Below the pieces are notes generated by a model. The model saw only the letters and a list, made by a program, of their open reading frames with translations, was not told the origin of the DNA and made no database searches. A stretch of DNA of 64,000 bases from Mariniphaga anaerophila (GTDB lineage Bacteria > Bacteroidota > Bacteroidia > Bacteroidales > Prolixibacteraceae): NCBI RefSeq assembly GCF_900129025.1, contig NZ_FQUM01000004.1:248001-312000 (forward strand), in the 5' to 3' direction. Positions within the stretch are counted from its first letter, which is position 1, and every line of letters begins with the position of its first letter. The translations under genes were made by a program, and so were the position numbers. This document shows positions 1-64,000 of the stretch, piece by piece.

Positions 1-468
1 TCGTTTGCCGGATTAACCGGAGATGAAATTGTATACGATTTATATACGGGAACAGGAACCATCGCCAATTTTGTGGCAAAAAATGCAAAAAAAGTAATTG
101 GTATCGAATACGTACCAGAAGCCATTGAAGATGCCAAAGAAAACGCAGCGGTTAACCAGATTACCAACACAGACTTTTTTGCCGGCGACATGAAAGACAT
201 TCTGAATGATGAATTTTTCGCGCAGCACGGCAGGCCTGAAGTTATTATTACTGACCCGCCCAGGGCAGGAATGCACGCAGACGTTATAAAGAGTATTCTC
301 TTGGTACTTCCTGAAAAAATTGTTTACGTAAGTTGCAATCCGGCAACTCAAGCCCGCGACATTTCACTACTTGACAGCCATTACAAAACAACAAAAGTTC
401 AACCGGTTGATATGTTTCCACACACACACCATGTTGAAAATGTTGTGCTTTTAGAGAAACGGGATTAG
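1..468 (+). CDS. rlmD: 23S rRNA (uracil-5-)-methyltransferase, RlmD/RumA type, C-terminal part
   Basis: Partial gene; its 5' part lies before the window and the frame is open from base 1. It encodes the SAM-dependent catalytic domain of a TrmA/RlmD family RNA m5U methyltransferase. Visible motifs are the SAM-binding DLYTGTGT (bases about 49-72), DPPRAG starting at base 253, and SCNPAT with the catalytic Cys codon at 334-336. The tail DMFPHTHHVENVVLLEK is the usual C-terminus of the family. The family forms a covalent Cys-uracil adduct and methylates C5 of uridine in rRNA or tRNA. Which RNA is modified cannot be told from this fragment, so the RlmD label is a family-level assignment. The next gene is convergent. 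Confidence 0.9.
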   Translation, partial: SFAGLTGDEIVYDLYTGTGTIANFVAKNAKKVIGIEYVPEAIEDAKENAAVNQITNTDFFAGDMKDILNDEFFAQHGRPEVIITDPPRAGMHADVIKSILLVLPEKIVYVSCNPATQARDISLLDSHYKTTKVQPVDMFPHTHHVENVVLLEKRD

Positions 469-547
469 CAAAAAGAGGCACCTGAACTTAGTTTCTGCCA
501 ACAACAAAAAATCTTCAAAAGAAGGGCAAAACAATATTAAAAGAGAT

Positions 548-576
548 GCAGCGCATTCTATAAAAAAATGCGTTGC
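548..576 (+). terminator. hairpin after rlmD, possible terminator
   Basis: Ten-base inverted repeat GCAGCGCATT / AATGCGTTGC (one G-T pair) with a short A-rich loop, 80 bases after the rlmD stop. Only a weak T-rich stretch follows, so termination is plausible, not certain. Confidence 0.4.
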
Positions 577-624
577 TTCTAATATTATATTAGCCGTTTT
601 TTGAACCGACACCAAAAACCGATA

Positions 625-1122
625 CTAAAACAGGTATTTTACGGTAAGTGCAACATCGAGCAACCGGACATCAAAACCATACCTGCCAAAAACATCCAGA
701 TACGGTTTTACTTCAAGCCCGAGTTTAACAGGAGCTTCGTAAAAAACATACTCCACCCCGGCAACGCCATCGATGCCGGCCACCAAAGAGTGCCTTGTCT
801 CATGAAAGCGAATGGTTTCGGTAAAAACAGTCTCATCCCAACTTTGAAACCCGAAATGCACTCCGGCTCCATAGAAAAACACAAGTTGTTCTGAAAAAGA
901 AAATAAATCATATTGATGAAATTCGGTTAATGCATGCAACTGCACTCCTCCGTCACGGGCTGCCAACAAAGCTCTTAACGAATGATCTTCGCTGGTATAA
1001 TAACGGTATTCAATTCCGGGATTAATCCATCCGGCACGAATTCCAACTGCTTGTTTAAATCCTTGCGCCCTGGCCCCGATAATCAATAAAAAGAAAATTG
1101 AAAAAAATATAATTCGTTTCAT
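625..1122 (-). CDS. small secreted beta-barrel-like protein, unknown function
   Basis: Protein of 165 residues starting with a clear signal peptide (MKRIIFFSIFFLLIIGARAQ, cleavage after about residue 20). The mature part is rich in alternating aromatic and polar residues and ends in KYLF, an aromatic C-terminus of the kind seen in small outer membrane beta-barrels. I do not recognise a named family. It lies 27 bases downstream of the DUF2807-like gene on the same strand, so the two may be co-transcribed. An outer membrane location is inferred from composition only; a soluble periplasmic beta-protein is the alternative. Confidence 0.7.
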   Translation of the reverse strand: MKRIIFFSIFFLLIIGARAQGFKQAVGIRAGWINPGIEYRYYTSEDHSLRALLAARDGGVQLHALTEFHQYDLFSFSEQLVFFYGAGVHFGFQSWDETVFTETIRFHETRHSLVAGIDGVAGVEYVFYEAPVKLGLEVKPYLDVFGRYGFDVRLLDVALTVKYLF

Positions 1123-1149
1123 GAAGCATCTGTTTACAGGGCAAAATTA

Positions 1150-1869
1150 CTATTTTTTGCGAACAACGCTTCCCGAACCCGACACATGTTTCTCTACTGC
1201 TGGAAAACCTCCGTAATACACATTCCCGCTTCCAGAAATAACAGCTTTTAAATAGCGCTCAACATAAACCCACACATCGCCTGAACCGGAAATAGTTGCT
1301 TCGCAATTGACGAGATCAAGTTCCCACGCATCAATTGTTCCTGAGCCGCTCAAAGCCAGCTCTGCATTACGCGCAACACCAGACACAACCACCATGCCCG
1401 AACCGGACACCAAAGCTTCCACAGTAAGAGCATCAACAGACGTCTCGACAGAGCCTGAGCCGGACACCACAATTTTAAAATCGTCACCTTCGAAGTAGCC
1501 GGTAGTAATACTTCCTGAGCCACTCTGCACAATCTTGTCGATATAAGGAACTGTGACAAAAACCTCCATGGGCAACTGATTTCTCAGGCTTTTCAGTCCT
1601 CTCGTATGAATTTTTAAATTACCACCGCGCACATCGGTTTCGATATACGGCATTAAACTCTCCTCGGCATTAACAACCACATCATACTCATTGCCTGGAG
1701 TAATATGTACATCAAAATCTCCATCTGACGAAACAGAGGAGAACGCAGTGGTTACTCTGACTTCGCTGGCAGGGATTCCATTCCCATCGATAAAAAAATC
1801 ATCGACACAGCTGGTGGTTGCAAGCGATAAAAATACCAGACCTGCAATAATCAGTTGAATTGTTTTCAT
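1150..1869 (-). CDS. head-GIN domain (DUF2807) putative lipoprotein
   Basis: Protein of 239 residues. The leader ends in ATTSC with Cys at about residue 21, a lipobox. The mature part is the DUF2807 'head GIN' beta-helix found in many Bacteroidota auto-transporter-adhesin-like proteins. It has regularly spaced SGSG repeats (VQSGSGSI, VSGSGSV, VSGSGMV, LSGSGTI, ISGSGDV, ISGSGNV, VSGSGSV), about one per 17-20 residues, the signature of a right-handed beta-solenoid. Its biological role is not established. The protein ends VRKK just after the last repeat, so it is complete. It sits upstream of the small barrel-like gene. Confidence 0.85.
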   Translation of the reverse strand: MKTIQLIIAGLVFLSLATTSCVDDFFIDGNGIPASEVRVTTAFSSVSSDGDFDVHITPGNEYDVVVNAEESLMPYIETDVRGGNLKIHTRGLKSLRNQLPMEVFVTVPYIDKIVQSGSGSITTGYFEGDDFKIVVSGSGSVETSVDALTVEALVSGSGMVVVSGVARNAELALSGSGTIDAWELDLVNCEATISGSGDVWVYVERYLKAVISGSGNVYYGGFPAVEKHVSGSGSVVRKK

Positions 1870-1974
1870 AAACTAAGTGTTTTGTTTTCTGTTTAAATAG
1901 CTTTATTACAAGACTATCATCTCCCTAAATAGTTACAGTCCTCATCAAAAAAAATATTTTTACCTAAAGGGGGA

Positions 1975-2011
1975 ACACAAAAAAAGCCGAAAATGAAGGA
2001 CTTTCGGCTTT
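1975..2011 (-). terminator. intrinsic terminator of tldD-pmbA
   Basis: Perfect 10-base inverted repeat AAAGCCGAAA (1983-1992) / TTTCGGCTTT (2002-2011) with a 9-base loop. On the minus strand it is followed by a run of seven T, 24 bases after the pmbA stop codon. Confidence 0.85.
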
Positions 2012-2034
2012 AATTTTATTTTTTTTCAAACGAG

Positions 2035-3351
2035 CTACGCTCCGCTAAAATCGACTCCTTCGAACACAATTGAAGGAATGAGCCAGCTTGAATTTTTGTT
2101 GACATCATTTCCAACTTCACCAATACCAGCCCAAAGCTCTTTCATGTTGCCGGTGATGTTCATTTCTGAAACAGGTTGGGAAATTTGTCCTTTTTCAATA
2201 AGGAAGCCCTCAATTCCGTAGGAAAAATCTCCGGTTGCCCCGTTGCAATTTCCGCCATTAAAACCGGTAACCAAAATGCCCCGGTCTACTGAAGCAACCA
2301 ATTGTTTCAGATTTTTATCTCCCGGTTTAAAAACAAGGTTAGTATTGCTTCCGCTCGTGGGTTGCATATCAAGTTTCTTGGCGTAATAAGTGTCGATAAA
2401 ATAATTTTTCAGCACTCCGTTTTCAAAAACAGGGCGTTTTTTTGTTGCCAGTCCTTCGGAATCAAACAACCTGCTTCCACGCCCGGACACAACAAAAGGA
2501 TCGTCAATCACCGTGAGTTTATCAGAGAAAACTTTTTCATTTTGCTTGTCAATTAAAAAAGAATTTTTCTGTTGAATTGCAGAACCGCTGAGCGCAGAAA
2601 TAAGCGGACTAAAAAGCCGGGCAACAGTCCTGTTTTCAACAATCATAGACATTTTCCCCGAATCGGTTTTCTTCTGACCGATTTTATTAATTGCACGTTC
2701 CAGCGCCTTCTCCCCTATTCCTTTTTTCTCTAATTCATTAAAAAAGATGGCATTTTCACTCCAGTAGGATTCGGGTCTTGCGTCGCCGCCCTTCACCGAA
2801 ACCTGTGCATTCAGGCCGTAATACGAATTAGCGGTATCACCTTCAAAACCATTGCTGGCAACCATCACTCTTTCGCTCAAACCATCGTAATAACTGGCTG
2901 TAACCGAAATAATACGTTCGTCTTTTCCCAACACCTCTTTTTCTGCATCAAAAGCCAGGTCGATTTTTTCCTGAGGATTGTGAGCATCAAAATTCGTATC
3001 CAGAGTATTTAAACTCTGAGCACCGCCTTTGTAATAAAGCTCCGGGTCGGGCAATGTTCTGAATTCATCTTCAGAAAGATACCGGGTTCCGGCAATTGCT
3101 TCTTCAATAAAACGCGCCAGTTCTTCTTTTTTCAACCGGTTTGTAGAATGAGCCGAATACTTGTTATCTACAAAAAGCCGGATAAACAGGCTGCTCTGAA
3201 TTGCCTGTTCCAGTTTATCAATTTTCTGTTCGCGCACTTCCACGCTGCTGCTGCGACTATTGGAAATAGACACGCTTACCTGCTGAGCCCCGTTCTCGAG
3301 GGCGTGATTCATGGCCCACTTGGCCAGGCTATATTTTTCCTTTTTTGTCAT
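2035..3351 (-). CDS. pmbA: TldD/PmbA family protein, PmbA (TldE)-like subunit
   Basis: Protein of 438 residues of the metalloprotease-like TldD/PmbA family, second gene of a tldD-pmbA pair (33 bases apart). It lacks the HExxxH zinc site present in its neighbour, as expected for the non-catalytic PmbA/TldE partner. Conserved family parts are visible: an N-terminal domain with VEVREQKIDKLE, the SGRGSRLFDSEGL strand region near residue 290, and a C-terminal barrel with FNGGNCNGATGDFSYGIEG. In E. coli TldD and TldE form a heterodimeric protease that degrades unfolded peptides and matures microcin B17. No signal peptide is seen, unlike the upstream TldD. A strong terminator follows. Confidence 0.9.
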   Translation of the reverse strand: MTKKEKYSLAKWAMNHALENGAQQVSVSISNSRSSSVEVREQKIDKLEQAIQSSLFIRLFVDNKYSAHSTNRLKKEELARFIEEAIAGTRYLSEDEFRTLPDPELYYKGGAQSLNTLDTNFDAHNPQEKIDLAFDAEKEVLGKDERIISVTASYYDGLSERVMVASNGFEGDTANSYYGLNAQVSVKGGDARPESYWSENAIFFNELEKKGIGEKALERAINKIGQKKTDSGKMSMIVENRTVARLFSPLISALSGSAIQQKNSFLIDKQNEKVFSDKLTVIDDPFVVSGRGSRLFDSEGLATKKRPVFENGVLKNYFIDTYYAKKLDMQPTSGSNTNLVFKPGDKNLKQLVASVDRGILVTGFNGGNCNGATGDFSYGIEGFLIEKGQISQPVSEMNITGNMKELWAGIGEVGNDVNKNSSWLIPSIVFEGVDFSGA

Positions 3352-3384
3352 TTTCTAAATCTTTAAGGTTACAATACACGTTGA

Positions 3385-4908
3385 TTAAATAGCGCCTCCC
3401 ACCGTTAATTTCTTCACTAAAACAGTAGGCAAACCACAAGTTACCGGAACAGACTGACCGTCTTTTCCGCAGGTCCAGGTGCCATTGTCAATCATGTAAT
3501 CGCTTGCCGCCATGGTAATATCAGCCAAAGCCTGAGGCCCGTTACCTATAATATTGATGTCTTTAATCGGTTGCGTCAGTTTTCCTTTTTCAATAAGGTA
3601 ACCCGATTTTACAAAAAAGGTAAAATCACCGGCTCCGATTTTCACTTCGCCATTACTGAAATTATCTACAAAAACCCCGTAATCGACATTGGAAATAATA
3701 TCGTCTTTTGAATGAGGCCCCATTTCCATATATGTAGCACGCATACGTGGCAACGGAATATTTCTGAACGACTCGCGTCTTCCGTTTCCTGTAGGTGCCA
3801 CGCCGTAGTATTCTGCACTAATACGATCATGAATATAGCTATTCAAAACCCCGTCTTTCACCAAATACGTTTTCTGAACATCATTTCCTTCGTCGTCCAC
3901 ATTAATTGAACCGCGGTTGCTTTCAAGCGTTCCGTCATCAATAATATTCACAAAACTTTCTGCCACTTTTTTGCCCATCTTATCGCTAAAAATTGAAGTG
4001 CCTTTTCGGTTAAAGTCAGCCTCAAATGTATGACCAATGGCTTCGTGAAGCAAAATTCCGGAACCTCCGGCTCCCATAACAACAGGCATCTCGCCGGCTT
4101 TTGGCTTGGTTGCTTCAAACAGAATATTTGTACGGTCTACCGCTTCGTTTGCAAGCTCGTCCACCAAATCATCAGTAAGCCACTCAAAACCTTTTCTGAA
4201 AGAACGGGCGGCATATGAATTTTCAATTTTTCCGTCTTTTTGCATGATGCAAACTGCACCAAAACTAATCATCGGGCGGTAATCGTATGTAAGCCTGCCT
4301 TCTGAATTGTAAAACATCACATAAGAAGTTTCGTCACTCAAAAAGGCATTTACTTTAATTACCTTTTCATCGAGCGAAAATACTTTGTCGTTTATCTTCT
4401 GCACAAACGGCACTTTATCTTCCACCGAAACGTCTTCCCATTTGCGGGCAATGCTGTAATAATTGGAGGGAACTTTTTCTTTCAGCCCCACCGGGTTAAA
4501 ACTATTTTTACTATTGGCAATATTGGCCGCCATTTTCGCAGCATTCAACATGGCATCCAGTGTAATGGTTTCGGAATAGGCAAATCCTGTCTGATCCCCT
4601 TTCAATACCCTGATTCCAACGCCAAAGTCAATATTTGAATATGCACGGTTTACTTTACCGTCTTCCAACCCAAGACTGTTTGATTTTTTGTGCTCAAAAA
4701 ACAAGTCGGCATAATCGCCTCCCTTACTCATGGCCGCTGCAATTACCTTTTGCAGCATTTCTGCCGAAACCTCAAAATGATCTAAATAACTTTTCACGCT
4801 TCCTGATATTTGTTTGTCAAAGTCCGATTGTATTACCGGTGGAAACACGATGCTTCCCGCTGCAAACATACCACTTGTTTTAATAAAACTTCGCCGATCT
4901 ACATTCAT
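3385..4908 (-). CDS. tldD: TldD family zinc metalloprotease with Tat-like leader
   Basis: Protein of 507 residues. The zinc motif HEAIGH is at residues 288-293, with a candidate third ligand Cys480 in TCGKDG near the C-terminus, matching the known His-His-Cys site of TldD. The N-terminus carries a twin-arginine-like leader (DRRSFIKTSGMFAAGS, residues 4-19), which E. coli TldD lacks. That suggests export or membrane tethering, while the PmbA-like partner encoded just downstream shows no leader. The first gene of a two-gene operon; about 385 bases of non-coding DNA separate it from the divergent glnA. Family assignment is firm; localisation is inferred from the leader alone. Confidence 0.92.
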   Translation of the reverse strand: MNVDRRSFIKTSGMFAAGSIVFPPVIQSDFDKQISGSVKSYLDHFEVSAEMLQKVIAAAMSKGGDYADLFFEHKKSNSLGLEDGKVNRAYSNIDFGVGIRVLKGDQTGFAYSETITLDAMLNAAKMAANIANSKNSFNPVGLKEKVPSNYYSIARKWEDVSVEDKVPFVQKINDKVFSLDEKVIKVNAFLSDETSYVMFYNSEGRLTYDYRPMISFGAVCIMQKDGKIENSYAARSFRKGFEWLTDDLVDELANEAVDRTNILFEATKPKAGEMPVVMGAGGSGILLHEAIGHTFEADFNRKGTSIFSDKMGKKVAESFVNIIDDGTLESNRGSINVDDEGNDVQKTYLVKDGVLNSYIHDRISAEYYGVAPTGNGRRESFRNIPLPRMRATYMEMGPHSKDDIISNVDYGVFVDNFSNGEVKIGAGDFTFFVKSGYLIEKGKLTQPIKDINIIGNGPQALADITMAASDYMIDNGTWTCGKDGQSVPVTCGLPTVLVKKLTVGGAI

Positions 4909-5089
4909 AACTCTTTCCTTGTATTATTTTGTTTGATGTCAAATTAATCAAACTGATTGGTATCACAATTCTACCAAAATTACAAAAAACAACTTTTTTT
5001 CATCAACACCCCAAAAAACAACAGGGGGCATCAAAAATACAGGTATAAATCAAAAATTATATACTAATTCTAAAACTACCTATAGTTAT

Positions 5090-5119
5090 ATATGGTATAT
5101 TTGTAAATAAATACCATAT
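5090..5119. repeat. perfect inverted repeat upstream of glnA, possible operator
   Basis: Arms ATATGGTAT (5090-5098) and ATACCATAT (5111-5119) with a 12-base spacer. The left arm overlaps a TATATTTG box (5096-5103) that fits the Bacteroidota -7 motif TAnnTTTG. A dimeric regulator site or an RNA hairpin are both possible. Confidence 0.5.
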
Positions 5120-5238
5120 TTCTACAAATGATGCCATTATTTAGCAGGTGTCAAGAGAAAAGAAGATTTTATATGTAAATTTTGCATTAACTTTATACAA
5201 AATGCTATTATTAGACGAGAATTAATTACATTTAACTA

Positions 5239-5246
5239 TATTTTTG
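5239..5246 (+). promoter_or_regulatory. candidate -7 element of glnA
   Basis: TATTTTTG at 5239-5246 fits the Bacteroidota sigma-ABfr -7 consensus TAnnTTTG, 48 bases before the glnA start. No clear TTTG -33 box at the usual spacing was found. Confidence 0.45.
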
Positions 5247-5294
5247 CACAAGTCAGTTATAGATTATTCGTAATTCTAAATAATTATTTACACT

Positions 5295-6308
5295 ATGAAA
5301 TCAAAATTGGAATACATTTGGCTGGATGGTTCCGTGCCAACACAGCAACTGAGAGCAAAAACCCGTATTGAAGAAAACTTCAGTGGCAAACTTGAAGATT
5401 GCCCCATGTGGTCGTTCGATGGTTCTTCTACCAATCAGGCCGTCGGCGGTTCTTCCGACCTTCTTTTAAAACCAGTGTACATTTGCCCGGATCCTGACCG
5501 TAAAAATGCATACTTGGTGATGACTGAAGTCTTAAATCCGGACGAAACCCCGCACCCGACCAACGGACGTGCTTTCATTGAAGAAGAAGACGAAGATTTC
5601 TGGTTTGGTTTCGAGCAGGAGTATTTTCTTTACGATCCGCAGACCCGCCTTCCGTTAGGATTCCCGGCTGGTGGTTTCCCTGAGCCACAGGGGCCTTACT
5701 ATTGCGGAGTAGGCGGTTCAAAAGCTTTTGGCCGTCAGATAGTGGAAGAGCACTTGGATCTTTGCCTTGAAGCTGGAATTAATGTAGAAGGAATTAATGC
5801 AGAAGTAGCAGCCGGACAGTGGGAATTCCAGATTTTTGCAAAAGGCGCACTCAGTGCCGGAGACCAGGTTTGGATGGCTCGTTTTCTGCTGGAGCGTACT
5901 GCCGAAAAATATGGTGTAGATGTAGAATGGCATCCGAAACCGCTTGGGAAAGACCTCGATTGGAACGGTTCGGGAATGCACGCCAACTTCTCTAACGGAT
6001 TAATGAGAACCTGTGGGGATAAAAAAGTATTCACAGACATTTGCGAAGAATTTGCAAAAAGAATTCCGGAACACATTGCAGTATACGGTGCATATAACGA
6101 TCAGCGACTTACCGGACTTCACGAAACGCAATCTATCGATGAGTTTAGCTATGGCGTATCTGACCGTGGCGCTTCAATACGAATTCCTGTGGGAACTGTT
6201 GAAAACGGATGGAAAGGCCGCTTGGAAGACCGTCGTCCTGCTTCAAACGGAGACCCCTACAAAATTGGAGGCCGCATAATAAAAACAGTAAAAAAAGTAG
6301 AAGGATAA
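5295..6308 (+). CDS. glnA: glutamine synthetase, type II (eukaryote-like)
   Basis: Protein of 337 residues that condenses glutamate and ammonia with ATP to glutamine. Length and motifs match GSII rather than the roughly 470-residue GSI or the roughly 730-residue GSIII common in Bacteroidota. Visible motifs are the N-terminal WSFDGSST (39-46), the metal/glutamate-binding FEQEYFLYD (E107, E109), the WNGSGMH substrate loop (223-229) and the ATP/glutamate site GRLEDRRPASN (308-318). The start is the ATG at 5295, preceded by a long AT-rich leader with a promoter-like box and an inverted repeat. It is monocistronic, with a strong terminator right after the stop. GSII enzymes lack the adenylylation site used to control GSI. 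Confidence 0.95.
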   Translation: MKSKLEYIWLDGSVPTQQLRAKTRIEENFSGKLEDCPMWSFDGSSTNQAVGGSSDLLLKPVYICPDPDRKNAYLVMTEVLNPDETPHPTNGRAFIEEEDEDFWFGFEQEYFLYDPQTRLPLGFPAGGFPEPQGPYYCGVGGSKAFGRQIVEEHLDLCLEAGINVEGINAEVAAGQWEFQIFAKGALSAGDQVWMARFLLERTAEKYGVDVEWHPKPLGKDLDWNGSGMHANFSNGLMRTCGDKKVFTDICEEFAKRIPEHIAVYGAYNDQRLTGLHETQSIDEFSYGVSDRGASIRIPVGTVENGWKGRLEDRRPASNGDPYKIGGRIIKTVKKVEG

Positions 6309-6314
6309 TACGGA

Positions 6315-6345
6315 AAGCTGTCTCAAACGAGGCAGCTTTTTTTCA
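6315..6345 (+). terminator. intrinsic terminator of glnA
   Basis: Eleven-pair stem AAAGCTGTCTC / GAGGCAGCTTT (one G-T pair), 4-base loop, followed by a run of T. It begins 6 bases after the glnA stop. Confidence 0.85.
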
Positions 6346-6600
6346 TACTCTGCCGGAAAAGCTGAATTATTTTCAGCTTTTTTTATGCATTTACAATTCA
6401 GCTTTCCAACAAACTATTGTGAACTCTTTTTATGCGGCCACATATTAATTTTCAAAAAAAAGCCTGCACATTAATTCATTAAAAAAAACAATACCGTTGC
6501 AACAGCAAATCCAATTAACTGATTTTTAAATAAACTCAGATTCAAATTGTAATTAACAGGAATCCCGAAGGAAATACTATGTTTACCTAAAATTTGAAAA

Positions 6601-7206
6601 ATGGGATTACAGGCATACTCTGAAGCAAAAGCGTTAATTTTCGACTTGGACGGAACACTTTCCAATTCATTACCGGTGCATCTTGCCACCTGGCAACAGG
6701 TAGGTGATGTTTACCACTTTCATTTTAATCCCCAAATAATGCTGGAGATGACAGGCCGGGCAACCATCGACTTTGCCCGTCGCATTGTGGAAGAGAACAA
6801 CCTTCAGGCTGACCCTGCCGATCTTGTTAAACTAAAACAGCAGGCATTCTGGGATTCGGCAAACCTACTGGAGCCCATAAACGAAGTAATCGATATTGTT
6901 AAAGCAAATTATAGAAAACTACCCATGGCAGTTGGCACGGGAGCCAGCAGAAAAAGCACTGAAGTGCAACTGAAACAGTTGGGCATTGGGCATTTTTTTG
7001 ATGCAATTGTTACCGCCAATGACGTAACTCTGCACAAACCAAACCCGGACACATTTCTAAAGTGTGCTGAACTAATGGGAGTTTCTCCGGCAGAATGCCA
7101 GGTTTTTGAAGATGGTGTGTTAGGAATTGAAGCAGCAAAAACAGCCGGCATGATGATAACCGACGTGAGACCATTTATCAACTACGGCGAATGGATTCAT
7201 TCATAA
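6601..7206 (+). CDS. HAD superfamily phosphatase, beta-phosphoglucomutase-like
   Basis: Protein of 201 residues with the HAD motifs in order: FDLDGTLSNS with nucleophile Asp15 and acid/base Asp17, the GTGAS motif II region (about residue 117), the motif III lysine in HKPNPD, and FEDGVLGIEAAKTAGM with the motif IV acidic residue. The cap domain lies between motifs I and II, giving the size and layout of the YqaB / beta-phosphoglucomutase subgroup. A sugar-phosphate substrate is therefore likely, but the exact one is not determined. Its last 16 bases overlap the start of the AEC transporter gene in another frame, so translation of the two is probably coupled. Confidence 0.85.
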   Translation: MGLQAYSEAKALIFDLDGTLSNSLPVHLATWQQVGDVYHFHFNPQIMLEMTGRATIDFARRIVEENNLQADPADLVKLKQQAFWDSANLLEPINEVIDIVKANYRKLPMAVGTGASRKSTEVQLKQLGIGHFFDAIVTANDVTLHKPNPDTFLKCAELMGVSPAECQVFEDGVLGIEAAKTAGMMITDVRPFINYGEWIHS

Positions 7207-8120
7207 TAGCTTTAGAAACAATTCTACCTCTTTTCCTTGTAATATTTGCAGGGATACTATTCTCGCGCACAAAAGCAGCTTCGCAAAACTGGATTGAAAT
7301 TCTCAACAAATATGCACTGTGGATTGGTTTTCCGGCGCTCGTTATTGTTTCTCTTTTACACCTCGAAGGAGAAATAAAAACCTACCTGCCGCTAATACTG
7401 ATTAACTCCGGATATATTATTGTCTGTCTGATTCTGGCCTACCCCATTTCTATGCTGTTCAGATTATCCGGCACCATGAAAAGGTCTTTGTTTCTGATTC
7501 TTCCTTTTGGAAATATTGCCTACCTGGGAATTCCGGTACTCCACAGCACATTTGGAGAAGAAATACTTCCGGTTGCGGCTATCATTTCAGCAGTTTATGT
7601 ATTTTGGATGCTCACGCTCGGACTCTTTTTAATAGAAATTCATGGGAAACAGGAATTCAATCTAAAGCGACTGGCGCTCAGCCTGGCCAAAAATCCTTTA
7701 CTCATTTCAGTATTTACAGGACTTATTATTGTTTCATTTCAAATAACTTTACCCGCCTTTCTGGACAAAACCCTTCGGCTCTTTTCAGATTCGGTAACAG
7801 CGGTAGTATTATTTTCACTTGGAATTTTTCTCGGGCTACAGAAATTAGGAAACCCTCGCGAATGGCTGCGAGTTGCTGTTTTTGTGACGATAACGATGAT
7901 TGCCCTCCCAGCCATATTTTTTGCAGCAATTCGGTTTTCGCCACTTCCTCCCGACCAGATAAAATCAACTGTTCTGGACGCCACAATGCCGCTCGGGCTC
8001 ACTCCTTACGCGCTTTCGGTTCAATATAAACTGGAAACTACACTGCTTGCCCGGATCGTAGTTTTGGGAACCGTTTTTTCGATGGTTTCTTCCCCGTTAT
8101 GGATTACATTTCTGGGTTAA
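7191..8120 (+). CDS. AEC family (auxin efflux carrier-like) transporter
   Basis: Protein of 309 residues, almost entirely hydrophobic, with about ten predicted membrane segments in two five-helix halves. This is the layout of the AEC family, which in bacteria exports or imports small carboxylates and related compounds. The N-terminal half has SRTKAASQNW followed by NKYALWIGFPALV, and the C-terminal half has ATMPLGLTPYALS, positions where the family has its broken helices. The ATG at 7191 lies inside the end of the HAD gene. Its TAA stop overlaps the stop codon of the convergent CobW gene (8117-8120). Substrate unknown. Confidence 0.85.
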   Translation: MDSFIIALETILPLFLVIFAGILFSRTKAASQNWIEILNKYALWIGFPALVIVSLLHLEGEIKTYLPLILINSGYIIVCLILAYPISMLFRLSGTMKRSLFLILPFGNIAYLGIPVLHSTFGEEILPVAAIISAVYVFWMLTLGLFLIEIHGKQEFNLKRLALSLAKNPLLISVFTGLIIVSFQITLPAFLDKTLRLFSDSVTAVVLFSLGIFLGLQKLGNPREWLRVAVFVTITMIALPAIFFAAIRFSPLPPDQIKSTVLDATMPLGLTPYALSVQYKLETTLLARIVVLGTVFSMVSSPLWITFLG

Positions 8121-9037
8121 GTCAATTCGATGGATAACCCGTCAAGTTCTCCAATAAACACCAAAGTGCTCCGATCTGCTTCAACCAGACTTTCACCTTC
8201 TGAAATTTCAAAATTTCCTCCAACGCCCTGAAAAACAAACTCAAAAGGCTCATTTTCAAAACACAAAAATCCCTTCACCCTATAGATTTCCTTTTTGTAA
8301 ACATCAAGATAATAAGATATTCGCCGGGTAAAATCAGCTTTATTCAGCGCCCGGTCGCATGTCCAGGTGTGCGTTTTAACTTTCGAATGAAGATCTCCGG
8401 TCCGGGGTTCTGTAAAATAGCGTATTTTCTTTGGTAAAGACTGCAGACTAAATGTCTCAACTACTCCATTTTCTGCAAACCGGACGGGGGCAAGCGGGTT
8501 TAATTCCGCAATCATCCCCCTAAATTTTTCCCGTTCAGAAGACGAACTATTTTCTGATTTAGTTACAACAACCTCATCGGCAATAGCCAGTTGTTTGTAC
8601 GAAATATCTTTCCCCCGGCCGCTCCCAAAGTTCAGGGCATCTGCAAGGCAAATCGTCTTGTTAAATGCATACAATTCTTTCAATCGTTCTTCCCTGAAAA
8701 ACGGCCTGACCACTCCTGCCGGATCAGCAATTCCCGTGGTTTCAATCAACAAATGCTCTACATGCGGAAAGCGCTCGGCCAACTCCTGCAACACCAGCTC
8801 ATATTCATTGGTAATAGTGCAGCAAATGCAGCCCTGCTTCAATTCGAACAACTGGCTTGCGTCTACTCCTTTTATCAGTTTGGTATCGACAGACACACTC
8901 CCGAACTCATTTTCCACAAGGGCAAATTGCACATCCGGATATTTTCTAAGCACAGAATTAATAAAAGTTGTCTTTCCTGACCCCAGAAAACCGGTAACAA
9001 CCGTAACAGATATTTTATCGTTTCTCAAACCAACCAT
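8117..9037 (-). CDS. CobW/YjiA (COG0523) family GTPase, putative metallochaperone
   Basis: Protein of 306 residues. The P-loop is GFLGSGKT (residues 16-23), the metal-binding motif CICC is at 70-73, and a switch region IETTGIADP follows. The C-terminal beta-rich part (about 215-306) matches a CobW_C-like domain, on the short side. The usual NKxD guanine motif appears as TKSE, a visible departure. COG0523 proteins deliver Zn, Co or other metals to client proteins using GTP; the client is unknown here. It lies 39 bases after the TauE-like gene on the same strand, so the two may form an operon. It ends in a tail-to-tail stop overlap with the AEC gene. Confidence 0.88.
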   Translation of the reverse strand: MVGLRNDKISVTVVTGFLGSGKTTFINSVLRKYPDVQFALVENEFGSVSVDTKLIKGVDASQLFELKQGCICCTITNEYELVLQELAERFPHVEHLLIETTGIADPAGVVRPFFREERLKELYAFNKTICLADALNFGSGRGKDISYKQLAIADEVVVTKSENSSSSEREKFRGMIAELNPLAPVRFAENGVVETFSLQSLPKKIRYFTEPRTGDLHSKVKTHTWTCDRALNKADFTRRISYYLDVYKKEIYRVKGFLCFENEPFEFVFQGVGGNFEISEGESLVEADRSTLVFIGELDGLSIELT

Positions 9038-9076
9038 TTTCTTTTCTATCGCAATAAATAAAAACGTTTGCCAATG

Positions 9077-9832
9077 CTATCCGAAAACGCCAAACAAATT
9101 TAAAATAACAATTACAAGTGAACCAATTAAAACGTACCGAATATATTTAGTTCCTTTGGTTACAGCAAAACGAACACCGAGCCAGGCGCCTGCCATATTT
9201 CCGGCAGACAAAGCCAATCCCGCATACCAATTCACCTGACTATTGTACATAAAAATACCAATCGTCACTATCGTGTAGATAAGTACGATAAATATTTTTA
9301 TTGCATTGGCCCGCACCAAATCGTGCCCACATCCCAAAACCAGTCCGGCCAAAATAAAAAAACCAACACCCAATTGAATAAAACCGCCATAAAAACCAAT
9401 AAAAAAGAAAAGGATGTATTGCAAAACAGTTGGCTTCGGATTTTCAACACGCGCGTGTTCGGCCAGCCAGACTCCGGGTTTTAAAACCACCATCAAAAAC
9501 ATAACTACCATTAGCGCCGCAATAATCTTCTCCAGCAAAAGCACATTCATCTCAACCGCGATAAGCGCTCCTGCCACCGACCCGAAAACAGCGGGAATTA
9601 CCAGACGAAAATCGGTTTTGAAATTCAATACTTTTTTCTGACGGAAAGCATTTACGCCAATGATGTTCTGAAAAAGGATGGCAATTCGCAAGGTTCCGTT
9701 GGCAACATTTGCCGGAAGGCCAATAAACATCAACACAGGAAGAATAAGCATTGAGCCTCCGCCCGCATTTACGTTAATAAACCCGGCAATTAATCCGGTG
9801 ACAACCAAAGCTAAAATAACATACCATTCCAT
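9077..9832 (-). CDS. sulfite exporter TauE/SafE family membrane protein
   Basis: Protein of 251 residues with about eight membrane segments. The family signature is seen twice: near the N-terminus as GFINVNAGGGSMLILPVL and in the second half as GFYGGFIQLGVGFFIL. TauE/SafE proteins move sulfite, sulfoacetate or other small anions across the inner membrane; the substrate cannot be told from sequence. The gene is the first of a likely two-gene unit with the CobW-like GTPase. It begins about 35 bases after the glyA terminator, so it needs its own promoter. Confidence 0.85.
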   Translation of the reverse strand: MEWYVILALVVTGLIAGFINVNAGGGSMLILPVLMFIGLPANVANGTLRIAILFQNIIGVNAFRQKKVLNFKTDFRLVIPAVFGSVAGALIAVEMNVLLLEKIIAALMVVMFLMVVLKPGVWLAEHARVENPKPTVLQYILFFFIGFYGGFIQLGVGFFILAGLVLGCGHDLVRANAIKIFIVLIYTIVTIGIFMYNSQVNWYAGLALSAGNMAGAWLGVRFAVTKGTKYIRYVLIGSLVIVILNLFGVFG

Positions 9833-9867
9833 CGCAAACTCAAAATTTCGTTAATACCCCCAAAACT

Positions 9868-9905
9868 AAAAGTGCTGCTCATTAAAAAACGAACAGCACT
9901 TTCTT
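9868..9905 (-). terminator. intrinsic terminator of glyA
   Basis: Stem AAAGTGCTG (9869-9877) / CAGCACTTT (9894-9902), extendable inward, lying about 35 bases after the glyA stop on the minus strand. The tail on that strand is T-rich but interrupted. Confidence 0.7.
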
Positions 9906-9939
9906 TATTTTTATGAACGACTATAAATTAATCTTCTTG

Positions 9940-11220
9940 TTAGTAGGCAAACAGCGGAAAATCTTTCATCATCTGATGTACTTTTTCGCCAACTGCTTTC
10001 AATACTTTTTCATCTTCGATGTTAGAAATTACATCGTCTATCAGCTGAACAATAACCGGCATCAGGTCTTCTTTCAAACCACGCGTTGTAATGGCAGGAG
10101 TTCCTACTCGCAACCCTGAAGTCTGGAAAGGAGAACGACTGTCGAACGGAACCATGTTTTTATTCGCTGTTATGTGTGCCTGCACCAAAGTATTTTCAAC
10201 CTGTTTCCCTGTAATTTCCGGGAATTTAGAGCGAAGGTCAATCAACATTGAGTGATTATCGGTTCCTCCGGAAACCACGTTATAGCCCAAGTCAATAAAT
10301 GCTTTGGCCATGGTCTGTGCATTCTTTTTTACCTGTTTTTGGTAGTCTTTGAATTCGGGAGCAAGTGCTTCGCCAAAAGCTACAGCTTTTGCTGCAATCA
10401 CGTGTTCCAGCGGTCCTCCCTGCTGTCCTGGGAAAACGGCTGAATCGAACAACGATGACATGGTGCGTACCACGCCTTTCGGAGTTTTGATTCCCCAAGG
10501 ATTTTCAAAGTCTTTGCCCATTAAAATGATCCCACCACGTGGTCCACGCAAAGTTTTATGCGTTGTAGAAGTTACCACATGTGCGTATTTTACGGGGTTA
10601 TTCAAAAGTTCAGCAGCAATTAAACCGGCAGGGTGTGCCATGTCAATCATCATCAATGCTCCAACTTTATCAGCTATCTCGCGCATCCGTTTGTAATCCC
10701 ATTCGCGGCTGTATGCCGACGCACCGCCAATAATAAGTTTAGGCTTGTGCTCCAGCGCCAGGGCTTCCATTTCGTCGTAATCCACTAATCCGGTATCTTC
10801 TTTTACCCGGTAAGCAACCGGTTTATACAAAATACCTGAGCTGTTTACCAGCGAGCCGTGAGAAAGGTGTCCTCCGTGCGAAAGATCCAACCCCAGGAAT
10901 GTGTCACCCGGTTTTAGAATTACACTAAGAACTGCGGCATTGGCCTGCGCTCCTGAGTGAGGTTGCACATTGGCCCATTCTGCTCCATACAATTCTTTAA
11001 TGCGGTCAATTGCCAGTTGCTCGGTCATGTCCACAAATTGGCAACCTCCGTAATACCGCCGTCCAGGGTATCCTTCGGCATACTTATTTGTCATTACTGA
11101 GCCCATAGCTTCCAAAACCTGATTGCTCACAAAGTTCTCTGAAGCAATCAACTCTATTCCGCCTAACTGGCGTTCATGTTCTTTCTGGATAATATCAAAA
11201 ACCAGTGTGTCTCTCTTCAT
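9940..11220 (-). CDS. glyA: serine hydroxymethyltransferase
   Basis: Protein of 426 residues that interconverts serine and glycine using PLP and tetrahydrofolate, the main source of one-carbon units. The PLP-binding lysine is K222 in [13 protein letters not shown]. Asp193 and His196 sit in [10 protein letters not shown], which binds the cofactor ring, and the N-terminal SENFVSNQV and YYGGCQFVD blocks are typical. The frame is open 54 bases further upstream, but the ATG at 11220 gives the normal SHMT N-terminus ([10 protein letters not shown]) and has a promoter-like box just upstream. It is monocistronic with a terminator. Confidence 0.96.
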
Positions 11221-11246
11221 TTGTGCATAAACTTTGAAATTAAGCC

Positions 11247-11254
11247 CAAAGGTA
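11247..11254 (-). promoter_or_regulatory. candidate -7 element of glyA
   Basis: On the minus strand this reads TACCTTTG, an exact fit to TAnnTTTG, 26 bases upstream of the chosen glyA ATG. A TTTC about 21 bases further upstream is a weak -33 candidate. The position supports the downstream start choice. Confidence 0.5.
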
Positions 11255-11301
11255 ACACAATTTAAAAAAGCCATTGAAAGTTATCTCCGGGAAAAACTCA
11301 C

Positions 11302-11309
11302 TATTTTTG
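11302..11309 (+). promoter_or_regulatory. candidate -7 element for the 142-residue membrane protein
   Basis: TATTTTTG fits TAnnTTTG, 27 bases before the TTG start at 11337. No good -33 box was seen. Confidence 0.4.
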
Positions 11310-11336
11310 AACAATTAATTTTGAAGCTCAAAGAAA

Positions 11337-11765
11337 TTGAAACAACTGAACAAAATAACACAACGCCCGGCACTTTTAAGTGCATTATGCCTGCTCACAT
11401 TTATCGGGAGCAGCATCGGTTTTATGGGCTACTTTTTGGTCTCCCTCTTTTTCGACCAAACCGTTGATGTAATAATCAAATACTCATCGTGGCATAACAC
11501 AGAAGCTATTTCGCCACTCTATTTTACACTTTTGATGGTGTTGTATGCATTGTCACTAACCGGTGCCATCAGAATGTGGAAATTTCATCGCAACGGGTTC
11601 TGGCTTTACCTTTTTGCACAACTGGCTATTCTTTTCATTCCTGTTGTGTGGACCGACTGGCAGGCGTTTTCAGCAGCCAATGCAATTTTTACGTTGGTGT
11701 TTATTACGGGCTACGCATTAAACCTGAAACATTTCAAAAAAACAAAGGAACCTTTTTCAATTTAA
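11337..11765 (+). CDS. small integral membrane protein, unknown function
   Basis: Protein of 142 residues with four predicted membrane helices (about residues 14-38, 60-80, 88-106 and 112-130) and a basic C-terminal tail. The start is a TTG at 11337, chosen because it gives a positively charged N-terminus (KQLNKITQR) directly before the first helix, with a purine-rich stretch just upstream and no ATG that keeps that helix. I recognise no family beyond a general Bacteroidota membrane protein of unknown function. It lies between divergent glyA and convergent sucB. Confidence 0.7.
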   Translation: MKQLNKITQRPALLSALCLLTFIGSSIGFMGYFLVSLFFDQTVDVIIKYSSWHNTEAISPLYFTLLMVLYALSLTGAIRMWKFHRNGFWLYLFAQLAILFIPVVWTDWQAFSAANAIFTLVFITGYALNLKHFKKTKEPFSI

Positions 11766-11776
11766 AAGATTCCTTT
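11744..11776 (-). terminator. candidate terminator of sucAB
   Basis: Stem AAAGGAA / TTCCTTT separated by about 19 bases that can extend the pairing. On the minus strand it is followed by GTTTTTTT, 27 bases after the sucB stop. It overlaps the last codons of the convergent membrane protein gene. Confidence 0.5.
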
Positions 11777-11802
11777 ATCTGAACTAAAACGATACGCTCT
11801 GT

Positions 11803-13080
11803 TTAAATTCCAAGCAGCAATTGTTCCGGTTCGATTCCGCCGGTTAACATCCGTTCCGGGTTTTCGATAAACTCCTTTACTTTTACCAGGAAGCCAACCG
11901 AATCTTTCCCGTCGATGACACGATGATCGTACGACAAAGCAATGTACATCATGGGGCGGACAACTACTTGCCCGTTAACGGCTGCCGGCCTTTCCACAAT
12001 ATTGTGCATTCCCAGAATTGCCGATTGGGGCGGATTAATAATTGGCGTTGAAAACAACGAACCAAAAACGCCTCCGTTGGTGATGGTAAAAGTTCCGCCA
12101 GTCAATTCGTCTACCGATATTTTTTTGTTGCGGGCTTTTGCTGCAAGTTCTTTTATTTCCAATTCGATTTGTGGAATTGTTTTACTTTCGGCATTTCGGA
12201 CAATCGGCACCATCAATCCTTTGGGCGTCGATACTGCAATACCAACATCAACAAACCGCGGAGAAACAATTTCTTCCCCGTCGAGCTGGGCATTTACCAT
12301 GGGATGGAAATCCATTGCCAAAGCTACTGCCTTTGTAAAAAACGACATGAATCCCAGTTTAAACCCGTGCTTTTCGACAAATTTCGGCTGGTACTTTTTC
12401 CGCAAATCCATAACATACCCCATATCAACTTCGTTAAACGTGGTTAACATGGCGGTCTCGTTTTTTACGGCTACCAACCGCTGACTGAGCTTTCTACGCA
12501 GCGGCGTCATCTTTTGCCGGTCAACTTCACGCGAAATTTCTTTTTGAGGAATTGCCCCTGCAACTGTCTGCGGAGCATTCATTGCCGCTTCTACTTCTTT
12601 TTTCCCGATGCGCTTCAATCCATTAATAACATCATCAACAGACAAGCCATTTTCTTTCATCAACTCCTTGGCAACAGGAGTTATTTTCACCTGGTCAAAC
12701 TCTTTTGAAACTGTTGCCTGCTTTTCTTCTTTCACCTGAGAACCTGCCTGTTCTTTCTCCGTTTTGGCAGTAGCCCCTGCTTCATTTTTCGGCTCCGGCT
12801 GTTTCTCCTGATTTTCTGCACTTTCGGGCTTCTCTTTCGGCTGTACCGAAGTATCAATAGAACAAACCACCGAGCCAACTTCTACGGTTTCTCCTTCATT
12901 GGCTTTAACAGTTATTTTTCCTGCTTCCGCTGCCACAATTGTCAGGGTTGCCTTATCAGATTCAACTTCGGCTATCTCCTGGTCTTTTTCAACCACGGCG
13001 CCATCCTCAACCAGCCAGGCGCCAATTTCTACTTCGGTTATTGATTCTCCGGGACTGGGAACCTTAATTTCTACAATCAT
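11803..13080 (-). CDS. sucB: 2-oxoglutarate dehydrogenase E2, dihydrolipoyl succinyltransferase
   Basis: Protein of 425 residues. In order it has one lipoyl domain (1-75) with the lipoylated lysine K43 in VESDKATL; a charged linker rich in Glu, Lys and Gln (about 78-130); a peripheral subunit-binding domain (about 132-168, [14 protein letters not shown]); and the catalytic acyltransferase core with the HRVIDG active site (H386, D390). This core transfers succinyl to CoA in the TCA cycle. It follows sucA by 11 bases on the same strand and must be co-transcribed. No E3 gene lies in the window, so E3 is encoded elsewhere. Confidence 0.95.
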
Positions 13081-13091
13081 TTTTTGGTTTT

Positions 13092-15824
13092 TTATGAAGC
13101 AACAACTTCTTTTTCTTCAAAAACGGAATTCAATATTTCTTCCAATGCCTGAGTATGTTTTTCCATCAGACCAACTGCCGGACTTGCACTCTCGTTTCGT
13201 GCAACCACTTTAAATCCCAGACAGTTGAGTTTTCTGTTAATAAACGGCCAGGCGCCCATATTTTCAGGCTCATCCTGCGCCCAAATCAAACTCGAAGTAT
13301 TGTACTTTTTAAGAATTTGGTTTATCTGTTTGTTCGGCAACGGATAAAGTTGTTCCATCCGCACAACAGCTACATTGGAAATGCCTCTTTCCTGTTTACG
13401 TTTCAGCAAATCGTAATACAACCTGCCGGAAGTAAAAATCACCTTTTCAACAAATTCAGGTTCAGCAACAGGATCGTCTATCACCTCCTGAAATACGCCA
13501 CGCGCAAGCTCGTCTATTTTCGACACCACTTTCGGATGCCGCAGCAGACTTTTGGGTGTAAAAACGATTAACGGCAAACGCATTTTCATTTTTACCTGTC
13601 GCCGCAACAAATGAAACATATTGGCAGGTGTAGACGGCACAACAATTTGAATGTTATTATTGGCGGCCAGTTCAAGAAAACGCTCAATCCTCCCGCTGGA
13701 ATGCTCCGGCCCCTGTCCTTCATACCCGTGCGGCAGCAACAAAACAAGGTTATTCATCAACCCCCATTTTTCAAAAGCAGAAGTAATATATTGATCGACT
13801 ATTACCTGCGCCACATTATGAAAATCGCCGAACTGGGCTTCCCAAATATTCAGTCCATCGGGTTTTGCAAGGGCGTATCCGTATTCAAACCCCATTACTG
13901 CATATTCCGAAAGGGGTGAATTATATGCATGAAAAGTTGCCTGATTTTCACCTACGTTTTTCAACGGGAAATACTTTTCGTCGGTTCCTTCAACCACAAA
14001 AGACGCGTGGCGGTGAGCAAAAGTACCGCGCTCAGAATCCTGTCCGCTCAAACGAACCGGGTGACCTTCATCAACCAGAGTACCGTAGGCCAAAAGTTCT
14101 GCCATGGCCCAATCCAACCGGTCGTCGTGAATCATCATTCTTCGATCGGAAATAATCCGGTTAACTTTTTTAAAGAACGTCAGACCCTCGGGAAGCGTGT
14201 AAATTTTTTTAGCTATTTCAATTAGCTTTTCTGCCTTTACCCCTGTTTTTACCGACTGGTCGAACATCATTTTACAGGGCATTTCGTAAGAACTGTATTC
14301 GTTTATCAAAAACTTACGAATTTTCAGCTTATCGATTTTCTCAGACTCTTTGTATTTTTCTTCCAGAAACCGGTCAAAACTCTTTACCCTCTCCCGGGCA
14401 TCTTCCGGCCCCATAATACCGAGGCCTTCCAGTTTTTGCGCATAAATATCACGCGAATTCGGATGTGTAGAAATAGCTTTGTACAACATCGGCTGCGTGA
14501 AGCGCGGTTCGTCGCCTTCGTTATGCCCGTATTTACGGTAGCAAAGAATATCGATAAATACATCGGTGTGAAACTTCTGCCTGAACTCCACAGCCAGTTT
14601 TATGGTATAAACCAACGCCTCCACATCGTCACCATTAACATGAAACACGGGAGAGCGGGTAACCTTTGCCACATCGGTACAATAGGTGCTCGACCGGGCA
14701 TCGAGATAAGAAGTTGTAAAACCTACCTGATTATTAATAACCAGATGAATGGTTCCTCCGGTTTTGTAGCCGTCGAGCTGCGACATTTGTATGGTTTCGT
14801 AAACCACGCCCTGCCCTGCAACGGCAGCATCGCCGTGAATAACAATTCCGGCAGCTTTACCATAATCGCTCTGGTAAACCGAGTTAATTCTTGCACGCAC
14901 CATTCCCTGCACAATTGGCCCCACTGTTTCCAGATGCGACGGGTTGGGCATCAGTTTCAACTTCACTTTTTTGCCGAGGTCAGTCATCACTTCATTTTCG
15001 TACCCAAGATGATATTTCACATCGCCGTTCCAGATGTCTTCCTCGTACTCTTTTCCGTAAAACTCTTTAAAAATATTTTCGTACGGTTTTTTCAGCACAT
15101 TGGCCAGTACATTTAACCGCCCGCGGTGGGCCATTCCCAAAACAAACTCTTCGATACCCAACTCTGCTCCGCGCTCAATTACCGCATCGAGCGCAGGAAT
15201 GAGACTTTCGGCTCCTTCGAGCGAGAACCGTTTTTGCCCCACAAACTTTTTATGAATAAAACTTTCGAAACCAACCGCCAGCTCCAGGTGGAAAAAAATG
15301 TCTTTCCGTTCTTCATCGGTAAGAGCTTGGGAATTGCAGCTGCTTTCCATCTTCTGTTTCAACCACTGAATTACTTCGGGATGGCGCATGTAAACATATT
15401 CAACCCCGATAGAATGGCAATAAGTAGCTTCCAGATGCTCTATTATATCTTTTAATTTCGCGGTGCCAATTCCAATGTCGTTCCCGGCCTGAAAAGAAGT
15501 TTCCAGATCTTTTTTCTCCAAACCAAAATTTTCGATATCGAGCGTGGGAACATACTGCCGGCGTGCTCTCACCGGATTTGTTTTTGTAAACAAATGTCCA
15601 CGCTGACGATAGGCGTGGATCAAACTTAAAATGGCAAACTCTTTATTGATGTCGCCAGCCAGGTTCAAGGCCTGTTTAGCCGGATAATTAGTGCGGGCCA
15701 GTTCAAAACCCGCAAAAAAATGCTGCCAGCTTTTATCAAGCGAATCCGGATTTTCCAAATACGCCTGATACAGGTCGTCAATCGCTTCCTGTTCCTGGTT
15801 TCCAACCGATGAAAATTTATCCAT
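13092..15824 (-). CDS. sucA: 2-oxoglutarate dehydrogenase E1 component
   Basis: Protein of 910 residues, the thiamine-diphosphate-dependent decarboxylase of the 2-oxoglutarate dehydrogenase complex. The N-terminal '[12 protein letters not shown]' segment is the E1o-specific E2-binding region. The core carries the ThDP/Mg motif around [14 protein letters not shown] with [13 protein letters not shown], and the C-terminal half has [14 protein letters not shown] and [16 protein letters not shown]. The ATG at 15824 is chosen over an in-frame TTG 21 bases upstream because MDKFSS begins the normal E1o N-terminus. First gene of sucAB. Having both this complex and NifJ means the cell can oxidise 2-oxo acids with either NAD or ferredoxin. 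Confidence 0.96.
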
Positions 15825-16269
15825 TTGTAACTTTATATTAACCAATAATTAAAAATGAAAACAAAGCAGATTTTTTAAAGTTTATCAAGACTTACACATT
15901 TCTCCAACAAAGTTAGTCTTTATTCAAACGGCTAAAAAATTATCGCATCTTTTTCATCAGATACACAGGGAGAAAGCAAGAAAAACAAGATACTTTGCTT
16001 TTTGACTCAAAAATATCGGCGAAAGTAAAACGGACGAATAAAACAATCAAATGTTTCTTTTAGTTTGCTCGAAAAGCAGTGAAAAAATAGCGCTTTTTTA
16101 ATCTTAGCGAGAATAGAACTATTCAAATAATTTGTTATTTTTTCTGTACATCGCACAGAAAAGCAGAGAAATTTTCAAAACAGAAACACAAAATCGAGAG
16201 ACAGAAAATAACGATTAGTCAGCACCAAAACATGGCCCGGGTTAATAAATGGGGGAAGTAATCAATTAT
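15825..16269. other. intergenic region upstream of sucA
   Basis: About 445 AT-rich bases with no supportable gene. At 15908-15915 the minus strand reads TAACTTTG, a fit to the -7 consensus 84 bases before sucA and a weak promoter candidate. Nothing else was recognised. Confidence 0.45.
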
Positions 16270-16536
16270 TTATTCGAACGAATAATGCTTCCTTATTTTC
16301 GACTGCACATCCCATACACATTCAAGACCGGCAGGAAAAACAATATAATCTCCCGGTTTTATTGTAACGGAATCAAATTCGGAAACAATGTTCGCATCGC
16401 CTTCGAGAATATAACAATGCTCGGTTTTATCGTAATACCAGTCAAACTTCTCTTCATCGTATTCTTGCACCGGCCAGTCAAATACGCCGGCTTCTTCCAG
16501 TTCGTCCTGTTCAGGCTGTTCTATCTCTATTCTCAT
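16270..16536 (-). CDS. small cupin-domain protein (EutQ/DUF861-like)
   Basis: Protein of 88 residues forming a single cupin barrel. The core reads YYDKTEHCYILEGDAN and then KPGDYIVFPAGLECVWDV, the two conserved cupin motifs, with one histidine and acidic residues as possible metal ligands. The frame is open further upstream, but the ATG at 16536 is chosen because the extra 28 residues look like translated non-coding sequence and the normal short cupin starts at MRIEIEQPEQ. Such stand-alone cupins of the DUF861 group often bind small molecules; the function here is unknown. The gene is divergent from the methyltransferase. Confidence 0.8.
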   Translation of the reverse strand: MRIEIEQPEQDELEEAGVFDWPVQEYDEEKFDWYYDKTEHCYILEGDANIVSEFDSVTIKPGDYIVFPAGLECVWDVQSKIRKHYSFE

Positions 16537-16695
16537 TGTTTTGTATTTTTGCAAAAATAAAAAAGAAAACATTGCAGATAACACCCGGCTCAAATAAAAA
16601 ACACACCTCAAATTTAGCAAACATTAGACAATCCGTCATCGCCCCAATTAAACTTACATCCGGCAATTTTGTTTGGGTTCTCAAACAACAAAAAC

Positions 16696-17290
16696 ATGAA
16701 CAATTTCTGGAACGAAAGATATGCCTTTAACGAATATGCGTACGGCACAAACCCCAACCTATTTTTTAAAGAGCAACTGGACAAATTAAAACCCGGAAAA
16801 ATACTTTTTGCTGCCGAAGGAGAAGGCAGAAATGCTGTTTACGCGGCAAAAAATGGATGGAACGTTTCGGCTTTCGACGCCAGTACTGAAGCGCAAAACA
16901 AAGCAAACAAACTGGCCGGGCAGAACCACGTTTCAATTGACTACCGGGCAAATGACCTTGAACACATTACATACCAACAGGAAAAATTTGATGCCATTGT
17001 TTTAATTTTTGCGCATTTTCATCCCCGAAAAAGAGAAAGCTACCACAAAAAATTGATCAGCTTTTTAAAGCCCGGCGGAACAGTTATCCTCGAAAGCTTT
17101 TCGAAAAACCAAATCAACTACAAATCGGGCGGGCCGCGCAACGTTGAAATGCTCTATTCTGAAGAGGAGTTAAAATCCGACTTCGGGGAACTGGCAGAAA
17201 TTTATATCAAAAAAAACAGAAACTATTCTCGACGAAGGTAAATTTCATCAGGGCAAAGCCTCTGTTATCAGGCTAACCGGCACAAAATAA
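16696..17290 (+). pseudogene. class I SAM-dependent methyltransferase (TehB-like), frameshifted near the 3' end
   Basis: The main frame (16696-17241) starts at MNNFWNERYAF and encodes a Rossmann methyltransferase with motif I LFAAEGEGRNAVYAA, motif IV DAIVLIFAHF and FLKPGGTVILES. After an eight-A run (17209-17216) this frame ends in an unlikely tail. The neighbouring frame continues as TETILDEGKFHQGKAS and VIRLTGTK to a TAA at 17288-17290, which is the expected end of this family. Removing one A joins the two into about 197 residues. A sequencing indel, a recent mutation or transcriptional slippage on the A-run would each explain it. Substrate unknown. The upstream ATG at 16669 is rejected because MNNFW is the normal start. 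Confidence 0.8.
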
Positions 17291-17336
17291 ATGCTTTTTT
17301 TGTTATATTAGACACTTCAAACTGAACTTTAAACCA

Positions 17337-19484
17337 TTGAAACATTCAGCACTATTTCTGGCCACATTTATAATTCTATCTAACATAGTATTTGCACAGC
17401 CGGCAATCCGCGCAGTAAGAATAGACACGCCGCCACGCATCGACGGAAACGTAAACGAAGCGGTTTGGGACGAAGCATTTGTTACCACTGACTTTTACCA
17501 GCGGGAGCCTAATTTGGGAGCGCCCGTTTCAAAGAAAACCGAATTTCTGGTTTGCTACGACGAAAATCACATTTACTTCGCTGTAAAATGCTGGGACGAT
17601 CCTCAAAAAATTACGGCAAAAGAAATGGCCCGCGATGTGAGTTTGGGAAACGACGACAGGATACAAATAATTCTGGACACATACTTCGACGGCAGAAATG
17701 GCTACTGGTTTCAAATCGGTCCGCGCGGCTCCATCGGCGATGCACTAATCAGCGAAAACGGAGCTGCGTTTAACAAAGAATGGGACGGACTGTGGACAGG
17801 CAAAGCTTCCATTAAAGATTACGGCTGGGAAGCCGAAGTGGCCATCCCGTTTAAGTCGCTTGGGTTCAACGGCTCAAACACCAGATGGGGCATAAAATAC
17901 ATCCGGCATATTGTAAGCAACATCGAATCATCGTACTGGCCCGAAGCCAACCTGAACACCCACAAATTTCAAGTTTCAGATGCCGCAATTCTGGACGGAA
18001 TAGAAAATATTACTCAGGGAATAGGGCTCGACATTTCGCCTTATCTGATTACCGGGCTCGATGGAAAAAGAGGCGAAAACAACACCTCCAAACTTACCGG
18101 AGGGGTCGATCTTTTTTATCAGATTACGCCAAGTCTTCGCTCATCACTCACTATTAATACAGATTTTGCCGAAACAGAAGTTGATGACCGGCAAATTAAC
18201 CTCACCCGTTTCAGTCTTCATTTTCCCGAAAAACGCGATTTCTTTCTCAACGGCGCAAATTACTTTCAGTTTGGCATTGAAGGAGACGACAGCAGTCCTG
18301 TTTCACAGCGCATTATTCCTTTTTTCTCGCGCAGAATGGGGCTTGATGAAAACGGAAAACCAATACCCATTAATTACGGAGCAAAACTTACCGGGCAGCA
18401 CAAAAACTGGAATATTGGCATGCTGTACATGAACGATGACCGACAGGCTGGCGACAACAACTTTTCGGCATTGCGCATATCGCACAACCTTTGGAAACAA
18501 TCGTCAATAGGAATTATCGGTACCTATGGAAATACACTGGCCGACTCGTCTAACATGCTCGCCGGAATAGATTTAAAACTATCCTCGTCCCGGTTTCAGG
18601 GCAACAAAAATGCATCGTTTATGCTTTTCGGACTAAAATCAAATACCCCGAACACACACGAAGACAACGAAGCGTGGGGCGCTCAGTTCTCCTACCCCAA
18701 CGACCTGATTAACGCCAGACTTGGCTACCATCAAATCGGTAAAAATTTTGTGGCCGGAATGGGGTTTGTACCCCGCGTGAATATCAAAGAAAGCTACGGC
18801 GAGTTTGAATTTGGCCCCCGTCCCAATAAATGGGGAATTATGCAAGTGAAATTTGGAGCACAATTCGATTACATACAAAACCTTGAAACCGCGACATCCG
18901 AGTCGAGAGAATTCAAGTTTAAACCACTGGGAATCCGCCTATTTTCAGGCGAAGAAATCAATTACACTCTGCTAAACCAACACGAAAACCTTTATGGCAG
19001 TTTTAACATTTTCAGGGAAATTATCATCCCAAAAAATAGTTACTTATGGTGGCGTCAGGAAATTGCAATAAAAACAAAAGGTGCAAGAAACATTTGGGGA
19101 GAAGCAACATACAGTTTTGGAGATTTTTACAGCGGCACGCGCAAAGATGTAATAATAAAGGCCAACTGGAAAGTAGCCGTACCATTTTTTCTGGGTGGAA
19201 CTTTCATCCAAAACCAGGTAACGCTTCCTCAGGGAAATTTCACTGCAAACATCTATCAGGCAAACGCAAACATCCTGTTTAGCCCCGACATTACTTTATA
19301 TAATTTTGTACAATACGACAATGCAAGCAAAAATGCCGGCTGGCAATCGCGTTTTCAATGGATTATAAAACCGGGCAACGAAATTATTATAGCATGGAAC
19401 ACGCAGTTTTTAAAACAAACCGACGCATTTTTCATGAATGAAAGTGCACTTAGACTGAAACTTAAATACAATATCAGGTTCTGA
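17337..19484 (+). CDS. DUF5916-like outer membrane protein with N-terminal CBM9-like domain
   Basis: Protein of 715 residues with a signal peptide (residues 1-20, ending VFAQ), a carbohydrate-binding-family-9-like beta-sandwich (about 25-205, PPRIDGNVNEAVWDEA to AEVAIPFKSLG), and a long C-terminal region with alternating strands ending in LKYNIRF, as in outer membrane beta-barrels. This layout is the DUF5916 group, widespread in Bacteroidota and of unknown function. The CBM9-like part in other proteins binds sugar chain ends, so a glycan-related surface role is possible but unproven. The start is a TTG at 17337, chosen because it gives MKHSALFLATF directly before the signal helix. It is monocistronic. 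Confidence 0.85.
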   Translation: MKHSALFLATFIILSNIVFAQPAIRAVRIDTPPRIDGNVNEAVWDEAFVTTDFYQREPNLGAPVSKKTEFLVCYDENHIYFAVKCWDDPQKITAKEMARDVSLGNDDRIQIILDTYFDGRNGYWFQIGPRGSIGDALISENGAAFNKEWDGLWTGKASIKDYGWEAEVAIPFKSLGFNGSNTRWGIKYIRHIVSNIESSYWPEANLNTHKFQVSDAAILDGIENITQGIGLDISPYLITGLDGKRGENNTSKLTGGVDLFYQITPSLRSSLTINTDFAETEVDDRQINLTRFSLHFPEKRDFFLNGANYFQFGIEGDDSSPVSQRIIPFFSRRMGLDENGKPIPINYGAKLTGQHKNWNIGMLYMNDDRQAGDNNFSALRISHNLWKQSSIGIIGTYGNTLADSSNMLAGIDLKLSSSRFQGNKNASFMLFGLKSNTPNTHEDNEAWGAQFSYPNDLINARLGYHQIGKNFVAGMGFVPRVNIKESYGEFEFGPRPNKWGIMQVKFGAQFDYIQNLETATSESREFKFKPLGIRLFSGEEINYTLLNQHENLYGSFNIFREIIIPKNSYLWWRQEIAIKTKGARNIWGEATYSFGDFYSGTRKDVIIKANWKVAVPFFLGGTFIQNQVTLPQGNFTANIYQANANILFSPDITLYNFVQYDNASKNAGWQSRFQWIIKPGNEIIIAWNTQFLKQTDAFFMNESALRLKLKYNIRF

Positions 19485-19824
19485 GAAACAAAATAAACAC
19501 TGATTTTGTATAGGCAGCGAAAAATCTTACCCTAAAAAAGCGAACTTTTATAAAAAATGAGCGTAAAAAAAACCAATATAGGAATACCTAAACAAGTAAA
19601 ATTTCATTTTCCGGAATAAACGAACAATGCACAAACGTTCTAATATTAAATTAGTTGGATTAAAATAAAAAAATTAAAAAATCTTTTTTTTAATTTTTGG
19701 AATGTAATAAGTATTTACTATAATTGCAGCCGAATTTCAAAAATTTCTCGTCTCCACTTTATTTGTTCCAAATAGATTACCAGTATTAGTTTTAATCGGA
19801 AAAGAGAATAATAACATTTATACA
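19485..19824. other. intergenic region upstream of rho
   Basis: About 340 AT-rich bases with no gene. It holds the candidate rho promoter annotated separately and a transcribed leader of roughly 90 bases. No known leader element was recognised. Confidence 0.5.
19696..19726 (+). promoter_or_regulatory. candidate rho promoter
   Basis: A TTTG -33 box at 19696-19699 and a TATAATTG -7 box at 19719-19726 are 19 bases apart, matching the Bacteroidota pattern TTTG-N19-21-TAnnTTTG with one mismatch. The start of transcription would lie about 95 bases before the rho ATG. Confidence 0.55.
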
Positions 19825-21666
19825 ATGTACGACATTTTAGAATTGAACAAAAAACTCGTCCCTGAGTTGCGTGACATTGCAAAAGGGCTGAAAATTAAGC
19901 GCGTAGAGTCCTACAAGAAACAGGATCTTATCTACAAAATTCTTGACACCCAAGCCATTCAAGAAGCAGAAAAAAATGTAAAAAAGAATAATACCCCCAA
20001 AGATCAAAACGATCAAAAAAAGGAGGAACGTTCAACTTTTAAGAACTTTTTGCGGAAGAAGCAGGATTCGTCAAAAGAAAGCGAAAATAAAAAAGAAGAA
20101 AAAGCACCTCGTGGCAAAAGGCCGCGCCGTGAAAAAGTTGAACCTGTATCAAAATCAAACAAAATTGAAGTAAAAGGGGATAAAACCGAAGACAAAGAAA
20201 ACTCTGTTCAATCCCGTCAGGATCAGATAAAAGCAATCATTCAGGGTTTTAGCGAAACAAAAAGCCCGAAGGAAGAAGCAAAAGAAATAAAGCAGGAACC
20301 CACACAACCGGAAATAAAAAAAGCTGAAAAAACAGAAAAACCGGAACTCAAACTTCAGGAGCCCAAAAAGGAAAAACCTGAGGTTAAAATAATACAAACG
20401 TCTGACAAAGGTTCTGCCGGAGAAGACAAAAGGCAACAACAAGGCAATAAAGAGCAGGGAAAACAGAAACCCTTTAAAAAAGAACAAAAGCCACATCAGC
20501 AAAAACAAAATAACAACAAAGGAAACAACGGCAAGTTTTATGAATTTGACGGAATTGTAACCAACACCGGAGTACTTGAAATTTTGCAGGATGGATACGG
20601 ATTCCTTCGGTCGGCTGATTTTAACTACCTCAACTCGCCCGATGATGTTTATGTTTCACAGTCGCAAATAAAACTTTTCGGGTTAAAAACAGGAGACACT
20701 GTTACCGGAACCATTCGCCCGCCCAAAGAAGGCGAAAAATATTTCCCGCTTATTAAAGTTCTGGAAATCAACGGCAGAAGCCCGCAATACATCCGCGACC
20801 GCGTTCCGTTCGATCATCTCACTCCGCTTTTCCCGAACGAAAAATTTGAATTAACAGGAAAAGGACACGACAATATTTCCACCCGGGTAGTTGACATGTT
20901 TGCTCCCATTGGAAAAGGCCAGCGTGGTTTAATTGTTGCCCAGCCAAAAACCGGGAAAACAGTTTTACTGAAAGAAATTGCAAATGCCATTGCAGCAAAT
21001 AATCCTGAAGTTTACATGATTGTTCTGCTGGTTGACGAACGCCCTGAAGAAGTTACCGACATGGCTCGCAGCGTAAACGCCGAAGTTATTGCTTCGACTT
21101 TTGACGAACCGGCCGATAAGCACGTAAAAGTTGCAAACATTGTTTTGGAAAAAGCAAAACGTTTGGTTGAATGCGGCCACGATGTTGTTATTCTTCTCGA
21201 TTCAATTACCCGTTTGGCCAGGGCATATAACACCGTTCAACCCGCTTCAGGAAAAGTTTTATCGGGTGGTGTTGATGCAAACGCGCTACACAAACCAAAA
21301 CGCTTTTTTGGTGCAGCCCGTAATATCGAAGAAGGTGGCTCACTTACCATTTTAGCCACAGCCCTTACCGAAACTGGCTCGAAAATGGACGAAGTAATTT
21401 TCGAAGAATTTAAAGGTACCGGCAACATGGAACTGCAGCTCGACAGGAAGCTTTCAAACAAAAGGATTTTCCCTTCAGTGGATATACCTTCATCAAGCAC
21501 CCGTCGCGAAGACCTGCTCATCAAAAAAGAAATGCTGGACAAACTCTGGATTTTGCGCAATTACCTTGGCGATATGAATTCGTTGGAAGCAATGGAATTT
21601 ATGAAAACAAGACTGATGCGCTCCAACTCGGTTGCAGAGTTTCTGGCATCGATGAACGATGGGTAA
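19825..21666 (+). CDS. rho: transcription termination factor Rho with long charged insertion
   Basis: Protein of 613 residues against roughly 420 in E. coli. The Rho N-terminal helix domain (1-45) is followed by a Lys/Glu/Gln-rich, probably disordered stretch (about 50-238), then the cold-shock-like RNA-binding domain (240-320, [14 protein letters not shown]) and the RecA-type ATPase with Walker A QPKTGKT (373-379) and Walker [15 protein letters not shown]. Rho is a hexameric RNA-dependent ATPase that ends transcription. Extended N-terminal insertions are known in Bacteroidota Rho and can affect RNA binding and phase behaviour. A strong terminator follows, so the gene is monocistronic. Confidence 0.97.
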
Positions 21667-21705
21667 AAAGCTTCATCAATTTTATAACATTAATCATAAA
21701 TCGAG

Positions 21706-21731
21706 AGCAGGCCACCCAGCCTGCTTTTTTA
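21706..21731 (+). terminator. intrinsic terminator of rho
   Basis: Stem AGCAGGC (21706-21712) / GCCTGCT (21719-21725) with a 6-base loop and a run of T, about 40 bases after the rho stop. Confidence 0.85.
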
Positions 21732-21804
21732 TTTTTACCAATTATAAATTACACAAAATCTTATTTTTTGTCATCTTCACATTACAATTTCAGACAAAAA
21801 CTGT

Positions 21805-21812
21805 TACTTTTG
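21805..21812 (+). promoter_or_regulatory. candidate -7 element of the DUF4143 ATPase gene
   Basis: TACTTTTG fits TAnnTTTG exactly and lies 16 bases before the TTG start at 21829. The mRNA leader would be very short. No convincing -33 box. Confidence 0.45.
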
Positions 21813-21828
21813 CATAAAAAATTAAATT

Positions 21829-23004
21829 TTGGATTTTTTTAATAACGTACATAGAACATTACTGGAAAGCACCCACCCTACAATCCGTAGGGAGTTACTA
21901 AAAACCCTTGATTGGTCGGATCGGCTGATTTGCATTAAAGGATTCAGAGGCGTGGGAAAAACTACTTTTCTGCTCGATTACGTAAAGCAGAAATTTCCGA
22001 ATGACAATTCAGCCTTGTATGTTAATTTAAACAACTTCTACTTTACACGGCGAACCATAATTTCGTTTGCCGATGAATTTGTAAAGCGAGGTGGAAAAAT
22101 CCTTTTACTGGACCAGATACAAAAATATCCAAATTGGTCGAAAGAACTAAGGCAGTGCCACGATCGTCTTCCAGGACTAAAAGTTATTTTTACATCGTCG
22201 CCGGTGTTACGAATCACCGAAGACAACCACCTGCTGAAAGGAATTGTAAAAGTAAATCATCTGGAAGGGCTATCTTTTCGGGAATATTTAAATCACACCA
22301 CACAAAACAATTTCCCGGTTTATTCTTTCGACGATATATTAAATAACCACATTGAGATTGCAACCGACATTGTATCCAAAGTAAGGCCACTTGCCTATTT
22401 TGGAGAATACCTCAAAAGTGGCATTTACCCCTATTTTATAGACGACCCAAATTTTTATTCCAACCGCCTTTTGAAACACATCAACCTGGCATTGGAAATA
22501 GATGTGCCGTACATTAATCAAATTGAGCTGAAATATCTTTCAAAACTCAGAAAGCTGTTGCATATCATAGCGTCAGAAACCCCTTTCTCGCCAAATGTGA
22601 GTAAATTGGCTGCTGATGTTAAAACATCGCGGGCAACGGTAATGAATTATCTCCGTTACCTGAAAAATGCAAAGCTCATTCATCTGCTCAATGCAAACGG
22701 CGATGAAAACGATCTCAAAAAACCCAACAAGGTGTATATGCATGATACCAACTTACTGTATGCAATTGCACCCGGCAATGTTGAAAAATCCAACCTCAGA
22801 CAAACGTTCTTTTACAACCAGGTGGTTTACGACCAGCCGGTTAACAGTTCTGAAGAAGCTGACTTTTTGGTAAATTACAAATGGCACTTTATGGTTGGCG
22901 GACGAAAAACAGAACCGGGAAAAGGACAGTATGTTGCGGCAGATATGATAGAAACCGGCAGCAAAAACAAAATCCCCCTGTGGCTTTTCGGTTTTTTATA
23001 TTAA
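21829..23004 (+). CDS. P-loop ATPase with DUF4143 C-terminal domain
   Basis: Protein of 391 residues of the AAA_14/DUF4143 family. Walker A is GFRGVGKTT (38-46). The Walker B position reads ILLLDQIQKYPNW, so the usual catalytic Glu after the Asp (D95) is Gln96. Sensor-like VIFTSSPVLRI follows. The central part has a winged-helix-like stretch (SKLAADVKTSRATVMNYLRYL), and the DUF4143 domain ends the protein with VNYKWHFMVGG. Proteins of this family are common in anaerobes, but their cellular role is not established. The start is a TTG preceded by a promoter-like box. It stands alone between the rho terminator and nifJ. Confidence 0.85.
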   Translation: MDFFNNVHRTLLESTHPTIRRELLKTLDWSDRLICIKGFRGVGKTTFLLDYVKQKFPNDNSALYVNLNNFYFTRRTIISFADEFVKRGGKILLLDQIQKYPNWSKELRQCHDRLPGLKVIFTSSPVLRITEDNHLLKGIVKVNHLEGLSFREYLNHTTQNNFPVYSFDDILNNHIEIATDIVSKVRPLAYFGEYLKSGIYPYFIDDPNFYSNRLLKHINLALEIDVPYINQIELKYLSKLRKLLHIIASETPFSPNVSKLAADVKTSRATVMNYLRYLKNAKLIHLLNANGDENDLKKPNKVYMHDTNLLYAIAPGNVEKSNLRQTFFYNQVVYDQPVNSSEEADFLVNYKWHFMVGGRKTEPGKGQYVAADMIETGSKNKIPLWLFGFLY

Positions 23005-23041
23005 TTAAACAATTAGATACGAAATACTAATTTTTTGAAAC

Positions 23042-23050
23042 AAAGGAGAA
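23042..23050 (+). promoter_or_regulatory. ribosome binding site of nifJ
   Basis: AAAGGAGAA at 23042-23050, a strong Shine-Dalgarno match unusual in Bacteroidota, 5 bases before the ATG at 23056. It decides the start over the in-frame upstream TTG at 23035. Confidence 0.7.
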
Positions 23051-23055
23051 AAATA

Positions 23056-26000
23056 ATGGCAAAAGAAAAGAAGTTTATTACGTGTGACGGGAACTATGCA
23101 GCAGCTTACATGAGTTACATGTTTAGTGAGGTTGCATGTATTTACCCGATTACTCCATCTTCAACAATGGCCGAATATGTTGATGAATGGGCTGCTAATG
23201 GAAAAAAGAACATGTTTGGACGTCCTATTCGCCTGGCAGAAATGCAAAGCGAAGGAGGTGCAGCAGGAGCAGTTCACGGAGCACTTCAATCTGGTGCACT
23301 GGCTACTACCTACACTGCATCACAGGGATTATTGTTAATGGTTCCTAACATGTACAAAATTGCTGGAGAATTGCTTCCGACAGTTTTTCATGTAAGCGCT
23401 CGTGCACTTGCCGGACACGCACTTTCTATTTTTGGTGACCACAGCGACATCTACGCTGCACGTCAGACAGGATTTGCAATGCTTGCTTCAGGCTCTGTTC
23501 AGGAAGAAATGGACCTGGCTGGTGTTTCTCATTTAGCTACTCTTAAATCAAGAGTTCCGTTCGTTTCGTTTTTTGATGGATTCCGTACTTCTCACGAAAT
23601 TCAAAAAATTGAAGCCATTCAAATGGAAGATATTATTCCGCTGATTGACCAGGAAGCTTTACAGGAATTCCGCAACCGCGCTTTGAATCCTGAAAACCCG
23701 GTTACCCGCGGTACTGCTCAGAACCCCGATATTTTCTTCCAGGCAAAAGAATCTTCAAACAGATTTTACGATGCCGTTCCTGACATTGTAGCCGATTACA
23801 TGAAAGAAATTTCGAAACTTACCGGACGTGAATATCACCCGTTTGATTACTACGGAGACCCGGAAGCTGAAAACATTATTATTGCAATGGGTTCGGTTAC
23901 TGAAACCATTAAAGAAACCATTGATCATTTAACAAGCCTTGGCAAAAAAGTAGGGATGGTTGCAGTACACCTGTTCCGCCCGTTCTCTGCAAAATACTTT
24001 ATGCAGGCATTGCCGAAAACAGTAAAACGCATTGCTGTACTCGACCGTGCAAAAGAACCCGGAGCTGCCGGCGAACCACTTTACCTCGACATTAAAACCA
24101 GCTTCTACGGACAGGAAAATGAGCCCATCGTAGTTGGTGGCCGTTACGGTTTAGGTTCAAAAGATACCACTCCTTCTCAAATCCTTTCGGTTTACGAAAA
24201 CCTGGAAATGAACGAACCTAAAAATGATTTTACCATTGGTATTGTTGACGATGTAACATTTAAATCACTTCCTCCAAAAGAAGAAGTAGACATTACACCG
24301 AAGGGAACTTACCATGCTAAATTTTACGGATTGGGTTCCGACGGTACAGTTGGTGCCAACAAAAACTCCATCAAAATTATTGGTAGTGCAACCGATAAAT
24401 TCTGCCAGGGATATTTCCAGTACGACTCAAAAAAATCAGGTGGTTTTACTTGCTCGCACCTGCGTTTCGGCGACAAACCCATCAGGTCTACTTACCTGGT
24501 AACTACTCCTGACTTTGTGGCCTGCCACGTACCGGCATACCTTCACCTTTACGATGTTTTAAAAGGATTGAAGAAAGGTGGTTCATTTTTGCTGAACTCC
24601 ATCTGGGACGAAGAAGAAACAAAACATCGTTTGCCCGACAGCATGAAAAAGTACATGGCTGAAAACGATATTCAGTTCTACATTATAAACGGTACCAAAC
24701 TGGGTGAAGAAATTGGTTTGGGAACACGTACAAACACCATTATGCAATCGGCATTTTTCAAAATTACCGGCGTAATTCCTTACGAAATGGCGGTAGACGA
24801 AATGAAAAAAGCTATTGTCAAATCTTACGGTAAGAAAGGTGAAAAAATTGTAAACATGAACTTTGCCGCCGTTGAAGCCGGTGGACAAAACGTTCATAAA
24901 ATCACTGTTCCTGCTGAATGGAAAGATATTGAAGTAAAAGAAGCACACGAAACTTCCGATCGTCCGGAATATATCGTAAAAGTGGTTGACAAAATCAACG
25001 GTCAGAAAGGTGACGATCTTCCGGTTTCTACATTTGTTGGAGCAGAAGACGGAACATTCCCGCTGGGAACTGCCGCTTTCGAAAAACGTGGCGTTGCAGT
25101 TCACGTACCAGAATGGCAGGCTGAAAACTGTATTCAGTGTAACCAGTGTTCATACGTTTGTCCGCACGCTGCCATCCGTCCGTTCCTGTTAACAGAAGAA
25201 GAAGTAAACAATGCACCGGAAGGAACAGAAACCCGTGTTGCAACTCCTTCAAAAATGTTTAACGGAATGAGTTTCCGGATCCAGGTTAGCGTACTCGACT
25301 GTACCGGTTGCGGCAACTGCGCTGAAGTTTGTCCGTCGAAAGAGAAATCATTAATAATGAAATCGCTGGAATCTCAACAAGACGAAGTCAAACGTTGGGA
25401 ATATATGACAAACGAAGTTTCGCTGAAAGAAAAAGTAGTTGACAAAACCAAATCGGTTAAAAACTCACAGTTTGCTCAACCTTTGTTTGAGTTCTCAGGA
25501 GCTTGCGCAGGTTGTGGTGAAACTCCATACATCAAACTTATTACTCAGCTTTACGGCGAAAGAATGATGGTTGCCAACGCAACAGGATGTTCTTCAATTT
25601 ACGGAGGTTCTGCCCCGTCAACTCCTTATTGCAAAAACAGAAATTCCGGACACGGACCAGCATGGGCCAACTCACTGTTTGAAGACAACGCCGAATACGG
25701 TTTTGGATTTGCAGAAGGAGTTATTGCTCAGCGCAACCGTTTGGAAAACATAATGCAAAATGCATTAACCAACGGCGCTTCCGATGCAGAAAAAGAAGCT
25801 TACCAACTGTGGCTCGACAATAAAGATAACGGCGATGCCTCTACCGAAGCATCAGCAAAAGTTCTGGAAGCCATTGCCAACAGCGACAGCAGCTATGCCA
25901 AAGAAATTGCTACCCTGAAACAATACCTGGTTAAAAAGTCAATTTGGGTATTTGGTGGTGACGGATGGGCATACGATATCGGTTACGGCGGCCTCGACCA

Positions 26001-26607
26001 CGTAATGGCAAGCGGCGAAGATGTAAACGTACTGGTACTCGATACCGAAGTTTACTCCAACACCGGAGGTCAGTCATCAAAATCTACACCGGTAGGCGCA
26101 GTTGCTAAATTTGCTGCATCTGGTAAAAAAATCCGTAAAAAAGATTTGGGTGCAATGATGATGTCTTACGGTTACGTTTACGTTGCACAGGTTGCAATGG
26201 GCGCTAACCAGGCTCAGTACCTGAAAGCGTTGCGCGAAGCAGAAGCTTACCCGGGTCCGTCACTTATTATTGCTTATTCTCCTTGTATCAGCCACGGGTT
26301 GAGAGCAGGAATGGGCAACACCCAAAATGAAGAAAAGAGAGCAGTACAATCAGGTTACTGGTCACTGTTCCGCTACAATCCGCTACTGGAAAACGAAGGA
26401 AAGAACCCATTCCAGCTCGATTCAAAAGAGCCCGAATGGAGCAAATTCCAAGAGTTCCTGAACGGAGAAGTACGTTATACTTCATTGAGAAAATCATTCC
26501 CGGCAGAAGCTGACGAGCTGTTTAAAGCAGCTGAAGAAAATGCCAAATGGCGTTACAATTCATACACACGCAGGGCTGCCATGGATTTTTCAAAAACTGA
26601 AGAATAA
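23056..26607 (+). CDS. nifJ: pyruvate:ferredoxin (flavodoxin) oxidoreductase
   Basis: Single-chain enzyme of 1183 residues that oxidises pyruvate with CoA to acetyl-CoA and CO2 while reducing ferredoxin. Domains in order are the pyrimidine-binding domain I (YPITPSSTMAEY), domain II, domain III, a domain with two [4Fe-4S] motifs (CIQCNQCSYVCP at about base 25129 and CTGCGNCAEVCP at about 25303), and the C-terminal ThDP domain with the proximal cluster (CAGCGET near base 25505), GDGWAYDIGYGG and NTGGQSSKS. The start MAKEKK is fixed by a strong ribosome site. It is followed by an excellent terminator. Such an enzyme is oxygen-sensitive, pointing to fermentative or microaerobic life. Confidence 0.97.
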   Translation: MAKEKKFITCDGNYAAAYMSYMFSEVACIYPITPSSTMAEYVDEWAANGKKNMFGRPIRLAEMQSEGGAAGAVHGALQSGALATTYTASQGLLLMVPNMYKIAGELLPTVFHVSARALAGHALSIFGDHSDIYAARQTGFAMLASGSVQEEMDLAGVSHLATLKSRVPFVSFFDGFRTSHEIQKIEAIQMEDIIPLIDQEALQEFRNRALNPENPVTRGTAQNPDIFFQAKESSNRFYDAVPDIVADYMKEISKLTGREYHPFDYYGDPEAENIIIAMGSVTETIKETIDHLTSLGKKVGMVAVHLFRPFSAKYFMQALPKTVKRIAVLDRAKEPGAAGEPLYLDIKTSFYGQENEPIVVGGRYGLGSKDTTPSQILSVYENLEMNEPKNDFTIGIVDDVTFKSLPPKEEVDITPKGTYHAKFYGLGSDGTVGANKNSIKIIGSATDKFCQGYFQYDSKKSGGFTCSHLRFGDKPIRSTYLVTTPDFVACHVPAYLHLYDVLKGLKKGGSFLLNSIWDEEETKHRLPDSMKKYMAENDIQFYIINGTKLGEEIGLGTRTNTIMQSAFFKITGVIPYEMAVDEMKKAIVKSYGKKGEKIVNMNFAAVEAGGQNVHKITVPAEWKDIEVKEAHETSDRPEYIVKVVDKINGQKGDDLPVSTFVGAEDGTFPLGTAAFEKRGVAVHVPEWQAENCIQCNQCSYVCPHAAIRPFLLTEEEVNNAPEGTETRVATPSKMFNGMSFRIQVSVLDCTGCGNCAEVCPSKEKSLIMKSLESQQDEVKRWEYMTNEVSLKEKVVDKTKSVKNSQFAQPLFEFSGACAGCGETPYIKLITQLYGERMMVANATGCSSIYGGSAPSTPYCKNRNSGHGPAWANSLFEDNAEYGFGFAEGVIAQRNRLENIMQNALTNGASDAEKEAYQLWLDNKDNGDASTEASAKVLEAIANSDSSYAKEIATLKQYLVKKSIWVFGGDGWAYDIGYGGLDHVMASGEDVNVLVLDTEVYSNTGGQSSKSTPVGAVAKFAASGKKIRKKDLGAMMMSYGYVYVAQVAMGANQAQYLKALREAEAYPGPSLIIAYSPCISHGLRAGMGNTQNEEKRAVQSGYWSLFRYNPLLENEGKNPFQLDSKEPEWSKFQEFLNGEVRYTSLRKSFPAEADELFKAAEENAKWRYNSYTRRAAMDFSKTEE

Positions 26608-26937
26608 AAAACCAAAAATATCCATAGCGATATAGGAATACAAAAACAGCCGGTGCAGCAATGTACCGGCTGTTTTATTTTCAGAACTTCTATCCTTCTT
26701 CAAAAATATTACAGGAGCTTAATTTCAAAACCCTCAGTGTCCAACAAAAAAAATCATCGGACACGAAGAACGAGCGATCTAAAATTCTCACCTAAAAATG
26801 AGGAAATTGTTTTGAAACAGAGAAGCAGCTTTGCACAAAACAATTCAATGAAATGCAGAATTTGTTACCGTTCTGTTTTTCTGAAATTGAATCATCGAAG
26901 CAACATCAATGTTTTTTATTCTCCAAGTTATATAGCT
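26608..26937. other. intergenic region between convergent nifJ and GH92 gene
   Basis: About 330 bases holding the nifJ terminator at its left end. I see no gene or recognisable element in the rest. Confidence 0.5.
26643..26680 (+). terminator. intrinsic terminator of nifJ
   Basis: Perfect 12-base stem AAAACAGCCGGT / ACCGGCTGTTTT with a 10-base loop, followed by a T-rich tail, 35 bases after the stop. Confidence 0.85.
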
Positions 26938-29184
26938 CTAATAAACTACCGATTTCGGACGGTCTGTTGGATTCTTCCCAAATTCTTTGTTGGGTGCATC
27001 TCCCATCTTAAACACCAACTTTCCTCCCGCCATAATCTGTTTTTGAGTGATGAAAGATTTTTCATAAGGAGCGCCATCCAAGGTGACCGATTGAATATAA
27101 AGATTCTCTTCGCTGTTATCTTCTGCAACAATGGTAAACACTTTTTCATCGGGTAGTCTAATTTCAGCCACATCGAACAAAGGGCTGCCAAAAACATAAC
27201 CACCGTTGGCCGGATTAACAGGGTAAATCCCCATAGATGAGAGCACGTACCATGCCGACATCTGACCACAGTCTTCGTTCCCGCAAAGTCCATCAGGTTG
27301 ATCTGTATACATGGAGGTGCAGATCTCTCGCACTTTTTCTGCCGTTTTCCATTGTGTTCCAGCATAAGCGTACATGTACGAGATATGGTGGCTAGGCTCA
27401 TTCCCATGCGCATACTGTCCAATCAGCCCGGAAATATCGCTCGAAGCTGTTTCTACCTGCTCCGAAGAAATATTAAACAGACTGTCGAGTTTATTATTAA
27501 AAGCTTCTTCGCCACCGTGCAATTCAATCAGACCTTCCGGATCTTGAGGAACCAGCCAAGTATATTGCCAACTGTTTCCTTCGCAAAAATCATCTTCGCG
27601 GTGAGCCGAATGAATCGGACTAAAGGGAGTCCGCCAACTTCCATCCGAAAGTTTCCCACGCATAAATTTTATTTCTTTATCGAAATAGTTTTCGTAGTAT
27701 TTGGCTCTTTTCGAGAATAATTCGTAATCTTCGGTTTTTCCCATGGCCTTTGCCATTGCAGCGATGCACCAGTCGTCAATAGCATACTCCAGCCCCATGG
27801 CAACCGATTCAACCGTTTTGTCGGCAGAAATATAACCTTGTTTTTTAACATCGTCTAACCCGCGTTCATCTAATAATGCTGAAGTTTTCATGGCATCAAA
27901 GGCATGTTCGGCATCAAAGCCGCGGATGCCTTTCAGGTAAGCATCGACAATAACCGGAATCGAATGGTACCCAACCATGGTGTTGGTTTCATTTCCATGA
28001 AGATGCCAAACAGGCAGTTTCCCCTGCTGATCGTAGGCTGCTAATAGCGAATTCACAAAATCATTTACTCGATTTGGCTGAATCAACGTGAATAAAGGAT
28101 GCGCAGCACGATAAGTATCCCACAACGAAAAAACGGTATAATTATCAAATCCCGGGGTGGAATATACTTCCTTATCGGTTCCGCGATAATCTCCATTCGC
28201 ATCATTAAATAAACTCGGAGCAATCATGGTGTGATACAAAGAGGTATAAAAAACTGTCCTCTTTGCTTCATCAGCGGTTTCAATATGCACCTTGCACAAT
28301 TCTGCGTTCCATTTCTTTTTAGCCATTTCCCGAACGCCATCAAAGTTCCAAGCGCCGATTTCTTCATCAATCTCTGCTACCATATTATTAAGAGCGCCTT
28401 CGGTACTTACCGGCGAAACAGCTGTTTTTGCCATTAGTTCGCCATTGCCTTTGAATTCTATCAGGGCAGTAATTTCTCCAATTTCTTCGTCGCTTCTAAT
28501 TATTTCAAACCCAACAATATCTTTTGAGAACTTCGTGTAAAAGAAAATGCGCTGATCGGCTGCCCATCCTTTTGAAAAGCGAAAACCTTCTATGCTATTC
28601 TTGTCTACCTGCTTTAGCTGACTTTTTGCAAGCTGATCCCAACCGGTACCGTATTTCAAATCAACCAATACTTTGGAGTTACCATCGGCATTGTATTCGT
28701 ATTTATGAAATCCTACACGATTAGTAGCCGTCAGTTCGGCCTTAACCTTATACCGTTCAATATCTATGGAATAATAGCCTGGTTCAACCTGTTCATCGGC
28801 ATGGGTATATTTAGCTTGCCATTGGTACGGATTCTCTTCTGAAATTACCGCAGTACCATCACCCGAAACCGGCATAAAAAGGATGTCGCCCAGATCGCCA
28901 ATTCCGGTGCCACTAAGATGTGTGTGCGCAAACCCGATTAAAAGCGAATCGGAAAAATGGTAGCCTGAACACCAATCCCAGCCTTGTGTTGGGTTATTGG
29001 GGCCAAGTTGTACTGCCCCGAATGGGACACTCGCTCCAACAAAAACGTGTCCGTGGTAATCGCTACCAATCATCGGATCAACAAAATTAGTATAATCAAT
29101 AGTGGCATTTATTGTTGCGTGTTGCTTACAAGCGCCAAAAATCAACAACGTGCCCAGCAATAACATAAATAAAAACTGTTTCAT
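26938..29184 (-). CDS. GH92 family alpha-mannosidase, lipoprotein
   Basis: Protein of 748 residues with lipobox LIFGAC (Cys19), so lipid-anchored and periplasmic or surface-exposed. The N-terminal beta-sandwich begins YTNFVDPMIGSD, and the catalytic (alpha/alpha)6 domain has GYHSIPVIVDAY, the FCEGNSWQYTW glutamate block and GNEDCGQMSAWYVLSSMG, all GH92 signatures. GH92 enzymes are calcium-dependent inverting exo-alpha-mannosidases. It is the last gene of the polysaccharide locus. About 250 bases separate it from the GH88 gene, so it may have its own promoter. The mannose linkage it cuts cannot be read from sequence. Complete and intact. Confidence 0.92.
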   Translation of the reverse strand: MKQFLFMLLLGTLLIFGACKQHATINATIDYTNFVDPMIGSDYHGHVFVGASVPFGAVQLGPNNPTQGWDWCSGYHFSDSLLIGFAHTHLSGTGIGDLGDILFMPVSGDGTAVISEENPYQWQAKYTHADEQVEPGYYSIDIERYKVKAELTATNRVGFHKYEYNADGNSKVLVDLKYGTGWDQLAKSQLKQVDKNSIEGFRFSKGWAADQRIFFYTKFSKDIVGFEIIRSDEEIGEITALIEFKGNGELMAKTAVSPVSTEGALNNMVAEIDEEIGAWNFDGVREMAKKKWNAELCKVHIETADEAKRTVFYTSLYHTMIAPSLFNDANGDYRGTDKEVYSTPGFDNYTVFSLWDTYRAAHPLFTLIQPNRVNDFVNSLLAAYDQQGKLPVWHLHGNETNTMVGYHSIPVIVDAYLKGIRGFDAEHAFDAMKTSALLDERGLDDVKKQGYISADKTVESVAMGLEYAIDDWCIAAMAKAMGKTEDYELFSKRAKYYENYFDKEIKFMRGKLSDGSWRTPFSPIHSAHREDDFCEGNSWQYTWLVPQDPEGLIELHGGEEAFNNKLDSLFNISSEQVETASSDISGLIGQYAHGNEPSHHISYMYAYAGTQWKTAEKVREICTSMYTDQPDGLCGNEDCGQMSAWYVLSSMGIYPVNPANGGYVFGSPLFDVAEIRLPDEKVFTIVAEDNSEENLYIQSVTLDGAPYEKSFITQKQIMAGGKLVFKMGDAPNKEFGKNPTDRPKSVVY

Positions 29185-29390
29185 GTGTTCTATTCTTTTT
29201 TGTTCTAAATTAATAGATTATTTCAGATGTATCCTCTTTCAAGTATTCTATTTAACATTGCTCTTTTCATTTATCCCTGATAATGAAGCACAAACGAGTC
29301 AAAATTAAAAATACTTCTCATCGCACGAAAAAAGCACATGAAATGCAAATTACTTTAGAAATGCCCCAAAAGACAATATACCTGTCGCCA

Positions 29391-29444
29391 CTATAGTTGT
29401 TCTGGAATTTCAAACTTCACTGCCCCGGGCACTTTCAACGGAAG
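29391..29444 (-). pseudogene. orphan C-terminal coding tail after the GH88 gene
   Basis: In a frame different from GH88, the minus strand reads LPLKVPGAVKFEIPEQL and then a TAG (29391-29393). This looks like the natural end of a protein that is otherwise missing. It overlaps the last codons of the GH88 gene. Probably the scar of a deleted gene; the original family was not identified. Confidence 0.4.
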
Positions 29445-30655
29445 TCGGTTTTATTCTCCAAATCCCTTTTCCGCTTTAAAGCCTCCAGAAAATAATAATC
29501 CGCATAATTTAACGGCACATCAATTTCCTGACCGTGCGGAATACTACCCACTGAATGCATTAACAGAAAACCTCCATTCTCGCCGGTTTCAGCAAAATAA
29601 GCAGGACTGGCAAGGCTTTGCATTATTTTGTCAGCCCATTCTTTATAATAGCTATAGTTATCAAAGCCTGCTATTTCGTACAATGCTGAAGCCATAATTG
29701 CGGCTGCCGACGCATCTCTCGGCTCGTCCGGAATACCTGGAGCATCAAAGTCCCAGTAAGGCACAAAATCAGCCGGAAAATTTTTGTGGCTAATAATAAA
29801 CTCAAATGCCTTTTTTGCCTGAGCGAGATATCTCAAATCGCGGGTTTCCCTGTAACAAACAGCAAAACCGTAAATTCCCCATGCTTGTCCGCGCGCCCAT
29901 GACGACTCGTGAGCATATCCCTGTGCGGTTTCCCGGCTGCGAACTTCCCCGCTGCTTAAACTGTAATCAACAACATGGTAACAACTGTTATCTGCGCGGT
30001 ACTGGTTTTTCAGTGTTTGATTGGCATGGCTTACCGCTATGTTGTAGAACGTTGAGTCTCCCGAAAGGCGTGTTGCATTGAAAAGCAACTCTAAATTCAT
30101 CATGTTGTCAATAATAACAGGGCATTCCCAACCTCTTTGCGACTGCCAGCCCCTGTTGACATTCCAGGACTGAATAATACCAGGGACCGGGCGGAATCGG
30201 GAAGACAAGGATTTTGCTGCCTGAACAATTACATCTCTATATTCATTTTCGCCTAATCGCAGGCCGTTTCCAAAACTACATTCCACCATAAATCCAACAT
30301 CGTGATGCCAGGTAAGATACTTTACAGAATCCAATGCCTCGGTATATTTACGGGCATATCCGCGCCAAAGTGTGTCTCCGGTTAATTCGTACATATACCA
30401 CATAGTTCCCGGGAAAAAGCCGCTGGTCCAGTCTTCGCGCCCAACATACTTTACTTCACCTCCACTAACAGTCCTCGGATTTAAAATCTTACCAGATTCT
30501 TCAATCTTTTTAACCTGAAGTTTTTCCTGAGCATCGGCTAAACGAATTGTTCCACTAACAAAATCGGAATTCATACTCTGTTTGGGAGTACAGGCAACCA
30601 CGAGCAACAGCATAGTTCCCCAAAAAATCGGTTTTAGTTTTCTTAAATTCTCCAT
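29435..30655 (-). CDS. GH88 unsaturated glucuronyl hydrolase, lipoprotein
   Basis: Protein of 406 residues with lipobox LVVAC (Cys22). The (alpha/alpha)6 barrel carries the GH88 blocks WTSGFFPGTMWY (76-87), HHDVGF with the essential Asp119, and IDNMMNLEL with Asp183, plus ESSWARGQAWGIYG, where substrate binds. Such enzymes hydrate and remove the 4,5-unsaturated uronic acid left by polysaccharide lyases or eliminases on glycosaminoglycans and other uronate polymers. Its presence implies a lyase or elimination step upstream, yet no classical polysaccharide lyase was recognised in the locus. It lies 19 bases after the GH2 remnant. Intact. Confidence 0.92.
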   Translation of the reverse strand: MENLRKLKPIFWGTMLLLVVACTPKQSMNSDFVSGTIRLADAQEKLQVKKIEESGKILNPRTVSGGEVKYVGREDWTSGFFPGTMWYMYELTGDTLWRGYARKYTEALDSVKYLTWHHDVGFMVECSFGNGLRLGENEYRDVIVQAAKSLSSRFRPVPGIIQSWNVNRGWQSQRGWECPVIIDNMMNLELLFNATRLSGDSTFYNIAVSHANQTLKNQYRADNSCYHVVDYSLSSGEVRSRETAQGYAHESSWARGQAWGIYGFAVCYRETRDLRYLAQAKKAFEFIISHKNFPADFVPYWDFDAPGIPDEPRDASAAAIMASALYEIAGFDNYSYYKEWADKIMQSLASPAYFAETGENGGFLLMHSVGSIPHGQEIDVPLNYADYYFLEALKRKRDLENKTDFR

Positions 30656-30674
30656 TTTTAGCTATATAAAAAAT

Positions 30675-32489
30675 CTATTTTAAAAGTATCCACACACAAG
30701 AATCCTGTAACACCTGTTTCCCATTTTTTGCTTTTACCTCTACCGTGTTTTCTCCGGAAACAAGCTCAATATTTTTCCATATAACTGTATTAAAGCTATC
30801 GGGGTTTTGCATTCCTATTTTTTCGCCATTTACCCAAAGTTCAACTTTTTTTACATTAGCAAAAACTTTAACATCTGTTATTTTTTGTGTTCTGTTAATA
30901 AATCTGCGTGAGGCGATGTAAACCATTGGTTCCGGATTCCAGTTTGCCTTGTAAAAATAAAAAGCATCTTTTTTTGTTTTGTGATCGTAGGTAATCAACC
31001 CCTTATCGTTAATTCCCTGCCGGTCACCTTCGTTTCGGATTGAAGAACCAAAATCGGCAAAATTCCATACAAATTTTCCCCAGATATATGGGCGTTCCGA
31101 CAGTGCTTTCCAATTCCCTTCGTGGCAACTCACCTGCCATTCCTCGGGGTGAAAATTACTTACCGGAACCGGCTGTTCAACCGGCGATTGATGCGAATAA
31201 ATACTCGCTCCTGCTCCATATTCCGAAACACAAACCGGAATACCCTGTGCTTTTGTTTTCATTTTATCCATGAAATCGCCCACCTGCTCGGGAGCTCCGC
31301 CATACCAACCCGAATATTGATTCCAGCCGATCAAATCACTAATACCGATAAAGCCATCGCCCGAACCAAATGTAGCCGAGGTAGTCATGCGCGAAGAATC
31401 TTCTGATTTTGCCAAAGCATTTAACTCTTTCAAAAAAGGAACCGGATTGTCGAAATCAAGTTTTAATTCGTTAAACAAGCCCCAGAAAAATATCGAAGGG
31501 TGGTTGTAGTTCTGACGAATCATTTCAACCAACATCTGCCGTGCATTTTCCTCCAAAGCTGCATCTTTTACATACCCGGGGCCGGTGTAACCACCAGGAC
31601 CAACAAAAGGTATTTCAGTCCAGAGCACAATGCCTTTTTTATCGGACAAATTATATATAGGTTTTCCATGCGGATAATGTGTTAGACGAAGCACTGTAGC
31701 GCCCGATTCTTTTACCAGTTCAATATCATTCAGGTAATCGGAAATAGTATATGCACTTCCTTTTTCCGCTATATCCTCGTGCATACCAAACCCATACAAA
31801 TCCAGATATTGTCCGTTCAAAAAGAAACCGTTGTCTGCATCTACCGAAAAATAACGGAACCCGGTAGTTTCAACAACTTTGTCTATAACCTCTTTACCAT
31901 CTAACAATTCCACTTTTACCTGGTAGCAATACGGATTTTTCTTGCCATTCCACAAAATCGGATTATTTATAGAAAATGACTGCCTGACACGCTCTGAATT
32001 ATTATTCGAGATTCCGACTGTATGACTTTCCACAACGTTTTGTTTGTCGTCCAGTAGTGTTGTTTTTAATGCTAATCCTTGCTTTTCTCCGTTTAACGAC
32101 AGCACGGTTTCTACATTAAATGCGGCTTCTTCTTTTGAAACCTTCAGGGGTTTTACATAAATTCCGGATGAAGCATAATCTAAAGGAGAAATACAGTTAT
32201 TGCCGGTTACCAACAAATGGACAGGCCGATGAATACCTCCGTAAATATTAAAATCTCCGCTGAGAGGAACAACGTCCAAACGATATGCATTGCTCACAAA
32301 AACAGTTAACGACGCATCCTCACCTTCCTTTATTAAATCTGTAATTTCAAAACAAAAAGCCGTATACCCGCCAATATGCCTTCCGGCAAGTTTTCCGTTA
32401 ACAAGTACTTTTGCAACCGAGTTCACTCCCTCAAAATAGAGAAAAAGCCGCTTCCCGCTCATTTCACTGTCCCATTGCAAATTACTCAC
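30675..32489 (-). pseudogene. GH2 glycosidase, 5'-truncated by an IS256-family remnant
   Basis: The open frame encodes 604 residues of a glycoside hydrolase family 2 protein: part of the sugar-binding domain (GKRLFLYFEGVNSVAKV, about 12-28), the immunoglobulin-like domain, and the TIM barrel with acid/base E341 in FWGLFNELK and nucleophile E423 in VSEYGAG. The signal peptide and the first strands of the sugar-binding domain are missing. Homology begins at LQWD, immediately where a degraded transposase ends, and the only start is a GTG at 32489 inside that junction. The active site is intact but the protein would lack export and proper folding. Beta-galactosidase or beta-glucuronidase activity of the ancestor is likely; which one is unclear. 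Confidence 0.85.
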
Positions 32490-32945
32490 CTACAGAACAA
32501 TACAAGACTAGATTTCGACCTTCGGGAAAATAGTTGCAATTGTCTGGGCAAAATCTGTAAGATTATCAATACTGGCAATCAAAATACCTTCTACCCACGG
32601 GATTTTAAGTCGGTCAGCACACTAAGCCAGAAGTTAGCACCTTCGCTTTGGGAGATATACATCCCAATTAGTTCTTTTCTACCTTCTTTGTTTACCGCCA
32701 GTACGTTTTACTCTGCACGGCTTACCACTCGGCCTTCACCCCTGACTTTTATAATGCATCGCATCGAGCCAAACAATCGGATAGAACGATTCAAGCGGAC
32801 GACTTTGCCAGGCTTTGACCTGTGGAATAACTCGGTCGGTTATCTCATTTAATGTGGAATGGGATATTTTTAAATCATACATCTCTTTAACATGATTAGA
32901 GATGTCCCGAAAGCTCATCCCCAGGCCATATAAACCAAAATTAAG
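32485..32945 (-). mobile_element. IS256 (Mutator)-family transposase remnant
   Basis: The minus strand encodes about 150 residues of an internal transposase segment in broken frames: YGLGMSFRDISNHVKEMY and PIVWLDAMHYK, then after a one-base shift KVRGEGRVVSRAE, a stop, NVLAVNKEGRKELIGMYIS and FWLSVLTDLKSRG, another one-base shift, IASIDNLTDFAQTIATIFP, then two more stops near SCIV. These match the conserved core of IS256 transposases. Both the N- and C-terminal parts and the terminal inverted repeats are missing, so it is a dead scar. It sits exactly between the toroid gene stop (32941) and the GH2 fragment. Confidence 0.85.
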
Positions 32946-35034
32946 GGGAAGATTTATCTGTTTTATTAATCCCCGACGGCAAGAATTTTTTCCCAAGATG
33001 ATCGACAATTCGATTATAAGCTTCTGACGCAGCTCCGTTTCCCCAGTCATAAATCGTAAATTCGCCAATTCCCAGTCCACCAGGACTTGTTACTCCCATA
33101 TGGCCGTAATTTTCCATCATAAAACCATAATCCTTTTCATTGAAAAAAGTCCATACTTTTTCCCATTGTTCTTTGGTTGCCACATTCTCGGGGCAGTACA
33201 TCATTTCAAATGAAGCATACAAAGCAGCAATCCCGCGTTGTAAGTACTCTTCCCGTTTGAGTTCCTCTCCATAGCGGATAATTAATTCGGAAAAAAGGCT
33301 CTGCCGCGAATCGTTCCATTCGCCATCGGCATTCATCACGGCAAATCCTCCAACAGTCCTCACGTAAATATAGGGTGGCTGCCAGGAGGCCTGGTACATC
33401 AGCATTTCATCTAAAGTTCGTTCTCCCAGATTCAAATACTCCCGATTGTCTGTGAGATAAAAACATTCGAGCAATGCTTCCGCCGTCCAGAACATTGAAA
33501 GTGTATTTTGTTTAAACTGATTATTTCGTTCAATTTTTTTCCCAACCAAATCCTCCGATCCATATCGTGAACAGGACCAATATGTCTCAAAGTCTTCCCA
33601 CTGCCCTTTATGTACAATATTCTCAACAATGGCATTCATCGCTTTTAACGCCGAGTGCCTGTATTTCTCATTTTTTGTGATTTTGTAAAGGTTCAGAAGA
33701 AAAGTAACCGACATAGCTGACTCAGGTGACTCGTTTAAATGATGCAACGGTTTACGTGTTTTCAAATCGAGCCATCCGGGGAAAAAACCATTTTCAAACT
33801 GTGTTTCAGTCAGGGCATCGGCGTAACGTATGGCATAATCGAGAAGGCGCTCATCCTGTTCCAGTTCTAAATACCACAAGAGCATCTGATTCGCGGTAAA
33901 ACTCATATCAAGAATATGATACGGGGAAACACGTGCGTTACGCGAATAAGGGTTTCGGTTAGAATTTCCAAAGTAATACGTATCCCATCCTTTTGAGCGA
34001 TTATATTTTTTCCCACTGATTTCAACCTTTTCCATTTCTGTAGCAATCAGGCCAGAGAAAAATCCATTCTCCTGAGGAAATGATAAAGCCAGTTCCTTGG
34101 TTTTATTTGCGTATTCCAGCAGTTTTTCATTTCCGGTTCTCCTGGCATACCGGTATAATCCTGATGCCGAACGTAAAGAACTGAACCAGGCCTGGTTCCA
34201 AATGGAACGGAATTCTCTTTCGTTAACCTCACCCGGGTAATTAGGACTCTGTGTGGTATTGACTATAAAAACCGGGGCGCCAACTTTTCTCCCATTCAGA
34301 GTAAACTCCTGCCACACACTTTCTTTCCATGTATCAAACGCCCAATTATAAGTATGTTCCACATAACGCTCAAGATCAACAAATCCGGAAGCCATAGACT
34401 GGAAAGCATCATTTCCCCAATTCTTCCACAAAAATGCTGCAGCATCCCTGAATGGGTTCGAAATACTCTCCTTTTTATCCGAAACCAGTATATAAAAGCC
34501 AAATTCGGTTCTTCCCGGTGGGAAAACAGCACCCGGTTCTCTTACAAAGAGAACGTGTTCCTGAACTTTTGATTTGCTCATTCCCAAAGTAATTTTATTA
34601 CTGCGAGCATCAAGGTCCATATACCAGTCCACCAAAGGAATTTCCTTCAGTAACCCGAGGTCCGGAATAAGGGTTAGTTTTTTTTCACTGGAAGCAACAG
34701 TAATTGCAGGGGCGCGAAAAACATGCTGACCGATGATGTGTTTGTCGGTTGGTGTGAGATGCGACGCCCAGTGAAAATCCGGCAAAAAAGCAGGGGTGAT
34801 ATTTACCTGCCAATCATCCTGACGGACAGAATTTTTTAAATTAAACACGACCGAAACTTTTAGGATATCATCCGACAACACGGAGTAGTGCACATCAGGC
34901 GTTACACTTTCTATCTGCCCGTAATCGATTAATGCAATATATTCATTTATCCATGAAGGGATTTTCTGGCTGTCACCGGAACAACTCAGACTGAAAATTA
35001 AAACAGGAATTAATAGTCTACCCAGTTTATACAT
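32941..35034 (-). CDS. putative alpha/alpha-toroid lipoprotein of the glycan locus
   Basis: Protein of 697 residues with lipobox SLSCS (about residue 18). An N-terminal beta-rich part (about 30-190) is followed by a helical repeat region with recurrent aromatic-rich helix pairs (SGLYRYARRTGNEKLLEYA, LLWYLELEQDERLLDYAIRY, LLNLYKITKNEKYRHSALKA). This suggests an (alpha/alpha) toroid as in polysaccharide lyases, uronyl epimerases and GH88/GH105 enzymes. I cannot assign it to a named family. The start is the ATG at 35034. The C-terminus (PSGINKTDKSSP) falls at the boundary of the transposase remnant and may be shortened. It is followed by the IS scar. Confidence 0.75.
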   Translation of the reverse strand: MYKLGRLLIPVLIFSLSCSGDSQKIPSWINEYIALIDYGQIESVTPDVHYSVLSDDILKVSVVFNLKNSVRQDDWQVNITPAFLPDFHWASHLTPTDKHIIGQHVFRAPAITVASSEKKLTLIPDLGLLKEIPLVDWYMDLDARSNKITLGMSKSKVQEHVLFVREPGAVFPPGRTEFGFYILVSDKKESISNPFRDAAAFLWKNWGNDAFQSMASGFVDLERYVEHTYNWAFDTWKESVWQEFTLNGRKVGAPVFIVNTTQSPNYPGEVNEREFRSIWNQAWFSSLRSASGLYRYARRTGNEKLLEYANKTKELALSFPQENGFFSGLIATEMEKVEISGKKYNRSKGWDTYYFGNSNRNPYSRNARVSPYHILDMSFTANQMLLWYLELEQDERLLDYAIRYADALTETQFENGFFPGWLDLKTRKPLHHLNESPESAMSVTFLLNLYKITKNEKYRHSALKAMNAIVENIVHKGQWEDFETYWSCSRYGSEDLVGKKIERNNQFKQNTLSMFWTAEALLECFYLTDNREYLNLGERTLDEMLMYQASWQPPYIYVRTVGGFAVMNADGEWNDSRQSLFSELIIRYGEELKREEYLQRGIAALYASFEMMYCPENVATKEQWEKVWTFFNEKDYGFMMENYGHMGVTSPGGLGIGEFTIYDWGNGAASEAYNRIVDHLGKKFLPSGINKTDKSSP

Positions 35035-35166
35035 CACGCAATTATTTCTTTAAAATTACATTTTAAATACTTCCACTGTTTACTAACACCCGCACAAATA
35101 AGCCCGTTAAAGGCGCTTTCAAATTGCTTTTTATGCGTTGCCATTTTTCGAAATTATTAATTGATT

Positions 35167-36573
35167 TTACTTTTTCCAAATCGGACCGCCTTGATATTTT
35201 ACACCGATCGGATAATTTTCATCAGGAACATACGCTTCCTGCATAATCTTTTCAATTTTAAGAACGATTTCTGGATAACTTGCAGAAACGTCTTTACTTT
35301 CTCCAATATCCTTATTCAAATCATAAAGCTGAATTTCTTCCCCCTTTCCCAAACGAATTCCTTTCCAATGATCAAGAAGAACCGCCTGGTCGTACCTATC
35401 CCTGCAATGTCCATAATCCCAATACAGATACTTATGTTTATTCTTCTGCTTTTTCCCGGTGAGGGCCTTCACAACCGAGATACCATCAGTTACTTCAGGA
35501 GGATCAACTCCTGCTAATTCGGCAAAAGTTGGCACCATATCCTGAAAAGCAATAACTTCTTCACTAACTTTTCCTTCCGGTATTCTCCCTGTCCACCGCG
35601 CAATAAAAGGTACATGTATGCCTCCCTCTGTCAAATCTCCTTTATATCCGCGAAAAGGACCATTAGTGTCAAATTCTTCCCATACTGCATCATGCCCCCC
35701 GTTATCGCTGGTAAAGACAATCAATGTATTTTCCTTTATTCCCAATTCATCAACCAAGCTAACAATTCGCCCCACACCTTGATCTAAGATATTGACCATT
35801 GAGGCATATTTTTTAGAATGTTCATCCCACTTCATATCAGTATATGGTTCTGTTGAAGGCACTGTAAGCCGATCCTTGTCTTCAGATTTTGCGGAGAAGT
35901 GGGGCAAGGTAAAGGCAGCATATAAGAAGAACGGTTCCCGGTGGGCGTCTTTTATAAATTGCAAAGCCCGATCGGTAATTAAATTGTGGCTATAATATTG
36001 TTTCGACTGTGTATTTTTAGGAAGCTCATAACGGTAGTTATTTTCAGCTCTGTAACTATCATCCAGATATTCTGTGTAATAATAATGTGCATGGTCCTGG
36101 TTAAGATACCCAAACCACATATCGAAACCTTGATTGGTAGCAGCCCCTGCAGTACCGGCATCACCCAGTGACCACTTACCAACGCCTCCGCACCGGTAAC
36201 CGGCTTTCTTCAAAATTTCGGCAACTGTAACATCCTTTTCCTGAAGGTAAGTTGAATAATGCGGAATATTATCCCTGGCTGGTGTGTGTCCGTTATGAAG
36301 CCCTGTCATAAGTACACTTCTGGACGGAGTACAAACAGCTCCTCCTGCATAAGCCTTCGTAAAACGAATGCCTTGGGAAGCCAGTTTATCTATATTGGGG
36401 GTCTTAATTTTTTGTTGTCCGTAACATCCTAAATCACCATAGCCTAAATCGTCGGCCATTATGAAAATGATATTTGGCTTATCTCTTTCATTATTAATTG
36501 CTTTAAGGGAATAAAAACTAAATGTGCTACAGTACAGAAAAAGAACTGATTTTATTATATATCTGAAAATCAT
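35167..36573 (-). CDS. sulfatase (S1 family, Cys-type), secreted
   Basis: Protein of 468 residues with an N-terminal hydrophobic leader (about 1-25). The FGly motif is CTPSR with Cys81, and the metal-binding NIIFIMADDLGYGDLG precedes it. GKWSLGD and FTSDNGGHD provide the remaining active-site Lys, Asp and Asn residues. Like other type I sulfatases it hydrolyses sulfate esters after its Cys is converted to formylglycine. It is complete. Substrate subfamily cannot be set without a phylogeny. It lies upstream of the toroid lipoprotein in the minus-strand locus. Confidence 0.92.
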   Translation of the reverse strand: MIFRYIIKSVLFLYCSTFSFYSLKAINNERDKPNIIFIMADDLGYGDLGCYGQQKIKTPNIDKLASQGIRFTKAYAGGAVCTPSRSVLMTGLHNGHTPARDNIPHYSTYLQEKDVTVAEILKKAGYRCGGVGKWSLGDAGTAGAATNQGFDMWFGYLNQDHAHYYYTEYLDDSYRAENNYRYELPKNTQSKQYYSHNLITDRALQFIKDAHREPFFLYAAFTLPHFSAKSEDKDRLTVPSTEPYTDMKWDEHSKKYASMVNILDQGVGRIVSLVDELGIKENTLIVFTSDNGGHDAVWEEFDTNGPFRGYKGDLTEGGIHVPFIARWTGRIPEGKVSEEVIAFQDMVPTFAELAGVDPPEVTDGISVVKALTGKKQKNKHKYLYWDYGHCRDRYDQAVLLDHWKGIRLGKGEEIQLYDLNKDIGESKDVSASYPEIVLKIEKIMQEAYVPDENYPIGVKYQGGPIWKK

Positions 36574-36643
36574 ATTTTAAATATTTTTGTTTTTATTAAG
36601 AATCTAAGAATATTATTAGTTATTCATCTCTATAACCTTTGAT

Positions 36644-38049
36644 TTAATTTGGATTTAAGGAGTGCATAACCGGATTCATTTTTTTAAGCCACCTGTCGAA
36701 TTCATATTCTAATTCATGTACTTTCTCGGGATGACTATCGGCAAGATTTTGGCTTTCATTTATATCGTATTTTAAATTGTATAATTCAATCTTTTCAGGA
36801 TCATAATATTCAATAAGTTTAAAGTCACCTTTTCGAATTGCGTGTCCAGGCATTTTTGCCTGAGGACTGTAATGCGGGTAATACCAGCATAATTGTTCTC
36901 TTTTAAGAGATTTTTCACCCAGGAGTAGTGGAACGAGGCTTAATCCGTCGATATCTTTAGCGGGTTTAGCCCCTTTTCCAACCATTTCCATGATGGTAGG
37001 ATAAATATCGTCGCTGATAACAGGAGTATCACAAGTGGTATTTTCTGCAATTTTCCCTGGCCATTTAATAATTAAAGGCACACGAATGCCACCTTCATAA
37101 AGAAATCCCTTTCCTTCTCTCAATGGCTTATTGTTTGTTGCTTTTTGTTCTCCTCCATTATCGCTGTAAAATATTATAATTGTATTATCAGATAAATTCA
37201 TCATTTCAAGCTCAGCCAGAAGACGGCCGATATTGGTATCTACATTCTCAATCATTGCAGCATATACCGCGTTTTTTTGGGATGTATTTTTTTCCATTTT
37301 TTTTCGTATTTCCTCACCAGCGAATCCGAAGCTTCCAAGGGCGTATGTACCGCATAATGAGACAAGTATAAAAAAAACGGATTTTTTTTGTTTGCTTTTA
37401 TAAAGCTAATTGCTTCATCGGTTAGCCGATCGGTCAGGTATTCTCCTGACTTACCTTCCTTCATATTTTTTATTTTAGGGTTCCAGTCAGAGCTTAGTTT
37501 TTCGTATGGCCCCCAATACGTAGGGGGACTTCCGTGTTCATAACCTGCAATATTCATGTCGAATCCCTGGTGAGTTGGAAAATATTTTTCTTTGTTACCC
37601 ACATGCCATTTGCCGATACTGATCGAATTATAACCTAACGACTTTAATGCTTCCGGAATCATGATCTCATCCAAATCAACATACATCTTGTCGTCGGGAG
37701 GAATAATTCGTCCATGTTCCGGATAACGATGCTCTCCAACAGAAGTAATGTGGCCGGTAAACTGAAGATGTGCAGGATTTTTACCCGTTAATATACTTGC
37801 ACGGGTTGGAGAACAAACCGGGCAAGCCGAATATGCATTCGTAAACATTATTCCTTCCGTTCTGAGTTTATCGATATTGGGAGTTTCATAAAACTTACTT
37901 CCATAACACTGTAAATCCTGCCATCCTAAATCATCTATCAGAATTAAAAGGATATTAGGCCTCTGCTTTTCTGCCATGAGCTGAAAAGGTGCATGAATAG
38001 CGATTAATAAAATAATAAATAGAAAAAAGGACGATTTTAGTGTTTTCAT
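36644..38049 (-). pseudogene. sulfatase (S1 family, Cys-type), split by a frameshift
   Basis: Two frames together encode one sulfatase of about 468 residues. The 5' frame (37252-38049, 265 residues) has the signal peptide, LILIDDLGWQD, the FGly motif CSPTR (Cys79) and GKWHVGN. The 3' frame (36644-37297, 217 residues) continues with NAVYAAMIENVDTNIG and YSDNGGEQK and the C-terminal subdomain. They overlap at several A-runs of 7-8 bases (on the minus strand, around 37270-37305); adding one A restores a single frame. A sequencing error, a real recent mutation, or slippage are alternatives. Without correction the product lacks the second half of the active site. Confidence 0.85.
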
Positions 38050-38117
38050 TTTAACTTTCTTTTTAATAACTGCATTCAGATCAGTAAAGACCGAATTGAA
38101 TATATTTTACTGTTCTT

Positions 38118-38461
38118 CTATTTTAAAAGTACGGGATATTGCAGTGTTTCATTAATTATCCCATTGGCAGCAAGTACTGGGTACTCCATTTTCCTTCTTT
38201 TTTTTCGGATACGTAAATACAATTGCCAAAATTATTTTCTTTTGCGCCTCCAAACCCTGAAACAAGCAGTTCATTACCTGTTTCAATAATTGTTAAGGCA
38301 TGGCATTGGTGAAAAGAAGCATTTTTGTAGCTAAACTCCGAAACCATAATCTGAGGTTTAATTTCATTTAACACCTTTTTGTTACTACATGCATAGGGAA
38401 TTAAAATGCCCTTTGTAAAAGATGAATTAATAATGTAAAAAATTAGCTTTCTCATATACAT
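38118..38461 (-). pseudogene. sialidase-like (BNR) N-terminal remnant
   Basis: An open frame of 101 residues (38156-38461) reads as the first blade of a sialidase-fold (BNR) protein: SFHQCHALTIIETGNELL, FGGAKENN and CIYVSEKKEGKWS. It stops at LPMG. A neighbouring frame continues for a few residues (NETLQYP and VLL) to a TAG at 38118-38120, which looks like the continuation of the same protein after a small shift. More than two thirds of the expected protein is absent. It has a poor leader. It lies between the frameshifted sulfatase and the FAD oxidoreductase gene. Confidence 0.6.
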
Positions 38462-38526
38462 CTGTTAAACGGACGAAGAATTAAAATGTCTTTTTACAAT
38501 CTATGAATGGCTCGTTCTTTAAAGCG

Positions 38527-40425
38527 TTATTCATACCAATTCCTACCAACTCCTTTTTCCATCAATAATTTTAGATCATCCAAATGGTTTTGATAAACTC
38601 CTCTGGGATTTGTACCGTATTTTTTTGCCAGTGATGCCGCCATTCCAACCACCTCGCCCATCATACCTGTTGTACGCATAACACGTACCGTACCCAGTGC
38701 AACGTGAGTAACACTAATATTCCTTCCGGCCATAAATAAATTATTAATATTTCTGGAGTATAAACACCGGTATGGAACTGCATAAGGTTCAATTTTGATA
38801 TGCTTTGCTTTTGAAAGAAAAGGTTCTTCATTAAAACCTTTCAGGGCAACCGGATAATGGAGGTCGATGGTCCAGGTTGTCGTAAAACTGGCATCGGGAT
38901 ATTCTACCCTGGTTAAAAGATCTTGTTCTTTTAAAATTACATCGCCAAGAAGCCTGCGCGATTCGCGTTTTCCGCCGATGTAGGCCACCCATTTTAGTTG
39001 ATATTCGTTGTATTTTTCCTTCTCTTTGCTTTTGTTTTTGAGGTAAGACCAGTTTCCGAAAACCGCTCGAAGAGCATAGTCTCTTATGTATTCTATATCT
39101 TCAATCTGATCCCAATAAAATCCGGTTTCCCAGTCCCAATCTCCGCGCGTTAAATGCTGGGCGGTTTCTTCAGTAAAATGCACGGCCCAGGTACATTCGG
39201 GGAAAGAAGAAGGTTTATCCGGTTTTTCGGCATACCACTGTACTGAGGTTCCCATAACCAAATCATCATCTTTTTCGGGTGCGCTGGGTTCTTCAGTTTC
39301 TGCATGGTCTTCCATTCCCATTCTGAAATCGGCACCGGCCAGAAACCCAAGATTCCCGTCGCCTGTGCAATCAGCAAAAAGTTGTCCTTTGAAAATTAAT
39401 TCTTTCCCGGTAATGATATCTCTTCCGGTTACAGAAATAATTTTGTCTCCTGATTTTTCGGCGTCAAAAACATGTGTATTCAGAAACAACTCAATGTTTT
39501 CTTCTGCTTCCACTATTTTCTGTTTTTTATCGTCGCCATAGTTGCTCTGGGGGCCGGCATTATGAATTTTCTTTTCCGGGTTGTTCTCAATTATCTCCAG
39601 ATTTTTTTTACTTCGTTCCGATTCCGGATCAAGTTTGACTTCCCAAAAGGTCCAGTGCCCAACAGAGCCAATTTCGTCAACCAGCTTTCCAAGGTTGGGA
39701 TAAGGTTCCTGAAAAATGAGTCCTGACAAACCTACACGAACTTCGGAACTGTTGTTACCGCCAAGCACCGGCCTGTTTTGAATCAGCGCCACTTTGCATC
39801 CCAGTCTGGCAGCACTAATTGCTGAAGTAATCCCTGCTATTCCGCCGCCAACGACCACCAAATCAAACTCGCCAGCCAGTTCTGGTTGCTCAGGAAGATT
39901 TAAATATGTGTCACGGAAATCTGCTAAAGCATCGGTTTCTTCAGGTGGAATGAACCCCATTTTTTTGGTCAGGATAATGGCATCGCAACGGCCATTGAAA
40001 CCGGTCAAATCATGCAGTTCAATTTCAATGTTGCCTTTGTCTAACTTAATGGTACCACCATCCTGCCAATGCCATTCCGCTCCTTCGGTTCCAAATAATG
40101 TTTTTAAAGGAACACTATCAAAAAGCAGTTGAAATTTTCCGGGAGCTTCCGAAACACCCCAGGGAGCAACCCAGTTTCGGGTACGTACCCAAACCCGGTA
40201 TTTCCCTTTTTCTGCAACTTCGATCTGTGTTCTTGCATTCTCAACCGGAACTCCCAAACCGTGGGCCATCATATAAGGCGATCCCATTTGATCCATACTT
40301 TGCTGATCGATTACCCAGCCCCCCCTGTTCTCAAAGCTTTCGGCTTCAATAAAAATTAGTTGGGCACTTGTTGAGAATGTCCCTATAAATAGCAGAAAGA
40401 TTGCTGCTAAAGTTTTATGTTTCAT
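38527..40425 (-). CDS. secreted FAD-dependent oxidoreductase with N-terminal beta-sandwich
   Basis: Protein of 632 residues with a signal peptide (1-21, TSAQ). A CBM-like beta-sandwich with aromatic strands (about 24-155, EAESFENRGGWVID) comes first. The FAD-binding Rossmann domain follows with DLVVVGGGIAGITSA (GGGIAG 193-198), a glycine-rich continuation LGGNNSSEVRVG, and ADCTGDGNLGFLAGAD. This matches the FAD-dependent oxidoreductase group frequently found in Bacteroidota glycan loci. The substrate is unknown; a sugar or sugar-derived substrate is likely from the context. It may act with the nearby secreted NAD-type oxidoreductase and isomerase. Confidence 0.85.
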   Translation of the reverse strand: MKHKTLAAIFLLFIGTFSTSAQLIFIEAESFENRGGWVIDQQSMDQMGSPYMMAHGLGVPVENARTQIEVAEKGKYRVWVRTRNWVAPWGVSEAPGKFQLLFDSVPLKTLFGTEGAEWHWQDGGTIKLDKGNIEIELHDLTGFNGRCDAIILTKKMGFIPPEETDALADFRDTYLNLPEQPELAGEFDLVVVGGGIAGITSAISAARLGCKVALIQNRPVLGGNNSSEVRVGLSGLIFQEPYPNLGKLVDEIGSVGHWTFWEVKLDPESERSKKNLEIIENNPEKKIHNAGPQSNYGDDKKQKIVEAEENIELFLNTHVFDAEKSGDKIISVTGRDIITGKELIFKGQLFADCTGDGNLGFLAGADFRMGMEDHAETEEPSAPEKDDDLVMGTSVQWYAEKPDKPSSFPECTWAVHFTEETAQHLTRGDWDWETGFYWDQIEDIEYIRDYALRAVFGNWSYLKNKSKEKEKYNEYQLKWVAYIGGKRESRRLLGDVILKEQDLLTRVEYPDASFTTTWTIDLHYPVALKGFNEEPFLSKAKHIKIEPYAVPYRCLYSRNINNLFMAGRNISVTHVALGTVRVMRTTGMMGEVVGMAASLAKKYGTNPRGVYQNHLDDLKLLMEKGVGRNWYE

Positions 40426-40492
40426 AATTCACATATTAGTTTCTTCATCAACTCTTTTACACACATCTATTTACGTTGGTGAATTGTAGTAT

Positions 40493-42823
40493 TCATTTTT
40501 TAATTATCCAAACTTCGGCAACAGGCGCTCCTCTTTCTCCTTTTCCGCATGTCCACGACAATTCCATTTTACCCTCAGAATAAGCTTCTTTGGGAAGGTT
40601 AAACTCCTGAATAGGCTTTCCTTCCGTGTCTATAAAATCGTGTACAATGTACTCTCCGTTAGCAATAAGTTTCATTTTCGATTGGCCCCTGCCTATTCCT
40701 CCTGTATAATTTATACGAATCTTATATTCTGAATTCGGATCAAGATTTTCGTATACCAATACTAAAGGCTCTTCATAAAGTGTAGCCATCTGTACCTTCC
40801 AGGAAACAGGCATGGGAACCACTCCCCTGATGTAATTCCTGCGCGGATAAAAATGTGTTCCGGGATCCTCTTCTGCTTTCTTTTTTGCTTTTACCCGACT
40901 AAAGGAAGCTTCTGTGCCCAGATTGTCATAAAATCCGCCAGGACCAGGGTTAGTACGGTTCAGGATTTCGTAAACCATTTGCAACTGTTCCGGCTCGCCC
41001 GATGTGTTTTTTATCCTATCAAACTGACTCAAAAGCCACTCCGAATTATTAAGGGGAACATCGATGCGTTCCACAAACTCACATTTTTGAAATTCTGACA
41101 TCCAACGTGGACTGGCCCCTCTGAAAAGAGAATTATATAACTCGTTTATTTTAAGCTTATAATCGCCCCCAACCGGATGCACAGAAGCTTCATTCAGCAC
41201 TTTTGTTGCCTGTTCAATGACTTGTAATGTTCCCAGTTTCCCGGCATTTCGCAATGCTTCCATAGCCCTGTATTCCAACACATTTTCATACATCAGGCGT
41301 TGTTTCTGGTACGCATCGTAATAAGCCCTGATAAGCCCCAACTGAAAGCGAGGATTTTGCAAAACTTCAGGTTCTGCCGTGCGTTCCATTTCCTGCCATT
41401 GCAAAAGTGTCTTTTCAATATTGTCATTGTCAATCAGCTGTCCTTTAAGATTTTTTTCTAATGCCAGAATTCCTTGTGCAATGCTTTCTGTATAATCAGG
41501 TCCAATAAATAACCGGGCATAATCGCGAAGGGTTTCAATAGCAGGTGTATTCGAATTCCAATCCTGATCGCTCCATACAAATTTATTCACATCATCGCTG
41601 TTTCCTTCGGAATAAGGACGAGCACCAACTACGATGTTTGCATATAAATTATGAATATGCTTAAAACCTTCGGGGCGTGGTTGAATTGACATTCTGCTCA
41701 GAGTATGGGCAAATACCCAATCCAACTCAGGAGCCGGATACTGGCACCCAAACAAATGAGTGATATCGGGAAATCGACGAATTGGAATACGCTCATTTAC
41801 AATTTCCCTTATTTCTTCAAGCGGGACTCTGGTCCATGGGCCAAATACTACTCCTCCAAACCAAGAGTAATCGCGATTAACATGTTCAAAGAATGACTGA
41901 TACCATTCCGCCGTAGCTTTTCCTTTATTGTTATTTTGAGGTGAAACCCAAATCCTTGCATCCGGATGATATTTCAACAAAACCGGCGCTAGTTTTTCGA
42001 GCCAGCTAAATAAAACATCGGGCTCCAAGTCACCAGGATCGCCGCCGGGAACAAAAATCTCATTCAGTTTTGGCATATTCCTGAAAATTGCTTCTCTTTT
42101 TTCCAACTCTTTCCGGATTCCTTCAGTTGACTGAAAATCATCTCCCAAATTTGCCATGTACATCGAAATATCCATACCGTATTTTAGAGCCAATTGCGCT
42201 TCAGCCGGGCTGCTTACAGAAACATGATTCAATCCGAAATAAATTAATTCCCTCAGATATTGCTCATAAAGAGATTTTTCCTGAGACATGCTATCGCTGG
42301 TGAAATGGTATGAAATATGGTGCCCCCGAATCTGTGACATTGGAGAAGAAGAAACCGACAACAGCGGTACTTTAATATCTTCATTTCTTAACTCCATTTT
42401 CCTAAGCAAATAACCAATACCATACATTACGCCGCGTTCATCATGGCCCGCAATTAACATTGTCTTTTCCCCGGGAAGCATAACTATTTTATATCCTTCC
42501 GGTGCGGCAGCCTGTAGTTCTCTTAAAGCAGAACCAAATTCCTTCTGTAACAATGAAATTTCGGTTTCCAACCCAACTATTATGGCAGGGGTATTAAAAG
42601 ACTCAGGATTTGTTCCCATTGGCAAATGAATTCCTGTTCTCCGTGCAATCTCATCGTGAAGCATTTGAGCAGCCAGTATGGTCTTTTCACTGCTCGCGTA
42701 CGGATAATAAATTGCACTATTGGTAAAATTTACATACCGGGCCTGAAGAGGGATAGAAAAAACCATCAGAAAGAATATTACCGGTAAGAATCTTGCAGGT
42801 TTACTTTTTATTATTTTTCCCAT
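40493..42823 (-). CDS. large secreted glycoside-hydrolase-like protein, family not assigned
   Basis: Protein of 776 residues with a signal peptide (about 1-28). The N-terminal part (30-165, TILAAQMLHDEIARRTG and GHDERGVMYGIGYLLRKM) resembles the alpha/beta domain found before the barrels of GH20 and GH67 enzymes. The middle (about 170-480) has TIM-barrel-like features (RGHHISYHFTSDSM, FVPGGDPGDLEPD, IWVSPQNNN). A helical region and a final beta-domain (about 670-776) follow. I would expect a hexosaminidase- or glucuronidase-like activity, but catalytic residues are not clearly those of either family. Complete, in the middle of the oxidoreductase cluster. Confidence 0.7.
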   Translation of the reverse strand: MGKIIKSKPARFLPVIFFLMVFSIPLQARYVNFTNSAIYYPYASSEKTILAAQMLHDEIARRTGIHLPMGTNPESFNTPAIIVGLETEISLLQKEFGSALRELQAAAPEGYKIVMLPGEKTMLIAGHDERGVMYGIGYLLRKMELRNEDIKVPLLSVSSSPMSQIRGHHISYHFTSDSMSQEKSLYEQYLRELIYFGLNHVSVSSPAEAQLALKYGMDISMYMANLGDDFQSTEGIRKELEKREAIFRNMPKLNEIFVPGGDPGDLEPDVLFSWLEKLAPVLLKYHPDARIWVSPQNNNKGKATAEWYQSFFEHVNRDYSWFGGVVFGPWTRVPLEEIREIVNERIPIRRFPDITHLFGCQYPAPELDWVFAHTLSRMSIQPRPEGFKHIHNLYANIVVGARPYSEGNSDDVNKFVWSDQDWNSNTPAIETLRDYARLFIGPDYTESIAQGILALEKNLKGQLIDNDNIEKTLLQWQEMERTAEPEVLQNPRFQLGLIRAYYDAYQKQRLMYENVLEYRAMEALRNAGKLGTLQVIEQATKVLNEASVHPVGGDYKLKINELYNSLFRGASPRWMSEFQKCEFVERIDVPLNNSEWLLSQFDRIKNTSGEPEQLQMVYEILNRTNPGPGGFYDNLGTEASFSRVKAKKKAEEDPGTHFYPRRNYIRGVVPMPVSWKVQMATLYEEPLVLVYENLDPNSEYKIRINYTGGIGRGQSKMKLIANGEYIVHDFIDTEGKPIQEFNLPKEAYSEGKMELSWTCGKGERGAPVAEVWIIKK

Positions 42824-42850
42824 TTTAAATTAACTCTTTATCGTTTCCTT

Positions 42851-43777
42851 TCAATTTACAAGAATTTCTTTGCAATACTCCACACATTTTGCCACTTCTG
42901 TCACTGCATCGGAGCCATCGGGAACAGGATATTCCAGCTCAATATCGCAAACTATTGGCCACTGTTTTTCTTTTATGAGATTCAGAATTTCGGCAACCGG
43001 CGTATCGCCCTGGCCAAAGGGCCGGTTTGTGTCCGGTTCGGAAGCATTCATACCAGTTTTGTCTTTAATGTGAATACTTGCAATCCGGTTGTACAACTTT
43101 TCAAGAATGACGTTGGGATGTATTCCTGTTGCACCGTAAAAATGCCCCACATCAAAGTTTAACATCATTTTGGGGCTGTAAGCAAGAAACTTTTCGAAAT
43201 TGAAACCGGGTTCGCCGGGTTGTCCGTGATTATGAAAAATGACATACAGATTATGTTTCTCGGCAAAAGGAGCCAGCCGCTCTGCTGCTTCTTCCGATAT
43301 TTCCATGGTCATTCCCATTGCTCCGAGTGCCTTGCATACATTAAAAGCATAATCAATCTCCTCATCAGCCCAACGCCTGCACCTCATTTTTACAATATGA
43401 ATATTGACTCCTTTATCGTTAAACATTTTTCGAATTTCTTTGAATTTATCCATCGAAACGGTTTTTCTCCATTCTACTATTTCTTCACGGCCTTCCGGTA
43501 TTCCGGCATACGCTTCCAATGGCGTTCCCATTAATTCAACCGAACCTATTCCGGACTCTACGGCGTAATCTAAAATTGCAGGCAATGACTGGTCGGGCAT
43601 ACTTCGGTAGCTGTATGTTATTGTTCCAATTTGTACTCCCTGAAAATTTGATCTGTTTTTTTCTGAAACACAGCTATTTGCCAGAAAACCTACCCATAGA
43701 CCGAAAATCAGAATAACTCGATATAAAATAAATGAATTGTATTTTTTTGTTTTGAATAGCTTCTTTTTCATCATCAA
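42851..43777 (-). CDS. secreted sugar isomerase/epimerase-like TIM barrel (AP endonuclease 2 family)
   Basis: Protein of 308 residues with an N-terminal hydrophobic leader ending in LANSC (lipobox-like, about residue 36), so probably a lipoprotein. The TIM barrel reads QIGTITYSYRSMP, SVELMG, FHNHGQPGEPG, NFDVGHFYG and CDIELEYP. The Glu, Asp, His and Glu residues at strand ends are the metal-binding set of the sugar isomerase/epimerase superfamily. Extracytoplasmic members of this superfamily have been linked to cleavage of 3-keto-glycosides in Bacteroidota. The gene lies 9 bases after the Gfo/Idh/MocA oxidoreductase gene, strongly suggesting joint action. Confidence 0.85.
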   Translation of the reverse strand: MMMKKKLFKTKKYNSFILYRVILIFGLWVGFLANSCVSEKNRSNFQGVQIGTITYSYRSMPDQSLPAILDYAVESGIGSVELMGTPLEAYAGIPEGREEIVEWRKTVSMDKFKEIRKMFNDKGVNIHIVKMRCRRWADEEIDYAFNVCKALGAMGMTMEISEEAAERLAPFAEKHNLYVIFHNHGQPGEPGFNFEKFLAYSPKMMLNFDVGHFYGATGIHPNVILEKLYNRIASIHIKDKTGMNASEPDTNRPFGQGDTPVAEILNLIKEKQWPIVCDIELEYPVPDGSDAVTEVAKCVEYCKEILVN

Positions 43778-43786
43778 TACTATTTA

Positions 43787-45130
43787 TTAAAGAGAATAAG
43801 GATTTCTGTACTGATAGTTGTAAAGCCGATGTGCTTCTGCCTCCTTATCATCGCCAAAACTTAACGTTGCCGGATTCCATTTTACCGGGCGTTGAAGTTC
43901 GGTAGCAATATTTGCCAAACAACAGAGGGTGTTGGTACTGCATCCTACCTCTACGGGTGCAATCGGGTCTTTTCGCGATCTGACCGCATCGATAAAGTTC
44001 TGCATGTGGGGGGAACTCACCTCATATTCTCCTTCAGCAACCTTTCTTTCTTTTTTTTCCAGCAACGACGGGTCGGAGCTTTCAATGTAACCTCTCATCA
44101 CATTAACCCATCCTTTGGTTCCGTTAAAACCGATTCCGCGGCTCCCTCTTTTTCCACCGTCTCTCCAGTTTTGTTCGGTCATTATTATGCCATTTTGATA
44201 TTTCATAGTCAGGTATTCTGTGTTGTTATAACCTTTAGGAATAAACTCACACGGGCCCAATCCATCCATTCCAATGGCAGCCTGGGCAATGTCGAACATA
44301 TGAGCTCCCCAGTCGGCGGTATAACCATTTCCGGTTTCCCTGTACCAACGCCAAGCTCCCCAGAGTTCCTCATCTTTTTCAGGATTGATGGAAATTGGAG
44401 GACATAAGTCAGGATGGTAGTGAATTGCAGGATCGTTTAACGGCCCCATCCAAAGGTTCCAGTTTAAACCTGCAGGAACCTGTTGTTCAGGTAAATCGAG
44501 TGGCTTTGGCGGATCTCCAACCTTAACATAAATGGTTTCAATATGTCCGATTGCCCCGCTTCTTACCAGTTCTATTGCCTGCTGAAATTCTTCACTCGAA
44601 CGCTGCTGGCTTCCAATCTGTAAAACCCGGTTATTGGCACGTACTGCTTTCACCATTTCCTGCCCCTCGCGAATTGTAAAAGCCAGGGGTTTTTGAACAT
44701 AAACATCCTTATTTGCCTCACAGGCGTGAATGGTCATCAAAGCATGCCAGTGATCGGGAGATGCAATGGATACAGCGTCAATATCTTTTCGTGCCAGTAA
44801 ATCTTCGTAAAACTCGTACATATCGCACCTTTGAGGTACGTTTTGAGTCAATTGCCATGCTTCCACCTTGTTTTTGAAACGAATACGTTTCAAGCTATCA
44901 GCATCGCAGCAGGCTGCTACCTGCACACCCGGGCACCCGGTAAAACTATTAAAATCGGATAAACCCTGTCGTCCCAAACCAATAAACCCTAATACTACCC
45001 TGTCGCTTGGCGCTATTCGTTTTCCATTTACCATTACCCAACTGGGCAAAATGGTAAGCCCGGTCAACCCAAGCGCTGAATAACTTAAAAACTTGCGCCT
45101 GTTTAGGTTTGTACTCTTGTTTTTTTCCAT
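43787..45130 (-). CDS. Gfo/Idh/MocA family oxidoreductase with Tat-like leader
   Basis: Protein of 447 residues with a twin-arginine-like leader (NRRKFLSYSALGLTG, about 10-24), typical of exported cofactor-loaded Gfo/Idh/MocA proteins. The nucleotide-binding motif GFIGLGRQG is at 48-56. The conserved lysine motif appears as VQKPLAF instead of the common EKPLA, and the substrate-binding half has DWGAHMFDIAQ. Such enzymes oxidise or reduce sugars, often at C3, with a tightly bound NAD(P). It is directly upstream of the isomerase/epimerase gene and in a locus with many sulfatases. The substrate is unknown. Confidence 0.88.
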   Translation of the reverse strand: MEKNKSTNLNRRKFLSYSALGLTGLTILPSWVMVNGKRIAPSDRVVLGFIGLGRQGLSDFNSFTGCPGVQVAACCDADSLKRIRFKNKVEAWQLTQNVPQRCDMYEFYEDLLARKDIDAVSIASPDHWHALMTIHACEANKDVYVQKPLAFTIREGQEMVKAVRANNRVLQIGSQQRSSEEFQQAIELVRSGAIGHIETIYVKVGDPPKPLDLPEQQVPAGLNWNLWMGPLNDPAIHYHPDLCPPISINPEKDEELWGAWRWYRETGNGYTADWGAHMFDIAQAAIGMDGLGPCEFIPKGYNNTEYLTMKYQNGIIMTEQNWRDGGKRGSRGIGFNGTKGWVNVMRGYIESSDPSLLEKKERKVAEGEYEVSSPHMQNFIDAVRSRKDPIAPVEVGCSTNTLCCLANIATELQRPVKWNPATLSFGDDKEAEAHRLYNYQYRNPYSL

Positions 45131-45220
45131 AATTAACTTATATTTTTTTATTTTTCAGTATAATAAATATCCATGATATTCAACCGGTTGTAATGGTCTT
45201 CAAACCTCATCGTAAATAAT

Positions 45221-47170
45221 TTATTCATTTTTAAAGAAATACAAATGTCCATCTTCTGCGCCGAAAAGCAAGTCAGGCTTTCCGTTGTTATTCCAGTCGA
45301 CAACAGTTGGACTAGTGGAATGCCCGGCAAGTGAAATGTCGGAAATGTCGCCTTGTTGTTTGAAAAAGACCAAGCCGTTTTTACTTCCCGTATTCTTATA
45401 AAATTCAACATTTTTACTGTTGGCCAATAAGTCTAATTTACCATCCCCGTCCCAGTCGACCAGGCAGATTTTTCGCCTTCCGCTACTGCCTGCTTCTCTG
45501 TCATTCAGCCTTAATAACCCACCATTGTCAGCATCCATAAATATGCGTTTGCCCGGTTTCAAATACAATTCTTCATTTTTGAGGAATCGTTCGAAAAATG
45601 CCAGGTATCCTTCATCATCCAGCATAATCAAATCCATTAGTCCGTCTTTGTTCCAATCTATCATAAAAGGGGTGGTCCGCCATTGGGTTACCAATTCTTC
45701 CTCCCCGGGATTCCACCAGTTCCACGTTGGTTTTTTAGGCTCCTGCCCTTCCCAGTCAATTTTTACACTTCCCATTTTTGTGAGTTTGGGTGCCCCTTTC
45801 TTTCCATTATTTTTATACCACTCAATTTTTCCCCAGATAGAATTAATTACGATGTCTTTCAATCCATCTCCGTCCCAGTCCGCTACAGACAATGAAGTGT
45901 AGCCCCACTTTTTTTCTGCCGGTCCTTGAATTGAACCGTTTTCATCTGCCATTATTCGAATTACCTCGCCATCGGCTTTCAGGTAAACCGGGGCATCCCA
46001 TTTAGGCAAATTTCCACCGTCAAGGTTTTCTATATATCCGATGTATCCTGCTGAATTTCCACAAATCAAATCTTCATCACCGTCATCATCCCAATCGATG
46101 CTAAAAGGGGTTACCAGAGCACCAAATTTCACATATCCGGCCTCTTGTTTTAAAAACACAGGAGATTCAAATTGAGGCATGTCATACGTTATTTCTCCTG
46201 TATTTCTTAACAATGCCACACGTCCGTCTTCTTCTCCAACCACCAGGTCCGTTTTCCCGTCCTTATCCCAATCAAAAGCAACCGGAGATATCATCTGTAA
46301 ATCCATATGAATTATGCCTTCATTATTTTCAAGAAACCGGCCTTCTGCAAATTCGGGCTTTTCCCGTGTCCCAATATTTTCGAACCATGTTAATCTATCG
46401 GTAAACTCGCCACAAATCAGATCCAAATCACCATCTCCATCAAAATCTTCCATGTTTGGTGTTGACATTCCATATACATCAATAGCCCTACCTCCTGCTT
46501 GAAGCTGCCCCGACAATTTATATTCACCGTTTATATTTTCAATAAGAACAACATAACCATGAAGTTCGCCCCTGGTCCATTCACCCTTTGAATTAAATGC
46601 ATTATCCCATCCATAATCTGACCAGTCATCTACTCCGACTAAAATATCCAAATCACCATCATTATCATAATCGACATATTTCCACTGTGTACTGCGCCTT
46701 CTTTTCGAAAAAGAATAGATTTCTTTTGCATTGAAAATTCCTTCAGCCCTTTTTAAAACGCGGTCTTTAAAATTGATGTATTCGATACCCGGGCCTAATA
46801 TTCTTGGTTCGTTGTTGGGATAGGAAACCTGAATATGTGGCGGCCCGTCTCCAATTCTGACGGGCGGCTCAAAAATTGATTCATTATTTTCATTTGAATT
46901 TTTGAAAAAATAGAGACCATTATATGCTCCGCGGCCACCATTAGAAACAACCATATCTGTATTTCCGTCATCGTTAAAATCCATCGGCATTGGTAATGCC
47001 CAAAGCCCGACTCCCAAATCGACTAAAAGTCCCGGGTTATTATATTCAAGCCGAACTATCTCTCCCAGCTCATGCAAAGTATTCTGCTGAGCAATAGACT
47101 TTAATGAAGTCAGTACTACTATAATAATCAGTATTTCTATTTTTCTTGCCATAAATAACTTCATTTGCAC
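45221..47170 (-). CDS. secreted FG-GAP/VCBS repeat protein
   Basis: Protein of 649 residues with a signal peptide (SLKSIAQ about 22-28). It contains at least seven FG-GAP/VCBS-type repeats, each with a calcium-binding-like loop (DFNDDGNTD, DYDNDGDLD, DFDGDGDLD, DWDKDGKTD, DWDDDGDED, DWDGDGLKD, DWDGDGKLD, DWNNNGKPD). This is a beta-propeller as in integrin-like and some polysaccharide lyase or glycan-binding proteins. No catalytic motif was recognised, so ligand binding is the likeliest role. The gene follows a sulfatase with only a few bases between, so it belongs to the same operon. The upstream in-frame ATG is used; a second Met at residue 3 is an equally good start. Confidence 0.85.
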   Translation of the reverse strand: MQMKLFMARKIEILIIIVVLTSLKSIAQQNTLHELGEIVRLEYNNPGLLVDLGVGLWALPMPMDFNDDGNTDMVVSNGGRGAYNGLYFFKNSNENNESIFEPPVRIGDGPPHIQVSYPNNEPRILGPGIEYINFKDRVLKRAEGIFNAKEIYSFSKRRRSTQWKYVDYDNDGDLDILVGVDDWSDYGWDNAFNSKGEWTRGELHGYVVLIENINGEYKLSGQLQAGGRAIDVYGMSTPNMEDFDGDGDLDLICGEFTDRLTWFENIGTREKPEFAEGRFLENNEGIIHMDLQMISPVAFDWDKDGKTDLVVGEEDGRVALLRNTGEITYDMPQFESPVFLKQEAGYVKFGALVTPFSIDWDDDGDEDLICGNSAGYIGYIENLDGGNLPKWDAPVYLKADGEVIRIMADENGSIQGPAEKKWGYTSLSVADWDGDGLKDIVINSIWGKIEWYKNNGKKGAPKLTKMGSVKIDWEGQEPKKPTWNWWNPGEEELVTQWRTTPFMIDWNKDGLMDLIMLDDEGYLAFFERFLKNEELYLKPGKRIFMDADNGGLLRLNDREAGSSGRRKICLVDWDGDGKLDLLANSKNVEFYKNTGSKNGLVFFKQQGDISDISLAGHSTSPTVVDWNNNGKPDLLFGAEDGHLYFFKNE

Positions 47171-47173
47171 TAA

Positions 47174-48577
47174 CTATTTTTTTCCATTCGGATGGTTATT
47201 TACAACCGGCATTTGGGCTCCAGTTTCCTCTCTCCAGTTATGCAACCGGTCAGCCATTTCCTCTACTTTTTCAGGAAAGTCTGCCTTAAGATTATTGGTT
47301 TCTCCTTCATCGGTTTCCAAATTATACAATTCGAAAGCTTTTTCTTTTTCTCCCAACAAACTTTTTTCGTACCATTCAATGAGCTTCCAATTATCAACTC
47401 TGACAGCTCCTGCCGGCTCCATCCCTGAACCGCCATGATAATGCGGATAGTGCCAGTAAAGAGATTTATGAATTTCTGTTTCAGGATTTTTCAGAAGAGG
47501 AAGGATACTTTTCCCATCGATATTTTCGGTTATCGTGTCTTTAATTCCGGCCATCTCAATAAATGTCGGGAAAAAATCATTTGAGATTACCATTGATTTT
47601 GACTTGGAGCCCGGTTTTACAACATCTTTCCACTTTACAATCATCGGCTCCCTGATCCCACCTTCGTACAGCCAGCCCTTGCCTGCCCTGAAAGGAGATT
47701 GTACTGCATATTTTTGTCGGCCTCCGTTATCGGCAAAAAACACAATAATCGTATTATCTTCTAATCCAAGGTTCTCTATCCCTTCAAATATTTTTCCACA
47801 GCTGTTGTCGAGCCGCTCAACCATAGCTGCTAAAACCGGATGATTTTCAGGGTTGGAAGATGCAGGCATATTTTCATATTTCAGGATGGTTTCAGCACGT
47901 TCTTTCAACGGGTCGTGAGTTGTATTGTGAGAAATAAACAGAAAAAATGGATTATTCCTGTTCTGTTTAATAAATTGAAGCGAGAGTTCTGTGATTGTAT
48001 CCACATTATGGGCATCAACCTCTGCACTCTGCCAGGGTTGAACCAAATCTGCTGAAGGCTTGTAAGTCACAAAATGTTCATCGAAACCCTGTTTATCCGG
48101 ATTAAAGGGTAAACTCCCGGGTGGTGTTTTTTCACGGCTCAAATGCCATTTCCCAAATATTGCTGTTTTGTAACCATGTTCTCTCAAAACTTCAGCAAAA
48201 GTGACTTCTGCCAGTGGAAGGAACTTCTGCCACTCCGGCTGACTTAACTGATAATTATCGTGGTCGTTTCCCGGAATAAAATCGGTCAGGTGAAGCCGTG
48301 CAGGATATTTCCCTGTCATAATACTTGCCCGCGTAGGTGAACAAATGGCTGCTGCTGCATAAGCATTGGTAAAAAGCATGCCATCCGAAGCCAGCTTATC
48401 GATGTTGGGAGTCTGGTAAAAGTTACTGCCATAACAACCAAGTTGAGCACTCCCCATATCATCGGCCAGAATGAAAATTATGTTTGGGGGATTTTTTATC
48501 GTCTCATTTTTTTTACAGGCGCTGTTAAGAACAATTATCAAACCAGCAACTATTAAAGGAAATTTTATATTTTTCAT
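47174..48577 (-). CDS. sulfatase (S1 family, Cys-type), lipoprotein
   Basis: Protein of 467 residues with lipobox LNSAC (Cys21). FGly motif CSPTR with Cys79; metal-binding NIIFILADDMGSAQLG precedes it. Further conserved blocks are GKWHLSREKTPPGSLP, FADNGGRQK and the C-terminal NWKLIEWYE. In layout and motifs it resembles the frameshifted sulfatase at 36644-38049, and the two may be related by duplication. Lipid anchoring places it on the periplasmic or surface side. Intact, followed after 3 bases by the FG-GAP gene. Confidence 0.92.
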   Translation of the reverse strand: MKNIKFPLIVAGLIIVLNSACKKNETIKNPPNIIFILADDMGSAQLGCYGSNFYQTPNIDKLASDGMLFTNAYAAAAICSPTRASIMTGKYPARLHLTDFIPGNDHDNYQLSQPEWQKFLPLAEVTFAEVLREHGYKTAIFGKWHLSREKTPPGSLPFNPDKQGFDEHFVTYKPSADLVQPWQSAEVDAHNVDTITELSLQFIKQNRNNPFFLFISHNTTHDPLKERAETILKYENMPASSNPENHPVLAAMVERLDNSCGKIFEGIENLGLEDNTIIVFFADNGGRQKYAVQSPFRAGKGWLYEGGIREPMIVKWKDVVKPGSKSKSMVISNDFFPTFIEMAGIKDTITENIDGKSILPLLKNPETEIHKSLYWHYPHYHGGSGMEPAGAVRVDNWKLIEWYEKSLLGEKEKAFELYNLETDEGETNNLKADFPEKVEEMADRLHNWREETGAQMPVVNNHPNGKK

Positions 48578-48596
48578 TTTAGTAAATGTATGTCAG

Positions 48597-50036
48597 TTAA
48601 TTATTATGGTTTAGCACAACGGGGACGGGCGCATTTACCTCCGCAACCCACTTTTGAAGTTTTCCTAACATCTCCAAAGCAACCCTGGTTTTAGTAGAAG
48701 ACAGATCGTTTTGTTCCGAGATATCTTCTTTCAGATTGAACAACTCGTAGCTTTCATATTCATAGTAATAAATCAACTTCCAGTCGCCACTCATTATAAC
48801 AGAAGAAGGCACTGCACGCCAGTAATTTTTCTCTCCATTGAACGCTGGCAAAACACTTCCGCTTCCTCCTAAATAAAGAGGAAAATGAAAAAACAGTGGC
48901 CTTTCCTTATCAAAAGATTCATGTTTAAGAAGGGGCACAATTGACATCCCATCAACAGGCTGGTTTTTGGGTAGCTCAGAAGAAGAAATTTCAGCCAAAG
49001 TGGGCATAAGATCTACTCCAATAACCGGAATATTGGTTTGTGAACCCGGCTTTGTTACACCTGGCCATCTTATGCAAAGCGGAACTCTTATTCCACCTTC
49101 ATAAAAAGTTCCCTTCCCTGCACGCAAAGGAGCATTGGAGGTAACTGACAGTAATCCTCCATTATCTGATGTAAAAATTACAACTGTATTCTCTTCCAGT
49201 TCCAGCTCTTTTAATTTCGACAAAATTCTCCCCACACTTATATCCACCTGTTCCACTTCTGCAGCATAAACCGGATTGTAACTTTTTTCAGGCCACTTTA
49301 CAGATTTGTTCCTAAAGTATTCTATCCTCTCTTCATCAGCAGCTAAAGGGGCATGTACTTCCCAATGAGAAAGATACAGGAAAAATGGATGGTCTTTGTT
49401 CTCGTCTATAAAATTGATGGCTGCATCTGTCAACTTTTCGGCCACATTAATATCATCGTAAAAACGTTCTTCGGTGCCGCAAATGTTGGTAACGTTCCCT
49501 GGTTCGCCATTAGCTGAGTTTACATCGAATCCCTGGTTATCGTCACCAATGTGCCATTTACCCAATCGCGCAGAAACATATCCCGATTTTTTCAATAATT
49601 CAGCCAATGATTCAAATTCAGGGGAGACACTATTCATACTAACAGGGAACGTATTGAATAAGGAACTCTGTCCCTGAGTTGGAACTTTGAACCGCATTTT
49701 GGAAACATCTCCACCTCTTGCCACTCCCTGAGGAACATATATCTGGTGACGTGGTGTGTACATCCCTGTTAATAAGCAGGCACGCGATGGGGCACAATTG
49801 GCTGCCGACGGATAAAATCGACTGAAAACCATCCCTTCCCTGGCCAACTTGTCAATATTTGGGGTTTCAAAATATGTATTGCCACTGTATCCAACATCAG
49901 CCCACCCCAAATCGTCTGCAATCACAAGCACAATATTAGGTTTCTGTTCAGCATATCCCGCAACAGGGTTAACAAGTATGACACTGATAAAAAAAGACAG
50001 TAAAATTAAGTTGTGAAATGTTTTACTTTTTTTCAT
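48597..50036 (-). CDS. sulfatase (S1 family, Cys-type), secreted
   Basis: Protein of 479 residues with a signal peptide (1-29, VAGYAE). The FGly motif is CAPSR with Cys81, a Cys-x-Pro-x-Arg variant with Ala at the second position. NIVLVIADDLGWADVG and FTSDNGGLL supply metal ligands, and GKWHIGDD the conserved Lys/His. The long insert around QGQSSLFNTFPVSMNS between the nucleophile and the GKWH motif probably shapes the substrate pocket. It is 19 bases from the next sulfatase gene, within the same operon. Substrate unknown. Confidence 0.92.
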   Translation of the reverse strand: MKKSKTFHNLILLSFFISVILVNPVAGYAEQKPNIVLVIADDLGWADVGYSGNTYFETPNIDKLAREGMVFSRFYPSAANCAPSRACLLTGMYTPRHQIYVPQGVARGGDVSKMRFKVPTQGQSSLFNTFPVSMNSVSPEFESLAELLKKSGYVSARLGKWHIGDDNQGFDVNSANGEPGNVTNICGTEERFYDDINVAEKLTDAAINFIDENKDHPFFLYLSHWEVHAPLAADEERIEYFRNKSVKWPEKSYNPVYAAEVEQVDISVGRILSKLKELELEENTVVIFTSDNGGLLSVTSNAPLRAGKGTFYEGGIRVPLCIRWPGVTKPGSQTNIPVIGVDLMPTLAEISSSELPKNQPVDGMSIVPLLKHESFDKERPLFFHFPLYLGGSGSVLPAFNGEKNYWRAVPSSVIMSGDWKLIYYYEYESYELFNLKEDISEQNDLSSTKTRVALEMLGKLQKWVAEVNAPVPVVLNHNN

Positions 50037-50119
50037 TTTTAAAAATCCAGATTACCTTGGAGATTAATTCTAAACAAACTACATTAAAAATTCACATTCT
50101 TTAATGTTACAAAAACAAA

Positions 50120-51658
50120 TTACCTAGATTTCTTGTAATACTCCCTGTCAACATTAATTTCATTTAACAGAGGGTCATTAATCTTCTCCATTTGTTCTAG
50201 TATTTTTTGATGCAGGGAATCGACAACTCCTTTAATTTCATCGCTGGAATAGTTTATTAAGTTGATATTTTCTTCGGGATCCAGTGCGATATGATATAAC
50301 TCATCCCTCGACGGATCCATAAAATCCCGTACAAGTTTCCATTCGGGTGTACGATAACTTCGTAAAAAAGCAGTAGCGTAATTAATCATACTGTATTCTG
50401 AATAAAAGTCGTTATTCCAATTATCCATTTTAGTGCCCTTTATCAGTGGAAGAAAGCTTCTGCCTCTTATTATATGTTGTTTTGGATCCGGTAATTCTGC
50501 CCCGGCAATTTCAACTATTGTAGGATACAAATCGAGCACCGAAACTGTATTATCAATAACAGTTCCGGGTTTCACCACGCCTTCCCAATAAACAAATGCA
50601 GGAACTTTAAGTGAGTTATCATATAAATTCGGTCGATATCCTTTTTTTATGTTTTCGGTATGATCGGGTTTCGTTTTTGTAATCCATTTTCCATTTCCTT
50701 TATGTTCTATTCCATTGTGTCCCATGCTATAACCATTATCAGAGAAAAAAATAATTATGGTGTTTTTGAGCAACCCAAGTTCCTCCAGAACATCGATAAC
50801 ACGACCAAGATTACGATCCATCCCCCGGGTGCTTGCTAAGTATTCTCTCGTAAGCCTCTTTGTCTTTTCAATGTCTAAATCCGGGTATCCAGGATTTGGG
50901 AGAATTGGATCCATATTTTCAAACGGAGCCCAATCGGATTCTGAAACGGGTAACCAACGAGCATGTGGAGCACGGGTATTCAGGCATAATAAGAAGTTGT
51001 CAGCCGAATTATCTTTTATAAATTTTATAGCATAATCTGCTAATATATCAGTAGTAAGTCCTTCTATTTTTCTTAATTCTCCTTCTACTTCCAATTCCGG
51101 ATCAACAGTAGAAACACCCCCACCAACAAGCCCCATAAAATAATCGAATCCATGGTTTGTGGGATGGTATTTTTTGTCACCCTCTGTAGTCCAGTCGCCC
51201 AGATGCCATTTTCCAACTAACCCTGTTTTGTATCCTGCTTTTTGCAAGACCTCTGCAAAAGTAACACTTTCAGGATCCAGACCGGCATTGTAAGTGGAAT
51301 CATAGGTTAGCGAACTATGCGTTGGGCTTACAATAAAATCATAAATACCATATTCGCTTGCATAACAGCCAGTCATTATACTTACCCTGGAGGGACTACA
51401 AACCGGTGTTGTGGTAAAAGCATTTCTGAAAACGGCCCCATTTTTCGCCAATTTATCCATGTTAGGAGTAATGGCATTTGGATCTCCTGAAGCGCTGAAT
51501 GCCCATGGAGCCTGATCGTCTGTTAAAACAAAAAGTATGTCTGGCTTTTTATTGTCTTGCGCTAAAGACTTGATTCCAAAAACATTACACAACAGCAACA
51601 ATAAAAAGAATAAAAAACTGTAAGTCAGACTATTGGTAATATAAATTTCCTCCTTCAT
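50120..51658 (-). CDS. sulfatase (S1 family, Cys-type), secreted
   Basis: Protein of 512 residues. The frame is open upstream, but the ATG at 51658 gives MKEEIY followed by a hydrophobic signal segment, while the upstream extension contains no leader. The FGly motif is CSPSR with Cys87, with metal-binding FVLTDDQAPWAF, GKWHLGDW and FFSDNGYSMG. The Asn-Gly-Tyr in place of Asn-Gly-Gly marks a different subfamily from the other sulfatases in the locus. It is the first enzyme after SusD, separated by about 390 non-coding bases, so a separate promoter or an internal terminator is possible there. Confidence 0.92.
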   Translation of the reverse strand: MKEEIYITNSLTYSFLFFLLLLLCNVFGIKSLAQDNKKPDILFVLTDDQAPWAFSASGDPNAITPNMDKLAKNGAVFRNAFTTTPVCSPSRVSIMTGCYASEYGIYDFIVSPTHSSLTYDSTYNAGLDPESVTFAEVLQKAGYKTGLVGKWHLGDWTTEGDKKYHPTNHGFDYFMGLVGGGVSTVDPELEVEGELRKIEGLTTDILADYAIKFIKDNSADNFLLCLNTRAPHARWLPVSESDWAPFENMDPILPNPGYPDLDIEKTKRLTREYLASTRGMDRNLGRVIDVLEELGLLKNTIIIFFSDNGYSMGHNGIEHKGNGKWITKTKPDHTENIKKGYRPNLYDNSLKVPAFVYWEGVVKPGTVIDNTVSVLDLYPTIVEIAGAELPDPKQHIIRGRSFLPLIKGTKMDNWNNDFYSEYSMINYATAFLRSYRTPEWKLVRDFMDPSRDELYHIALDPEENINLINYSSDEIKGVVDSLHQKILEQMEKINDPLLNEINVDREYYKKSR

Positions 51659-51688
51659 CCTACAATTATTTTCTACTACCCAAACCAC

Positions 51689-52049
51689 AGAAAGCTGGCT
51701 GTAATTTGTTCTTTATTAATATCTAAATTTAAACAATGCTTTCATTAGAAGTTTTTGCAGCTATATATTCTTTATTCGAACTGAGCTCTTGCATGGAAAT
51801 TCATACCCTAGAATATACTTGTCTGTAATTTTATGAAAACCTAAAAAACGCTGCAAACTTCTTTTATTAAAACACTCTAAAAAACGAATAAACAATCCAT
51901 TTTCCCCAATAAATGTATATGGTCTGCAAAACAGGATACTTATACATAAATTATTAAAGCAAAGCCGAAACTTTCAATTTCAAAAATTCAGGTCCCGGCT
52001 CCTCTTTACGCACAATCAGAAGATAGCTTTTATCATCCTCTAATGATTT
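51689..52049. other. non-coding gap between SusD and the first sulfatase
   Basis: About 360 bases. Most is AT-rich with no gene; the end next to SusD holds a coding-like minus-strand tail (51954-52049, annotated separately). No promoter or terminator was recognised with confidence. Confidence 0.4.
51954..52049 (-). pseudogene. coding-like in-frame tail after the SusD stop
   Basis: Directly after the SusD stop and in the same frame, the minus strand stays open for 31 codons, reading KSLEDDKSYLLIVRKEEP and then GPEFLKLKVSALL to a TAA. Its composition is protein-like and the SusD itself already ends naturally at TGKPY. It looks like the end of another, deleted gene that became attached, or a readthrough extension. 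The family is not identified. Confidence 0.35.
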
Positions 52050-53732
52050 TTAATATGGTTTTCCCGTATTTTGAATCAACCACATTTTTGAGTATGAATG
52101 ATCCTTACTCTGGCCTCCAGGCACATAAACAGTAGGCACTAGTTTTTCCACGGCTGCATTATAATTCACCAGGTATTTTTCGTCCTGATTGGGTTCCGGA
52201 TACATAAACCGAAGTGGTAATGCGGGGCCAAATTCGGCTACCGGACCAGTTTCTATAGGCGGATAACCTGTCCTTCTCCAATCCAACCAGGCTTCAACAT
52301 TAAACCATGCCGAAATCCATTTCTGCTCCATTATTCGTTCCAATTTATCAGAAGCTGTTTCAAGATTCACATCATCATTCGAAAAATAATTTTCAAAGTT
52401 AAACCCGTTTGCCCCATCAGAAACTCCCCAATAGTTCAGTGAAGCGAGAACACCATTTTTGTAATATTCGCCCGTACTTCCTTCTATCGAAAAATCTCCC
52501 AGAACTGATGCTTCAGCAAGCAAAAATGCTACTTCGCTGTAGGAGGCTAAGTTCATTTTTACGTATTCTTCTGTATTTTGCCGGAAACGCTCGTGTAAGA
52601 AAGAAATGTAAGGATTCTTTTCTGAATGGTAAGAACCTTTATCATCTCCAATGTTAAAGTTTAATGCGTCCTGAGCTAATATTCCTACCGGCAGCCCAAC
52701 ATATAAAGAAGTATCAACACCTTGAGCAGTAACCGGTCTATATTCTACCTCATATCCTTCTCCAAAAATATTGCGGACATTCTTTTCACTAATTTCTGTA
52801 ACTCCGTAATCCCATTTGTGTTGAACAGGAGTAACCCACCGGGAAAGACGGGGATCGTTCAACGATTTCAACTTATTTACGATGGTAGCACATGGTTTTG
52901 TTCTGTACGGCGAATTAGATTCATTTAATGGTCCGCCAGAAAAGGAATTAGCCGCTGTTGAGCCAATGTAATCAAACTCAGCGTTGTCATTATTACTGGT
53001 GAATGTAAAAGATGCTGCGTCCTTAAACTCAGCTAAAATATTTATTCCAGCTTCATTCATTTCAGTTTTTTTATGATAAAGCCTCATACAATACCTCAAC
53101 CGAAGCGCGTTGGTGAATTTTCTCCATTTTACAGGATCGCCGCCATATAAAACATCAGAATTAGAAGCAATAGTAAAATCAGATATCTTGGGATCTGCAA
53201 ATAGTTCGTTTGCCCTTTTCAAATCTTCCAGAACTCCTTTATAAATATCTTTTTGATCGTCATATTCTGGAAAGTACAGTTCGTTATTGGCCTCTAAACT
53301 TTCAGAGTAAGGACAATCGCCAAAAAGATCGGTAACAGTGCCGAAAAGAAATGCCCTTAATGTAAGCGAAATAGCTTCAAACATAATGTTTTCGTCCTCA
53401 ACTGCATTTTCATTTACTATTTCTACATTTCTCAACAAATTATAGAAAGTTGACCAGGAACCTCTATCCCAATCGTAATAATTAATTCGATATGACTGGT
53501 ATTCAGTACCTTGTTGAATATACTGCATAGCTCCGGCAACATTTGAGTTCCATCCACCCAGATTGCTATATGCTTTGGCCGTATTTGTTAAAATGTAGGT
53601 TAATATATAATTTGACGATACTTTCTCAGGATTATTAGGATCTTCGTTAAGTTCAGTAAGATCAATACATGAAAAAAGTGGTATAAAAATTATTATTGCC
53701 AGTATTAACAAACCTGTTTTTATGATTTTCAT
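52050..53732 (-). CDS. SusD/RagB-family lipoprotein (SusD_2 type)
   Basis: Protein of 560 residues with lipobox (IPLFSC, Cys22). NEDPNNPEKV follows the lipidated Cys, the start typical of the SusD_2 group. The tetratricopeptide-like helices LTLRAFLFGTVTDLFGDCPYSE and the C-terminal WISAWFNVEAWLDWRRTG and PLRFMYPEPN are also characteristic. SusD-type proteins cap the SusC channel at the cell surface and bind the glycan. The gene lies 11 bases after the SusC gene and forms the import pair with it. The SusD_2 type is often associated with peptide or atypical glycan loci, so the ligand is not obvious. Confidence 0.93.
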   Translation of the reverse strand: MKIIKTGLLILAIIIFIPLFSCIDLTELNEDPNNPEKVSSNYILTYILTNTAKAYSNLGGWNSNVAGAMQYIQQGTEYQSYRINYYDWDRGSWSTFYNLLRNVEIVNENAVEDENIMFEAISLTLRAFLFGTVTDLFGDCPYSESLEANNELYFPEYDDQKDIYKGVLEDLKRANELFADPKISDFTIASNSDVLYGGDPVKWRKFTNALRLRYCMRLYHKKTEMNEAGINILAEFKDAASFTFTSNNDNAEFDYIGSTAANSFSGGPLNESNSPYRTKPCATIVNKLKSLNDPRLSRWVTPVQHKWDYGVTEISEKNVRNIFGEGYEVEYRPVTAQGVDTSLYVGLPVGILAQDALNFNIGDDKGSYHSEKNPYISFLHERFRQNTEEYVKMNLASYSEVAFLLAEASVLGDFSIEGSTGEYYKNGVLASLNYWGVSDGANGFNFENYFSNDDVNLETASDKLERIMEQKWISAWFNVEAWLDWRRTGYPPIETGPVAEFGPALPLRFMYPEPNQDEKYLVNYNAAVEKLVPTVYVPGGQSKDHSYSKMWLIQNTGKPY

Positions 53733-53743
53733 ATTCGTAGTTT

Positions 53744-56700
53744 TTAAAATTCAACATTAATCTTAACTCCCAAAGTTCCTATCCATGGCATAACATTGTA
53801 ATATTCAACACCCTGACTCCAGGCTCCTCGTCTGGCCCTGTATGCTCTTTCCGGGTCAATATCAATCCCTGCTGCATTCCATTGAAATATATTATTTGCA
53901 ATAAATGAAACAGAAGAATTTTGAATATGCATTTTCTCGTTTAATGATTTCGGAAGTCGATATGTTAACGCTATTTCTCTCAGTTTTACATAGGTTGCAC
54001 TATACAAATTCCGACTTGGAAACGGACGGTTGGCGTACCGGTTTGCCTGCATTGGAGTTTGCCATTGAGTTCCCTCTCCTCCTAAGTTTTCCACATATAC
54101 TTTTTCACCATTTCGCACAACTTCGCGTACTCCAACATTAAAACTTGCATCTTGTAAACGGTTATTATTCGAAGGCCAGGGAAACCCACCATATTCGGCT
54201 GTTCTTCCCCCTACCCATTCGCCAAAAAATGCCTCCGGATTTTCTTTAATTTGCTCTTCTATACTTCTGTTCGGATCGTATGCAACTCCAGAATAAGTGT
54301 TATCTAACACCCCATTATGGTTGAAAAACATCATCGTCCGCGAATAGAATTCACCTCCCTGACTCCAGTCAATATTTGCATATAACGAAAAAGATTTATA
54401 GCTGAATGTAGGTTGTATGCCCAAAGCAAAATCGGGATTAGCATTTCCAATTTTTACCATATTATTTGGGTCATTGTCATTCTGATATCTACCGTTGGAA
54501 GTAAGAATAGGATAACCGTAATAGGGGGAATTTTCGTCCTTCACCCGCAACATAGGCTGCTCAAAAATATCTCCAATATATCCACCCTCGTAGGTTCTAA
54601 GCATTGCGCCATCAACAGATGCAAACTCGAAATGTGTTAACCCATCGGCAAGTTCTTTTATTTTGGTTCTGTTTCTTGTAAAATTTAAGTTCAGATCCCA
54701 CCTGAATTTACCTGCGACAACCGGTGTGGTTTTTAGTCCAATTTCCCAACCTTTACTTTCAATAAGCCCTGTATTTATCATTTTACTATTGGCGCCCGAT
54801 TCAACTGGAAGAGAAATGCTTAATACCTGGTTACGGTTTTGCACAATGTAGTAAGTAGCTTCCAGTCCCAATCTGTTTTTTAAGAAGTAAAAATCAGCCC
54901 CTACTTCCATTGAGGTTGCCTTTTCCGGTACCAGATTACTATTTCGAAGCGTTCCTCCCATGTACATTTGCTTGGCCGATCCCCAGTCTTCATCTGTCGA
55001 GAAATATTGATAAAGGCTGTAAGGATTTGTATCATTTCCCACTTGAGCTACTCCCGCACGTAATTTTGTAAATGTCAGCCAGGTGGGCATAGTTATCATT
55101 TCAGAAACCAACATACTTAATGATGCCGAGGGATAAAAATAAGAACGACTATCGAAAGGCAACGTGCTTGACCAATCGTTTCTGGCCGTTAGATCTAAAT
55201 AGATCATATCTTTAAAAGATAAGGAAGCCATTCCATATACACTGAAAATTGCCTTTTCCGACCAGAAACTATTATAAGTAATACTTCCCGGAACAGCATT
55301 TGAAATTGTATATAGCTCAGGAATCACTAATTGCGCCGCCTCGTTTTCTATTGCTTTGTAATACGAATACATTCTGTTTCCAGCTATAAACGCATTAATA
55401 TTCCAGGAATCTCCCAAATCTTTTTTATAGTTTAAACTCATTTCAAAGTTGGTCTCTTTCCTATATATGTCAGATATGCTATAGCCTCCCATTTCTTGCC
55501 CCATGGTGCTAAAAGCTTTCTTCGACTCCCGTCCTTCCGTATAACCATCGCGGGTGAACCGTCCCATCAGGTTTAATTCCTTTGTTAATTCCCAATCAAA
55601 TTGAATCTTTGTTGTTAAACGGTCACGTTTAAAAGATTGGGTATTTTCGTGTGCCAGAAACCAGGGATTATTCTGTTTTTCCTTGTACTTTAATTGCTGA
55701 ATACCTTCCTGACCTTTAACCCAGTAGTCTTTTAAATCCATTACATTAACCTCTGATCCCCACTCATATAAACTACGAACTACTGCATTTCTGTCATCCC
55801 CGTCAATATTGGGTCTGTTACCTGAACCTGACTCTGACCAGTTGAAGTTTGTTGTAATGGTAAAATTGTTTGTTAATTTATAGCCCAAATTCAGGTTAAT
55901 GGAAGACCGGCTCAGATCGGTATTTGGTATTATCCCTGTATTTCTTAAATCGCCAACCGATAAACGAAAATACCCTTTCTTGTAATTCCCGTCAACGGCC
56001 AGATTGTTTGTTGTGGAAAAACCAGTATTGAAAAAATCCTTAAACCTGTCAGGATAAGATACCAGTGGTACCTCCTCGCCATCACTATTCCATTGTACCC
56101 AGTTTTCGCCTACATCCAGTCGTGGTCCCCAACTGGGGTTTTCTTCTTGTTGCAACCGATGCGCACCGTCGTTACCGGAACCAAATTTATTTTGAACAGA
56201 AACAAAGTTATAGGGAACATCAAAAGTATTCGTAGTACTGAAAGAAACTCCCAGACCTTGCTTGACACCGCTTCCTGACCGCGTAGTTATAAGCACAACC
56301 CCGTTACCTGCCCTCGACCCGTATAAAGCCGCAGCACTTGCTCCTTTCAAAACAGATACACGTTCTATGTCATCAGGGTTCAAATCACTAATTGCGTTTC
56401 CTAAATCGGCTCCTTGAAAAAGATTATTGAGCTGATTTTGTACAGGAATCCCATCTACCACAAACAACGGCTGGTTATCATTATTCAAAGATGTAGCTCC
56501 ACGGATAATAATATTTACAGAAGAACCAGAAGTCCCATCCATTTGGTTTATTTTAACTCCCGACACTTTTCCTGCCATGGCATTCAACACGTTCCCTTGA
56601 CTTGTTTCTGTTAACTCGTTTCCGTTAACTTCTCCCACAGAATACCCCAAGGCTTTTTTTTCACGTTTTAACCCAAGTGCGGTAACAACTACTTCATCAA

Positions 56701-57343
56701 TTCCAACAATTTCGTCTTCCATTCTAACATTAATAGTTGTATTGCTTCCAACCACTAATTCCTGAGTTTTCATTCCAATAAAAGAAAATACAAGAATCAC
56801 TCTATCGGAAATATTTATAAATGAATAATATCCGTCATTATCAGTTACGATTCCTTGAGAAGTGCCTTTAACATATACTGTAACACCCGGCAGTAGCTGT
56901 CCCTTCGAATCGGTAACTACTCCTGAGATAGTTCTTTGCTGTTGCATTCCTTGCTGCTCAGCACTTTCCATAAAGCTTTCATTACCAGCAGGTGAAAGTA
57001 TAATCTGTCGTCCCATCACTTCATATTCGAAACCGGCCTCTCTTTTAATTGCGTCCAGAATTTCCGTAACTCTTTTGTTTTTGACATCTACCGAAATTTC
57101 TTGTTCAACACTAATGCTTCCGGCATAAAAGAAACGGAACTCACTTAGAGCTTCTATTTCAATCAAAAACTTCTCCAGACTCACGTTCTCAGCCTTCAAT
57201 GACAGTTTAGTTTTTTGAGCATATGTTTCGGAAGCAAATACTCCCACAAAAGATATCAACATCAAAAGAAACGTTAACTTCATAACCTTTAACATTTTAA
57301 ATACACACGGACTTAGTCCATGGATACTTCGATTTTTTTCCAT
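53744..57343 (-). CDS. SusC/RagA TonB-dependent receptor with STN domain
   Basis: Protein of 1199 residues. After the leader comes a secretin/TonB N-terminal (STN) domain (about 45-125), a carboxypeptidase-like beta-sandwich (ISGVVTDSKGQLLPGVTVYV), the plug with LFVVDGIPVQNQ, and the 22-stranded barrel. The ending VKINVEF is the usual C-terminal signature. The STN domain, absent from most SusC proteins, links the receptor to a FecR anti-sigma factor, and exactly such a FecR and an ECF sigma gene lie immediately upstream. Import of the bound glycan with TonB energy is the expected role. Paired with SusD. Confidence 0.95.
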   Translation of the reverse strand: MEKNRSIHGLSPCVFKMLKVMKLTFLLMLISFVGVFASETYAQKTKLSLKAENVSLEKFLIEIEALSEFRFFYAGSISVEQEISVDVKNKRVTEILDAIKREAGFEYEVMGRQIILSPAGNESFMESAEQQGMQQQRTISGVVTDSKGQLLPGVTVYVKGTSQGIVTDNDGYYSFINISDRVILVFSFIGMKTQELVVGSNTTINVRMEDEIVGIDEVVVTALGLKREKKALGYSVGEVNGNELTETSQGNVLNAMAGKVSGVKINQMDGTSGSSVNIIIRGATSLNNDNQPLFVVDGIPVQNQLNNLFQGADLGNAISDLNPDDIERVSVLKGASAAALYGSRAGNGVVLITTRSGSGVKQGLGVSFSTTNTFDVPYNFVSVQNKFGSGNDGAHRLQQEENPSWGPRLDVGENWVQWNSDGEEVPLVSYPDRFKDFFNTGFSTTNNLAVDGNYKKGYFRLSVGDLRNTGIIPNTDLSRSSINLNLGYKLTNNFTITTNFNWSESGSGNRPNIDGDDRNAVVRSLYEWGSEVNVMDLKDYWVKGQEGIQQLKYKEKQNNPWFLAHENTQSFKRDRLTTKIQFDWELTKELNLMGRFTRDGYTEGRESKKAFSTMGQEMGGYSISDIYRKETNFEMSLNYKKDLGDSWNINAFIAGNRMYSYYKAIENEAAQLVIPELYTISNAVPGSITYNSFWSEKAIFSVYGMASLSFKDMIYLDLTARNDWSSTLPFDSRSYFYPSASLSMLVSEMITMPTWLTFTKLRAGVAQVGNDTNPYSLYQYFSTDEDWGSAKQMYMGGTLRNSNLVPEKATSMEVGADFYFLKNRLGLEATYYIVQNRNQVLSISLPVESGANSKMINTGLIESKGWEIGLKTTPVVAGKFRWDLNLNFTRNRTKIKELADGLTHFEFASVDGAMLRTYEGGYIGDIFEQPMLRVKDENSPYYGYPILTSNGRYQNDNDPNNMVKIGNANPDFALGIQPTFSYKSFSLYANIDWSQGGEFYSRTMMFFNHNGVLDNTYSGVAYDPNRSIEEQIKENPEAFFGEWVGGRTAEYGGFPWPSNNNRLQDASFNVGVREVVRNGEKVYVENLGGEGTQWQTPMQANRYANRPFPSRNLYSATYVKLREIALTYRLPKSLNEKMHIQNSSVSFIANNIFQWNAAGIDIDPERAYRARRGAWSQGVEYYNVMPWIGTLGVKINVEF

Positions 57344-57501
57344 AATTTTGAATGGTTTAAATAAATAATTCTGATTGTTTATGAACTACTTAAAAGGGGC
57401 AGAAAGGGCAAGTTTCTGTTCCTTTTCTCTTCCTGGTAGTTACAGGTAAAATTGATTCAACTCATATGCATTAAAAATTTAGTTCAAGTGTTTTTATTTG
57501 C

Positions 57502-58491
57502 TTAGTTATTTTCTTCTGGTTTTATTGAGAATACTCTGGTTTTAGCATTAAAACTGTATGTCACCGGAGCCGCTTTACTTATCATCTCCATCACCTCGCT
57601 AACGCTTTCCATCTCAAGTGTTCCGGTGTACCACAATTCATCAAGAGCAGGATCTGTATATTCAATTTTTATATTGTACCAGCGTTCCAGCTTTGTAATG
57701 AAACTGGGGAAAGGCTCCCGGTTAAAGAATAGCAGGCCGTCTTTCCACGATGTAAAATATTTAGTTTCCACATTCTTTGTGACAAAACCGTTGCCCGCTT
57801 TTACCATCTGTTCCCCAGGGTTCAGTGTTACTCCACTTGTTGTGCCGCTTGCTTTAAAAACGACAGCGCCTTCTTCCAGGGTAGTTTCAAAGGCATTGTC
57901 ATCGGTGTAAGCTTTTACGTTAAACGAAGTTCCTTTTACTTCTACATCTCCATAGCCGGTTGATACAACAAAAGGCATGTTGGATTTTTCCACCTTAAAA
58001 TATGCTTCGCCAACTAAAGTTACCGCCCTGGTCTTATCGAAATTCAACGGATATGAAAATGTTGACCCGGAGTTTAGCCAAACAACAGAACTATCTGGTA
58101 AGGTAAAACTTGTTTTTGCGCCATAAGGCGTTGTTATGGTCTGCAGTTCGGTTGTCAACTTGTTTTGCTCTGATTTTTGCATGAAAAAAATATTTCCAAA
58201 CAACAAGATGATTACTAAAACTGCAGCAATACGCAACCCCCAGACGTAAAATTTCATTTTTCGATGAATTGCTTCCTGTTTATCCAGCAACACGGCCTCT
58301 TTTATTCGGCTCCAAAGTTCAGGATTTGCAGAATGGGTAATTTCATCATCCTTCATCCGGGCTTCCCAAAGTGATTTCATCAGGCCGGAAATAATGAGCT
58401 CGTTCTTTTTATCACTTAAAGAGTCAGTGAATTTATCGAACTCATCTGGTCTTAAAACCGAATAATAATATTTTCTGAATAAACTCCTCAT
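57502..58491 (-). CDS. FecR-family anti-sigma factor
   Basis: Protein of 329 residues. The cytoplasmic N-terminal part (about 1-80) holds the sigma-binding region, one membrane helix lies at about 84-106 (WGLRIAAVLVIILLFGN), and the periplasmic FecR domain follows (TPYGAKTSFTLPDSSVVWLN to GEQMV), with the Bacteroidota C-terminal FecR extension (WYNIKIEYTD). It binds the STN domain of the SusC and holds or releases the ECF sigma factor. It starts 63 bases after the sigma gene and precedes SusC by about 160 bases. Typical sigma/anti-sigma switch of host- or marine-glycan loci. Confidence 0.93.
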   Translation of the reverse strand: MRSLFRKYYYSVLRPDEFDKFTDSLSDKKNELIISGLMKSLWEARMKDDEITHSANPELWSRIKEAVLLDKQEAIHRKMKFYVWGLRIAAVLVIILLFGNIFFMQKSEQNKLTTELQTITTPYGAKTSFTLPDSSVVWLNSGSTFSYPLNFDKTRAVTLVGEAYFKVEKSNMPFVVSTGYGDVEVKGTSFNVKAYTDDNAFETTLEEGAVVFKASGTTSGVTLNPGEQMVKAGNGFVTKNVETKYFTSWKDGLLFFNREPFPSFITKLERWYNIKIEYTDPALDELWYTGTLEMESVSEVMEMISKAAPVTYSFNAKTRVFSIKPEENN

Positions 58492-58554
58492 GTTAAGCTG
58501 TCTTTATTAATACACAGCAAAAAGGTCTACCCCCAGTGAAATAGAGAAAAAAAA

Positions 58555-59136
58555 TTAGAAAAAAAGATAGAAATACAATAATGAAATCATTCCCAGCTCT
58601 TTTAATTTGGATTTTATAAGACCAGCAGCCTGTGTTATATGGTATTCAACTGTTTTGGTTTTTATCCCCAGCTTCTCCGCTATTTCTTTATGCGATAAAC
58701 CCTCTGCGCGACTTAATACAAATACTTCCTTTTGACGTTCGGGGAGTTTATCAATAATCTCGTCAACCTTCGTTTTTAGTTCGTCATACTCAATATCCGC
58801 TATTGATGAATACTCCTGTGCAATAGACAGATTACGAATTTTTTCTCTTGCATTTTCGTTATTCAGTCTACTTCGCAATTCGTTCAATAAAAGATTTTTG
58901 GTGATGGTAAAAATAAAAGAATTAAAAGTTGACGCAGAATTTATTTTTTTGCGATTGCGCCAGATTTTGATAAAAACTTCCTGTATGATATCATCAATGC
59001 CGTCTTCGATTTTAAAAAAAGACTTTGAAAAACTGAACAACCGTGGATAATAGAAATTGAATAATTCCTCAAGCGCTCCTTCATCATCCTCTGCCAAATT
59101 AGAAATTATCCTACTTATATTTATCTCTTCAGTCAT
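58555..59136 (-). CDS. ECF RNA polymerase sigma factor of the glycan locus
   Basis: Protein of 193 residues of the sigma-70 ECF class found in Bacteroidota. Region 2 reads ALEELFNFYYPRLFSFSKSF and DDIIQEVFIKIWRNR, and region 4 has LPERQKEVFVLSRAEGLSHKEIAEKLGI, the helix-turn-helix that reads the -35 element. It is the first gene of the regulatory set sigma-FecR-SusC-SusD. With the FecR it should activate the locus when the SusC binds its ligand. A -7-like element lies about 20 bases upstream of its ATG. Confidence 0.93.
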   Translation of the reverse strand: MTEEINISRIISNLAEDDEGALEELFNFYYPRLFSFSKSFFKIEDGIDDIIQEVFIKIWRNRKKINSASTFNSFIFTITKNLLLNELRSRLNNENAREKIRNLSIAQEYSSIADIEYDELKTKVDEIIDKLPERQKEVFVLSRAEGLSHKEIAEKLGIKTKTVEYHITQAAGLIKSKLKELGMISLLYFYLFF

Positions 59137-59155
59137 ATCAATTAGTTATTGAGCG

Positions 59156-59163
59156 CAAATTTA
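59156..59163 (-). promoter_or_regulatory. candidate -7 element of the ECF sigma gene
   Basis: On the minus strand this reads TAAATTTG, a fit to TAnnTTTG, 19 bases upstream of the ATG at 59136. No convincing -33 box. Confidence 0.45.
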
Positions 59164-59316
59164 AAAAATTTGATTTACTCAATCTACTAAATGCTATTAA
59201 ACAGCCAAGCCAATAGTCTTTTCGCTATTATCTAAGTCTTCCAAAAAGCGGCCTGTTTTATGTGAAGAAACAACTCTTTTGTAACTTCTGCTTTCCCTCT
59301 TCTATTTTTTCTGGAA

Positions 59317-59514
59317 TTATTCGTTAGGTGTCAAATCATCGGGCACCGGCAAGTAATCTTCGTACATCCGAAATCGTTTACAATTATTCCAGCCTTTGGG
59401 GCCCCGGTTACAAAATACATTTTTAACAATGAAAATATTGTTACTCACCTTACTATTTTTATTCTGATATACAGAGCATTTCCCTGAATGCTTACAAAGC
59501 TTTCCCAAATACAT
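59317..59514 (-). CDS. small Cys-rich protein co-translated with ablB
   Basis: Protein of 65 residues with four cysteines in two groups, CKHSGKC near residue 8 and FCNRGPKGWNNC about residues 34-45. The spacing suggests a metal or iron-sulfur site, though the ligands are not proven. Its ATG lies one base after the ablB stop codon (TAG at 59516-59518), so translation is almost certainly coupled. I recognise no named family with certainty. The third gene of the kamA-ablB operon; a role in lysine aminomutase maturation or redox is possible, but is inference from position only. Confidence 0.65.
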   Translation of the reverse strand: MYLGKLCKHSGKCSVYQNKNSKVSNNIFIVKNVFCNRGPKGWNNCKRFRMYEDYLPVPDDLTPNE

Positions 59515-59515
59515 A

Positions 59516-60346
59516 CTATAAATGTTTATAAAAGATATTCATGCTTTCAATTTTCCCGGCAATATTTGTGTTATTCACCAACGTACCGCTATATCGGTAT
59601 CCCGCGTTAAGGAATGTTTTATTCATTCCTGGCTCAGCCAGCCGGGCTATTGTATATGCAGTTTTTATACCTTTCAATTTTATTTCTTTTTCCATGAAAT
59701 TCAACAGGTGCAAAGCCAGGTTCTTTCCGCGGTATTCGGGAATAACTGCAAAATCAGTCATTTCAGCGTTACCTCTGTTAAAATCGACTTCCGCATTTGA
59801 AATACCAATTAACTTTTTATCGTCCCAAACCCCAAAATACAATGCGCTTTCTTCACGCATGGTTTTTAGAATATATTCAGGATTTTCAACCGGAAACGGA
59901 TAGGTATCAAAAACACTTTCCAGCACCTTTGAAATTACACCTGCGTCTTCCTCTTGCAATTGCCTCAACTCATATCCGTTTAACACCTTCTTATCATCAG
60001 ACGAATTCGCTGAATTTAATATCCCCGAAAATACGTTCATTAATTCTGCGGGCGCATCTTCCCTGTTTTTGTCGAAAAACCTGGAAGCCAAGACACAATC
60101 GCCTTTGCCGTTGTAAAATTTCGGCACATAAGCCTCCACTTTATACCCCTTCAGAATAAAAACGGGCAAATCTTCAGCATGAATTTTTGTAACAATTTTA
60201 GAATAGCCTCCTTCTTTTGCGAGTTGTTCAAGTTCAGGAAGCACTGCCTCGCTATCAGAAGAGTCGTATTTCAACAAAAAAACCCGGTTGTTAAATTCGC
60301 CGTATTGTATTGTAGAATTTCCAATTTTCCTAATTCTGTCTGCCAT
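59516..60346 (-). CDS. ablB: beta-lysine N-acetyltransferase
   Basis: Protein of 276 residues. The C-terminal half is a GNAT fold ([21 protein letters not shown]), and the N-terminal part ([20 protein letters not shown]) is the extra domain of the putative beta-lysine N-acetyltransferase family. It would acetylate beta-lysine made by the upstream gene product to N-epsilon-acetyl-beta-lysine, a compatible solute. The frame is open upstream, but the start at 60346 (MADRIRKIG) is the family start and overlaps the kamA end by 17 bases. The pairing with KamA is the main functional evidence. Confidence 0.9.
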
Positions 60347-61655
60347 TACTATCCCTTCTGTTATATCGTTCGTTATTATCGGGCACCAGCGAAATAGCAT
60401 CGTCGTAATCCGACAACAACTTCTCAATTCCAATTCCTTTTTGCTCGTCAACCTCTCCCAACTGCAAATCAAGACTACACTCTTTGCAGTTGCGGTCGCA
60501 AAATTTCGACTCGTATATTTCCGGTTCTGTGTACGTTGTAATAATCCCTTCGTAATTACGCAACACCACTTTATTGGTAGACCAGGAGATAATATAATTT
60601 GGCATTACCGGAATTTTTCCTCCACCTCCCGGAGCATCAATTACATATGTTGGCACGGCAAAACCCGAAGTATGCCCAATCAGGCTTTCCATTATTTCAA
60701 TTCCTTTTCCGACAGGCGTTCTGAAGTGAGCCAGCCCCTCAGACAAATCACACTGGTACAGGTAGTACGGACGCACCCTGTTTTGCACCAGTTTGTGCAC
60801 CAGTGTTTTCATAATACGGGGGCAGTCATTCACATCTGCCAGCAGAACAGACTGGTTTCCCAAGGGAAATCCGGCATCAGCAAGTTTTGCCAACGCTTCC
60901 CGCGACGAGGCGGTAATTTCACGCGGATGATTAAAATGCGTATTAATCCAAACAGGCTGGTACTTTTTCAGCATTTCAACAAGTTCGCTGGTAATTCGGT
61001 ACGGAAGCACAACCGGCATCCGTGTTCCAATTCTAACGACTTCCACATGAGGGATAGATGTGATTTCCGACAGCAGCCAGTCGAGATAACTATCTGAGAG
61101 CATAAACGGGTCGCCGCCCGAAAGAAGGACATCCCGCACTTGCGGTGTATTTTTTATGTATTCGATGCCTTTTAACAGCTGTTTTTTGGAAGGGATTGAG
61201 TCCACGTCGCCCACTTTGCGTTTCCGCGTACAATGGCGGCAATACATCGAGCAAATGTTACTTACGTGAAACAAAACCCTGTCGGGATAACGATGGGTAA
61301 TTCCTTCAACCGGACTGTCCTTATCTTCAGAAAGCGGATCTTCCATGTCGGTTTTCAGCACTGTCAATTCACTTATATTGGCAAATGCCTGTTTAAAAAC
61401 CGGGTCGTTCCTATAATTGTCAGTATCTATTAACGAAAGATAATAAGGCGTTACTGACAAAGGGAACCTGTCCAACGTTTCGGTTATTAACTCTTTTTCG
61501 CTTTCCGGAAACTGAATTCCTGTAAGCAACTCAAATTTATCGACTGTTTTTACCGAGTTTTTAAGTTGCCATTTCCAGTCTCTCCAGTTTGAAAGATTGC
61601 TTTCCGGCCTGATTTTCCTTGCGATTTCCTGTTGAGCATCGTTAAATATGTCCAT
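60330..61655 (-). CDS. kamA: lysine 2,3-aminomutase
   Basis: Protein of 441 residues, a radical SAM enzyme converting L-lysine to L-beta-lysine with PLP, SAM and a [4Fe-4S] cluster. The cluster motif is CSMYCRHC (Cys135, 139 and 142). The PLP lysine is in [11 protein letters not shown], and a zinc-binding Cys group is seen in CDRNCKEC near the C-terminus. The ATG at 61655 is chosen over one 18 bases upstream since [14 protein letters not shown] starts the family. With ablB just downstream it forms a known osmolyte pathway found in methanogens and marine bacteria. Confidence 0.93.
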
Positions 61656-61857
61656 AAGATAGTTTCTATACAAACAAAAGTAATAAATACAAATTGCTAT
61701 CCCAATGATGGATATCAGAAGAAAACCAAAAAATCTACCAAGATTCTACTAGCAAACAGTCACATAAAAGGATATTCTCCAAATATCTGCGACTGGATAT
61801 TAACGAAAAGTTAATCTATATAGTTTCTACAGGAACTATTTAAATAACGATAATAAT

Positions 61858-62322
61858 TTACTCTCCTTCGGGAATAACAGGGAATGCTTCAAGCTCATCA
61901 ATTCCAAGAATATTTACCAGTAACTCAAGGCTGTTCTGAACTTCCAGAATTGCCTGATCTTCCTGTTTCCCCAATTTCTCTTCCAGCTTTTCGTGAAGAA
62001 GTGAAGGCATGTTCGTCATTAGCGTATCGCCTTTGGAGGTCAGTGCAATTGTCACAACTCTTCGGTCTCCAGACTTGGGCAAACGGGCAACCAACCCTTT
62101 TGTTTCCAACCGGTTAATTATTCCGCTGGTGGTACTGGCATTCAAATTAAGAAACTTTCTTATCTCTCCTTGTCCGGCCTGAAAATTAACAGAATCGCGC
62201 AAATAATGCAGACACAAAACCTGAGGAATGCTTACTCCATACTCCTTTTCAATTTTCTTCGATTCGAGGTTAATCGAACGAACAATCTTTCTGATTTTTA
62301 TTAGAATTTCAGTTGTGTCCAT
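61858..62322 (-). CDS. MarR-family transcriptional regulator
   Basis: Protein of 154 residues with the winged helix: GEIRKFLNLNASTTSGIINRLETKGLV as recognition helix region and PKSGDRRVVTIALTSKG as the wing. N-terminal (RKIVRSINLESKKIEKEYG) and C-terminal helices build the dimer. It is divergent from the isomerase/epimerase lipoprotein gene (127 bases apart), and it lies 202 bases upstream of kamA on the same strand, so it could control either. In osmoadaptation loci a MarR-type protein beside kamA/ablB is plausible. Ligand unknown. Confidence 0.9.
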   Translation of the reverse strand: MDTTEILIKIRKIVRSINLESKKIEKEYGVSIPQVLCLHYLRDSVNFQAGQGEIRKFLNLNASTTSGIINRLETKGLVARLPKSGDRRVVTIALTSKGDTLMTNMPSLLHEKLEEKLGKQEDQAILEVQNSLELLVNILGIDELEAFPVIPEGE

Positions 62323-62408
62323 AACATATGCCGGAAAAATTTATTCCAAAGTAAAATAAAAATCCTTTGATTTTTAAACTAAACGTACTGTTAACAGAAA
62401 GAAATCTA

Positions 62409-62416
62409 TAAATTTG
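62409..62416 (+). promoter_or_regulatory. candidate -7 element for the isomerase/epimerase gene
   Basis: TAAATTTG fits TAnnTTTG, 32 bases before the ATG at 62449, in the region divergent with the MarR gene. The -33 box is not clear. Confidence 0.45.
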
Positions 62417-62448
62417 AGTTCTTAAATTCATAAATCTTAATACCAAAA

Positions 62449-63330
62449 ATGATGATTAAAAAAATGACAGTTAAGTATTTATTTTTCTTGGGAATTGCAG
62501 CATTTTTTGCCCAAGCATTTGTAGGTTGTAACCCGGCACCAAAAGAGAAATTTATTGGTTTACAACTATACTCGGTTCGCGACGACATGAAAAAAGACGT
62601 GCCGGCAACCGTAGCAAAAGTCGGAGAAATGGGGTACAAATTTGTGGAAGCCGCCGGTTATGGCGACGGTCAGTTCTACGGCATGTCACCAGCCGATTTT
62701 AAAGCATTGTGCGAAACTAACGGGCTACAGTTCCTTGGTTCACACACCGGACAAGATGTACCAGACTCTGCCAGTTGGGACAAAACCATGGCATGGTGGG
62801 ATCAGGCAATTGAAGCACACGCAGCAGCTGGTGTAAAATGGATTGTTCAGCCATGGATGGGGAAAACAGGTTACGAAAGTCTTGATGGCCTGAAAAAATA
62901 CTGCGCGTATTTTAATGCCGTTGGCGAAAAATGTAATGCCAAAGGAATTCGCTTCGGATACCACAACCATGCGAACGAATTTAAAACAGTACTCGATGGC
63001 AAACCTGTTTACGACTGGATGCTGGAATTAACCGATCCGAAAAACGTTATGTTCCAGCTCGACCTCTACTGGATTGTTGAAGGAGGTAAAAATCCACTGG
63101 ATTATTTTGAAAATTATCCCGGCAGATTTGAAGTATGGCACATTAAAGACAAAGAAGAGCTGGGTGCAAGCGGCATGATGGACTTTGCATCTATGTTTGC
63201 AGAACGGGAAAAATCAGGAGCAAAATATGGTGTTGTTGAAGTTGAAAGATACAACTTCGAACCTCTGGTAAGCTGCAAAAAAAGTATTGATTTTCTTAAC
63301 CAGGCCGATTATGTAGATTTCTACGAATAA
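62449..63330 (+). CDS. sugar isomerase/epimerase-like TIM barrel lipoprotein
   Basis: Protein of 293 residues with a leader ending AFVGC (Cys27), a lipobox. The TIM barrel of the AP endonuclease 2 / sugar isomerase superfamily has GLQLYSVRDDM, FGYHNHANEF, QLDLYWIVEGG and WHIKDK, with Glu, Asp, His and Glu as metal ligands. It is extracytoplasmic. Similar lipoproteins in Bacteroidota have been tied to oxidised-sugar metabolism. It is transcribed alone and ends in a very strong terminator. The partial gene at the window end is another member of the superfamily. Confidence 0.88.
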   Translation: MMIKKMTVKYLFFLGIAAFFAQAFVGCNPAPKEKFIGLQLYSVRDDMKKDVPATVAKVGEMGYKFVEAAGYGDGQFYGMSPADFKALCETNGLQFLGSHTGQDVPDSASWDKTMAWWDQAIEAHAAAGVKWIVQPWMGKTGYESLDGLKKYCAYFNAVGEKCNAKGIRFGYHNHANEFKTVLDGKPVYDWMLELTDPKNVMFQLDLYWIVEGGKNPLDYFENYPGRFEVWHIKDKEELGASGMMDFASMFAEREKSGAKYGVVEVERYNFEPLVSCKKSIDFLNQADYVDFYE

Positions 63331-63380
63331 GCGCCAGTCGGTGTTGAGAGTAGATATAAAAATCTACTGAACATATAAAA

Positions 63381-63425
63381 AAGAAGGCCGTTTCAATTCG
63401 ATGTTGAAACGGCCTTCTTTTTTTG
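63381..63425 (+). terminator. intrinsic terminator of the isomerase/epimerase gene
   Basis: Perfect 16-base stem (63381-63396 and 63404-63419), arms starting AAGAAGGCCGTTTCAA, 7-base loop, followed by a T-run. About 50 bases after the stop. Confidence 0.9.
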
Positions 63426-63488
63426 TCAATTTTATTTTAATCTATAAAAACACAGGGAAAACAACCACTCTTTTAAACAAATTAAAAG

Positions 63489-63561
63489 AGCCACTCACGG
63501 GACTTGAACCCGCGACCTGCTCATTACGAATGAGCTGCTCTACCAACTGAGCTAAAGTGGC
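63489..63561 (-). tRNA. tRNA-Thr (CGT)
   Basis: A 73-base cloverleaf on the minus strand: acceptor GCCACTT / GAGTGGC with discriminator T, D-arm AGCTCAGTTGGTAGAGCA, anticodon arm GCTCA-TTCGTAA-TGAGC with anticodon CGT, and T-arm CGGGTTCAAGTCCCG. CCA is not encoded. It reads ACG codons. Confidence 0.95.
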
Positions 63562-63567
63562 TTTTGT

Positions 63568-64000
63568 TTATATTTTCGCCTGGGCTTTGGTTATCATATC
63601 TTCCCAAACCTGGCGTTGCTCTTTTAATGCAGCAACTTTGTCCTGTGGGTCGGTACGGCATTCCAACAATACCCAGCCTTTGTAATCCATTTTTACAAAC
63701 ATATCCATCAGTTGCTGGTATGGATAATCACCAATATTAAGTTCCCTCACGTGGCAAATATCGCCAAACCGATCTTTCACCAGGTTAAAGTTGTACTCCA
63801 GCCCCTGACCGTCTAAATCCTGTTCGTTGCAATTCCAGCAAACTGTAGAACCATCATTCTGAACATAATCCATTATCGATTTAATATTGGGCAGTTGCTG
63901 AGTACCTCGACCGTGCACTTCCAACCTTATTTGTTGCCCCATATCCAAAGCATACTTGCCCAGTTCATCTAAAGCTCTGCCAATTTGTTCCAATGTTTTT
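63568..64000 (-). CDS. sugar isomerase/epimerase-like protein, C-terminal part
   Basis: Partial: the frame stays open to base 64000 and the N-terminus lies outside. The 144 residues visible are the second half of an AP endonuclease 2-like TIM barrel: IRLEVHGRG (Glu and His, metal ligands), NIKSIMDYV, VCWNCNEQDL, HVRELNIGDYPYQ and GWVLLECRTDP (Glu). It is different from the complete member at 62449-63330. It ends 7 bases downstream of (before, on the + strand) the tRNA-Thr gene, both on the minus strand. Export cannot be judged without the N-terminus. Confidence 0.85.
   Translation of the reverse strand, partial: KTLEQIGRALDELGKYALDMGQQIRLEVHGRGTQQLPNIKSIMDYVQNDGSTVCWNCNEQDLDGQGLEYNFNLVKDRFGDICHVRELNIGDYPYQQLMDMFVKMDYKGWVLLECRTDPQDKVAALKEQRQVWEDMITKAQAKI

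Follow-up and report, generated by a model that had tools for sequence, protein, structure and literature searches.

A sulfatase-bearing locus of Mariniphaga anaerophila encodes a derived and probably re-purposed member of an unnamed glycosidase-like family

The window analysed here, a 64-kb stretch of 64,000 nucleotides from Mariniphaga anaerophila, holds a SusC/SusD polysaccharide-utilisation locus with several sulfatases. A sequence-only reading had singled out one gene of this locus as coding for a hydrolase-like protein, hereafter W, without a clear CAZy family. The question is whether W is a glycoside hydrolase and, if so, what has become of its active site. The evidence below indicates that W is probably a re-purposed, derived branch of an unnamed glycosidase-like family.

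Gene, domain layout and predicted fold

W is a real, intact coding gene. The open reading frame begins with ATG and runs through 776 residues without an internal stop; the extent given in the sequence-only reading (40493-42823) was exact, on the minus strand. The gene is genuine, since orthologues exist in Mariniphaga sediminis (L008, 81% identical and the closest among the matches listed) and in another genus (L121, 63% identical). A decayed pseudogene was rejected, as the frame is open in three genomes and dN/dS against L008 is 0.112 over the whole gene. One scan of viral contigs found no relative. The protein is laid out as follows.

40493..42823, minus strand: the protein under study, W (reading frame and orthologues L008, L121)
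42737..42823, minus strand: signal-peptide-like start, residues 1-29 (sequence judged by eye)
42344..42736, minus strand: GH20b/GH67N-like alpha/beta domain, residues 30-160 (Pfam, below cut-offs)
41549..42343, minus strand: TIM barrel, residues 161-425 (AlphaFold2 model and fold matches)
42205..42206, minus strand: junction of a missing loop, residues 206/207, after barrel strand 2 (alignments)
42032..42055, minus strand: FVPGGDPG, residues 257-264, after strand 4, with candidate acid D262 (alignments)
41756..41770, minus strand: PDITH, residues 352-356, after strand 7, with D353 and H356 retained (alignments)
41690..41692, minus strand: M378, a Glu (GRE motif) in aligned relatives (alignments)
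41573..41614, minus strand: YSEGNSDDVNKFVW, residues 404-417, strand 8, with E406, D410 and D411 retained (alignments)
40934..41548, minus strand: mostly helical domain, residues 426-630 (AlphaFold2 secondary structure)
40496..40933, minus strand: C-terminal beta-rich domain, residues 631-776 (AlphaFold2; covered only by GH115 alignments)

Its signal-peptide-like start, judged by eye, suggests that W is probably exported. The N-terminal alpha/beta domain of GH20/GH67 type is real, though it lies below both Pfam cut-offs, with 24.9 bits for Glyco_hydro_20b (cut-off 26.1) and 20.3 bits for Glyco_hydro_67N (PF03648; cut-off 24.3). L121 exceeds the latter cut-off with 26.1 bits, and all six family members scanned, W among them, match Glyco_hydro_67N at E ≤ 0.1. 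The barrel of W was matched by no Pfam model at E up to 0.1 and by no NCBIfam model; the sole NCBIfam match lies at residues 45-171, where the alpha-d-galacturonidase model NF049878 scores 15.5 bits, its cut-off being 1300.

The AlphaFold2 model of W, built on 52 aligned sequences, has a mean pLDDT of 89.2 and a pTM of 0.89 and contains the barrel suspected earlier in the middle of the protein; pLDDT falls below 50 at residues 175-181, in the strand-1 loop, and at 571-580. The model of L018, a canonical relative, reached a pLDDT of 92.1. A Foldseek search of the PDB with W ranked GH115 best (7pxq, E 5.0e-20), followed by GH84, GH138 (6hze, E 9.8e-14), GH67 and GH20. VIA-align likewise returned GH115 at the top (4c91_A, Z = 21.4, rmsd = 16.8, 616 aligned, residues 28-776; 6nps_B, Z = 20.1, rmsd = 7.5, 613 aligned), then GH84 (2xpk_A, Z = 18.1, rmsd = 4.7, 436 aligned; 7khv_B, Z = 17.8, rmsd = 3.4, 382 aligned) and GH67 (1l8n_A, Z = 17.1, rmsd = 5.4, 456 aligned); few structural-alignment rows cover W beyond residue 612. 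For L018, GH115 and GH84 were tied by Z (21.1 and 20.8), and Foldseek ranked GH115 first. The matches of W to characterised GH barrels are by fold only, at 10-14% identity, and fold likeness between predicted and solved structures does not by itself indicate a function for W. What had been read from the letters stood in part: the architecture, the N-terminal domain, the barrel and the lack of a family model held, and the word hydrolase was an interpretation beyond them.

An unnamed family and its distance from characterised ones

W shares full-length homology, architecture, a similar length and the motifs of strands 4-8 with the canonical members of a family that we denote by its motifs FVPGGDPG/DDVNK; identity between W and the 50 canonical rows of alignment A2 (for example L018, L010 and L077) is 38-47%. 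A scan of genome contigs with two patterns, in which one gene may count twice, matched at least 592 stretches, of which at least 543 encode a relative. The 80 loci considered below are the best 80 of these 543 or more confirmed stretches, and distant members are under-represented in them because only the best 80 matches were listed. The records they come from are labelled as Bacteroidota, Calditrichota, Planctomycetes groups and candidate division KSB1, with one Actinomycetota bin and Paenibacillus in addition. The distribution in genome samples is patchy: the family occurs in 3 of 395 genomes of a phylum sample, in 5 of 393 of an order sample and in 34 of 140 Prolixibacteraceae genomes, the genome of W being counted each time. 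Relatives also lie on three plasmid records, each annotated as hypothetical protein. Among the titles and abstracts listed by searches of the open-licence PMC literature none concerned the family, which has no name to search by in the libraries used.

In the best 80 loci, a gene of an HpcH/HpaI aldolase cluster stands within five open reading frames of the family gene in 46 cases and immediately beside it in 36, the aldolase identity of the cluster being taken from its representative, the one sequence scanned. These neighbours hint at a sugar acid as the product released by canonical members. Neither the 20 open reading frames scanned in the window nor the seven on the L121 contig included an HpcH/HpaI gene. 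Genes with DUF4838 are close to family genes in 9 of the same 80 loci. Judged from sequence and models, this multi-phylum family, often found beside an HpaI-type aldolase, looks like an unassigned glycoside hydrolase family.

By fold, GH115 comes closest to W among characterised families. BoAgu115A (4c90/4c91), SdeAgu115A (4zmh) and AxyAgu115A (6nps) have the domain order and fold of W over residues 28-776, and the N-terminal domains are profile-related (hhalign 96.9%, columns 31-168 of alignment A3, which consists of 50 canonical rows and L008). The match nevertheless stops before the barrel, identity to W is 10-14%, and the GH115 model PF15979 gave no match at E ≤ 0.1 in W or in five other members scanned. 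According to PMC3879575, the active site of BoAgu115A contains D206, R328, D332, E375 and H422, with D206, D332 and E375 as catalytic candidates and mobile loops that assemble the site; PMC13059095 provided general GH115 background only.

The GH84 O-GlcNAcases (CpOGA, BtGH84) have a barrel fold in common with W. Their RGxxEGFYG and PKDDPYH motifs pair with RGHQLGY and PPRTDDD of the family in a weak profile alignment, and hhalign of a GH84 profile from five sequences against the family gave 74% (E 2.8e-5, columns 105-360). The adjacent Asp pair of GH84 presumably lies at the end of strand 4. Its second member is the catalytic acid, Asp298 in CpOGA, according to PMC2828546 and PMC4683255. An adjacent catalytic Asp-Asp of the kind described in PMC4683255 is absent after strand 4 of W, where GGDPGD stands instead (residues 255-268 are EIFVPGGDPGDLEP), and the PPRTDD loop that pairs with GH84 is missing from W as well. 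Neither W nor any other scanned member matched the GH84 NAGidase model PF07555 at E ≤ 0.1.

With GH67 the family has the barrel fold in common, and for the GH67 N-terminal domain W scores below and L121 above the cut-off; scans of W and the other members returned no GH67 barrel model at E ≤ 0.1. From GH20 only domain 20b is seen, at its 24.9 of 26.1 bits, and the catalytic domain PF00728 was not matched by W. The model PF16126 (DUF4838), which we take to be CAZy GH163, likewise went unmatched at E ≤ 0.1 in all members scanned, W included. A profile of 14 DUF4838 proteins aligned with the canonical family profile at 97.2% (E 4.3e-11, columns 32-315), mainly over the N-terminal domain and, with large gaps, up to strand 5; the barrel part is poor. 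The NF049878 model is matched by 42 of the 51 A3 rows at E ≤ 0.1 (best E 1.9e-8; 23.2 bits at residues 29-164 in L018) and an NCBIfam beta-N-acetylglucosaminidase model by 28 of the 51, both far below their cut-offs.

Searching PDB sequences with W alone returned one chance-level match and none for the barrel. A profile of six sequences found the GH84 protein CpGH84B and GH67 chains over the N-terminal domain, the GH67 match running into profile position 238, and left the barrel unmatched. With L018 residues 100-445, a query that includes part of the N-terminal domain, local hhalign gave 53% for GH84 and 92% for GH115 in unconvincing registers, and global hhalign gave 3% and 0.05%. Because these barrel registers are unconvincing and the global values near zero, no catalytic residue was transferred from GH84 or GH115. 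The absence of a clear CAZy family that had been noted for W agrees with these results, as neither Pfam nor NCBIfam gave a model over the barrel, let alone a confident sequence match to a characterised family over the whole of it.

A branch that lost half of a conserved, putative pocket

Relatives have a loop of about 20 residues after strand 2, carrying PPRTDD...M...M, that is missing from W, L008 and L121. A chance deletion in one genome was rejected, as the absence is common to three members including one from another genus. The branch was found in 3 of the 140 Prolixibacteraceae genomes, with best identities to W of 100, 81 and 63%; the remaining family matches in these genomes reach at most 51%, and the loop was read at those with a locus. 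The loop motif is present in 29 of the 33 loci L088-L120. The other four are L093 and L094, which lack it and correspond to the genes already counted as L008 and L121, the L002-like L091 with near-normal spacing, and the fragment L092. L049, which has an internal stop, was excluded from the alignments.

The change extends well beyond the loop. Thirty-six positions of strands 1-3 are at least 97% invariant in 78 canonical rows; 21 of them are lost in W, 21 in L008 and 20 in L121, compared with at most two in canonical rows. As this set was defined on the rows compared and is partly circular, the test was redone with rows held out: the set was redefined from 73 rows, leaving aside five long-branch rows, the three branch members, and L002 and L006. 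In strands 1-3, W and L008 then keep 15 of 37 positions and L121 keeps 16, whereas of the 64 positions in strands 4-8 they keep 57 (W), 56 (L008) and 57 (L121). Fisher tests of this difference give p 4.4e-7 to 1.4e-6, the positions not being independent. The five held-out long-branch canonical rows keep 35-37 of the 37. L002 and L006, the distant rows, retain 23 and 24 of the strand 1-3 positions and both retain 50 of the 64 in strands 4-8; some of the variation in strands 1-3 is thus also seen among distant relatives.

Among the residues lost from the branch (L018 numbering) are two acids of strand 2, E195 and D203, and one lying between strands 7 and 8, E388; all three are conserved canonically and in L002 and L006. 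D202 is likewise gone from W, L008 and L121, and so is the strand-3 tryptophan W235, which L002 and L006 retain. That the catalytic acids of W had proved hard to place itself belongs to the result, since this branch has lost three acidic positions that its relatives conserve. The three members carry the same replacements at E195>S, P198>S, P237>A, E388>M, N391>Q and N419>S, and identical new residues fit a new constraint rather than decay. We infer that the lost residues of strands 1-3 line the glycone pocket.

The other half of the barrel is retained. D262, which is invariant across the rows aligned, D353, H356, D368, D410 and D411 of W (D275, D363, H366, D378, D420 and D421 of L018) are also kept in L002 and L006; E406 (E416 in L018) is Asp in these two, and W has Y404-E406 as in the family. 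All ten strand-4 invariants are kept by W, L008 and L121. By its aligned residues, W is a derived branch of the family and not a typical member.

A quick tree of 97 rows unites the three proteins (SH-aLRT 100%). Their stem, 1.37 changes per column long, arises within the canonical Bacteroidota rows, with forks on the way at 90-100%; the other phyla and L002/L006 fall outside, the tree being midpoint-rooted and without bootstrap. Since the three form one nested group, the loop seems to have been lost once, as a derived change, although the long branch calls for caution. Between W and L008, the signal region has a dN/dS of 0.457, against 0.07 for strands 1-3 and 0.054 for strands 4-8, the last two being the lowest of six segments; four neighbouring genes range from 0.058 to 0.100. 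Against L121, dS is saturated and no ratio was obtainable. Both halves are under purifying selection, and the rebuilt strands 1-3 are guarded about as closely as the remainder. The branch amounts to a natural experiment, in which half of a conserved pocket was lost and the result then froze, and a comparison of L018 with W would separate the chemistry half of the site from the specificity half.

Locus, possible function and plausible substrate

The neighbours that bear on the function of W are these.

38527..40425, minus strand: FAD oxidoreductase (FAD_oxidored), next downstream of W (Pfam, E 1.8e-66)
42851..43777, minus strand: AP_endonuc_2 protein (xylose-isomerase-like TIM), lipoprotein-like N-terminus by eye (Pfam, E 1.7e-14)
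43787..45130, minus strand: Gfo/Idh/MocA oxidoreductase, Tat-like RRKFL N-terminus by eye (Pfam)
35167..36573, minus strand: sulfatase, whose close orthologues were found in 3 of 140 genomes, those that also have the loop-less branch

The Gfo/Idh, AP_endonuc_2, W and FAD genes lie on one strand with gaps of 9, 27 and 67 bases, and the sequence-only reading was right locally in placing W at the centre of an oxidoreductase cluster, with Gfo/Idh and AP_endonuc_2 on one side and the FAD oxidoreductase on the other. The Gfo/Idh/MocA protein partially matches a glycoside 3-dehydrogenase model (NCBIfam, 129.5 bits against a cut-off of 750). GH92, GH2 and a GH88-like gene just below its cut-off also belong to the locus. 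The order of eleven window genes is conserved in M. sediminis, where three extra genes are interspersed, for a sulfatase, a BNR_2 protein and a DHDPS-family protein. On the L121 contig, which is 10.9 kb long and truncated at either end, the branch protein is accompanied by two sulfatases and by GH20, GH3 and DUF2961 genes; besides the W orthologue, its only close counterpart to the window is the orthologue of the sulfatase at 35167-36573 (70% identical), and its second sulfatase is 32% identical to the one at 48597.

The sulfatase at 35167-36573 co-occurs with the branch. It scored 1104, 895 and 768 bits in exactly the same three genomes, the next listed value being 466 bits, in a search of the 140 genomes that scored at most the best 11 of up to 164 candidates per genome; the link comprises three genomes, two of them of one genus with a common locus. 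W and the sulfatase are 2.8-4.6 kb apart in the three loci. The FAD oxidoreductase was rejected as an obligate partner, with relatives (E ≤ 1e-60) in 54 of the 140 genomes, 51 of which are without the loop-less branch; in six FAD-relative loci that were read, two of them on short contigs, no W is present.

The best explanation, which we hold tentatively and at somewhat less than an even chance, is that W is an exported glycoside hydrolase with a rebuilt glycone pocket and a new specificity, working with the sulfatase at 35167-36573. W would be exported to the periplasm, D262 after strand 4 would serve as catalytic acid where GH84 carries its own, and D353/H356 or E406/D410/D411 would complete the catalytic site. 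The substrate would be a sulfated glycan, probably galacto-configured; the sulfatase may act just before or after W, and the released sugar would then pass to the Gfo/Idh, AP_endonuc_2 and FAD enzymes. Were D262 the acid, W could be active, the lost half having set glycone specificity; were E195, D203 or E388 catalytic, it would be inactive. That strands 4-8 are the most constrained part makes us lean to activity, and to a hydrolase over a non-catalytic binder, though not strongly. The weak sequence homology between W and characterised GH barrels counts against a hydrolase. A pseudo-glycosidase, somewhat unlikely though a serious contender, would have lost catalysis together with E195, D202/D203 and E388, and its barrel would bind or present a sulfated glycan to the sulfatase or the oxidoreductases. 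Conserved acids and the strand-3 Trp were indeed lost selectively, in one group with a long stem (the 1.37 changes per column) followed by strong constraint; yet the strand 4-8 acids D262, D353, E406, D410 and D411 are retained, and a binder need not obviously fix all of the segment with the lowest dN/dS (0.054).

The packing of the genes could also be read chemically, W being a hydrolase or lyase on 3-keto-glycosides made by the adjacent Gfo/Idh enzyme, with oxidation acidifying C2-H so that a reduced acid set suffices. The tightly packed same-strand Gfo/Idh gene with its partial glycoside 3-dehydrogenase match, the AP_endonuc_2 gene beside it and the Tat-like and lipoprotein-like leaders of the two proteins are consistent with this, but none of the seven open reading frames scanned on the L121 contig, cut at both ends, is Gfo/Idh or AP_endonuc_2, and relatives of the FAD gene mostly occur without the branch; we regard it as improbable. 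Least probable of all is an ordinary member with the family's own activity, in which the missing loop merely reshapes the rim. Its fold, similar length and strand 4-8 motifs are those of the family; against this, 21 of the 36 invariant strand 1-3 positions are changed in W, and none of the five held-out canonical rows, which are similarly diverged, changes more than 2 of 37. A bolder proposal seems to us rather unlikely: the conserved half of the pocket would have been stripped once, in Prolixibacteraceae, and the barrel would have become a new kind of partner for one sulfatase. It would then either hold a sulfated sugar, without hydrolysing it, while this is desulfated or oxidised at position 3, or be a hydrolase whose catalytic residues are unlike those of the GH115, GH84 and GH67 relatives.

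The sulfatase link offers a concrete substrate hypothesis. The solved structures nearest to the sulfatase at 35167-36573 are 7ana (286 bits) and 7an1 (263 bits), which we take to be S1_20 sulfatases. The S1_16 kappa-carrageenan sulfatase 9fo1 is nearest to the sulfatases at 47174 (374 bits) and 48597 (313 bits), and that at 50120-51688 has no near structure (157 bits), its nearest not being S1_16-like. In B. theta, S1_16 and S1_20 enzymes act on 4S- or 3S-Gal/GalNAc, according to PMC10154612. Because of these nearest structures and the B. theta specificities, a sulfated galacto-configured glycan is a plausible substrate of the locus, by analogy. One sulfatase of the locus is split.

Split and remnant genes beside the family gene

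The genes of the window considered here, together with one gene of the Mariniphaga sediminis locus (L008, which carries an orthologue 81% identical to the 776-aa glycosidase-like protein under study), are the following.

36644-38049, minus strand: sulfatase in two overlapping frames of 265 and 217 aa
38103-38398, minus strand: remnant of a BNR_2 (sialidase-like) gene, in two overlapping pieces
38527-40425, minus strand: FAD oxidoreductase whose N-terminal stretch weakly resembles Golvesin_C
32941-35037, minus strand: protein of 698 aa, matched weakly by the Pfam models for C5-epim_C and pectate lyases
L008:18354-19265, M. sediminis locus: dihydrodipicolinate synthase/N-acetylneuraminate lyase-family gene

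In M. sediminis, the sulfatase orthologue (L008:15402-16865) is a single frame of 488 aa; sequence comparison shows that the window differs from it by a single-base gap within a run rich in A. The split may reflect a broken gene, frameshifting or an assembly error. The two pieces of the BNR_2 remnant are 59% and 49% identical to an intact gene of 345 aa (L008:14368-15402), flanked by the FAD gene on one side and the sulfatase on the other. A BLAST search among the window ORFs returned no counterpart of the dihydrodipicolinate synthase-family gene.

The FAD oxidoreductase has relatives in 54 of the 140 sampled Prolixibacteraceae genomes, and their gene settings differ among the six loci examined. 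The 698-aa protein scores 25.6 bits against C5-epim_C (cut-off 23.3) and returned no PDB relative at E ≤ 0.01; an incomplete 500-aa protein on L121 (9392-10891), a contig from another genus, also matches C5-epim_C weakly.

Neighbours of the family in other genomes

Among the best 80 of 543 stretches encoding relatives (L008-L087), members of an HpcH/HpaI-aldolase cluster lie within five ORFs of the family gene at 46 loci and directly adjoin it at 36, while HGSNAT_cat/NagX-type and DHDPS cluster members are found nearby at 15 and 9 loci, respectively, all three cluster names being taken from a domain scan of the representatives alone. In Paenibacillus cremeus (L077:9956-17392), three apparent family genes (810, 825 and 808 aa) follow one another, the second and third assigned from their first residues alone; ahead of them lie a gene of the aldolase cluster and a set of transporter-like genes.

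DUF4838 genes

DUF4838-cluster genes occur one to three ORFs downstream of the family gene at 9 of these best 80 loci (for example L020:14998-17574). Residues 373-756 of the 776-aa protein give weak tblastn matches (~25% identity) to long open frames, mostly of ~900 aa, in relatives' genomes, and one such place (genome G862, contig C65) overlaps with a weak match to DUF4838.
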